NCBI GenBank assembly: GCA_022843305.1
Contig: JALHNX010000022.1
Coordinates: 1 to 35,492 of the forward strand
Direction of reading: 5' to 3'
Source: Pyrinomonadaceae bacterium
Lineage (GTDB): Bacteria; Acidobacteriota; Blastocatellia; Pyrinomonadales; Pyrinomonadaceae
Length of the DNA stretch: 35,492 bases
This document shows, piece after piece, positions 1 to 35,492 of the stretch. The notes beneath the pieces are model-generated. The model was given only the letters and a program-made list of their open reading frames with translations. It did not search any database and was not told the DNA's origin. Positions within the stretch are counted from its first letter, which is position 1. Every line of letters begins with the position of its first letter. A program made the translations under genes and the position numbers.

Positions 1-252
1 GAAACTTTTCTGGCGTTTCTTGTTCCCGAAAACAATAAATCATGGGAACACGCGAAAAATTCGGTTGCCGCTTTGGAAGAAAAACCTTTCAAAAAAATTC
101 ACACAACGAAAGCCGAAATTCATACTTTTCTCGCTTGGCAAGAAGAACCCGGAAAGCCTTTCGGACAAGCGATTACGGCAAAATATCTGCAAACCGACAA
201 TCCGAATTGCGAAAAATTCGTTGAATGGCTGAAACGTCTTTTTGTTGATTAG
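1..252 (+). CDS. DUF3226-like protein, C-terminal fragment
   Basis: The window opens inside this gene. Frame 1 stays open from base 1 to a TAG at 250-252, giving 83 residues with no start in view. The fragment has the segments TFLAFLVPENN, HTFLAWQEEPGKPFGQAIT and FVEWLKRLF. From memory of the family, the 'LAWQEEPG.P.GQAIT' and terminal 'F..WL..LF' pattern is typical of DUF3226 proteins, which are Toprim-like and often sit beside OLD/SMC-type ATPases. The rest of the gene and any partner lie upstream, so neither function nor operon can be judged. It converges on the cyanophycinase-like gene across a gap of only 10 bp. Confidence 0.6.
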   Translation, partial: ETFLAFLVPENNKSWEHAKNSVAALEEKPFKKIHTTKAEIHTFLAWQEEPGKPFGQAITAKYLQTDNPNCEKFVEWLKRLFVD

Positions 253-262
253 ATTGAAATTT

Positions 263-1081
263 TTACTTTTTGGAAATCACTTTTCTTTTCACCAAATCGA
301 ATTTCTCGCCCGCTTTGAGCAGGTTTATCATAAACGTCGCTTTTTTGCTGCTTCCGTCCACGATCATCACGTAACTCGCGCCGGCGATTTCGGCGAAGCG
401 GTTGTCTTTAACGAGTAGCGCGGTGTCTTCGTCAATGCCGATGCCGAGCATTTGCGGATTTGCGAGAACAAGTCCGAAGAGGCGATTCTGGCGTTGGCGT
501 TTGATGAAATGCTGGTCGAGAATCGTGTTCGGCAAAAGTCCCAAACCTTTTCGCGTGCCGACTTTTTTGCCGTCTATCACGGTCAGATCGTTTTCGCCCG
601 TCATCATCGGCGTTGACATCAGCGCCGCGCCTGCGCTCGTGCCGCCGAAAACCGCGCCCGCGTCGTATTTTTCGCGCAGGGCGTTGTAAAGCGGTTCGTC
701 CTTTAAGACTTCCATAATCCGATTCTGGTCGCCGCCCGAAAAAAACACGCCGGTCGCGTTTCTCAATTGTTCGAGAAATTGTTTGCGTTTTTCCGCGTCG
801 AGCGGTGTTAAGGGCGCGTGTTCAAAAGAGTTTACGGGAAATTTTTCAAAATCCTTTTTGAGCGCATCGAAACTTTCCTGCGGAACGCCGCTCGCCCATG
901 TGATTATCAAAATCCGCGCTTTTTCTTTGCCGCCCGCCCATTCGACAAAGCGCGCGAGGCTTTCCGGCGGACGCGCACCGCCGCCGATTACGACCAGTCT
1001 TTGCTGCGCCGAAACATTGAAAACTAAGATAACGGTGCATAAAAAAAGATTTAATATCCGCCGAAAATATGAATTTTTCAC
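263..1081 (-). CDS. secreted cyanophycinase-like serine peptidase (S51 family)
   Basis: The 272-residue protein has the core motifs of peptidase family S51: FFSGGDQ at 113-119, the nucleophile elbow GGTSAGAA with Ser149, and LDQHF near 188-192. Characterised cyanophycinases hydrolyse the storage polymer cyanophycin to beta-Asp-Arg dipeptides, while related S51 enzymes are dipeptidase E. Residues 1-25 form a signal peptide (probable cleavage VSA|QQ), so the enzyme is exported and more likely acts on external cyanophycin or Asp peptides than on an internal store. No cyanophycin synthetase is in the window. The start is GTG, chosen because a GGAGAAG ribosome site lies upstream. The length fits the family. 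Substrate is inferred. Confidence 0.85.
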   Translation of the reverse strand: MKNSYFRRILNLFLCTVILVFNVSAQQRLVVIGGGARPPESLARFVEWAGGKEKARILIITWASGVPQESFDALKKDFEKFPVNSFEHAPLTPLDAEKRKQFLEQLRNATGVFFSGGDQNRIMEVLKDEPLYNALREKYDAGAVFGGTSAGAALMSTPMMTGENDLTVIDGKKVGTRKGLGLLPNTILDQHFIKRQRQNRLFGLVLANPQMLGIGIDEDTALLVKDNRFAEIAGASYVMIVDGSSKKATFMINLLKAGEKFDLVKRKVISKK

Positions 1082-1139
1082 TGAAAATCTTCTCCCGAAA
1101 TGTTTTGAATGTTTTACCGAAAATGGATGTAAAGCGCAA

Positions 1140-1185
1140 CTCTTACAGAACTATTACGTTTGCGCGTCCGCCAATCTGTTACGCT
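1140..1185 (+). promoter_or_regulatory. TTAC-array promoter of the first desaturase
   Basis: TTAC occurs at 1143-1146, 1154-1157 and 1179-1182. The last lies in TG-T-TACGCT, which reads as an extended -10 box (hexamer 1180-1185). The same three TTACs at identical spacing (11 and 25 bp, start to start) precede the second desaturase. The first two TTACs sit one helical turn apart and could be an operator or an upstream promoter element. No convincing -35 at the usual distance is seen. The desaturase ATG at 1222 has no clear Shine-Dalgarno sequence. Confidence 0.45.
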
Positions 1186-1221
1186 TAAAATGTATTATTT
1201 TATAAGTTCTAAATTATTCAA

Positions 1222-2079
1222 ATGCAAAATGTTATCGAATTTAAGGCTTCACGGCAAAACATTAATTGGAAAAATTTATCCATCGTCACGAGCTTTCATC
1301 TTTTAACGATTGTCGCTTTGTTTTACTTTAGCTGGCAGAATCTGGCAGCGATGCTCATCGGCAACTGGATCGTCGGAAGTCTGGGCGTCGGGCTCGGTTA
1401 TCACCGCCTGCTCACGCACCGCAGTTTTAAAGCTCCGAAATGGCTCGAATACACTTTGACGGTTTTCGGCGCGATGGCGATTCAGGACGACGCTCCGAAA
1501 TGGGTGACGACGCACCGCATTCATCATCAATTTACCGAAACCGACAAAGATCCGCATTCGACAAAACCCGGATTCTGGTGGGCGCATCTCGGCTGGATCA
1601 TTCGCGGAACGGCGAACGATCACGACGCGGCGACGATTAAAAAATACGTTCCCGATCTGATGAAGGATAAATTTCACGTCGCGCTCGCGCGGTTTTATTA
1701 TCTGCCATTGCTTATTTCAGGCGTGATTTTGTTTGCGATCGGCGGCTGGACGATGGTTTTGTGGGGCGTTTTCGCGCGGGTCGTGTTCGGCTGGCATTCG
1801 ACGTGGTTCGTCAATTCGGCGACGCATTTTTGGGGTTCGCGTGAGTTTGAAACGAAGGACGATTCGACCAACAGCGCGTGGGTTGCGATTTTGACATTCG
1901 GCGAAGGCTGGCATAATAATCATCACGCGCAACCGAGTTCGGCGCGGCACGGTTTGAAATGGTATCAATTCGACCAAAACTGGCTGACGATTCGGCTGTT
2001 TGAAAAGCTCGGATGGGCAAAACAAATCCGTCTTTTCGACGCGGAAAAACCCGTCGTCGAACTAAAAAAAGCGGCGTAA
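1222..2079 (+). CDS. acyl-CoA/acyl-lipid delta-9-type fatty acid desaturase (copy 1)
   Basis: The 285-residue membrane di-iron desaturase has all three histidine boxes: HRLLTH (61-66), HRIHH (98-102) and HNNHH (231-235). Paired hydrophobic segments around 25-55 and 155-195 place the active site on the cytoplasmic face, as in stearoyl-CoA desaturases. The family inserts a cis double bond into a saturated acyl chain using O2 and reduced ferredoxin or cytochrome b5, so the likely role is adjusting membrane fluidity. The next gene is a clear paralogue, also beginning MQNV, which indicates a tandem duplication. The start ATG has no strong ribosome site but is the first in frame after the proposed promoter. 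Regiospecificity cannot be read from the sequence. Confidence 0.92.
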   Translation: MQNVIEFKASRQNINWKNLSIVTSFHLLTIVALFYFSWQNLAAMLIGNWIVGSLGVGLGYHRLLTHRSFKAPKWLEYTLTVFGAMAIQDDAPKWVTTHRIHHQFTETDKDPHSTKPGFWWAHLGWIIRGTANDHDAATIKKYVPDLMKDKFHVALARFYYLPLLISGVILFAIGGWTMVLWGVFARVVFGWHSTWFVNSATHFWGSREFETKDDSTNSAWVAILTFGEGWHNNHHAQPSSARHGLKWYQFDQNWLTIRLFEKLGWAKQIRLFDAEKPVVELKKAA

Positions 2080-2082
2080 AGC

Positions 2083-2130
2083 AGCTATTACAAAACTCTT
2101 ACATTCACAGGTCGAAAAACCTGTTACGAT
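2083..2130 (+). promoter_or_regulatory. TTAC-array promoter of the second desaturase
   Basis: TTAC occurs at 2088-2091, 2099-2102 and 2124-2127, spaced exactly as upstream of copy 1. The third lies in TG-T-TACGAT, an extended -10 (hexamer 2125-2130). Sequence outside the TTAC positions differs considerably between the two regions, so the conservation looks functional. The array starts just after the stop codon of copy 1 and lies 66 bp before the ATG of copy 2, implying that copy 2 has its own promoter. Confidence 0.45.
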
Positions 2131-2196
2131 TAACATCTAAAGAAAAGGCGCGAGAGAACGCGCCTGAATTTCAGCAATTACAGAGAGGGTTTCCAA

Positions 2197-3069
2197 ATGC
2201 AGAACGTAGTTAATATCAATCAGGCAAAATCATTAAAAATTCAATGGTCAACCATTATCGCCGTGACGCTTTTTCACGCGATGGCGGTTGCCGCGCTTTT
2301 CACATTCAGCTGGCAGAATTTAGCCGTCGCCGTTCTTTTCTGGTGGATCGCAAACAGCGTCGGAGTCGGGATCGGTTATCACCGTCTTTTAACGCATCGC
2401 GGATTTAAAACCCCGAAATGGGTCGAATATATTCTGACTTTCTGCGGAACGCTGGCTTTGCAGTCGGGCGCGATCAACTGGGTCACGACGCACCGCAAAC
2501 ACCACGCATTTACCGAAACCGAACAAGACCCGCATTCGCCGATCAAAGGTTTATATCACGCGCACATCGGCTGGATTTTTCAGGGCGAAGGACAGAATCA
2601 GTCGGAAGCCTCGATGATGCGTTATACGCCGGATATGATGCGCGATCCCGTTCAGCGTTTTATGAACAAGTATTACTGGGTCAGCTCGATTTTGCTGGCG
2701 ATTCCTTTATATGCTTTCGGCGGATTTTCGATGATTTTCTGGGCGATCGGTCTGCGCGTCGTGTTCGGCTGGCAGACAACGTGGCTCGTTAATTCGGTCA
2801 CGCATACGTGGGGAACGCGCCGCTTCGATTCGCGCGATACTTCGACCAACAACGGTTTGGTCGCCGCGCTGACGTTCGGCGAAGGCTGGCACAACAATCA
2901 CCACACCTATCCGCGTTCGGCGAAACACGGTTTGACGTGGAAGGAAATTGACCTTAACTGGATGCAGATCTGGACGCTCGAAAAACTCGGTCTGGCAACG
3001 GACGTTTACGCTTTCCGTTTGGAAGACGAAGAAGTCGAAACCAACGAACAATTGCAAAAAGCGGCTTAA
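2197..3069 (+). CDS. acyl-CoA/acyl-lipid delta-9-type fatty acid desaturase (copy 2)
   Basis: This 290-residue paralogue of the preceding desaturase has histidine boxes HRLLTH (62-67), HRKHH (99-103) and HNNHH (232-236), with the same hydrophobic layout. The C-terminal tail is more acidic than that of copy 1 (LEDEEVETNEQ). The start ATG follows a GAGAGGG ribosome site, so translation signals are stronger than for copy 1. The two enzymes probably share chemistry but differ in chain length, position or growth conditions; this is inference. A long inverted repeat follows directly at 3071-3167, before the histidine kinase. Confidence 0.92.
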   Translation: MQNVVNINQAKSLKIQWSTIIAVTLFHAMAVAALFTFSWQNLAVAVLFWWIANSVGVGIGYHRLLTHRGFKTPKWVEYILTFCGTLALQSGAINWVTTHRKHHAFTETEQDPHSPIKGLYHAHIGWIFQGEGQNQSEASMMRYTPDMMRDPVQRFMNKYYWVSSILLAIPLYAFGGFSMIFWAIGLRVVFGWQTTWLVNSVTHTWGTRRFDSRDTSTNNGLVAALTFGEGWHNNHHTYPRSAKHGLTWKEIDLNWMQIWTLEKLGLATDVYAFRLEDEEVETNEQLQKAA

Positions 3070-3070
3070 A

Positions 3071-3167
3071 AAAGTATAAAAGCTGAAAAGTGAAAGAGTG
3101 AAAAAGGCGGCGTTTGAATAAAACGTAAATCCTTTTTCACTTTTTCACTTTTTCACTTTTATACTTT
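3071..3167. repeat. short-tandem-repeat palindrome between desaturase 2 and the histidine kinase
   Basis: The left arm (3071-3106) reads AAAGTATAAAAG then units of the AAAAGTG/AAAGAGTG type. The right arm (3131-3167) is its near complement, with three TTTTTCAC octamers and a closing ATACTTT. The loop of about 24 bases holds a small CGTTT/AAACG stem. The element fills the whole intergenic gap. It could act as a bidirectional terminator or mRNA-stability hairpin. Its arm design matches elements at 12740-12835, 20141-20206 and 32101-32190. Confidence 0.8.
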
Positions 3168-3172
3168 AGAAA

Positions 3173-4060
3173 ATGCGAAGACGAAAAAGCACAATCTTCT
3201 TTCTGGTTCTGGGCATCTGTCTGATCACGCTCGCGGTCGCGCTCAATATCGGCTGGATTCTGCTCAATCTGCGCGAAGTTGCGCTGATGGTTTTCGGGAT
3301 TGTTTTTTTCGCGGTGATTATTACCGGCGTTGTTTTGAACACGATTTTTCTGCTTCGTGAAATCCGCCGCAACGAACAGCACGACGCTTTTCTGAATGCC
3401 GTCACGCACGAGCTGAAAACGCCGATCGCGTCGATCAAACTTTATCTCGAAACCCTGAAAACGCGGAACGTCGCCGAAGACAAACGGCGCGAATTTTACG
3501 ACGTGATGCTTACCGACAGCAACCGTCTTTTGACGACCGTCGAACAGGTTTTGCAGGCGAGCCGGACAAAGGAAAAACAGCGTCAGCTCAATATTTCGGA
3601 AATAAATTTAAGCAAACTGCTGAGCGAATCAATCAAGATCACGCAGACGCGCTATAAACTCGATGAAAATGTCATAAAACTGACCGAACCGGCGGAAGAA
3701 ATAATTCTTTCGGGCGATGCTTCGGAACTGCAAAGCGCTTTTACGAATCTTTTCGACAACGCCGTCAAATACTCGTCTGACGAGCCGAAAATTTCTGTCC
3801 GCGTCAAAAAATCGAACGAAAGAAAAGTTCAGATATTCATCAAAGACAACGGAATCGGGCTTGAAAAGAGCGAACTGAAACGCATTTTCAAACGCTTTTA
3901 CCGCGTCTCGAACGTTTCGACGCAGGAAAAAAAAGGCACCGGTCTGGGGCTTTTCATCGTCCAGTCAATTATTAAACGGCACGGCGGAAAAATCTGGGCG
4001 GACAGCAAAGGCGAAGGCAAAGGCACGACGTTTATCGTGCAGATGCCTTTAGCCGATTAA
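3173..4060 (+). CDS. membrane-bound sensor histidine kinase with almost no sensor loop
   Basis: The 295-residue protein has two transmembrane helices, about 8-32 and 37-61, separated by only a few residues. A HisKA domain follows, with phospho-acceptor His79 in FLNAVTHELKTP, then a HATPase_c domain with the N box around N192-N196, DNGIGL (225-230) and GTGLGL (255-260). With no extracytoplasmic domain it fits the class of intramembrane-sensing kinases. There is no adjacent response regulator. The OmpR-type regulator at 10508-11227 is the only one in the window and is a possible partner. Its position after two desaturases hints at monitoring of membrane state, which is inference. The start ATG lies at the edge of the palindrome, with no obvious ribosome site. 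Confidence 0.9.
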   Translation: MRRRKSTIFFLVLGICLITLAVALNIGWILLNLREVALMVFGIVFFAVIITGVVLNTIFLLREIRRNEQHDAFLNAVTHELKTPIASIKLYLETLKTRNVAEDKRREFYDVMLTDSNRLLTTVEQVLQASRTKEKQRQLNISEINLSKLLSESIKITQTRYKLDENVIKLTEPAEEIILSGDASELQSAFTNLFDNAVKYSSDEPKISVRVKKSNERKVQIFIKDNGIGLEKSELKRIFKRFYRVSNVSTQEKKGTGLGLFIVQSIIKRHGGKIWADSKGEGKGTTFIVQMPLAD

Positions 4061-4068
4061 TTTAAATG

Positions 4069-4716
4069 TTACTGTGCGCGGTTCAATGGCGAATCGTAAT
4101 AATTACAAAGCATCGGCAGTAGAGTATCGGCGTTTTCCATGATCGCCGCGCGGCGGTCTGCGGGCAGTAAAGGCAAAACATCAATGCCGACAATGACGTG
4201 CAGAAATTCTCTGACCGCCGCTTTTTTATCACCGATCTGCGCCAAACGAACCGCTAAGTTAAATGCCTTCTTCTGCTGAGACAAGAGCGACATTCCTTCT
4301 TCGTCGAAAAGTTCGGGAAAAGGACTCGGTTCGCCCAAAACCAGACTGCCGACCAGTTCGGGATGCGTCTGCGCCGCCATTAAAGCGATTGACGCGCCGT
4401 AAGAATGCCCGACTAAATGAGCTTTTTCAAGATTCAGAGCCTTCAGGAATCCGACCAGATCCGCCGTGTGCCGCGCACGCGTATAATTCAAATCGTTTTC
4501 TTCGCGTTCGTTCGGCTGATGCCCGCGCCGGCTGTAGGAAATAACGCGGTAATCGTTTGAAAAAGCCTCGAATTGTTCCTGCCAGGTGCGAAAATCGCTG
4601 ACCGCGCCGTGGATGAAAACCAGCGGGTCGCCGCTTCCTTTTTCGATATAAGCCAGATTCGTTCCGCCCGCCGCAACTCGTTTCACGGGCAAATTTGCTG
4701 TCTCATTTATGTTCAT
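4069..4716 (-). CDS. alpha/beta hydrolase, C-terminally truncated
   Basis: The N-terminal two thirds of an alpha/beta-hydrolase fold are present: oxyanion HG at 36-37, the strand/turn ISYSRRGHQPNE and the nucleophile elbow GHSYGAS with Ser105. The protein stops at residue 215. Typical members run to about 260-290 residues and carry the catalytic Asp and His in the missing part (a 'TPTLLV.GE' strand and a 'G.SH' loop). Neither is present in any frame before the convergent histidine kinase gene, whose stop lies 8 bp away. The gene is therefore probably a remnant without catalytic function. The start has a good ribosome site (AAAGGAGT). Its former substrate is unknown. Confidence 0.75.
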   Translation of the reverse strand: MNINETANLPVKRVAAGGTNLAYIEKGSGDPLVFIHGAVSDFRTWQEQFEAFSNDYRVISYSRRGHQPNEREENDLNYTRARHTADLVGFLKALNLEKAHLVGHSYGASIALMAAQTHPELVGSLVLGEPSPFPELFDEEGMSLLSQQKKAFNLAVRLAQIGDKKAAVREFLHVIVGIDVLPLLPADRRAAIMENADTLLPMLCNYYDSPLNRAQ

Positions 4717-4737
4717 AAAATACTCCTTTATGTTTTT

Positions 4738-4972
4738 TATTAACTTACCTTACGCGGTTTGATATAATTTGCGGCTCTGCCGCCCGATCTGCGGAAAGGC
4801 TCTGCCTTTCCGAGCGCGTTTCAAGAAATTTAGGGCTGTGCCTTGAATTTCTACAGCTAAAAGTGAGGCACAGCCTCAACTTTTTGAGCGGCTTTTCTGA
4901 AAGTCACAGCCTTTCCGCACATCAACGGGCACAGCCCGAAAAAATCCCGCATCGCGTAAGGTGAGTTATTAA
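4738..4972. repeat. composite palindromic element with GGCTSTGCC hairpins
   Basis: Imperfect terminal inverted repeats (ACCTTACGCG near 4747-4756 and its complement near 4953-4962) bound a string of small hairpins with the same centre but different stems. They are GCGGCTCTGCCGC at 4771-4783, AAAGGCTCTGCCTTT near 4795-4809, a GGCTGTGCC centre flanked by GAAATTT/GAATTTC near 4825-4852, GAGGCACAGCCTC at 4865-4877, an imperfect one at 4899-4915 and CGGGCACAGCCCG at 4926-4938. No coding potential is seen. It fills the gap upstream of the truncated hydrolase, so this 285-bp stretch holds no gene. Confidence 0.8.
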
Positions 4973-5001
4973 ATTGAGCCTGATAAATTCAGACGCGGCG
5001 A

Positions 5002-5643
5002 TTAAACCCTTCTGGTCGTGCGCGGTGCGCGCCGCATCGGGAACATCGGCGGCGACGAACCGGCTTGGATCGTGCCGACGATCTCGAATCCGTGCCGCGC
5101 GTAAAGCGTGATGTTGCGCGGATTTGAAGATTCCAAGTAAGCGGGCAGTCCTTCGCGGTCGCAGATTGCCAGAGCATACTGCATAAGCATCGCGCCATAG
5201 CCTTTGTTCTGCTGCGTCGGGTCAACGCCGATCATCGGCAGATACCAGTGCGGCTCTTTCGGATGAAATTTGCCCATCTGCTCGAAAACCGCGAAAAGAT
5301 CGTCCTGTAAATCCTTGGAAACCGTATTTTGAAAAAGCGCAACCAGCGCGTCTTCATCGGCATTGACATCGGGTGCTAACCACAGTGCCGCCGCCGAAAA
5401 ACTGTTGACGTAATAAGCGGTTTCCGTTTCGAACGCCTTGCCGCCGAACAGACGGATAAAATTCGGAAAATATTCGAGATACTGCTGCGAATTCGGATAT
5501 GCCCAACGCGCGATCGGGTCGGTGCTGAACGCGAGCGTGATAACGTCAACGATCTGCCGTTTGCCCGACGTTCCGGCGCTTTTGATAAAACTCGCCGAAC
5601 CATTTCTGACCGCTAATTTATTTGTTAAAGATTCAACTAACAT
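5002..5643 (-). CDS. GNAT-family N-acetyltransferase
   Basis: In this 213-residue protein the acetyl-CoA binding motif A is clear: MIGVDPTQQNKGYGAML at 137-153 (the Q/RxxGxG/A pattern). It is followed by the C-terminal YLESSNPRNITLYARHGFE strand-helix-strand typical of GNAT enzymes. The N-terminal half (residues 27-90) has the 'AFSTDPIARW.YP' pattern of GNATs often annotated as puromycin N-acetyltransferase-like. It probably acetylates an amine on a small molecule, but the substrate is unknown. A strong GGAGGA ribosome site fixes the start. It is transcribed in the same direction as the small secreted protein upstream (22-bp gap), so the two probably form an operon. Confidence 0.85.
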   Translation of the reverse strand: MLVESLTNKLAVRNGSASFIKSAGTSGKRQIVDVITLAFSTDPIARWAYPNSQQYLEYFPNFIRLFGGKAFETETAYYVNSFSAAALWLAPDVNADEDALVALFQNTVSKDLQDDLFAVFEQMGKFHPKEPHWYLPMIGVDPTQQNKGYGAMLMQYALAICDREGLPAYLESSNPRNITLYARHGFEIVGTIQAGSSPPMFPMRRAPRTTRRV

Positions 5644-5664
5644 TTTCGTTTCCTCCTTTTTTAA

Positions 5665-5937
5665 TCATTGTTTCGATAATTTGCCGTTTTTAATCACGAC
5701 GCGTTCCGAACCCGAAATTTTGATTTTGCCGATGCCGACAACTTCGATTTCGCAATTGCCGCAAATGCTCAAGACGCTCGAATTGCCGTCAATCCACGTG
5801 TTGCGCGTCGTCGAGCTTTCGTGAACTTTGACTTCATAGCGTTTGCCGTCTTCGTTCCGCAGATCACCCGCCGTCACGCTTGCCGCCAAAAGCAGGAAAA
5901 CAATCAGGAATTTAGTTATTAAACCGATTTTTTTCAT
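5665..5937 (-). CDS. small secreted protein, unknown function
   Basis: This 90-residue protein has a signal peptide (residues 1 to about 23, MKKIG...LLLAASVTAG). The mature part is about 65 residues and rich in short beta-type stretches (RYEVKVHES, IEVVGIGKIKI, ERVVIKNGKL). It holds one CGNC pair that could form a disulphide or bind a metal. No family is recognised. The AAGGAG ribosome site and start are convincing. It lies directly upstream of the GNAT gene. Its 5' leader is homologous to that of the next gene upstream (6128-6637), so the two are probably controlled alike even though their proteins are unrelated. Confidence 0.75.
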   Translation of the reverse strand: MKKIGLITKFLIVFLLLAASVTAGDLRNEDGKRYEVKVHESSTTRNTWIDGNSSVLSICGNCEIEVVGIGKIKISGSERVVIKNGKLSKQ

Positions 5938-6022
5938 TATAATTACTCCTTCATATATAAATTCCGAGAAGCGTTTTTGCGCCCTCGACTAAAAAGACGA
6001 AAACGGCTGACGAAACAGGACA
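5938..6022 (-). promoter_or_regulatory. conserved leader, copy A
   Basis: Read on the minus strand, this leader begins TGTCCTGTTT and continues through a hairpin (CGAG..GCG-CAAAAA-CGC..CTCG), AATTTATAT, an AAGGAG ribosome site and TAATTATA before ATG. The same order and spacing occur at 6638-6719. Homologous blocks are present along its whole length, so this is either a duplicated promoter or a shared cis-regulatory RNA. Confidence 0.6.
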
Positions 6023-6040
6023 TTGAAAAAGATTTAAAAA

Positions 6041-6120
6041 AGTTCAGAGTCCAAACTTCAGCTTGCCTTTTTCACTTGCGACATATCACGGAAGACACGC
6101 TAAAGCGTGAACTCTGAACT
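6041..6120. repeat. palindrome, AGAGTCC..CTNNAG family, copy 1
   Basis: The left arm at 6041-6061 (AGTTCAGAGTCCAAACTTCAG) and right arm at 6100-6120 (ending GTGAACTCTGAACT) are imperfect complements of 21 bp. CACGCTAAAGCGTG forms an inner hairpin at the right. A second member of the family, with the same phrases, is at 23911-23978. It lies just beyond the stop codon of the peptidoglycan-binding-like gene and may act as its terminator. Confidence 0.7.
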
Positions 6121-6127
6121 CTTTAAC

Positions 6128-6637
6128 TCATTCAAGCCCGAGATTCAGCGTGCCGACGACGCGGCGGACGGAAGATTCGAGCGACAGACCGAGCGTGCCG
6201 ACCGGCATATCGTCAAGAGCCGCGTGAAGCTGCGGAAATTTGCGGCAAAGGTCTTCAAACTGATTTCCCTCGCCGCCGCTTAAAAGTCGCGCTTCCATAA
6301 CGTGCGCGTTAAGACATAAAATCGTCCACCAACCGCTTTTGCCGAAGGCTTTTTCGCCGACGGCGCGGCTAATCACGCCGTCAACCGAGACGCTGAGTTT
6401 GTCTTTTTTCCGCAAATACCGTTGATATTCCTTGATTAATATCGCCGTATTTTTGTCCATCGCACCCGTCGGTTCGGGAAACTTGAACTTGCGAAAAAAA
6501 GGACGTTCTGCCAAAGCATATTTCAGCATCGCCTGCACGACCATCACATCATCTTTCAGATTCACGCCGTTTTCGCCGACCGAAGCCGTCAGATTGATAT
6601 TTGCAATATCACCAAAAAAATTTTCTATCTGTGCCAT
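6128..6637 (-). CDS. peptidoglycan-binding-domain-like protein
   Basis: The protein is 169 residues when started at MAQIENFF, chosen because a GAGGA ribosome site lies 8 nt upstream; a longer reading adds 11 unlikely residues. The middle (about 25-100) resembles the PGBD three-helix fold: DVMVVQAMLKYAL, then GAMDKNTAILIKEYQRYL and VDGVISRAV. These domains bind peptidoglycan or serve as adaptors in phage-tail-like machines. There is no signal peptide, so it is either cytoplasmic or exported by another route. The C-terminal 60 residues are unrecognised. It is preceded by the same kind of leader as the small secreted protein downstream. Function is inferred only from the fold-like repeat. Confidence 0.65.
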   Translation of the reverse strand: MAQIENFFGDIANINLTASVGENGVNLKDDVMVVQAMLKYALAERPFFRKFKFPEPTGAMDKNTAILIKEYQRYLRKKDKLSVSVDGVISRAVGEKAFGKSGWWTILCLNAHVMEARLLSGGEGNQFEDLCRKFPQLHAALDDMPVGTLGLSLESSVRRVVGTLNLGLE

Positions 6638-6719
6638 ATAATTATTCCTCAAAATATAAATTAAGAGCATTTTTGCAACGCTCCACTTTAAAAACGGATT
6701 TGCCGCGCAAAACAGGACA
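6638..6719 (-). promoter_or_regulatory. conserved leader, copy B
   Basis: This is homologous to 5938-6022. On the minus strand it runs TGTCCTGTTT, a GAGC-loop-GCTC hairpin containing GCAAAAATGC, AATTTATAT, a GAGGA ribosome site and AATTATATG. It lies directly before the peptidoglycan-binding-like gene. Compared with copy A, the loop core CAAAAA and both ends are conserved while the hairpin stem bases differ, which suggests a conserved RNA structure. Confidence 0.6.
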
Positions 6720-6823
6720 CGCCGGAAACCGAACCTTTCTTTTTCGCGTTTAATGATTGTGATAAATTAGTAAAACCTGATTTGACGCGATTTACAGTTA
6801 AGATTTTTTTGTGAGGAGTTCGG

Positions 6824-7414
6824 ATGAATCAACCGGCGACGCAGAAGGAAATAACGCGCTTGCTTCTGGCTTGGGGCGCGGGCGACAAAGCGGCTTTGGA
6901 CGAGCTGATGCCGCTCGTCTATGCCGAACTTCGCAAACTGGCGCGAAATTATATGCGTCAGCAGCCCGCCGACCATACTTTGCAGACGACCGCACTCGTC
7001 AACGAAGCTTACTTGCGTTTGATCGATTCGAGCCGCGTCAACTGGCAGAACCGGACGCATTTTTTTGCGATCTCGGCGCAGTTGATGCGCCGCATTCTGG
7101 TTGATTTCGCCCGCAAACGCAGCAGTCTGAAACGCGGCGGCGAAGTGCAGATGGTCGAACTCGACGAAGCGCTCATTGTTCCTTTAGAGCAAAAGACGGA
7201 TCTGGTCGCGCTCGACGATGCCCTGAAAATTCTTGCCGAAATGAATCCGCGTCAGGGTCAGGTTGTCGAATTGCGCTATTTCGGCGGTTTGAGCGAAGAG
7301 GAAATCGCCGAGCATCTCGAAATTTCGGTGCGCACCGTCCGCCGCGACTGGAGCATCGCACGGGCGTGGCTGTTTAGAAAACTGTCAGAACCGCCTGCGG
7401 TAGCGGGCGGGTAA
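6824..7414 (+). CDS. ECF-type RNA polymerase sigma factor
   Basis: This 196-residue sigma factor has region 2 at about 10-98 (LMPLVYAELRKLARNYMR, TALVNEAYLRL, FFAISAQLMRRILVDFAR) and region 4 at about 130-188 (MNPRQGQVVELRYFGGLSEEEIAEHLEISVRTVRRDW). The pattern matches the acidobacterial/planctomycete ECF group often encoded before large serine/threonine kinases. A kinase follows here, so the two probably form one signalling unit with phosphorylation in place of an anti-sigma factor. The start has an AGGAG ribosome site. The last residues, EPPAVAGG, and the stop codon come from a repeat (7384-7419) and are not expected in the family. Target promoters are unknown. Confidence 0.9.
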   Translation: MNQPATQKEITRLLLAWGAGDKAALDELMPLVYAELRKLARNYMRQQPADHTLQTTALVNEAYLRLIDSSRVNWQNRTHFFAISAQLMRRILVDFARKRSSLKRGGEVQMVELDEALIVPLEQKTDLVALDDALKILAEMNPRQGQVVELRYFGGLSEEEIAEHLEISVRTVRRDWSIARAWLFRKLSEPPAVAGG

Positions 7415-7583
7415 ATTTTTCGGTATGTGGAATGAACACAGCGTCGGATTGGCGATCGATTATGTATTTAACGGGCAAGGTGATGAATTGCCTGATTTTG
7501 ACTGAGTAAAATTTTACCCGCCCGCTACCGCAGGCGGTTCTGACTTGAGCGAAACCTGCCCGCTACCGCAGGCGGTTCTGACC
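7384..7583. repeat. inverted and direct copies of a CCGCCTGCGG repeat
   Basis: Three copies of a unit of about 24-36 bp are present. Copy 1 at 7384-7419 is inverted, reading GTCAGAACCGCCTGCGGTAG onward. Copies 2 (about 7508-7544) and 3 (7556-7583) are in the opposite orientation, ending CAGGCGGTTCTGAC. Copies 1 and 2 bound a unique segment of about 90 bp like the terminal repeats of a MITE. That segment has an open frame at 7425-7505 (26 residues, beginning MWNEHSVG) with no ribosome site. Copy 1 encodes the tail of the sigma factor. Copy 3 ends 5 bp before the kinase ATG. Confidence 0.85.
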
Positions 7584-7588
7584 GGGAT

Positions 7589-10447
7589 ATGTCGCCTGAG
7601 CGTTGGGAACAAATTACAGAGATTTATCATTCTGCGCTGGAATTAGAGCTTGGCGAGCGATTAGCTTTTCTCGACGCGGCTTGCGCGGACGACGATTCTC
7701 TGCGCCGCGAGGTCGAATCTTTACTCAAAGCCGATTCTGAAGCGGGCGATTTTATCGCGCATCCGGCGTTTCACGACGCGGCTTCGCTGCTTACCGTTAA
7801 GACGGACGTGCCTTTGGCGGTCGGGCAAAATCTCGGTCATTACAAAATAATTTCGCGGCTCGGCGCGGGCGGCATGGGCGAGGTTTATCTTGCCAAAGAT
7901 TCAAAATTAAATCGGGAAGTCGCGATTAAAATTCTGCCCGCTTCGTTTGCCGAAAATCCGAATTACCTGCGGCGTTTTCAGACCGAAGCCGAAGCCGCCG
8001 CGACGCTCAATCATCCGAACGTCGCCGTTATCTATTCGGTCGAAAACACGGACGGGCGCTCGTTTATCACGATGGAATACGTTGCGGGCAAAACGCTCGA
8101 CGCGGCGATTCCGCCGCGCGGTTTCGATGTCAAAAACTTTCTCGATCTTTTTATTCCGCTGGCGGACGCGCTCGCGCAGGCGCACGAAAAAGGTGTCATT
8201 CACCGCGACATTAAACCCGGAAATATTATCATCACGCCCGAAGGCACACCGAAAATTCTCGATTTCGGTCTCGCACAGATTGACCGCCCGAAAGCGAATG
8301 AAGACGAATCAACGCTAAAAATCACGCAGACCGGACAGATCTTCGGCACACCATCCTATATGTCGCCCGAACAAGCCGAAGGCAAACAGATTGACCACCG
8401 GAGCGACATTTTCAGCTTCGGCGTCGTAATGTATGAAGCGATCACCGGAACGCGCCCGTTCAAGGGCGATTCTTACGCTTCGATCATCAGCAATCTGCTC
8501 AAAACCGACCCGATCTCGGTTTCGCAGCTCAAATCGGAAACGCCGTATTTGCTGGCGCGTCTGATCAGCCGCTGTCTGAGCAAATCGCGCGGCGTGCGCT
8601 TTCAGTCAATGCGCGAAGTCCGCGCCATTCTTGAAGAAACCAGGGCGGCAATCGAAGCCGGAGTTTCGATGGATAGTGCTTCGAACCCGTTTTTGCTGAA
8701 ACAAAAAACGGTTTCCCGCCGGTGGCTGATCGCGCCCGCCGTTTTGGTGATCGCGCTGTCGGTTTCGGCATATTTTTATTTTCAAACCGCGCCGTCCAAA
8801 CCGCCGCTCAATTTTGCGAATATGACTTTGCGCAAGCTCTCGCAAAGCGGCATGACCAGCTACGCGCACATCACGCCGGACGGAAAATCAATCGTCTATA
8901 TTATGCTCGACAAAGACGAAGGACGCTCGCTCTGGATTCGGCGCATCGAAGACCGCAATGCACTTCAGCTGATCTCGAAAGGACTGCGGCAATTTTGGGG
9001 CGGCTTGGGAATTTCGCCCGACGGAAACCATATCTTTTACATTCTCGCCGACGAAAACGCGCGTTTCGGAACACTCTACCGGATTTCGAGTCTAGGCGGA
9101 AGCCCGCGCAAATTGATCGAAAACGTCAACGATGTCGGCTCGGTTTCGCCCGACGGGCAGCGCATCGTTTTTGCCCGCTACACCGAAAAAATGCAGATTC
9201 TGTCGGCAAATGCGGCGGACGGCGGCGACGAGCGCGTTATTCATACGGGCGCGCCGGACGAACTTTTCCGCGACCCGCAGTTTTCAGCCGACGGCAAAAG
9301 CGTCTTTTTCAGCAAGCGGAAATCCGTCAGCGGTAAGACTTCATGGTCGCTCGTCGAAGTTCCCGTCGAGGGCGGTGCCGAGGGGACAATTCTCGAAACC
9401 AGCGGAAAAAGAATCGGCGAACTGGCGGTTTTGAAGAACGGCAAGGGAATACTTATCAACCGCACCGACGATGTTTCCAATCTCCAGCAGATTTATTACG
9501 TTTCGCTGCCCGACGGCAAAGAACAGCGCATCACCAACGATCTGAACTCTTATCACGGTGTCAACGTCAGCAGCGACGGAAACACGATTGCGGCAACGCA
9601 GAATCTGACCGTCAGAGATATTTGGACGGGCAAGGACGCAGAAAGTCTGCGGCGGGTAACGACCGAATCGAATGTTTATTCAAGGGCGGCGTTCACACCC
9701 GACGGGCGGATAGTTTATGACGCGCTCGATAATAATCGTCCGAACATCTGGATAATCAATCAGGACGGAACAAACGCGCAACAATTGACACCCAACGATT
9801 CGTTTAATGCCGAGCCGCAGGTTTCTGCGGACGGACGCTTTATCGTCTTTTCGTCCGACCGCACGGGCGAAAACAAGATTTGGCGAATGAACACGGACGG
9901 CAGCAATCCGACGCTTCTCACAAACGTCAGCGGACCGGCTTACGCGCCCGTTATCTCGCCCGATTCAAGCACCGTCTGGTTTCAGTGGAATCGGAACAAC
10001 AAACTCGTGTTAGGTAAAATCCCGCTCGGCGGCGGCGAAGCGGTCGAACAGCAGCCGAACTTCGGCGACAATCTCTGGGCGGTTTCGCCCGACGGTAAAC
10101 AATTGGCGCAGGTCTTTTTCGACGGGCAAAGCAATCAATTTAAGACGCGCGTCCGTCCTTTGAACGCGGAAGAACCGTCAAAGATTTATAATATTCCGGC
10201 AAGTTTTATCCTGAATTGGACAGCCGACGGTAAAAATCTGCTTTACCGCAGTATTGACACGACCCCCGAAATGTTTTCGATTCTCTGGATGCAATCGGTC
10301 GAAGGCGGCGAACCGAAACAATTCTTGTCGGTCAAACCCGACCGCATCACGAACATCGCGCAATCAGCCGACGGCAAACAAATCTTAATTATCCGCAGTA
10401 AATCTTTGTCCGATGCCGTGATGCTCAGCAAAATCTCAAACGAATAA
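7589..10447 (+). CDS. membrane-anchored serine/threonine protein kinase with C-terminal TolB/PD40 beta-propeller
   Basis: The protein has 952 residues. An N-terminal segment (1-75) has the MSPERWEQIT..Y..AL pattern common in acidobacterial kinases. A Hanks-type kinase domain follows at about 85-350: G-loop LGAGGMGEVY, Lys114 in VAIK, HRDIKPGN (205-212), DFG (225-227) and MSPEQ (258-262). One transmembrane helix lies at about 379-398. The extracytoplasmic part (410-952) has many 'SPDG', 'SADG' and 'IWRMNTDGS' motifs of TolB-like propeller blades. The kinase domain is therefore cytoplasmic and the propeller probably senses an envelope ligand. It follows the ECF sigma gene and probably controls it. 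No clear ribosome site precedes the ATG, because a repeat copy ends 5 bp upstream. Confidence 0.92.
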   Translation: MSPERWEQITEIYHSALELELGERLAFLDAACADDDSLRREVESLLKADSEAGDFIAHPAFHDAASLLTVKTDVPLAVGQNLGHYKIISRLGAGGMGEVYLAKDSKLNREVAIKILPASFAENPNYLRRFQTEAEAAATLNHPNVAVIYSVENTDGRSFITMEYVAGKTLDAAIPPRGFDVKNFLDLFIPLADALAQAHEKGVIHRDIKPGNIIITPEGTPKILDFGLAQIDRPKANEDESTLKITQTGQIFGTPSYMSPEQAEGKQIDHRSDIFSFGVVMYEAITGTRPFKGDSYASIISNLLKTDPISVSQLKSETPYLLARLISRCLSKSRGVRFQSMREVRAILEETRAAIEAGVSMDSASNPFLLKQKTVSRRWLIAPAVLVIALSVSAYFYFQTAPSKPPLNFANMTLRKLSQSGMTSYAHITPDGKSIVYIMLDKDEGRSLWIRRIEDRNALQLISKGLRQFWGGLGISPDGNHIFYILADENARFGTLYRISSLGGSPRKLIENVNDVGSVSPDGQRIVFARYTEKMQILSANAADGGDERVIHTGAPDELFRDPQFSADGKSVFFSKRKSVSGKTSWSLVEVPVEGGAEGTILETSGKRIGELAVLKNGKGILINRTDDVSNLQQIYYVSLPDGKEQRITNDLNSYHGVNVSSDGNTIAATQNLTVRDIWTGKDAESLRRVTTESNVYSRAAFTPDGRIVYDALDNNRPNIWIINQDGTNAQQLTPNDSFNAEPQVSADGRFIVFSSDRTGENKIWRMNTDGSNPTLLTNVSGPAYAPVISPDSSTVWFQWNRNNKLVLGKIPLGGGEAVEQQPNFGDNLWAVSPDGKQLAQVFFDGQSNQFKTRVRPLNAEEPSKIYNIPASFILNWTADGKNLLYRSIDTTPEMFSILWMQSVEGGEPKQFLSVKPDRITNIAQSADGKQILIIRSKSLSDAVMLSKISNE

Positions 10448-10507
10448 AACCTGACAAAAGAGTAAAAGCCGTTTTGTTTCCGGCGCGTTTTGTGCGAATA
10501 ATTTTTT

Positions 10508-11227
10508 ATGAACAGAGTTTTGATTGTCGAGGACGAAGAACATCTGGCGGACGGTTTGCGGTTTAATCTCGAAGCCGACGGTTTCGAGGTCGAAACCGCT
10601 TACAACGGCGAGCTTGCGCTCGAAAAGTTTTTTGTCGAAAACAAAACGTTTGACGTGATCGTGCTGGACGTGATGATGCCGCGCAAGAACGGTTTCGAGG
10701 TTGCGCGCGCACTCAGAGAATCCGAAAATTTCACGCCGATTCTGATGCTCACCGCGCTCGGCAAACCCGAAGACGTTTTGGACGGTTTCGAGGCGGGCGC
10801 AGACGATTATCTGCCGAAGCCTTTCGATCTGTCGGTTTTCACGGCGCGTCTGAACGGACTGCTGCGCCGCCGCGAATGGTTTGCGCGTGAACGCGGCGCG
10901 GCAAAACCGCCGACCGAAAACGATACTTTTACCGTCAACGGCAAAACGATCGATTTCGACAATCTCGAACTGAAAAGCGATCAGGAGACGATTCACCTGA
11001 CATTGATGGAAGCCAAACTCCTGCGCTATCTGATCGAAAACGAAGGCAAACCCGTTTCGCGCAAGACCATTTTGGAAGAAGTCTGGGATTTGCACGAAGA
11101 CACCGACACGCGGGCGATTGATAATTTTATCGTCCGTTTAAGAAAATATCTCGAAAACGACCCGACCAAACCGCAAATTCTGCAAACCGTCCGCGGTGTC
11201 GGCTACCGGTTTTTTAAGGAAGATTAG
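10508..11227 (+). CDS. OmpR/PhoB-family response regulator
   Basis: The 239-residue protein has an N-terminal receiver domain with acidic E8/D9, phospho-acceptor Asp54 in VIVLDVMMP, Thr82 and Lys104 in LPKPF. A linker leads to a C-terminal winged-helix DNA-binding domain at about 140-238 (LTLMEAKLLRYLIENEGKPVSR, then VRLRKYLENDP and TVRGVGYRF). No kinase gene is adjacent. The orphan histidine kinase at 3173-4060 is the nearest candidate partner; the serine/threonine kinase just upstream is another possible modifier. It converges on the nuclease-like gene with only 3 bp between stop codons. Confidence 0.93.
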   Translation: MNRVLIVEDEEHLADGLRFNLEADGFEVETAYNGELALEKFFVENKTFDVIVLDVMMPRKNGFEVARALRESENFTPILMLTALGKPEDVLDGFEAGADDYLPKPFDLSVFTARLNGLLRRREWFARERGAAKPPTENDTFTVNGKTIDFDNLELKSDQETIHLTLMEAKLLRYLIENEGKPVSRKTILEEVWDLHEDTDTRAIDNFIVRLRKYLENDPTKPQILQTVRGVGYRFFKED

Positions 11228-11230
11228 ACA

Positions 11231-12718
11231 CTAACTTTTTCTTTCCAGAACTTTCAATCGAACGCGCCAGTTTTCCGCGAGATTAAAGCGGTGAATTTCG
11301 ATTTCGGGCGAAATCACGCTTGCCGGAAAATCGAAATCACGGTGAAACGAAAGCGTCGGCGCGACCAGATAACAAATCGCCGGCGCAGCCGCGATTTCCA
11401 AATCGCCGAAAAGCCGCGCTTTGTTCAGATTTCCCCTGCGTCTTTGCAGCTCGATCTTGCGCCAGTAATCGGCGGCTTGAAAAGCCATCTCGCGGTCGGG
11501 CGCGGTTTTCAGCTCGACGATCACGAGCCGCCCGTCTTTACGCAACGCGAGCAGATCAATTTTATCGCGTTCGGCGCGAAACTGGTGATAAAGCGGCGAA
11601 AGCACGAGATTCGCGTCCAAAAGTTTGATATTCCGGCGCAGAACGGCTTCGAGCCACGCTTCGGGCGCGGACAGATAAAGCCGGTGCCGTTTATTGGGCG
11701 AATCCGCACGGCGGAATTTTTGCAGGTTTTCGATCAATTCCGTAAATTCGCCGAAATTGTTTTCCGCCAATAACTGCCGCGTCTGTTCAACGCCGAACCA
11801 GAGTTTTTCTTTGTCGAAAACCTTTCTGATCCGCGCAAACGGCAAACCGTTAAACCGCAGAGTTTCGCCGTTTTTTGCAAAAACCGCGTCAATTTCAGCG
11901 GGCGAAATTTCGATAATTTTTCGCGCCGTTTCGCTGAGTTCCCAATTTTCTGCGAGCTTGATCTCACGCGCTTTTGCCCCGCGCCACAAATCCGCGAGCT
12001 GCAAAGGCGGCAAATCTTTAATAATTTCTTCGCTTTGCGTCTTTGCGGATTCACGGGAAATTTCTTTGATTAAAATTCTCGATTTCCAGCTTTCCCGCAA
12101 AAGCGCGTGAAGTTTCTGCAATTTCTTCGCCGGCGGCTTTTCAGCCAGAATCCAAATCGTTTCAAGCGGATTCCTTTTGCGGTTTTGCAATTTTACGAGC
12201 CAAAAGATCGCCGCCGAAAGCAAAATTTCGGGCGTTAAAGTTTCGCTCACGTCGCTCAGCGCGGCGGTTTGTTTTTTTTGCCGGTCTTCAAAAAGAATCT
12301 GCGCGAAACGCCCGCCGTCTTTGTTCAGTTCGACGCGGACGAGCTTTATGTTCGGAAAAGTTTCTTTGATGATTTCCGCGATCTTATTGGCTTTTTCAAG
12401 TCTGGCGAGTTCGACCGACGCGCTCAAGTCCTTCGCCAAAACACGCGGAACGAGCCGGAATTTTGCGCGTTCCTTTTCAAAGTTGCGCGTCAAATCGAGC
12501 AAAATCTTATCGTTTTTCGTTTGAAAATCGGCGACGCGCCACGTCTGAAAACCTTTGTCATCGAGAAAACCGAAAAGCAGTTTATTGCGCTCGAAAGTAA
12601 CTTCGATCTCCGTCTTTTGAAGCGCGAAACTCCTTCCCGAAGCGTCAATCAAAAGCCATTCTTGATAGGCATCAAGCAGAGCTTGCAGTTCTAATCGGGA
12701 GTTGTCGGGATTTTGCAT
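11231..12718 (-). CDS. uncharacterised protein with C-terminal PD-(D/E)XK nuclease-like domain
   Basis: The protein has 495 residues. The C-terminal part (about 345-490) shows a PD-(D/E)XK signature: PEAWLEAVLRRNI (352-364, possible catalytic Glu), KIDLLAL with Asp388, VIVELK with Glu402 and Lys404, and a later Gln414 in QAADYW. This is the layout of NucS-like or restriction-type endonucleases. The first 340 residues are lysine/glutamate-rich and unrecognised, with a repeated 'IEI/ILAEK' style that may form alpha/beta modules. There is no signal peptide, helicase or methylase. A role in DNA repair or defence is inference. No partner gene is adjacent: downstream is a convergent regulator and upstream a palindrome. 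The ATG start has no strong ribosome site. Confidence 0.7.
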   Translation of the reverse strand: MQNPDNSRLELQALLDAYQEWLLIDASGRSFALQKTEIEVTFERNKLLFGFLDDKGFQTWRVADFQTKNDKILLDLTRNFEKERAKFRLVPRVLAKDLSASVELARLEKANKIAEIIKETFPNIKLVRVELNKDGGRFAQILFEDRQKKQTAALSDVSETLTPEILLSAAIFWLVKLQNRKRNPLETIWILAEKPPAKKLQKLHALLRESWKSRILIKEISRESAKTQSEEIIKDLPPLQLADLWRGAKAREIKLAENWELSETARKIIEISPAEIDAVFAKNGETLRFNGLPFARIRKVFDKEKLWFGVEQTRQLLAENNFGEFTELIENLQKFRRADSPNKRHRLYLSAPEAWLEAVLRRNIKLLDANLVLSPLYHQFRAERDKIDLLALRKDGRLVIVELKTAPDREMAFQAADYWRKIELQRRRGNLNKARLFGDLEIAAAPAICYLVAPTLSFHRDFDFPASVISPEIEIHRFNLAENWRVRLKVLERKS

Positions 12719-12739
12719 TTTATGAAATACGGAAAGAAA

Positions 12740-12835
12740 AATTTTACATTCTGCATTTTACATTCTGCATTAATTTGCAAAATAAGCGTTAATTTCTGCG
12801 ATTTAATGAAAAATGTAAAATGCAGAATGTTAAAT
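12740..12835. repeat. short-tandem-repeat palindrome (CATTCTG/CATTTTA type)
   Basis: The left arm (12740-12771) alternates two 7-base units, TTTACATTCTGCAT twice over. The right arm (12804-12835) is the near complement, ending GCAGAATGTTAAATT. The loop is about 32 bases. It lies between two minus-strand genes and includes no coding sequence. Arm design is the same as at 3071-3167 and 32101-32190, but the unit sequence differs. Confidence 0.8.
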
Positions 12836-12856
12836 TATGTTTTCTTTGCCGTTAAA

Positions 12857-13603
12857 TTACCAGTCATATTTTTCCTCGAAAAATTCGATCATCCGCTTTG
12901 ACCAGACCGTGTAGCCTTTTTCGGACGGATGCAGTCCGTCGGCGAAAAAATCTTCGGGCACGGTCGTCGGCTGGTGAAAGTAAAAAACGCGCTCCATTTC
13001 CGAGGTAAATTCCCGCGCGTTCGCGTCGTGCAGAGCCGAAAGATGCCCGAGAATGAATTTTATCGTGAACGGCAGAACCGGCGAGAGGCGAACGGCGGGC
13101 GCGTTCGTGATAAAAAACGTCGCGTCCGGGTTTTTTTCTTTCAAAATCCCGATCAGCCGCCGCATATCGCGCCGGAAAACGCGCGGGCTGCGGAGCGATA
13201 AAACCTCGTTGCCGCACAAGGCGAGCATTATGTAATCGAATTTTTCGTCCGGGATTTCCGGCACGAGTTCGCGGATCGTCCGATTGATTGTGATCCCGCT
13301 TTTGCCGACAACCTGCCACTCGACGGATTTGCCGATTTTCCCGCCCAAAAAGCGGGAAAACTGTCCCGCGAGCCCCGTTTCATGCGTGCTTGCGCCGACT
13401 CCGGCGGCAGTTGATTCGCCAAGCACAAGAAGTTTGACGCTTTCTTTGCCGAGCGCAAATTGCCCGCGTTTTTCGCCGTCTGCATCCGGCAAGCGCCCGA
13501 TCTTACGGCGCACGTATTGACCTTGCAGATACAAAAACGGCGCGAACGGCAGAATGATAATGCCGCCTAAAACATAGATCGTTTGCCAGAGAATCAGATT
13601 CAT
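12857..13603 (-). CDS. SGNH/GDSL-type esterase, membrane-anchored
   Basis: This 248-residue protein has an N-terminal hydrophobic anchor (about 5-26). The SGNH blocks follow: LGESTAAGVGA with Ser64, a probable Gly in VVGKSGIT (99-106), GNE at 131-133 in place of the usual GND, and DGLHPSE with Asp222 and His225. The family hydrolyses esters of lipids, sugars or peptidoglycan. The anchor suggests action at the outer face of the inner membrane. The 'FADGLHPS..GY..W' ending is typical of bacterial lysophospholipase-like members. It is divergent from the lipoprotein gene at 13666 with a 62-bp shared upstream region. Substrate is not determined. Confidence 0.88.
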   Translation of the reverse strand: MNLILWQTIYVLGGIIILPFAPFLYLQGQYVRRKIGRLPDADGEKRGQFALGKESVKLLVLGESTAAGVGASTHETGLAGQFSRFLGGKIGKSVEWQVVGKSGITINRTIRELVPEIPDEKFDYIMLALCGNEVLSLRSPRVFRRDMRRLIGILKEKNPDATFFITNAPAVRLSPVLPFTIKFILGHLSALHDANAREFTSEMERVFYFHQPTTVPEDFFADGLHPSEKGYTVWSKRMIEFFEEKYDW

Positions 13604-13665
13604 CGTGAAAAATTCAACAGTTTCAAATGTTTTCGGCGCGTTATGCTAAAATTACATTTTCGCCA

Positions 13666-14364
13666 ATGTTTTCATCTAATCTTACCAAATTTTCTGTCAC
13701 TTTAGTGCTGATTTTTTTACTTTTTCCGGCTTGCGGCTGGTGGCAGAAATCGAATAACGCAAATTTGCCCCAAACGCCTCAGGTTTCCGACGAGCTGAAA
13801 AGCGAGATTCCTTTTTCGACCAAAGAACCCGAACGGTTTCAGGCGGAGATCGTCGTTACGGCTGGCGAGACGGAACGCAAAACTTTTATCGCCCGAAACG
13901 GCGCGAATCGCCGTTATGATTTCAATTTCGGCGCGAAAAATCAACTGACGAATCTGCAAACCGATAAAAATTATCTGATTTTGCCCGCGAGTAAGATATA
14001 TGCGGAAAACGCCGCCGGTGCGGAAAACGTTTCGACCGATGATTGGACGAATTTTTTGACGACCGAATGGCTCAGCCAAAAAACGGAAGCGAAGTTTGAA
14101 AAACTGGAAACCGCCGGAAATCTGACAAAATACCGCGTCCGTCTGGGCGACGACGATTCTTCGGAAATTTTTCTATACATTGACGAAAAACTCGGTTTGC
14201 CCGTCAGACAGGAATTTTACGCGGGCGAACAGAAAGTTTTAACCTATACGTTTGAATTAAAAAATCTGAAGCTCGAAACGGACGCGAATTTATTTGCCGT
14301 GCCGGCGGATTTCAAAAAAGTTTCGGCGGAAGAATTCCGAAAAGTCCTGCACAGCGAAGAATAA
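13666..14364 (+). CDS. putative lipoprotein, LolA/DUF4412-like beta fold
   Basis: The protein is 232 residues when started at MFSSNLTK. An ATG 39 bp upstream is less likely because TTATGCTAAAAT (13641-13652), a plausible -10 region, would then fall inside the gene. The N terminus is a lipoprotein signal peptide ending LLFPAC with Cys23; Phe at -3 is unusual for a lipobox. The mature part has alternating beta strands (FQAEIVVTAG, KTFIARNG, NYLILPASKIY, KYRVRLGD, EIFLYIDEKLGLPVRQEF). This resembles the LolA-like half-barrel that binds lipid chains and is common in acidobacterial lipoproteins. It ends 3 bp before the thioesterase gene, so the two form an operon. Ligand unknown. Confidence 0.7.
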   Translation: MFSSNLTKFSVTLVLIFLLFPACGWWQKSNNANLPQTPQVSDELKSEIPFSTKEPERFQAEIVVTAGETERKTFIARNGANRRYDFNFGAKNQLTNLQTDKNYLILPASKIYAENAAGAENVSTDDWTNFLTTEWLSQKTEAKFEKLETAGNLTKYRVRLGDDDSSEIFLYIDEKLGLPVRQEFYAGEQKVLTYTFELKNLKLETDANLFAVPADFKKVSAEEFRKVLHSEE

Positions 14365-14367
14365 AAA

Positions 14368-14787
14368 ATGAGCGAAAAAATTGTCACCGAAGAGCAAAAA
14401 CAGGCGGCGGCGGAAATGATCAAAAAAGTTCCGTTTCCGTCGCTTTTGGGTTTTGAACTGGTCGATCTGAAATACGGCGAAGCGGTTTTGAAGCTGAAAA
14501 TGCGCGACCAGCTGCGCCAGCCTTACGGAACTCTGCACGGCGGCGCGACCGCTTCTTTGATTGATACGGCGATGGCGTTTGCCTGCGTGACCTGTCTTTC
14601 GGAAACCGAGCAGTCAACGACGATTGATCTGACCGTCCATTACCTGCGCCCGCACATCGAAGGCGAAGTTTTCTGCACGGCAAAGGTCGTCCGCGCCGGA
14701 AAACGGATTCTGACCGTTTCGGCGGAAGTCGTCAATGAACACGGGAAAATAATCGCGACCGCCCTTTCGACCTATACGAAAGTCTAA
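14368..14787 (+). CDS. PaaI-family acyl-CoA thioesterase (hotdog fold)
   Basis: The 139-residue single-hotdog protein has the family motif GTLHGGATASLIDTAMAFA at 54-72. In PaaI/YdiI-type enzymes this contains the catalytic region at the start of the long helix (HGG followed by an acidic D). The strands LTVHYLRP and GKIIATALSTY complete the fold. These enzymes hydrolyse aromatic or medium-chain acyl-CoA thioesters and work as dimers or tetramers in the cytoplasm. The start codon lies 3 bp after the lipoprotein stop, which implies translational coupling. Confidence 0.9.
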   Translation: MSEKIVTEEQKQAAAEMIKKVPFPSLLGFELVDLKYGEAVLKLKMRDQLRQPYGTLHGGATASLIDTAMAFACVTCLSETEQSTTIDLTVHYLRPHIEGEVFCTAKVVRAGKRILTVSAEVVNEHGKIIATALSTYTKV

Positions 14788-14792
14788 ACATA

Positions 14793-14856
14793 CGACAAAC
14801 TCCAGTTTGTCGCCCAGTTGCAAAAACAGGAATGATCGACAAACTGAAGTTCGTCG
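14793..14856. repeat. paired hairpins with CTNNAG centres
   Basis: Hairpin 1, CGACAAACTCCAGTTTGTCG at 14793-14812, is a perfect palindrome around CC. Hairpin 2, CGACAAACTGAAGTTCGTCG at 14837-14856, has one mismatch and a GA centre. The two can also pair with each other. They lie between the convergent thioesterase and DUF2490 genes and could terminate both, though no T-run follows. Confidence 0.75.
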
Positions 14857-14871
14857 GACATTTTTTTCGGT

Positions 14872-15579
14872 CTATTTTATAAAATCCAGACGATACCTGA
14901 AGCTCACCCCGAAACCGTTTGTTTTGCGGAGCGTTCCGATCTTAAAACCCTGCCGGAGATAGAAAAAATCCGCGCCGAATTCGGGCGTGAATTGTTTTGA
15001 AACGCCCGCTAAGAAATCATTCCGCACCCATTTTTTTTCTCTGAAATCGTAAAAAGGCTCGTCCGCGACAAACGGCGTAACAATTTCTTTATTATCCTTT
15101 TTGATGGGAAAATTCAGTTGCGCCCGGTTTCGATAAACAACGGTATCGGGGCGCGAATGTTTGATCAGATAAGTTGTCAGAGAACGGTTGCGAAACTGTA
15201 CATTCTTCCAATTTTTTGATGAATTAAGGAAAAACATCAAACGATGTTCGTATTGCACACGCACTTCGGTCGGTCGGAAACGACGGTAGAGATAGCCCGA
15301 ACCGGCGGTAAAATATTGGTTAAACCGGTAATTAAAGGAAACTATGCCGCGCCCGTCAATCGGGCGTTTCAGATTTCTCCCGTAACGCAAAACGCCGCCG
15401 AGATTTATTGTCCACAGGTCAACTTTTTTGCCGTTTTCTTCTTTTTTCCTGAGCGGCACGATAAAAGTTACATCGTTCCAACCGACAATATCCGAATCGT
15501 CGTCAACGGTTTGCGAAAATGCCGGCGACGATAATAGAAAAATCAGAAAAATCAGAAAGGTATATTTGTTTGTTTTCAT
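14872..15579 (-). CDS. secreted DUF2490-family protein
   Basis: The 235-residue protein has a signal peptide (residues 1-22, ending PAFS|Q). The mature sequence has the features of DUF2490: an early W.(D) motif (DIVGWNDVTF), many alternating beta strands with aromatic residues (FNYRFNQYFTAGSGYLYRRF, VRVQYEHRLMFF, FRNRSLTTYLI), YRNRAQLNFPI and a C-terminal FRYRLDF. This composition suggests an outer-membrane beta-barrel of about ten strands. Function is unknown in the family. It lies downstream of the membrane protein at 15591-16667 with an 11-bp gap and the same direction, so it is probably part of that operon. Confidence 0.8.
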   Translation of the reverse strand: MKTNKYTFLIFLIFLLSSPAFSQTVDDDSDIVGWNDVTFIVPLRKKEENGKKVDLWTINLGGVLRYGRNLKRPIDGRGIVSFNYRFNQYFTAGSGYLYRRFRPTEVRVQYEHRLMFFLNSSKNWKNVQFRNRSLTTYLIKHSRPDTVVYRNRAQLNFPIKKDNKEIVTPFVADEPFYDFREKKWVRNDFLAGVSKQFTPEFGADFFYLRQGFKIGTLRKTNGFGVSFRYRLDFIK

Positions 15580-15590
15580 AAAATCGAATG

Positions 15591-16667
15591 TTACGAGCCG
15601 TAAGAATAATAGTGAATTCCGTAATAGAGAATAAAGATCATCACGAACGCGAGAAAATAAAGTCCGGTCATAAAATAGGCTTCGGTAAAGAGCGATTTGT
15701 CGGGCAAAACGAGCATATTTCGCGCATCGGTCGGACCGCGCACGATTAAAACCCAGAGAATGGCGACGATCATCAGATGCCCGACGGCATCAAGCGTTCC
15801 GAACTCGAAAACCGCCAGCACAAAAACCGACATAAACCCGAGCGAAATCAAACGACCGACGACCGACACCGCGCCGAGCAGAATAAAGGTCACGAAAAAT
15901 TCGATAAAGCCCGAAACCTTCATAAAGATCGGCGGCGACATTCCCATCGTGACGTGCGGTTTGTCCGCCAAAACGGCAATCGTCCAATGCGAATAAGCAA
16001 ATTTTTCGACCGCCGCCCAGATCAGCGTTAATCCCGTGCAGGCAAAAAGCACGATAAAACCGGATTTCAGCAAGCCTTTGTTCGTCGTCTGCGAAACGGT
16101 CAGGTAATAACCGATGCCGAGAAAAATCATATAGTCGAGCATATGAAAAAGCCCGTAATTAAAGACGGCGGCGAGATACATCGCAAAAACGCCCAAGCCC
16201 GTTAAAAAAACCGTATAGCGCGAAATGACCGCCAAAGCCATGATGAGCTGAATCCACGGAACAACGGGCGAAGCGGTTTTCAGCTCGGGAGTCAGATAAA
16301 AACTCTCGCCGATTCCCAGAGCCCACCAGCCGAACAGCGCGAGGAAAAAAACTCCGGCGGCGGCGCGCATAATGTAGTTCGCGGCGTTGTCGAAAAGCTT
16401 CAGCTTTTTGTCGAATTCGCCTAAAATCCCTTCTTCGTAAATGTATCGGTCGGCGAGAAAAAACAGGTAGCACGCGGCGACCGACACGAGAAACATCTTG
16501 ACGAAAGTTCCGTCCAAAACTTCGCCGATCGGTGTCGGCGGTTTCGTCACGTCGTAATCGAAAAACCATTTGACGTGCGCGTCGGCTGAAATTGTGCAAA
16601 GCGTGATTAAAATGACGGATGTTAGCGATTGAAACGATTTTCGGTTGATGATGTTTTGAAAATTCAT
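15591..16667 (-). CDS. polytopic membrane protein, possibly DoxX-like, unknown function
   Basis: The protein is 358 residues when started at MNFQNIIN, chosen for the GGAGGA ribosome site 8 nt upstream; a longer frame reading runs through a repeat and is rejected. The N terminus has a hydrophobic segment followed by ADAHVKWFFDYD, then about eight to nine transmembrane helices. Conserved-looking polar residues in the membrane (HVKW near the start, HMLDY, the WAAVEKFAYSHW helix and FGTLDAVGHL) recall the DoxX/SURF4 type with histidines. This could support a redox or quinone role. It lies between the cytochrome-like gene and the DUF2490 gene in one direction. No family assignment is secure. Confidence 0.65.
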   Translation of the reverse strand: MNFQNIINRKSFQSLTSVILITLCTISADAHVKWFFDYDVTKPPTPIGEVLDGTFVKMFLVSVAACYLFFLADRYIYEEGILGEFDKKLKLFDNAANYIMRAAAGVFFLALFGWWALGIGESFYLTPELKTASPVVPWIQLIMALAVISRYTVFLTGLGVFAMYLAAVFNYGLFHMLDYMIFLGIGYYLTVSQTTNKGLLKSGFIVLFACTGLTLIWAAVEKFAYSHWTIAVLADKPHVTMGMSPPIFMKVSGFIEFFVTFILLGAVSVVGRLISLGFMSVFVLAVFEFGTLDAVGHLMIVAILWVLIVRGPTDARNMLVLPDKSLFTEAYFMTGLYFLAFVMIFILYYGIHYYSYGS

Positions 16668-16681
16668 TAAGTTTTTCCTCC

Positions 16682-16822
16682 GACTGGAGCGCAAGCGGCT
16701 TGCTTGCAATGAGCGCGTAAGCGCGAAAACGACGTTCGGGCAGAAATCAACTTGTATTTAAGCGAACGCCGTGACATCGCTGAAAAACGCGATGTTGCAA
16801 GCGAGCCGCTTGCGCTCCAGTC
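16682..16822. repeat. 141-bp MITE-like element with 28-bp terminal inverted repeats
   Basis: The left end (16682-16709) begins GACTGGAGCGCAAGCGGC, and the right end (16795-16822) is its complement with one mismatch in 28. The interior holds further small hairpins (GCGC-GTAA-GCGC, CATCGC-loop-GCGATG) and no gene. The right end abuts the stop codon of the cytochrome-like gene. The left end adjoins the ribosome site of the membrane-protein gene. No clear target duplication is seen. Confidence 0.85.
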
Positions 16823-18595
16823 TTAACTTTTTCCTTTTTTCGTATCGTGAACCCATTCGGACGCGAGCGGCGAATTCATCTTGACCCTGATTCCGAGATA
16901 ATCGCGGAATACGCCCTGCAAATTTCCGACTTGTTCAAGCTCGCCGCGCCGCATATATTCGGGACGACCGCTGTGCAAGGTCGGCGTGATAATGAAAAAA
17001 ACACGCGGCACCGCGCCGGTCGTAAAATCCTTTGAATTCTTTTGCGGGTCGCGCATATCCGTCAGATAATTTCCCTCGTCGAAATTGCGGACGTGGCACT
17101 GCATACAAGTCATTCCGCGTTCTTCAAAAATCCGCCGCCGCGCATCGCGCCAACCGGTTTCGGCAAAGCGAAACTGGCTTTGAATTTCGTATAAATTCAA
17201 AGTCGTGTCAATGTTGTTTCGTTTAATCGTGCCGTCGGGCAAAATTTGCGGAATCGCAATATTGCCTTTATCGTCGTCGTCAATCAGATGTTCCCAGCCT
17301 TTTTGAAATTGCGGATTGTTGGCATCGCTGACGGGCGGCGGAACGGGAACGTAAGACGTATTTTCTTTGTTCGCTTTGATCGAAGCGGCAAAACCGTCAA
17401 TCGGCGGGCTGATAAACGCCAGAACCTTTTTGTCGCCGCGCTCGACGGGACCGACTTTGATCGCGCCCAAAAGCCAGCCGTCGCCGTGCAGATATTTGCC
17501 CTTAGCGTCGTATTCGTTGCCGCCGCCAAGGCGCGAGTTATGCGGAATCGCCGCCAGATTCGCGCGCATTGCGGGGTCGTCCTTGTCGTGATAAGTGACG
17601 ACTTTCGTAATAAAATCCGCTAACGCTTCGCCGTATTTCGCTTTATCGTTTTTAACGAAAGGCTTCATATTTTCGCCGTCGAAAAACGTTTCGTGAAATA
17701 TTTTGGCAAAAATCAGATTATTTTTCTGACGCAGTTCTTCGGGGCGTTTCGCGTCAATGCCGCGGACAATCCGCATTCGCGGCATCAGATAAGCCTGTTC
17801 GGGCGCTTTGATGTTGAAATAAACCAGCCGCAGTTCGAAAACCTTTTTGTTGAGGCGCGGGCGCACAGCGATCAGTTTCCAATGCTCAGCGTTCCATTCC
17901 GGATTATACTGCGGGCTGTCGGGGTCGAGCGTCGGATTCTTGTGCAAACCTGCCAATTCCTTCAACGAATCACGGAAAAGCTGTTTGCCGTCGGTCGGCG
18001 AGATGTCCGAGCCCGGCTTGATCTGCTTGTCGGCTTCGATCTCGGCGATGCGCTGGAAAAGATTCGTGATGTTCCATTTTTCGTTCGCCGCTTTCAGGCG
18101 TTCGGGGTCAATAACCGTCACAAACGCGTCAACTTCGAGCGGTGCTTCCGGCATTTTCAATAATTGAACAGGCTTTTTGACGATTTTAACGTTAAATTCC
18201 TTGGTCACGGTGCGCGTCTGACGAGCTTTATCACGCGGGATTTCGGTAACTTTAACGACGAATTTTCCGCTTTTTCCGTCGCTCTTTTGCGGCGTCCAGT
18301 CAACCGTCAAAGTGTTCTGGTTAAACTTTGCCGATTTCGGTTTTTCAATCAATTCCGTCCGCACAAGATCGCCTTCTTCGTCAATCACTTCGATTCCGAA
18401 AAACCATCTTTGCCCAAGCCCGATTTCCTTGTGGTGCAAATCCATAATTTCGGGAAGTTGATTTTGAGTTTCGGCAGATTCAGTCAAATTTTCCCGATTC
18501 GTATTTACTTTGGTCGCAGTCAGACGCGGCAGCAGCGAAAGTCCGACAACCGCGCAAAATATGACAACAACAATTATTTGTAATCTCTTTTTCAT
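16823..18595 (-). CDS. secreted protein with single c-type haem motif
   Basis: The protein is 590 residues when started at MKKRLQII. A signal or anchor helix lies at about 5-22. A region near 50-145 reads like a beta-sandwich (GLGQRWFFGIEVIDEEGDL, NTLTVDWTPQKSDGKSGKFVVKV), similar to cadherin/Ig-type folds. The long middle is unrecognised. Near the C terminus MTCMQCHVRNFDEG carries CxxCH (Cys497, Cys500, His501), a covalent haem-c site. A single motif in a protein this large points to a monohaem periplasmic redox enzyme or oxidase-like protein. It is the first gene of a minus-strand run with the membrane protein and DUF2490 gene. An AAAAATTGC/GCAATTTTT inverted repeat lies upstream at 18606-18632. 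Confidence 0.7.
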   Translation of the reverse strand: MKKRLQIIVVVIFCAVVGLSLLPRLTATKVNTNRENLTESAETQNQLPEIMDLHHKEIGLGQRWFFGIEVIDEEGDLVRTELIEKPKSAKFNQNTLTVDWTPQKSDGKSGKFVVKVTEIPRDKARQTRTVTKEFNVKIVKKPVQLLKMPEAPLEVDAFVTVIDPERLKAANEKWNITNLFQRIAEIEADKQIKPGSDISPTDGKQLFRDSLKELAGLHKNPTLDPDSPQYNPEWNAEHWKLIAVRPRLNKKVFELRLVYFNIKAPEQAYLMPRMRIVRGIDAKRPEELRQKNNLIFAKIFHETFFDGENMKPFVKNDKAKYGEALADFITKVVTYHDKDDPAMRANLAAIPHNSRLGGGNEYDAKGKYLHGDGWLLGAIKVGPVERGDKKVLAFISPPIDGFAASIKANKENTSYVPVPPPVSDANNPQFQKGWEHLIDDDDKGNIAIPQILPDGTIKRNNIDTTLNLYEIQSQFRFAETGWRDARRRIFEERGMTCMQCHVRNFDEGNYLTDMRDPQKNSKDFTTGAVPRVFFIITPTLHSGRPEYMRRGELEQVGNLQGVFRDYLGIRVKMNSPLASEWVHDTKKGKS

Positions 18596-18834
18596 ATTGA
18601 ATAATAAAAATTGCAATTGCCTTGCAATTTTTGAGTTTTCACAAAATCTTCTAAAATTTCCAATAGTGCAGGGATATTTTTAAATGCGTATTTTCGGCGG
18701 TTATTCTGCCAAAATAATTTCTGTTTTGCAAGAAAGTTCGAAATAATTTTCCGGTTTCGACCGAAAAGCGGAATTGTTTTCCGATTTAAGTTACAATTTT
18801 GGTAAATCGAAGCGGTTATCCGGCATAAATCTGA
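18596..18834. other. divergent intergenic region
   Basis: This 239-bp, AT-rich region lies between two divergent genes. It holds an inverted repeat AAAAATTGC (18606-18614) / GCAATTTTT (18624-18632) in the leader of the cytochrome-like gene. On the plus strand, TACAAT at 18792-18797 could be a -10 for the ABC exporter. No -35 at the right distance and no further gene are seen. Confidence 0.5.
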
Positions 18835-20646
18835 ATGGAAGAAATTAAAAAATTCGCGCGTTATTTTAAGCCTTACAAATGGAATGTCATTGTCGGCGTC
18901 CTGTTTATTTTCTGCGGGATGCTGTTCGGTCTTTACGTTCCTTATCTCGTCGGCGACGCGATTGACGATGTTAAAACGAGTCTTTACAACAAAACTCTGA
19001 CGGTCGGGAAAATCAGTTTTCACATCGGTTTGATCTTGCTTATCAGCCTGATCAGCGCGGTTTTTCTGTTCTGGCAGCGGCGGCTTTTGATTAATGCTTC
19101 GCGGCACATCGAATACGATATGCGGCGCGATTTCTACGCCGCGCTCGTTCACCAGCCACTTGATTTTTTCCAAAACAACCGCGTCGGCGATCTGATGGCG
19201 CGCGCAACGAACGATCTCGGCGCAGTCAGGCAGATTGTCGGACCGATGATCCTTTATTCGTTTCAGGCGATTTTCGCCTTGATAATCGTTTTGCCGATCA
19301 TGCTCAGCATCAGCGTCAAATTAACGCTTCTGATGCTGATCCCGATGCCGCTCGTTTCGTTGACGGTCAAATATCTCGGCGAACAGATACATATTCGTTT
19401 CGAGAAAATTCAGGAATATTTTTCTACGATCACGGCACGTGCGCAGGAAAATCTGACCGGCGTGCGCGTTATTCGCGCCTACGCGCAGGAAGACGCGGAG
19501 ATCGAAAAGTTTCAGGAACTTAACCGCGAATATGCCGAACGAAACTTAAAGCTCGTCAAATACGCGGCGGCGATGCGCCCGCTTTTGTTTTTCTTTATCG
19601 GTCTCGGATTCGTCATCATCGTCGCGGTCGGCGTACCGATGGCAGTGCGCGGCGAGATCACGGCGGGCGATTTTACGGCGTTCATTCTTTATCTCCAAAG
19701 AATGATCTGGTATCTCATCGCTTTGGGCTACGTCGTCAATCTTTACCAGCGCGGAACGGCGAGTTTGAAACGCTTTAACGCGATTCTGGAAACCGTGCCG
19801 ACCATCAAAGACGACGCGGAAGCAAAACAGCAGCCGCCGATTCGGGGCAAGATCGAATTTAAAGATTTGACGTTTGCCTACAACGGAAAGCCGGTTCTGG
19901 AAAACATAAATCTGACGGTCGAACAGGGCAAAACCGTCGCGCTGGTCGGCAAAACCGGCAGCGGAAAATCAACGCTCGTCACCTTAGTTCCGCGCCTTTT
20001 GGACGCACCCGAAGGCTCGGTCTTGATCGACGGCATCCCGATTCGGCATTACAAACTCGAACAACTGAGAAAATCAATCGGTTTCGTCCCGCAGGAAACT
20101 TTTCTTTTTTCCGACAGCATCGCCGAAAACATCGCGTTCGGAGTGGAGAGTGGAGAGTCGAGAGTGGAGAGTAAAAATACATCTTCCGACTCTCCACTCT
20201 CCACTCTCCATTCCCGACTAACCGTAGAAAAAGCCGCTGTGATTGCCGGATTAGCCGAAGACATCGAAGGTTTCGAGTATAAATACGAACAGCGCGTCGG
20301 CGAACGCGGCATTACGCTTTCGGGCGGACAGAAACAGCGCACGGCGATTGCCCGCGCCGTGATGCGCAATCCGCGCATTTTGATTTTGGACGATTCGCTT
20401 TCGGCGGTTGATACTTACACGGAAGAAAAAATTCTCGGCGGTCTGCGCGATGTCCGCGAAGACCGCACGACCTTGATCGTTTCGCACCGCATCTCGACGA
20501 TCCGCGATGCCGATCTGATCTGCGTTCTTTCGGACGGAAAAATTATCGAACGCGGCACGCACGAAGAATTGATAAATTTGGGCGGTGAATACGCCGATCT
20601 TTACGAACGACAACTTTTGGAAGAAGAACTGGAGGCGACCGATTGA
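18835..20646 (+). CDS. ABC exporter, fused membrane and ATPase domains, with in-frame repeat insertion
   Basis: This 603-residue type I ABC half-transporter has six transmembrane helices within about 15-310. The ATPase domain has Walker [10 protein letters not shown] (372-380), a Q-loop in FVPQETFLF, the signature LSGGQKQR, Walker [13 protein letters not shown] and the H-loop SHR. It resembles MdlA/MdlB or MsbA-type multidrug and lipid exporters that act as dimers. Residues about 437-461, between FG and LTVEKAA, are not expected: homologues have only a few residues here. This stretch is encoded by a palindromic repeat (20140-20217) inserted in frame. It falls in the helical subdomain, between Q-loop and signature, and leaves all catalytic motifs intact. 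Substrate unknown. Confidence 0.93.
20140..20217. repeat. GGAGAGT-type palindrome inserted in frame in the ABC exporter gene
   Basis: The left arm GAGTGGAGAGTGGAGAGTC (20141-20159) and its exact complement (20188-20206) form a 19-bp perfect stem. The 7-base unit GAGAGTG repeats within the arms and in the left side of the loop. The whole is translated as part of the exporter (residues about 437-461, acidic and serine-rich). Its arm-and-heptamer design matches the intergenic palindromes of this window. Confidence 0.85.
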
Positions 20647-20685
20647 TTGCGATTTGCGATTGAAAAGTCCTAAAAACAAAAAATT

Positions 20686-21126
20686 ATGAGTCAAAATGTC
20701 GAACAAAGTTACAAAACGTTAATGCTTATCTGGTTTGCGCTGCTCGCTTCGCAAATAATGTTTCTGGTCGTGATCTTTTTCGCCAAACCCGAAGTTTTCA
20801 GATTTGATTTCGGAAAACCTTTGTTCGGCGAAAATGCGGTGATGGTTCTGGCTTTCGCCGCGCTGGCGATCACCAATTTCGCGCTTTCTTTCATTATGAA
20901 AAAACGCGCCTTCGATCAGGCAATCGAAAAACAGGAAATTTCCTACGTGCAGACCGGCTTGATCCTCGCCTGCGCTTTCTGCGAATCAATTTCACTGCTC
21001 GGAATGGTGCTCGCGTTCGCCTTTTCGTATCAGTATTTTTTCCTCTGGTTCGCGCTCGGCATTTTGGGCATTCTGCTTCATTTTCCGCGACGCGACGATG
21101 TCATCGCCGCGAGCTATAAAAAATAA
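20686..21126 (+). CDS. small four-helix membrane protein, unknown function
   Basis: The 146-residue protein has four predicted transmembrane helices, at about 12-33, 50-70, 86-108 and 111-130. Its charged cytoplasmic loop (KKRAFDQAIEKQEI) and C terminus (PRRDDVIAASYKK) are consistent with an inner-membrane location. No family is recognised. It lies 39 bp after the ABC exporter in the same direction and is probably co-transcribed. The gap contains a TGCGATT tandem repeat (around 20645-20662) of the same short-unit style as other repeats here. A role linked to the exporter is a guess from position only. Confidence 0.7.
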   Translation: MSQNVEQSYKTLMLIWFALLASQIMFLVVIFFAKPEVFRFDFGKPLFGENAVMVLAFAALAITNFALSFIMKKRAFDQAIEKQEISYVQTGLILACAFCESISLLGMVLAFAFSYQYFFLWFALGILGILLHFPRRDDVIAASYKK

Positions 21127-21143
21127 ATTCGCAGAGAAGAACT

Positions 21144-21620
21144 ATGAAAAAAAATTCTGCTTTTGCTCTTTATCACTGCCTTTTTGTCAGTTCCCGCTTT
21201 CCCGCAGATATTGGCGCAGATCGTAAAGAGAATGGATTCGCATCAAAAAGCCTTAAAATCACTTCGCGCAGACGTAACGATCAACAAATTCTCGGTTCAG
21301 TTCGGCGGAACTTCCACAAAGGAATGCGCGGTCAAATTCATTCCGGCGAACGATTATTTCCTGCGCCTCGATTCGACCAAACCGGTGACGGAGAGCTTTC
21401 TGGCGGTTAAAAATCAATCTCTCGTTTAGCTTCCCGAAACGCGGTCGGCTAACACAGGAACGATGCAAAAACGCCCGAAGCGATCGAAAAACTGATAAGC
21501 GCGGGTTTCGAGATTCTGACGGAAGACCAAACAAAAATCGTCGGCAAAGTTTCGCTCGAAAATCTTTCCAAATTGGCGGAAATCGCGGAAGTGCGGTATA
21601 TCTTCCCGAATTTGAAATAA
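21144..21620 (+). pseudogene. decayed LolA-like secreted protein gene
   Basis: The ATG at 21144 is followed by eight A residues. With seven, the frame would read MKKILLLLFITAFLSVPAFPQ, a good signal peptide. It would continue as LAQIVKRMDSHQKALKSLRADVTI and FIPANDYFLRLDSTKPV, which look like the start of a LolA-type carrier or related acidobacterial protein. That frame meets a TAG at 21427-21429 and then continues with LPETRSANTGT. Another frame (21453-21620) carries EAIEKLISAGFEILTEDQ...RYIFPNLK, which looks like the end of a different or internally deleted protein. The gene thus has a frameshift in an A-run, a stop and a junction. The A8 tract could in principle be phase-variable, but the later damage argues for a dead gene. 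Confidence 0.75.
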
Positions 21621-21625
21621 AATTT

Positions 21626-21776
21626 TTGCCGGGAGCGCAGACAGCCTTGCCTGCAACGCCGCTTGAAAAGCGGTGTAAAAGCGTTTCATTACAAAACAAT
21701 TTGTAATGAAACGCTTTTAGATTGCTCCGCTATCGCTCCACAATCTTGCAGGCAAGGATGCCTGCGCTCCCGGCAA
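21626..21776. repeat. nested palindromic element, 151 bp
   Basis: The outer arms at 21626-21656 and 21746-21776 are 31 bp with two mismatches (core GGAGCGCAG..CCTTGCCTGCAA). Inside, AAAAGCGTTTCATTACAAA (21677-21695) and its exact complement (21700-21718) form a perfect 19-bp stem with a 4-base loop, beside a small CCGCTT-GAA-AAGCGG hairpin. It lies between the decayed gene and the convergent FAD monooxygenase. The inner hairpin could terminate transcription from both sides. Confidence 0.85.
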
Positions 21777-21798
21777 AGCAAAAATTCCGCATCGGAAC

Positions 21799-23316
21799 TC
21801 AGAATCTGCTCAAATACGCTCTCAAGTCCTCGCCCGAAACGTCTTCGGAAATCAAACCGATGTAATTATCGGGGCGCAGCAGAACGCTGAAGGTTTTCGA
21901 CGCGCCGAAAATTTCCGCGATATTCGGATAAAGCGGCATTTCGTGAAAATCCGTAAAATCGTCGGCGGAAAATTCCGGCGGTTTGTTTGCGCCGTCGAAA
22001 AACGTCAGCAGATGAAATTTCGGCGCTTTTAACTTTTCATAAACGCTCGCGCCGTCAATTTCAAAATACGGCATTCGATCGCCCGCTTTGACTTTGAATA
22101 AGCCGTTATTTTGGCTCAAAGAAGATTTGCGGTAATTGATGCCGATCTGCGAAACGAGCGGGAAAATGAATTTCTTGACCGCGTCGAACTGGAGCGCGAA
22201 ATTGGCGATAAAGGGGAAAATTTTCGTGCGGAAAAACGCGACGAACCATTCGTCGCTCGCGCCGAGATCGAAGGCGCGGTCGGTCGTCTGCAAAAGTCTT
22301 TTCGCGTTTGCCGAGCGTTCTTCGTCGTAAGTTTCGAGCAGCGATAAACTCGCTTTTCCCCGGAGAACCGCCGCGAGTTTCCACGCCAGATTGTAGCCGT
22401 CCTGAATTCCCGTGTTCATTCCCTGCGCGCCCGCCGGCGTGTGAATATGCGCCGCGTCGCCCGCGACGAAACATCTGCCGTTCGAAAATTTATTGACGCG
22501 GCGCGAATGAACTTTGTAAACCGAAAACCAGTTGACGTCGTGAATGTCCAATTCGAGTTCGGTGTCTTTTTTGATCTGCGCCTCGATTTCCTCGTATAGA
22601 ATCTCGCCTTCGTCCGCCGCGTGACCTTCGGGAAAAGTGCCGACGATGCGGAAATGATTCGCGCCGACCATCGGGAAAAACGCGGTGATCGTGTTCTGCG
22701 CCAGACAAACATAGAGCGAATCGTGCGCGAAACGCCAGTCAACCTGCGCGTCCGCCACGTAAAAAAGCCGCTCGAACGTGCTGCCTTCAAACGTCAAACC
22801 GAGCGCGGTGCGGACCAGACTTTTCGCGCCGTCGCAGCCGACCAGAAATTTTGCTTCGATAATTTCCGTTTCGCCGTCCGCCTTTTTAACGTTCGCCTTA
22901 ACACCCGCTTCCGTCTGCGACAACCCGGCAAGTTCGGTTTGCCATTGCACGTCTTTGCCGTTCGATTTAATAAAATCGTAAAGCAGTTTTTCGTGCTTTC
23001 CCTGCTCGACGATGAGCAGAAAAGGATACGGACTCATACCTTCGCCGATCTTGGAAAGCTCGACCGCGCCGCGCACGTCGCCGCCTTCGACAAAGCTCGC
23101 TTTTTCGGTGATCCAGCCCTGTTCGACGAGCTTTCCTGAAAGTCCGATCTGCTCGTAAATCTCCAAAGTCCGCGCCTGCACGCCGATCGCTTTTGAAAAC
23201 GGCGTGGTCGTTTCCTTTTTGTCCAGAATCACGAAATCAACATTATGACGAATCAATTGACAAGCCAGCGCAAGTCCGGTCGGTCCCGCGCCGACAATGA
23301 CAATATCTGTTTTCAT
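21799..23316 (-). CDS. FAD-dependent aromatic-ring monooxygenase (PheA/TfdB type)
   Basis: This 505-residue class A flavoprotein hydroxylase has the Rossmann motif VGAGPTG (8-14), the DG motif in LVGCDGAKSLVR (Asp162, Gly163) and the GD motif VAGDAAHIHTPAGAQGMNTGIQDGYNLAWKL region with Asp287. The C-terminal third resembles the thioredoxin-like tail of phenol or 3-(3-hydroxyphenyl)propionate hydroxylases. These enzymes use NAD(P)H and O2 to hydroxylate an aromatic ring, or modify polyketides and antibiotics. No ring-cleavage or degradation genes are nearby, so the substrate is unknown. A GAGGGAA ribosome site fixes the start. It is divergent from the H1-like gene. Confidence 0.9.
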   Translation of the reverse strand: MKTDIVIVGAGPTGLALACQLIRHNVDFVILDKKETTTPFSKAIGVQARTLEIYEQIGLSGKLVEQGWITEKASFVEGGDVRGAVELSKIGEGMSPYPFLLIVEQGKHEKLLYDFIKSNGKDVQWQTELAGLSQTEAGVKANVKKADGETEIIEAKFLVGCDGAKSLVRTALGLTFEGSTFERLFYVADAQVDWRFAHDSLYVCLAQNTITAFFPMVGANHFRIVGTFPEGHAADEGEILYEEIEAQIKKDTELELDIHDVNWFSVYKVHSRRVNKFSNGRCFVAGDAAHIHTPAGAQGMNTGIQDGYNLAWKLAAVLRGKASLSLLETYDEERSANAKRLLQTTDRAFDLGASDEWFVAFFRTKIFPFIANFALQFDAVKKFIFPLVSQIGINYRKSSLSQNNGLFKVKAGDRMPYFEIDGASVYEKLKAPKFHLLTFFDGANKPPEFSADDFTDFHEMPLYPNIAEIFGASKTFSVLLRPDNYIGLISEDVSGEDLRAYLSRF

Positions 23317-23377
23317 AGAAATTCCCTCAAAAAACGCTAATAAAAAAAATTGTATCTTTTTTTCGCGCCGGGTGCTA

Positions 23378-23412
23378 AATTGAATTTACAAACCAGCTTT
23401 GTAAATTCAATT
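23378..23412 (+). promoter_or_regulatory. perfect 15-bp inverted repeat at the H1-like gene ribosome site
   Basis: AATTGAATTTACAAA (23378-23392) and its exact complement (23398-23412) are separated by CCAGC. The element ends one or two bases before the Shine-Dalgarno sequence AAGGGAAGG of the H1-like gene and lies in the region between two divergent genes. It could be an operator or an mRNA hairpin controlling translation. The loop is too small and the stem too AT-rich for a typical terminator. Confidence 0.7.
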
Positions 23413-23427
23413 AAGGGAAGGTGAAAT

Positions 23428-23874
23428 ATGGCAGTAAAAAAAGAAAATCAAAAAACGACGAAGAAAACTTCGGCTCCCGCCAAATCGACAACGAAAAGCG
23501 CGGCTTCGGCAAAATCGAAATCCGCACCGAAAAAAACGACGAAGAAAACTTCGTCGCCGGTTTTAGAGACCGCGAAAGACGTCGCGGGCGAAATTTTGAT
23601 CGGCGCGGCAACCGGCGCGGCGGTCAGCGCGTTAAACGTCGCCGCGGAAGCGGTCGGCGGTTTGCTCGAAAGCGGCGGCGGGAAAAAAACTTCCGCGCCG
23701 AAAGCCAAGAGCGGCGGCAATTCGTCGGCAAGCAAGGCAAAAGCGGCAAAACCGAAAGCCGCCGCGAAAACCGCAAAACCTGCAAAAACTTCCGCTTCGT
23801 CCAAAACGAAAAGCGGCGCGACAGCAGGCAAAAGCGGCACGAAAAGCTCTAAAACAACTAAAACGAACAAGTAA
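23428..23874 (+). CDS. lysine/alanine-rich histone H1-like protein with hydrophobic core segment
   Basis: In this 148-residue protein, residues 1-44 and 84-148 are low-complexity Lys/Ala/Ser/Thr tracts (KKTTKKTSSP, AAKPKAAAKTAKPAK), like the tails of bacterial H1-like nucleoid proteins (Hc1, AlgP type). Residues about 45-81 differ: VLETAKDVAGEILIGAATGAA and AVSALNVAAEAVGGLLE form an amphipathic or weakly hydrophobic, glycine-containing helix that could mediate dimerisation or membrane contact. The basic tails probably bind DNA. The ribosome site (GGGAAGG) is strong, suggesting high expression. The low-complexity DNA contains direct repeats of AAAACGACGAAGAAAACTTCG-like segments. Function is inferred from composition. 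Confidence 0.75.
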   Translation: MAVKKENQKTTKKTSAPAKSTTKSAASAKSKSAPKKTTKKTSSPVLETAKDVAGEILIGAATGAAVSALNVAAEAVGGLLESGGGKKTSAPKAKSGGNSSASKAKAAKPKAAAKTAKPAKTSASSKTKSGATAGKSGTKSSKTTKTNK

Positions 23875-23910
23875 ATAACCAAAAGTCAACTCAAAATTCG
23901 CTTTAAGTTC

Positions 23911-23978
23911 AGAGTCCAAACTTTAGTTTGTAACGCCAGTGAAGCGCGGCGTTTTTTACACGCTAAAGCTTGGACTCT
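23911..23978. repeat. palindrome, AGAGTCC..CTNNAG family, copy 2
   Basis: The left arm AGAGTCCAAACTTTAG (23911-23926) and right arm CTAAAGCTTGGACTCT (23963-23978) pair with one mismatch. The loop has an inner AACGCC/GGCGTT stem. The phrases match copy 1 at 6041-6120. It lies between the H1-like gene and the beta-lactamase-like gene and may be the terminator of the former. Confidence 0.75.
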
Positions 23979-24030
23979 AAGCATTTGAGGACAGCATTTC
24001 TTGACTTGTAAAAATTTACGGGTAAAAATC

Positions 24031-24039
24031 TGTTACAAT
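24031..24039 (+). promoter_or_regulatory. extended -10 promoter of the beta-lactamase-like gene
   Basis: TG-T-TACAAT (hexamer 24034-24039) is the same CTGTTAC-type extended -10 seen before both desaturases. No good -35 at standard distance is seen. The ATG at 24058 would leave a leader of only about a dozen bases and there is no clear ribosome site, so the mRNA may be nearly leaderless. Confidence 0.4.
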
Positions 24040-24057
24040 CTTTTCTCTCGAAAATTT

Positions 24058-25455
24058 ATGAATTCAACATTTATTCGTCTAAATATCGCTCTGCTTTTCG
24101 CGCTCGTTTTTGCCTTTTCCATAAGGGCTGACGAGCTTGATAAATTCGTCCGCGCGGTGATGCAGGAACGCAAAATTCCGGGCGCGGCGATTGCGGTTGT
24201 GAAAAACGGGAAGGTCGTCAAAAAACAGGGCTACGGCGTGGCAAGCGTCGAGTTTAACGCGCCCGTGACGACCGAAACCGTGTTCGAGATCGGCTCGGTT
24301 TCAAAGCAGATGACGGGCGCGGGAATTTTGCTGCTGGTCGAAGACGGCAAGCTGAATGTGGACGAAAAAATTTCGGCTTATCTTCCGAACACGCCTGACG
24401 CGTGGAAAAACGTTTCGGTCAGAAATCTTCTGACGCATACTTCGGGCATTAAAAGCTACACGGCGATTGGCACAGGGTTTGAACTCACGAAAAGAATGAA
24501 GCGCGACGATTTTATCAAGGCTTTAGCAAATTATCCGCTCGATTTCGAGGCAGGCTCGCGCTATTCCTACAGCAATTCGGGCTACAATCTTTTGGGCTTT
24601 ATCATCGAAGCCGTGTCGGGAAAATCTTACTGGGATTTTCTGCGCGAGAGGATTTTCCAAAAACTCGGGATGACCAACACCTTTGACCGCGACCCGAAAT
24701 TTATCGTTAGAAACCGCGCGATGGGTTACGAGCTGGAAAACGGAAATTTGATCGGGCGCGATTACGATCTGACCGATATTTTTTCGGCGGGCGCGATTGT
24801 TTCCACCGTCGAAGACCTGGCGAAATGGGACGCCGCGTGGCGCAATGACACTTTGCTCAAAAAAGAAAGCAAAGCGGAAGCGTGGAAGCCGTTTGTTTTG
24901 ACGGACGGCAAGCCGCATCCGTATGGTTTCGGCTGGCACGTCGCCGATTTTCGCGGGCATCGGCTCGTCAGTCACAGCGGTTCGACCGCCGGTTTTAACG
25001 CGCAGTTTTCGCGCTTTGTGGACGACGATCTGAGCGTTATCGTGCTGACCAACTTGGGCGATGCGGGCTTTGCCGGAACGATCGCGCGCGGCATTGCCAA
25101 AATTTACGTTCCCGAAATTTCAATTAAAGCGATGAAGGCGCAAACCGGTGCGGACGCAAAACTTACGCAGATGTTTGCAGACGCTCTGCAAGCGCGGATG
25201 GAAAACAAATTCAGCGCGGAATTTTTGACGGAAAGTTTAATCAAATCGCTTTCGACCACACGCGCCAAAGCCAATAACAGCCGCGTTGCCGCGTTCGGCG
25301 CGGTTAAGAATTTCACCTTTGTCGGCAGTGAAACCTCAGGCAGTTCAAAAATCTACCGCTACAAAGCCGAAACCGCAAAACGCCTTTTTCTGTGGCGCTT
25401 TGCGGTTAATGCGGACAGCAAAATCTCGGAAATGACGCTCGAAGACGAGGAATGA
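24058..25455 (+). CDS. secreted serine beta-lactamase-like hydrolase (class C/esterase type)
   Basis: The protein is 465 residues when started at MNSTFIRL; a TTG reading 57 bp upstream would place the promoter inside the gene. The signal peptide spans 1-23 (RA|DE). The beta-lactamase domain has the SxxK motif SVSK (Ser80, Lys83), YSN at 171-173 and HSG in LVSHSGSTAGF. This is the S12 family of esterases, D-aminopeptidases and PBP-like proteins. A further 110 residues follow, with beta-rich segments (NFTFVGSE, KIYRYKAETAKRLF) typical of acidobacterial members. It probably acts on a peptide or ester in the periplasm. Antibiotic resistance should not be assumed. Confidence 0.9.
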   Translation: MNSTFIRLNIALLFALVFAFSIRADELDKFVRAVMQERKIPGAAIAVVKNGKVVKKQGYGVASVEFNAPVTTETVFEIGSVSKQMTGAGILLLVEDGKLNVDEKISAYLPNTPDAWKNVSVRNLLTHTSGIKSYTAIGTGFELTKRMKRDDFIKALANYPLDFEAGSRYSYSNSGYNLLGFIIEAVSGKSYWDFLRERIFQKLGMTNTFDRDPKFIVRNRAMGYELENGNLIGRDYDLTDIFSAGAIVSTVEDLAKWDAAWRNDTLLKKESKAEAWKPFVLTDGKPHPYGFGWHVADFRGHRLVSHSGSTAGFNAQFSRFVDDDLSVIVLTNLGDAGFAGTIARGIAKIYVPEISIKAMKAQTGADAKLTQMFADALQARMENKFSAEFLTESLIKSLSTTRAKANNSRVAAFGAVKNFTFVGSETSGSSKIYRYKAETAKRLFLWRFAVNADSKISEMTLEDEE

Positions 25456-25463
25456 AATTCGAT

Positions 25464-26117
25464 CTATTCGAGCGGCGAAATTTTCAGAATGAATTTTTTC
25501 AGTTTGTCGTCGCTGTATTCGTATCGCGCCGAATATGCGAACTTCGCGGTTTTTCCGGTTTCGTCCGCTAATTCGATTTGGGGCAGTTTGTAGATCAAAG
25601 TTTCGCGCTCGCCTTCCGTCAGGCGTTCGGTCGGTTCGCCGAGCTTTTTGGCGACGGTTTTCGGTCCCGTCCGGTCTTTGCCGTCAACGTTCGGAATGCC
25701 GATGAGCGCCGACGCGGCTGATTGGCGGTAACCGACGAAAATATCGCTTTCGGTTTTGAAATAACCGATCTTTTCCGCTTGAAAATGCGGCGCCGTGTAG
25801 CTTTTACCGACCTTGTAAACCTCGATCTCGGTAATAAAAAATCGGTCGTCAAACGACGCGCCCGTGAGCTTCATAACCTGCGTGGCGGATTTGTTGTAGA
25901 AATAATACGTCGGACGCGAATCTTCGCCGATGCGCGGCTGAAAGCCTTCGAGAAACGTTTTCGCCGTCTGGCGGTTGCCGAGCCGAATGCCGACGACGCT
26001 CAGATCGGGCGAAACGGTTTTCGCGTCCTCATCCTGCGCCGGCGCATCCAAAACGGCGAATGAAACGATCATTGCCAGACAAACTGAAAGCAGAAAAAAT
26101 CTTTGTTTTAAAATCAT
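25464..26117 (-). CDS. secreted protein of unknown function
   Basis: The protein is 217 residues when started at the ATG (MILKQRFF), which has an AGAGGT ribosome site; an in-frame TTG one codon earlier is not preferred. The signal peptide ends near DAPA|Q (about 27). The mature part begins SPDLSVVGIRLGNRQTAKTFLEGFQPRI, has a central YVGYRQSAASALIGIP-like segment and ends in beta strands (FAYSARYEYSDDKLKKFILKI). No family is recognised. The 'G.RLG...TK.FL' opening recalls small acidobacterial secreted proteins that monitor envelope state. It converges with the beta-lactamase-like gene (8-bp gap). Confidence 0.7.
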   Translation of the reverse strand: MILKQRFFLLSVCLAMIVSFAVLDAPAQDEDAKTVSPDLSVVGIRLGNRQTAKTFLEGFQPRIGEDSRPTYYFYNKSATQVMKLTGASFDDRFFITEIEVYKVGKSYTAPHFQAEKIGYFKTESDIFVGYRQSAASALIGIPNVDGKDRTGPKTVAKKLGEPTERLTEGERETLIYKLPQIELADETGKTAKFAYSARYEYSDDKLKKFILKISPLE

Positions 26118-26256
26118 CAAATACCTCTGTTTTTTCGTGAATTTATTGCTTACTTGACGGGGAAAAACAAGCAGTTTTTGTATGGGGATAATCTTGGAAA
26201 GTGCCGCCGCAATTGCCGGACTTTTTAGAGTTTAACAGATAGCTTGGAATCAATTC

Positions 26257-26310
26257 AATAAATCGGAGAGCTTGCGGTTTTATTAAATTCCGCAAGCTCT
26301 CCGATTTATT
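26257..26310 (-). terminator. 21-bp perfect hairpin downstream of clpA
   Basis: AATAAATCGGAGAGCTTGCGG (26257-26277) and its exact complement (26290-26310) flank a 12-base AT loop. It lies 17 bp beyond the clpA stop codon, in the right place to terminate or stabilise the clpA mRNA. No strong T-run follows on the minus strand. The rest of the gap, 26118-26256, holds the upstream region of the secreted-protein gene and no other gene. Confidence 0.7.
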
Positions 26311-26327
26311 TCCTCTCCAAAAACAGA

Positions 26328-28586
26328 CTAAAAATTTAACGCCAATGCGCCGTCTTTCTCTTCGACCACGACGCTTCCGCCGTCAACTAATTTACCGAAA
26401 AGAATTTCTTGCGCCAAAGGCTGTTTGATCTTTTCGTGAATCAGACGCGCCATCGGACGCGCACCGTAACGGGCATCAAAACCGTTTTTGGCGAGCCATT
26501 CACGCGCCGATTCGTCCAATTTCACCAACACGCGTTTTTCGGCGAGCTGTCCGTTGAGTTCCTTGATGAATTTGTCAACGATGAGCTTGATCATCTCGAT
26601 GTCGAGAGCTTTGAACGGCACCCACGCGTCGAGCCGGTTGCGGAATTCGGGCGTGAACGTGCGTTCGATCGCGCCGCGCGCATTGCCTTTCGTGTCGGAA
26701 GCATTGCGGAAACCGACGCCGCCCGAAGATAATTCTCTCGCGCCCGCGTTGGTCGTCATAATCAAAATCACGTTGCGGAAATCCGCTTTTTTGCCGTTAT
26801 TGTCGGTCAGAGTCGCGCTGTCCATAACCTGCAAAAGCAAATTGAAAAGGTTCGGATGCGCTTTTTCGATCTCGTCCAAGACCAGAACCGAATGCGGATG
26901 ACGCATAATCGCGTCCGTAAGCAGTCCGCCCTGATCGAAACCGACATAACCCGGCGGCGCACCGATGAGGCGCGAAACCGTGTGCGGTTCGGCGTATTCG
27001 CTCATATCGTAGCGCAAAAATTCGACACCGAGAATTTCGGCAAGTTGTTTGGAAACCTCGGTTTTACCGACTCCGGTCGGACCCGAAAAAAGAAACGAGC
27101 CGACGGGTTTTGTCTGGTGTCCGAGTCCGGCGCGCGAAATCTGAATCGCGTCAACGATCCGGTCAATCGCGTCGTCCTGCCCGAAAATGACGGCTTTCAT
27201 ATCGTCTTTCAAGGTTTTCAGACGATCTTTTTCGTCCGCGACGACCGTTTTCGGCGGAATTTTCGCCATCCGCGCAATCGTGTTTTCGACCATCTGGACG
27301 GAGATCATTTTCGGGCGCGATTCTTCGGGCAAAAGTTTCGTCGCCGCGCCGACCTCGTCAATCACGTCAATCGCCTTGTCGGGCAAAAATCGGTCGTTGA
27401 TGTATTTTCCGGCGAGTTCGGCGGCGATTTTTAGCGAATCGTCGGAATATTTTACGCCGTGATGTTCTTCGTAAAACTTCTTCAAACCTTTTAAGATTTC
27501 ATAAGTTTCATTAACCGTCGGTTCGCCTATTTCAATTTTCTGAAAACGTCTCGCCAGTGCGCGGTCGCGCTCGAACGCGGCTTTGTATTCCGTGTAGGTC
27601 GTCGAACCAATACAGCGCAGATCGCCGTTTGCCAAAGCCGGTTTTAAGATATTCGAAGCGTCCATCGAACCGCCCGAAACCGCGCCCGCGCCGACGATCG
27701 TGTGAATTTCGTCAATAAACAGAATCGAATTTTCGTGTTTTTTGAGTTCGGTGATGATCGCCTTGAAACGCTGTTCAAAATCGCCGCGATAACGCGTCCC
27801 CGCCAAAACCGCGCCCATATCGAGCGCGTAAACCTTCGCATCTTTCAAAACGTCCGGCACGTCGCCCTGCGAAATTTTGAGAGCCAAGCCTTCTGCCAAA
27901 GCGGTTTTCCCGACGCCCGGTTCGCCGACGTAAAGCGGATTATTTTTCTTGCGGCGGCAAAGAACCTGAATCGTCCGCTCGATCTCTTCCTGCCGCCCGA
28001 TGATCGGGTCAATCTTGCCTTCCGAGGCGAGCTTGACGAGTTCTTCGGTAAAAGATTCGAGCGGCTTTTTGCGCTTTCCGCCCATCGCCCGTTCTTCGGC
28101 AAATTCTTCCGCGTCGCCGTCTTCGCCCATGCCTTCAAAATCGAAATTGTTATCAACCTTTGAAATGCCGTGCGCAATGAAGTTTAAAATATCGAGCCGC
28201 GTAATGCCCTGCTGTTTCAGCAGATAGACGGCAAAAGACTGGTCGGCTTGGTAAAGCGCGGCGAGAATATTTCCGCCGTCAACCGCTTTTTGACCGCTGC
28301 CTTCCGCCTGCAGGATCGCGTATTGGATCGTTGATTGAAAAGTCGCCGTCAGTTCGGGCATCGTCTGTATGCCGACCGGCATTTTTTCCAAAGTGTCGCG
28401 GAAATATTCTTCCAGCGACACGGCAAGCTCTTCGATCCGCGCCCCGCAATTGAACAAAATATCGCGCGCCGAATTGTCTTCCAAGAGCGCAAACAATAAA
28501 TGCTCGAGCGTAACGTATTCGTGTTTGTGTTTGACGGCTTCATCAACCGCGTAGCTTAATGTTTCTTCTAATTCTCTGGTTAACAT
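26328..28586 (-). CDS. clpA: ATP-dependent Clp protease ATP-binding subunit ClpA
   Basis: This 752-residue Hsp100 unfoldase has the N domain (1-145) with two Clp_N repeats (ELEETLSYAVDEAVKHKHEYV; FQSTIQYAILQAEGSGQ), the first AAA+ domain with Walker A GEPGVGKT (221-228) and Walker B ILFIDEIH, and the second AAA+ domain with GPTGVGKT and VLVLDEIEKAHP. The ClpP-binding loop position reads VGF in SSGGVGFRNAS, equivalent to the IGL of E. coli ClpA. There is no middle domain, which separates it from ClpB and ClpC. It feeds substrates to ClpP. The adaptor gene clpS, often adjacent, is not in the window. A tiny secreted ORF and a toxin-antitoxin pair lie upstream. Confidence 0.96.
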   Translation of the reverse strand: MLTRELEETLSYAVDEAVKHKHEYVTLEHLLFALLEDNSARDILFNCGARIEELAVSLEEYFRDTLEKMPVGIQTMPELTATFQSTIQYAILQAEGSGQKAVDGGNILAALYQADQSFAVYLLKQQGITRLDILNFIAHGISKVDNNFDFEGMGEDGDAEEFAEERAMGGKRKKPLESFTEELVKLASEGKIDPIIGRQEEIERTIQVLCRRKKNNPLYVGEPGVGKTALAEGLALKISQGDVPDVLKDAKVYALDMGAVLAGTRYRGDFEQRFKAIITELKKHENSILFIDEIHTIVGAGAVSGGSMDASNILKPALANGDLRCIGSTTYTEYKAAFERDRALARRFQKIEIGEPTVNETYEILKGLKKFYEEHHGVKYSDDSLKIAAELAGKYINDRFLPDKAIDVIDEVGAATKLLPEESRPKMISVQMVENTIARMAKIPPKTVVADEKDRLKTLKDDMKAVIFGQDDAIDRIVDAIQISRAGLGHQTKPVGSFLFSGPTGVGKTEVSKQLAEILGVEFLRYDMSEYAEPHTVSRLIGAPPGYVGFDQGGLLTDAIMRHPHSVLVLDEIEKAHPNLFNLLLQVMDSATLTDNNGKKADFRNVILIMTTNAGARELSSGGVGFRNASDTKGNARGAIERTFTPEFRNRLDAWVPFKALDIEMIKLIVDKFIKELNGQLAEKRVLVKLDESAREWLAKNGFDARYGARPMARLIHEKIKQPLAQEILFGKLVDGGSVVVEEKDGALALNF

Positions 28587-28628
28587 AAATCTTAATTCAA
28601 TAAAACTTTGATGATCTTTCCGGTTGAT

Positions 28629-28763
28629 TTATTCACCTGTATTTGATGCCGCTCGTGAGTCTTCTGCCACAGAAAACCCTTTTGTTTGTGCTTGCAAGTT
28701 TCCAAAGAAAAACAAAATAGCGGTTAAAATAAAACAGATATTTTTGAACTTTAACATTTTCAT
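28629..28763 (-). CDS. very small secreted peptide, 44 residues
   Basis: ATG at 28763-28761 opens a frame ending TAA at 28631-28629. Residues 1-25 (MKMLKFKNICFILTAILFFF then GNLQA) are a clear signal peptide with an AQ cleavage site. The mature peptide would be about 19 residues (QTKGFSVAEDSRAASNTGE). It begins 6 bp after the stop codon of the BrnA-like antitoxin in the same direction, so it would be the third gene of that transcript. The AGGAAA upstream is a weak, rather distant ribosome site. It could be a genuine small exported peptide or the 5' remnant of a larger secreted protein. No function is recognised. Confidence 0.45.
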   Translation of the reverse strand: MKMLKFKNICFILTAILFFFGNLQAQTKGFSVAEDSRAASNTGE

Positions 28764-28769
28764 AATTAT

Positions 28770-29036
28770 CTATTTTCCTACTTCCTGATTCACCTTTTCC
28801 TGCAACCAAAGATTAATCAAAGTTTCCGCCGACACGCCGCGCTGTTCGGCAATCGTATGAAGTTTTGTAGAAAGCGAAATTTCGACCGGGTAATAAAAAA
28901 CATCTGACTTTAAATCAACCTCAAATTTCACTTCTTCGGTTTTGTCCCAAACTTCGCCTAAATCATGTGCGTCCCAATATTCGCCGATTTCCTGATAAGA
29001 ACTTGCTTTTGAAACCGAACTTTTATTTTCTGCCAT
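28770..29036 (-). CDS. BrnA/CopG-type antitoxin
   Basis: In this 88-residue protein the N-terminal part SSYQEIGEYWDAHDLGEVWDKTEEVKFEVDL matches the toxin-neutralising region of CopG-family antitoxins (the 'Y.E..E.WD.HDL' pattern). The C-terminal YYPVEISLSTKLHTIAEQRGVSAETLINLWLQEKV is a ribbon-helix-helix DNA-binding domain. The antitoxin should bind and inhibit the toxin encoded just upstream and repress their shared promoter. Its start overlaps the toxin's 3' end by 14 bp, which indicates translational coupling. Toxin-first order is the usual order for BrnT/BrnA. Confidence 0.88.
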   Translation of the reverse strand: MAENKSSVSKASSYQEIGEYWDAHDLGEVWDKTEEVKFEVDLKSDVFYYPVEISLSTKLHTIAEQRGVSAETLINLWLQEKVNQEVGK

Positions 29037-29307
29037 ATCGTTTCTTTTCCGAGTCGGTCATATCTCTTGCCGACAAAATCAATGCGCGATTGTCTTTTTT
29101 GTAAACAAAGTAACAAACCAAATATCTTCCCGCTTCGGTTTGACCGAATGCCGCATAAACATTTTCGTCTTTTCGATGCCCTTTTTCAACAAAACGAAAC
29201 CCGGGACTATTGAGAAAAATCTCGCGGACTTCTTCCGTTTCGACGGAATGTTTCCAAATTAGTTTCTGAACGATTTCTTCAAGCCAAACAAATCCTGCAA
29301 TTTTCAT
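29023..29307 (-). CDS. brnT: BrnT-type toxin (RelE-like ribonuclease)
   Basis: The 94-residue protein shows the BrnT pattern: an N-terminal F.WL....KLIWKHSVETEEVREIFLNSPGF segment, then VYAAFGQTEAGRYLVCYFVYKKDNRALILSARDMTDSEKKRY. The family has a RelE-like fold and cuts RNA to halt growth. The ending 'R.M...E...Y' is characteristic and contributes to activity. It is the first gene of a toxin-antitoxin operon with the BrnA-type gene overlapping downstream. The typical BrnT opening is F.WD; here it is FVWLEEIVQKLIW, a slight variant. Probable role: stress-induced growth arrest or plasmid/phage defence. Confidence 0.88.
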   Translation of the reverse strand: MKIAGFVWLEEIVQKLIWKHSVETEEVREIFLNSPGFRFVEKGHRKDENVYAAFGQTEAGRYLVCYFVYKKDNRALILSARDMTDSEKKRYGRK

Positions 29308-29445
29308 TTTTTGTGATACTCGCTCAAAAACAATCTGCCTTCATAATCAAACCATTTTCACGATTCGTCTGCATAGTTTTATTTTACTCCTTTCGACCTG
29401 CGCGAAAAAACGAAAAATCACAAAGAAATTCCACTTCAAAAAATC

Positions 29446-29480
29446 AGAGCCGTCCAGTGATTTTAGCACAGGACGGCTCT
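29446..29480 (-). terminator. rho-independent terminator of the OPT transporter gene
   Basis: AGAGCCGTCC (29446-29455) and GGACGGCTCT (29471-29480) form a perfect 10-bp GC-rich stem with a 15-base loop. Read on the minus strand it is followed by GATTTTTTG, a six-T run. It lies 26 bp beyond the OPT stop codon. The rest of 29308-29445 holds the upstream region of the toxin gene and no other gene. Confidence 0.85.
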
Positions 29481-29506
29481 CAAGCGGATAAAAATTCAGA
29501 CCTTTA

Positions 29507-31852
29507 TCAGTTGTTATTTTTCCTGCCCGTCATCAGCAATTCGCGCCCGACCAGATAAAGGACGACGGCGATGATGATAAACGGCAGCAGTCCCAATGCG
29601 TCGGAAGCCGCGCCCGCAAAGAACGGATTATTTTCCTCCGACCATTTCGAGAAATACCCGACCGTATCGGCGAAATAAACCGAAGCGACCGCGAGCAGAA
29701 TCCCGGCGAGCGCACCGCCCGCGATGTAGCCCGACGCGAGCAGAACGCCCGGACTTTTATCGGTTTCGGCGATGATTTCCTCTTCGGTCAATTCTCTGCC
29801 TGCGAGTTTGCGGCGCACGTATTTGTCAACGCCCCAACGCACCAGACCGCCCGCGAAGATCGGCGCGGATGCGGAAATCGGCAGATAAAGCCCGACCGCG
29901 AAAGCGAGCGACGAAATGCCGCAGAATTCCAGGGTAACGGCGATCATTACGCCGAGCAAGACCAAGCCCCACGGCAATTCCCGGCTCAAAATTCCTTTGA
30001 TGATATAGCTCATCAGAGTCGCTTTCGGAGCGCGGTATTTTTCGACTTCCTGATAAACGGGATTTCCGGCTTCGTCAACGCCGGTCTGCAATTGACTGAC
30101 CGTGCCGTTGATGCCGGGGTCAACGATGTATGCGGGTTTGCCCTGCATATTGACGAGATAGCGTCCGGGTTCGCCGCGTTTGGCATCGGTGTTGTGCCAG
30201 ACGCGGTAAGGTGTCGTGTCGGTCGTGCCTAAAAATCCGGGAACATTTTCGCTCTTAAACTGCCCGTTTTCGCGCAAAAGCTCTTGTTCGGAAACTTGAA
30301 TCGAGGCGGTCGGACTTTCGGGCGCAATCTTCTGATAGACGGTCGAAGAATCGTTGAGCTGAATCAGGATCGGACCTAAAAACAGAGCCGAAACGAGTGC
30401 GCCGATGAGAATCGCGGTCTGCTGTTTCCACGGCGTGCCGCCGACCCAGAAGCCGGTTTTCAAATCCTGCGAAGTCGTGCCGCCGTTCGAGGCGGCAATG
30501 CAGACGATGCCGCCGACCGAAAGCGCGGTCACGAAATACGGATCGGGCGCAGTCCAGCCGAGAAGCAGAAAAACGAGCGAGGTTAAAAGCAAGGTCGCGA
30601 CCGTCATTCCCGAGATCGGGTTTGACGACGAACCGATCTCGCCCGTCAGACGCGACGAAACCGTGACGAACAAAAAGCCGAAAATGATGATTAGAATCGC
30701 GCCCAGAATGTTCATCTTGAGCGACGGCACAAATGTAATGACGATAATCAGCGCGAGAATCCCGATGACGACCCATTTCATCGAGAGGTCTTGTTCGGTG
30801 CGCGGGTTTCCGCCGCTTTCCGCCAATTCCTTACGCCCGCGAAAATCGGCGATACTGCCGCTGATGCCGCTCCAGATGATCGGCAGCGAGCGAATCAGGC
30901 TGATAATTCCCCCGGCGGCGACCGCGCCCGCGCCGATGTATAAAATGTATGTGCTTTGAATGCTGTTCGCGCCTTCAATCGCCATATCCGCGATCAAAAC
31001 GCCCGTCGAAGGCGCAAGCGGAATGGTCAAACCCGCGCCGAAATAGCGAATCAACGGAATCAGAACGAGATACGCCATCACGCCGCCCGCGAACATAATT
31101 CCGGCGATGCGCGGTCCGATGATATAGCCGACTCCGAGCAATGCGGGATTATTTTCCAAAGATACCGAACCGCCGCGAAACGGCTCGCCGAATTCCTTGG
31201 TCGGATATTCCTTCCAGCCCGAAAAAACCTTCATCACCGTGTTATACAAAAATCCGATGCCGAATCCGGCGGCGATAATCAGACCGCCGTTTGTCTTGCT
31301 TTCCGAATCATCCTTTTGGGCGATTTCCGAAGCCGCTTTCGATTCCTCGGACGCGCCCGCGATCAAAACCTGTGCGCAAGCCGTGCCTTCGGGATATTTC
31401 AAAATCCCGTGCTGGTCGCGGATCAAAGCGCGGCGCAAAGGGATCATCATCAAAATTCCCAAAAGCCCGCCGAGCACGGCAACGAGCGTGACGTGCGCGA
31501 AATCCAGATCAAACCCGAGAATCATAATCGCGGGCATCGTTACGCCGATGCCGAACGCGATTGATTCGCCCGCCGAGCCGGTCGTCTGCACGATGTTATG
31601 TTCGAGAATCGTCGCGTCTTTCGTAATTCTCGCTTTTGAAAGCAGACGAAAAAGCGTGATCGAAATGACGGCGACGGGAATCGAAGCCGAAACCGTCAGA
31701 CCGACTTTCAGAACGAGATAAAGCGACGACGCGCCGAAAACCACGCCGAGAATCGTGCCGACGATTAACGGCAAAGGCGTTAATTCGCGCATATCCTTCA
31801 CGCGGTCGGAAATATACGGGCGAAAATTTTCCAAAAAAGGATTTTTAGCCAT
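29507..31852 (-). CDS. OPT-family oligopeptide transporter
   Basis: The protein is 781 residues when started at MAKNPFLE; a TTG reading 21 bp upstream is possible, and a GGAGG lies 14 nt before the ATG. It has about 15-16 transmembrane helices. Family signatures include ELTPLPLIVGTILGVVFGASSLYL at the N terminus, LKYPEGTACAQVL, the SNGGTTSQDLKTGFWVGGTPW segment (typical of the bacterial TIGR00728/00733 branch) and a C-terminal FAVGLYLPI..S.PIFAGG. Substrates in the superfamily are oligopeptides or metal-siderophore complexes, taken up with protons. A soluble-looking insertion around 505-610 lies between helices. The gene stands alone, with its own terminator. Confidence 0.92.
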   Translation of the reverse strand: MAKNPFLENFRPYISDRVKDMRELTPLPLIVGTILGVVFGASSLYLVLKVGLTVSASIPVAVISITLFRLLSKARITKDATILEHNIVQTTGSAGESIAFGIGVTMPAIMILGFDLDFAHVTLVAVLGGLLGILMMIPLRRALIRDQHGILKYPEGTACAQVLIAGASEESKAASEIAQKDDSESKTNGGLIIAAGFGIGFLYNTVMKVFSGWKEYPTKEFGEPFRGGSVSLENNPALLGVGYIIGPRIAGIMFAGGVMAYLVLIPLIRYFGAGLTIPLAPSTGVLIADMAIEGANSIQSTYILYIGAGAVAAGGIISLIRSLPIIWSGISGSIADFRGRKELAESGGNPRTEQDLSMKWVVIGILALIIVITFVPSLKMNILGAILIIIFGFLFVTVSSRLTGEIGSSSNPISGMTVATLLLTSLVFLLLGWTAPDPYFVTALSVGGIVCIAASNGGTTSQDLKTGFWVGGTPWKQQTAILIGALVSALFLGPILIQLNDSSTVYQKIAPESPTASIQVSEQELLRENGQFKSENVPGFLGTTDTTPYRVWHNTDAKRGEPGRYLVNMQGKPAYIVDPGINGTVSQLQTGVDEAGNPVYQEVEKYRAPKATLMSYIIKGILSRELPWGLVLLGVMIAVTLEFCGISSLAFAVGLYLPISASAPIFAGGLVRWGVDKYVRRKLAGRELTEEEIIAETDKSPGVLLASGYIAGGALAGILLAVASVYFADTVGYFSKWSEENNPFFAGAASDALGLLPFIIIAVVLYLVGRELLMTGRKNNN

Positions 31853-31914
31853 AACGGGAACGAAAGCCTCCAAATTTTTATTTGTTCAAACAGAAGAGTT
31901 TTTGAATTGAAATC

Positions 31915-32062
31915 TTGCGTTAATTTACATTGCTGCTAATAAATAAGCAAGTAAAAGACTTATCCTGACGATAGAAAAAGTTACCGCTGCCGAAATAAAA
32001 TTTGTCCTGAACAGAAAAAGACACGGACTGAGAACTTTAGTCCGTGTCTTTTTTTGTTCAGG
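31915..32062 (+). ncRNA. possible intergenic small RNA with promoter and intrinsic terminator
   Basis: TTGCGT (31915-31920) and TAATAA (31937-31942), 16 bp apart, form a plausible promoter. About 110 bp downstream, GACACGGACT and AGTCCGTGTC (32020-32029 and 32039-32048) form a 10-bp stem with a 9-base loop and a seven-T run. The stem extends outward through complementary A and T tracts to TCCTGAACA/TGTTCAGGA. No open frame lies between, and no gene upstream needs this plus-strand terminator. The alternative is another palindromic repeat of the CTNNAG type (centre ACTTTAGT). Confidence 0.3.
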
Positions 32063-32234
32063 AGCTGTTTGAAAACCCGAAAGACGATAAAAAAACAAGC
32101 AATATCAATTATCCAATATCCATTAACTTTAAAGGGTTAGATCGCTGCTTAACCTAAAAAATAATTGGTAATTGGTAATTGGTAATTGATAAATCCGGTT
32201 TCCGTTCCCGATCTTTCCGAGTTTTCAAACAGCT
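32063..32234. repeat. MITE-like element containing an AATTGGT palindrome
   Basis: The outer arms AGCTGTTTGAAAAC (32063-32076) and GTTTTCAAACAGCT (32221-32234) are perfect complements. Inside lies a second palindrome. Its left arm at 32101-32125 is a degenerate 7-base repeat, and its right arm at 32161-32190 is four TAATTGG/TAATTGA heptamers. The element occupies most of the gap before the M14-type peptidase; with 31915-32062 it explains the 487 bp between the two flanking genes. No gene is seen. Confidence 0.8.
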
Positions 32235-32339
32235 TCATAGAACACGAAAAAAGCGCCGCTTTTTAACTGCTGAGTGTTTCAGAATCTCCCAAAATCGGCT
32301 AAAATCTTCAACAAATCCGAATGGAGTTCCTATAACCAA

Positions 32340-34736
32340 ATGAAAAAATCTTTAACAATCTTTGCGTCTCTGCGTCTCTGCGGTTTAATTCTTGTTTCCG
32401 CCTTTACGGTTTTTGCCCAAACCAAAATTCCCGCGCCGAAAGATGTTCTCGGCTTTACGCCCGGTGATGACCGGAAACTGGCAAGCTGGGCGCAAGTTAT
32501 CGAATATTTCAAAAAGCTCGACGCGGCTTCTGACCGCGTAATGTTTGAAGAGATCGGCAAAAGCACGGAAGGCAAGCCGTTCGTTTACGCGACGGTTTCC
32601 AGTCCGGCGAATCTGAAAAAGCTGGCGTTTTATAAAGACATCCAGAAAAAACTCGCCGATCCGCGCCTCATCAAATCGAACGATAAAACGGCGCAGTCGC
32701 TCGTCAAACAGGGCAAAAATATCGTCCTCATCACCTTCGGCATTCACTCGACGGAAGTCGGCAGTTATCTTTCTTCGATGCTCATCGCCGAACGCTTGGC
32801 GAACGCTTCGGACGCGGAAACGCAGAAGATTTTGGAAAATACGATCATTCTGCTCGTCCCGTCTTTGAATCCCGACGGCGTTGATATTGTCAAAAACTGG
32901 TATGACAAAACTCTCGGCACGCCGTTTGAGGGAACAACGCCGCCCGAGCTTTATCAGAAATACGTCGGACACGACAACAACCGCGACTGGTATGCTTTTA
33001 CGCAGATCGAAACACAACTCACGGTTGATAAAATCCATAACGAATGGCATCCGCAGATCGTCCACGACGTTCACCAGCAGGGCGCGAACGGCGCACGGTT
33101 TTTCATTCCGCCGTATATGCCGCCCGTCGAACCGAACGTGCCGAAGCAAATTGTCGAAGGCTTTACGGAATTAGGTTCGTATATGGCTGACGATATGCGG
33201 AAAAAAGGTTTGCAGGGCATCACGACCAACACGACCTACGACGCGTGGACACCGGCGCGCGCCTATTCGCACTATCACGGCGGCGTGCGCATTTTGTCGG
33301 AAACCGCGTCGGCGCGAATCGCTTCGCCAATCACGATAAAATTCGAAGACCTGCGCGGAGCAAGCGGCGGACTCGACGCGAAAGTAGAATCGCCAAACTT
33401 TTCGCCCGTCTGGAAAGGCGGCGAATGGCGTTTGAGAGATATTACGAACTATATGACGACCGGCGCGTTTTCGCTGCTCAAACACGCGTCCGACAACCGC
33501 GAAAAATGGCTTTCGAGATTTTACGAAATCGGCAAAGAAGCCGTCAGACCGCGCAAAGACGGCGAAACTTTCGCTTACATTTTCGCGCCGAAACAAGAAG
33601 TAAAGCGCACGAGGGAATCAGACAGTTCGGGGAAAAATCTCGATGATAAATCAAGACAGGATGCGCTGCTCTATATTTTGGAAAGAGCCGGCGTCGATAT
33701 TGACGAACCGCTTCCCTTCACGGCAGACGGCATAAAATATCCGAAAGGCACGCAGGTCGTCAAACTCGCGCAGCCTTACGGCGCTTTTGCCAAAGCATTA
33801 CTCGAAAAACAAGTTTATCCCGATCTAAAAGACGACAAAGGCAATCCGATTCCGCCTTACGATGTGACGGCGCACACGCTTTCGCTCTTGATGAACGTCG
33901 AATTTACCGAAGTCAAAAAACCGTTTACATACCGGATGCCGCGTGAAGGTTTAGGAAGCAACTCAAATAGCAGCTACGGAGTCAGCCATCCGCCAAACTA
34001 CAGAATTTACAAATCGCGCATTCCCAATATGGACGAAGGCTGGACGCGCTGGCTCGTCGAAGAAAGCGGCTACGCGCCGGATATTCCGCGTTTCGATTCA
34101 ATTTTAGATAATGAAATCCGAACGAAAATCAGACAGGGAATGTATTTTAGCACTGAGGCAATCATTTTCCCCGACCAATCGCCAGCGCAGATCCTGAACG
34201 GCTACGCGAAAGGCGCGATGCCCGATGAATTGACGGGCGGCGTCGGCGCGGAAGGCGTCGCGAATTTGCGGAAATTCGTCGAAGAAGGCGGCACTTTGGT
34301 TTTCCTGAACCGCGCGTCGAATTTCGCCATCGAGCAGTTCAAACTGCCCGTCAAAGATGTCACGAAAGACTTGCCGCGCAAGGATTTTTTCATTCCCGGC
34401 TCGATTCTCAGAACCGAACTCGACACGACGCACCCGATTGCCAAAAATATGCCGAAAGAATCAATCGCGTGGTTCGAAAACTCGCCCGCGTTCGAGATTC
34501 AGACCGACCCGCTCGCGCTCTCGAAAAATTTCCGCATCATCGCTTCGTATCCGAAAGACCCGAAAGACATTTTACTTTCCGGCTGGGCATTAGGCGCGGA
34601 AAAAATCGCGGGCAAAGCCGCGCTTGTCGAATTCACCGTCGGCAAAGGCAAGATCGTGCTGTTCGGTTTCCGCCCGCAATACCGAGGACAATCGCTGGCA
34701 ACTTTTCCATTGCTTTTTAATGCGATTGCGAATTAA
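32340..34736 (+). CDS. secreted M14-family zinc carboxypeptidase-like protein
   Basis: The protein is 798 residues when started at MKKSLTIF; an upstream in-frame start would bury the signal peptide. The signal peptide spans 1-26 (VFA|QT). The M14 domain lies at about 45-390: zinc ligands H136 and E139 in GIHSTEVG, SLNPDGVDIV, substrate-binding HDNNRDW with Arg215 and the third zinc ligand in IVHDVHQQGA. RILSETAS holds a likely catalytic Glu. The C-terminal 400 residues include a glutamine-amidotransferase-like segment (NLRKFVEEGGTLVFLNRAS, GKIVLFGFRPQYRGQS) common in large secreted M14 proteins. It probably degrades extracellular peptides. Part of the signal peptide (ASLRLCG) is encoded by a tandem octamer, 32361-32384. 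Confidence 0.9.
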   Translation: MKKSLTIFASLRLCGLILVSAFTVFAQTKIPAPKDVLGFTPGDDRKLASWAQVIEYFKKLDAASDRVMFEEIGKSTEGKPFVYATVSSPANLKKLAFYKDIQKKLADPRLIKSNDKTAQSLVKQGKNIVLITFGIHSTEVGSYLSSMLIAERLANASDAETQKILENTIILLVPSLNPDGVDIVKNWYDKTLGTPFEGTTPPELYQKYVGHDNNRDWYAFTQIETQLTVDKIHNEWHPQIVHDVHQQGANGARFFIPPYMPPVEPNVPKQIVEGFTELGSYMADDMRKKGLQGITTNTTYDAWTPARAYSHYHGGVRILSETASARIASPITIKFEDLRGASGGLDAKVESPNFSPVWKGGEWRLRDITNYMTTGAFSLLKHASDNREKWLSRFYEIGKEAVRPRKDGETFAYIFAPKQEVKRTRESDSSGKNLDDKSRQDALLYILERAGVDIDEPLPFTADGIKYPKGTQVVKLAQPYGAFAKALLEKQVYPDLKDDKGNPIPPYDVTAHTLSLLMNVEFTEVKKPFTYRMPREGLGSNSNSSYGVSHPPNYRIYKSRIPNMDEGWTRWLVEESGYAPDIPRFDSILDNEIRTKIRQGMYFSTEAIIFPDQSPAQILNGYAKGAMPDELTGGVGAEGVANLRKFVEEGGTLVFLNRASNFAIEQFKLPVKDVTKDLPRKDFFIPGSILRTELDTTHPIAKNMPKESIAWFENSPAFEIQTDPLALSKNFRIIASYPKDPKDILLSGWALGAEKIAGKAALVEFTVGKGKIVLFGFRPQYRGQSLATFPLLFNAIAN
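32361..32384 (+). repeat. three tandem octamers inside the signal-peptide codons
   Basis: TTTGCGTC, TCTGCGTC and TCTGCGGT follow one another directly and encode residues 8-15 (F-A-S-L-R-L-C-G) of the M14-type peptidase. The unit style resembles the short tandem units of the palindromes elsewhere in the window, but no complementary arm is found nearby. Confidence 0.65.
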
Positions 34737-34778
34737 TAACTTAATTCCCAATCGCCGGAAATAATGATTTGGACTAAC

Positions 34779-34791
34779 GCGGCTCTGCCGC
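34779..34791. repeat. isolated GCGGCTCTGCCGC hairpin
   Basis: This perfect short palindrome is identical to the 13-mer at 4771-4783, in the 179-bp gap between the peptidase and the NfeD-like gene. The flanking sequences differ. It lies about 40 bp beyond the peptidase stop and may serve as a weak terminator. TATAAA at 34886-34891 is a possible -10 for the next gene. Confidence 0.6.
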
Positions 34792-34915
34792 AAATAAATT
34801 CGTTAAGAAAAGATAGACTTTTGAATTTGAACAAAGCATTATACCAACAATCGGGTTTTTGAAACTGCCAATTTTCAAAATTCGTTATAAAATACGGACA
34901 CGGAGAAAATCGCAA

Positions 34916-35485
34916 ATGACCGATTTTAGCTTGATGACAATTTTTTTGGCAATCGGCGGACTTGGTTTCTTATTTCTGCTGGTCTCGTTTATCGTCGGCG
35001 ATATTTTTGACGCAATCGGATTCGATTTCGATATGAATCTGGACGCGAATCACGATTTCGGCGTGTTTGACAGCCGCGTGATTGCGATATTTTTAACGGC
35101 TTTCGGCGGATTCGGAGCAATCGGTGTTTCGCTCGGTTACGGTGCGCTCGCCGGCTCGCTTTTCGGCATTTTGGGCGGCGTCGCGTTCGGCGCTTTGGTC
35201 TTTTATTTCGGCAGATTTCTGTATCGCCAGCAGTCTTCGAGTTCGGTGACGGAAGAAGATTTGATCGGACGCACGGCGCAGGTCGTCGTCGCGATTCATC
35301 CGAACCAGATCGGACAGATTTCCTGCCGCGTCGGCGAAGAACGCGTCGAAAGAATCGCCCGCGCGCGTGACGGCGCGGAGATCAAAGCCGGTCAGACGGT
35401 TTTTATCGAAGAAATCACGGGCGACGCGGTCATCGTCAGCGTTGACGACGGCGAAAGGCTTTCGCTTTTTTCGGAGAAAACTTAA
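34916..35485 (+). CDS. NfeD-like membrane protein with OB-fold domain
   Basis: The protein is 189 residues when started at MTDFSLMT, with GGAG 10 nt upstream; an in-frame start 57 bp earlier lacks a ribosome site and adds a basic tail. Two or three transmembrane helices lie at about 5-28, 54-75 and 76-100. A C-terminal OB-fold domain follows (about 115-185): DLIGRTAQVVVAIHPNQIGQISCRVG, then KAGQTVFIEEITGDAVIVSV. This is the NfeD C-terminal pattern. NfeD proteins act with SPFH/stomatin or flotillin proteins in membrane microdomains. The partner gene is expected just downstream, outside the window. The window ends 7 bp after the stop. Confidence 0.8.
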   Translation: MTDFSLMTIFLAIGGLGFLFLLVSFIVGDIFDAIGFDFDMNLDANHDFGVFDSRVIAIFLTAFGGFGAIGVSLGYGALAGSLFGILGGVAFGALVFYFGRFLYRQQSSSSVTEEDLIGRTAQVVVAIHPNQIGQISCRVGEERVERIARARDGAEIKAGQTVFIEEITGDAVIVSVDDGERLSLFSEKT

Positions 35486-35492
35486 AGTTCTG

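Follow-up and report, generated by a model that had tools for sequence, protein, structure and literature searches.

The window, i.e. the whole 35,492-nt stretch of DNA that was analysed (contig JALHNX010000022.1 of the Pyrinomonadaceae bacterium assembly GCA_022843305.1), carries two small genes, P1 and P2, which are preceded by similar leaders, and next to them the genes of a sigma factor and a kinase (Table 1). P1 and the GNAT acetyltransferase gene that follows it are probably transcribed as one unit. For P2, a first reading made from the sequence only had proposed a PGBD-like protein, a resemblance seen by eye: no match was obtained in Pfam or NCBIfam, and the predicted structure (model pLDDT 81) had no fold match in the PDB. 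In the sister genome of the same genus (G001, an acidobacterial MAG), a P1 paralogue of 70% identity (L018, G001:C63:12316-12567) was found without a TGTCCT leader.

Table 1. Genes and predicted leader elements at the P1–P2 locus, in window positions.
Feature	Position	Strand	Profile match
GNAT acetyltransferase gene, 21 nt downstream of P1	5002..5643	-	
P1 gene, 90-aa predicted secreted protein, without known family	5665..5937	-	
P1 ribosome-binding site GGAG	5946..5949	-	
Leader 1 stem-loop, 9 bp, one bulged U, loop CAAAAA, about 6 nt after −10	5964..5988	-	
Leader 1 −10 element CGTCTT, 17 nt after TGTCCT	5994..5999	-	
Leader 1 (P1) extended −35 element TGTCCTGTTT	6013..6022	-	
P2 gene, 169-aa protein, PGBD-like by eye only	6128..6637	-	
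P2 ribosome-binding site GAGGA	6646..6650	-	
Leader 2 stem-loop, GAGCG..TGCTC core	6664..6684	-	
Leader 2 −10 element CGTTTT, 17 nt after TGTCCT	6691..6696	-	
Leader 2 (P2) extended −35 element TGTCCTGTTT	6710..6719	-	
ECF sigma factor gene, divergent to leader 2	6824..7414	+	PF07638 5e-59, TIGR02999 9e-69
Transmembrane Ser/Thr kinase gene, with PD40 beta-propeller	7589..10447	+	Pkinase 1e-44

Region 2.2 of the sigma factor reads LQTTALVNEAY, with QTTA at residues 54–57 replacing the acidic DAED-type motif, and the kinase has a transmembrane helix (residues 380–398) as well as the HRD, DFG and GAGGMG motifs. The hallmark of the ECF43 group is QTTA in place of the acidic motif together with an adjoining Hanks-type kinase, and phosphorylation of a QTTA threonine activates the sigma factor (PMC13147305, PMC8999054). 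With its PF07638/TIGR02999 kind, its QTTA in region 2.2 and the adjoining Hanks-type kinase gene, the window sigma factor appears to be of the ECF43 type, as assigned by motif and context and not by ECF group models. In total, 13 matches to it, itself included, were found in this genome. A REP-like palindromic repeat (CCGCCTGCGGTAGCGGGCGG) is present in three copies, one direct and two inverted, between the sigma factor and kinase genes (window 7390-7412 and 7520-7590), and the stop region of the sigma factor gene (PPAVAGG) falls inside one of the copies.

The shared leader of P1 and P2

Leader 1 (P1, 6022→5938) and leader 2 (P2, 6719→6638) align locally with a score of 40, which was reached by none of 5000 dinucleotide shuffles (mean 14.4, maximum 33), and the P1 and P2 orthologues in G001 keep the leader, its spacing and the hairpin, thus bearing out the shared leader first noticed by eye. 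When 1830 pairs of 85-nt leaders were compared, the highest score outside orthologues and the regulon described below was 34, and the non-orthologous pairs that came next (32 and 27) were members of that same regulon. In G001, a PF02574 homocysteine S-methyltransferase gene (L055:15578-16531, minus strand), absent from the window, separates P2 from P1, and the P1 leader is retained.

All four founding leaders, i.e. those of the window and of G001, have the same layout: TGTCCTGTTT, CGTYTT at 17 nt past TGTCCT, a stem-loop, an A/T-rich stretch, the ribosome-binding site (RBS) and the start codon. The stem-loop, which has an A-rich loop, follows the −10 box after a gap of 5–7 nt and so begins about 6–8 nt past it, a position consistent with the predicted 5′ end of the mRNA. 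No sigma70-type promoter was found at the leaders; the TGTC-type −35 and the CGTC-type −10, which precede targets near the sigma factor gene and are spaced as in ECF promoters, are those of an ECF-type promoter.

A model built from the sequence of the full leader returned only the four founding sites strongly in 60 relatives, and therefore the 85-nt leader in its entirety is confined to P1, P2 and their orthologues. Two of the weak matches, G000:C144 (G000 being the window's own genome) and G019:C51, do carry the promoter. Most of the weak matches (G025, G002) were to TTTCGTGTATTTCGTGG-type phrases or to RBS stretches rich in A/T, and were rejected as instances of this promoter. Repeated phrases similar to TTTCGTGTATTTCGTGG occur just upstream of genes in the acidobacteria G025 and G041 (L051, L165), and may represent another promoter class or a repeat family.

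The absence of other strong copies, the distance of 700 nt between the leaders and their likeness beyond promoter and hairpin (AATTTATAT, ATAATTATA) are what would be expected if a leader with an ordinary promoter, and no regulon, had merely been copied between neighbouring genes in the ancestor of the genus. Such a local duplication is the probable source of the extra similarity of the P1 and P2 leaders. As the whole explanation it is improbable, since in other genera the promoter and 5′ hairpin recur in front of unrelated genes, repeatedly next to an ECF43 locus, which a duplication does not account for.

Recurrence beside ECF43-type sigma factor genes

With a pattern of TGTC-N19-CGTYT followed by an RBS and ATG, five sites were found in the window's own genome, three in G001 and six in G019, with no reversed-control match in these genomes. 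The stricter pattern, with a TGTCCT promoter, RBS and ATG, gave 15 sites in nine of the 119 genomes of the family set, versus one match of the reversed control. These were distributed over the genera g1 (G000, G001) and g17 (G019, G062, G063, G064), and three g9 genomes contributed one site each, of which that in G101 looks like a chance match. Thus, of the further copies that the sequence-only reading had anticipated in the genome or in relatives, close ones of the full leader were not encountered, and it is the layout of promoter plus hairpin that recurs.

The genes behind the sites are diverse. In G063, P2, a SAM methyltransferase gene and an OsmC-type gene form a tandem array in which every gene has a separate TGTCCT-N17-CGTCTT and hairpin, and the same arrangement is seen for P2, methyltransferase and OsmC-type genes in G019, with the variants TGTCCG/TGTCCC. 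In G064, the OsmC-type gene is directly divergent from the sigma factor gene, which is likewise followed by a kinase gene. An AurF-like gene with a site adjoins a second ECF sigma factor gene with QTTA in G019 (C51), and further targets encode an alpha/beta hydrolase, an FGE-like protein and, in the window's own genome (G000:C144), a TPR protein; the names OsmC and FGE were assigned by eye. Altogether, sites adjoin an ECF43-type sigma factor gene in G000, G019, G063 and G064, and a truncated ECF gene start in G001, and the target sets are swapped across the loci (P2-P1, P2-MTase-OsmC, OsmC2-P2-MTase, AurF-like). A common role in a secreted or tail-like structure, as had been suggested from P1 and P2, is not borne out by this list: P1 is predicted to be secreted, but among the other targets are methyltransferase, OsmC, hydrolase, AurF-like and FGE-like proteins.

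Positions that were not part of the search were also conserved in the resulting 19 leaders, which are partly orthologous and hence not all independent: T8 in 14, T9 and T22 in 16 each, and G37, located eight nt past the −10 box, in 17. In the sigma factor tree, the proteins of G000, G011, G019, G063 and G064 group together (93/77), and all five genomes carry promoter sites.

The bare motif with free spacing was not enriched in the genome: among the matches listed, 12 of 100 were at the right spacing versus about 9 expected, and the nine that were checked at the right spacing fall within open reading frames. The specificity of the promoter motif appears to emerge only with gene context. No such site was found in the flanks of the closest sigma factor orthologues outside the family (G049, G041, G038, G057), nor, outside the family clade, next to the genes of some 30 further PF07638 sigma factor relatives whose flanks were inspected. 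The promoter was also absent from the SAM methyltransferase and TPR orthologues in site-free genomes, and the third site of the window's own genome (C144, TPR protein) was not conserved in orthologues. In G011 (L127:2001-2091, minus strand), a YCII/DGPF-like gene is preceded by TGTCCA-N17-CGTTTA and, immediately behind it, a very strong hairpin; this may be a promoter used by a different ECF group.

On account of the repeated linkage and the co-occurrence, the promoter is proposed to be read by the neighbouring sigma factor. A real promoter that is read by a different ECF sigma factor, e.g. an ECF41- or ECF42-like one, is an unlikely reading of the same sites, to which the bipartite layout lends itself, as the ECF41 promoter mapped experimentally is TGTCACA-n16-CGTC and ECF41 promoters thus have the same TGTC...CGTC boxes and spacing, with targets adjoining the sigma factor gene (PMC3426412). 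No ECF gene was present in the sequence inspected around the sites on C144 and C33, and G011 has its sigma factor gene (C84) and its site (C1) on separate contigs. However, the −35 is not the same (TGTCCTG versus TGTCACA, i.e. continuing with CTGTTT instead of ACA), the PF07638/TIGR02999 sigma factor of the window lacks the extension at the C-terminus that is described for ECF41, the sites of several genomes cluster at ECF43 loci whose target genes differ, and the site-bearing genomes of the family carry this clade of sigma factors. A dedicated promoter of a regulon, one of the two suggestions made at the outset for the leader, is therefore well supported in silico by the ECF-type −35 and −10 boxes, their recurrence on other genes and their linkage to an ECF43 sigma factor and kinase.

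The hairpin behind the promoter

The P1 orthologues, two sequences in all, keep 9 of 9 stem pairs through one double-sided and three single-sided changes, which is suggestive of a conserved structure. The hairpins of leader 1 and leader 2 differ in stem length and register. The window hairpins fold as had been proposed, but their arms are not related by simple base-for-base covariation.

Folding was scored over the 36 nt that follow the −10 box, for the 19 leaders and for 191 other leaders from the genomes analysed. Mean fold z was -1.79 versus -0.28 (Mann-Whitney p=1.4e-5, which is optimistic, as the leaders are partly orthologous), and z was -1.4 or lower in 13 of the 19 leaders (68%) versus 18% of the 191 controls, or in 9 of 15 when the four founding leaders were left out. 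With a first, small control set the stability of the hairpin had not been unusual, a result that was reversed by the larger, better-matched set and the 19 leaders. The G011 MTase, G019 AurF and G019 hydrolase leaders folded no better than shuffled sequence over the scored 36 nt; the hydrolase leader has a strong fold over its full length. Several g17 hairpins have A-rich loops, e.g. GGCG-A8-CGCC and AGGC-A8-GCCT.

In the initial reading, a regulatory RNA had been the other suggestion. What stands of it is a 5′-proximal hairpin that is commoner than in other leaders; a riboswitch-like RNA is not supported. A ligand-, protein- or attenuation-based switch acting in cis on P1 and P2 has a small chance of being the right explanation: the stem with its A-rich loop is conserved in position in several genera, and the leader 2 hairpin scored as terminator-like, yet the arm sequence and stem length vary among members, a proper U-tract is lacking, the window leaders show no evident alternative structure in which the arms of the hairpin and the RBS would be sequestered together, and no Rfam family was matched in the leaders (a sub-threshold match to a miRNA family lay outside of them). 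A terminator or attenuator was rejected because of its weak tail and its position right at the predicted transcript start. The inverted repeat could instead act as DNA, as an operator for a repressor or activator, and a location just downstream of a promoter is common for operators. This is very unlikely, as an operator would conserve its arms, and here arm sequence varies widely with complementarity retained.

A predicted ECF43 regulon with hairpin-headed mRNAs

Taken together, the most probable interpretation, to which we give a probability of about 0.75, is a small regulon in which a kinase-activated ECF43 sigma factor reads TGTCCT(GTTT)-N17-CGTYTT and the resulting mRNAs carry at their start a hairpin that probably stabilises them. 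The sigma factor encoded at 6824-7414 would be inactive until the membrane kinase (7589-10447), on a signal, phosphorylates a Thr of QTTA, and would then recognise TGTCCT(GTTT) as the −35 and CGTYTT, 17 nt on, as the −10. Transcription would start about 6–8 nt past the −10 box, and therefore the hairpin would come first in the mRNA; a start site as is typical of ECF promoters would place the 5′ end of the mRNA at the hairpin foot. In the window, P2 and P1, the latter with the GNAT gene, would come under control of the sigma factor, and in the relatives the module of promoter and hairpin would control different genes next to the ECF43 locus, plus a small number at other places.

Behind the hairpin, the RBS would lie open in an A/U-rich stretch, and the hairpin may protect the 5′ end from 5′-end-dependent decay and leave the RBS free. 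This role, guessed from position, is the weakest step and is put forward tentatively. Stem-loops of the ompA type at the 5′ terminus stabilise bacterial mRNAs, and like them the hairpin has a short stem, lies at the predicted 5′ end or close to it, and is succeeded by an RBS that is open; unlike them, it recurs over a whole predicted sigma factor regulon, its stabilising effect being a proposal. Less likely than not is the idea that the sigma-specific promoters of a kinase-controlled ECF43 regulon and their 5′-terminal hairpins form one fixed, transferable cassette that sets initiation and mRNA fate together, with the initial transcribed sequence partly conserved (G37, GAGGC-like left arm).

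Among characterised systems, EcfK/PknS of Xanthomonas citri and EcfP/PknT of Vibrio parahaemolyticus likewise combine QTTA in region 2.2 with a kinase next door (PMC13147305, PMC8999054). The window system differs from both in being acidobacterial, in the PD40 propeller of its kinase, in a phosphorylation that is proposed here from sequence, and in its predicted targets, which are small secreted or PGBD-like proteins and enzymes, not T6SS or polymyxin resistance. No described target promoter for ECF43 was found in our literature search.

Acidobacteria are rich in ECF sigma factors of this kind. For one of these factors, the present analysis offers a concrete pair of sigma factor and promoter with a short list of targets, and the prediction that sigma factor plus kinase would switch on P1 and P2. 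It also raises the question of why the messages of one sigma factor regulon should share a 5′ hairpin.
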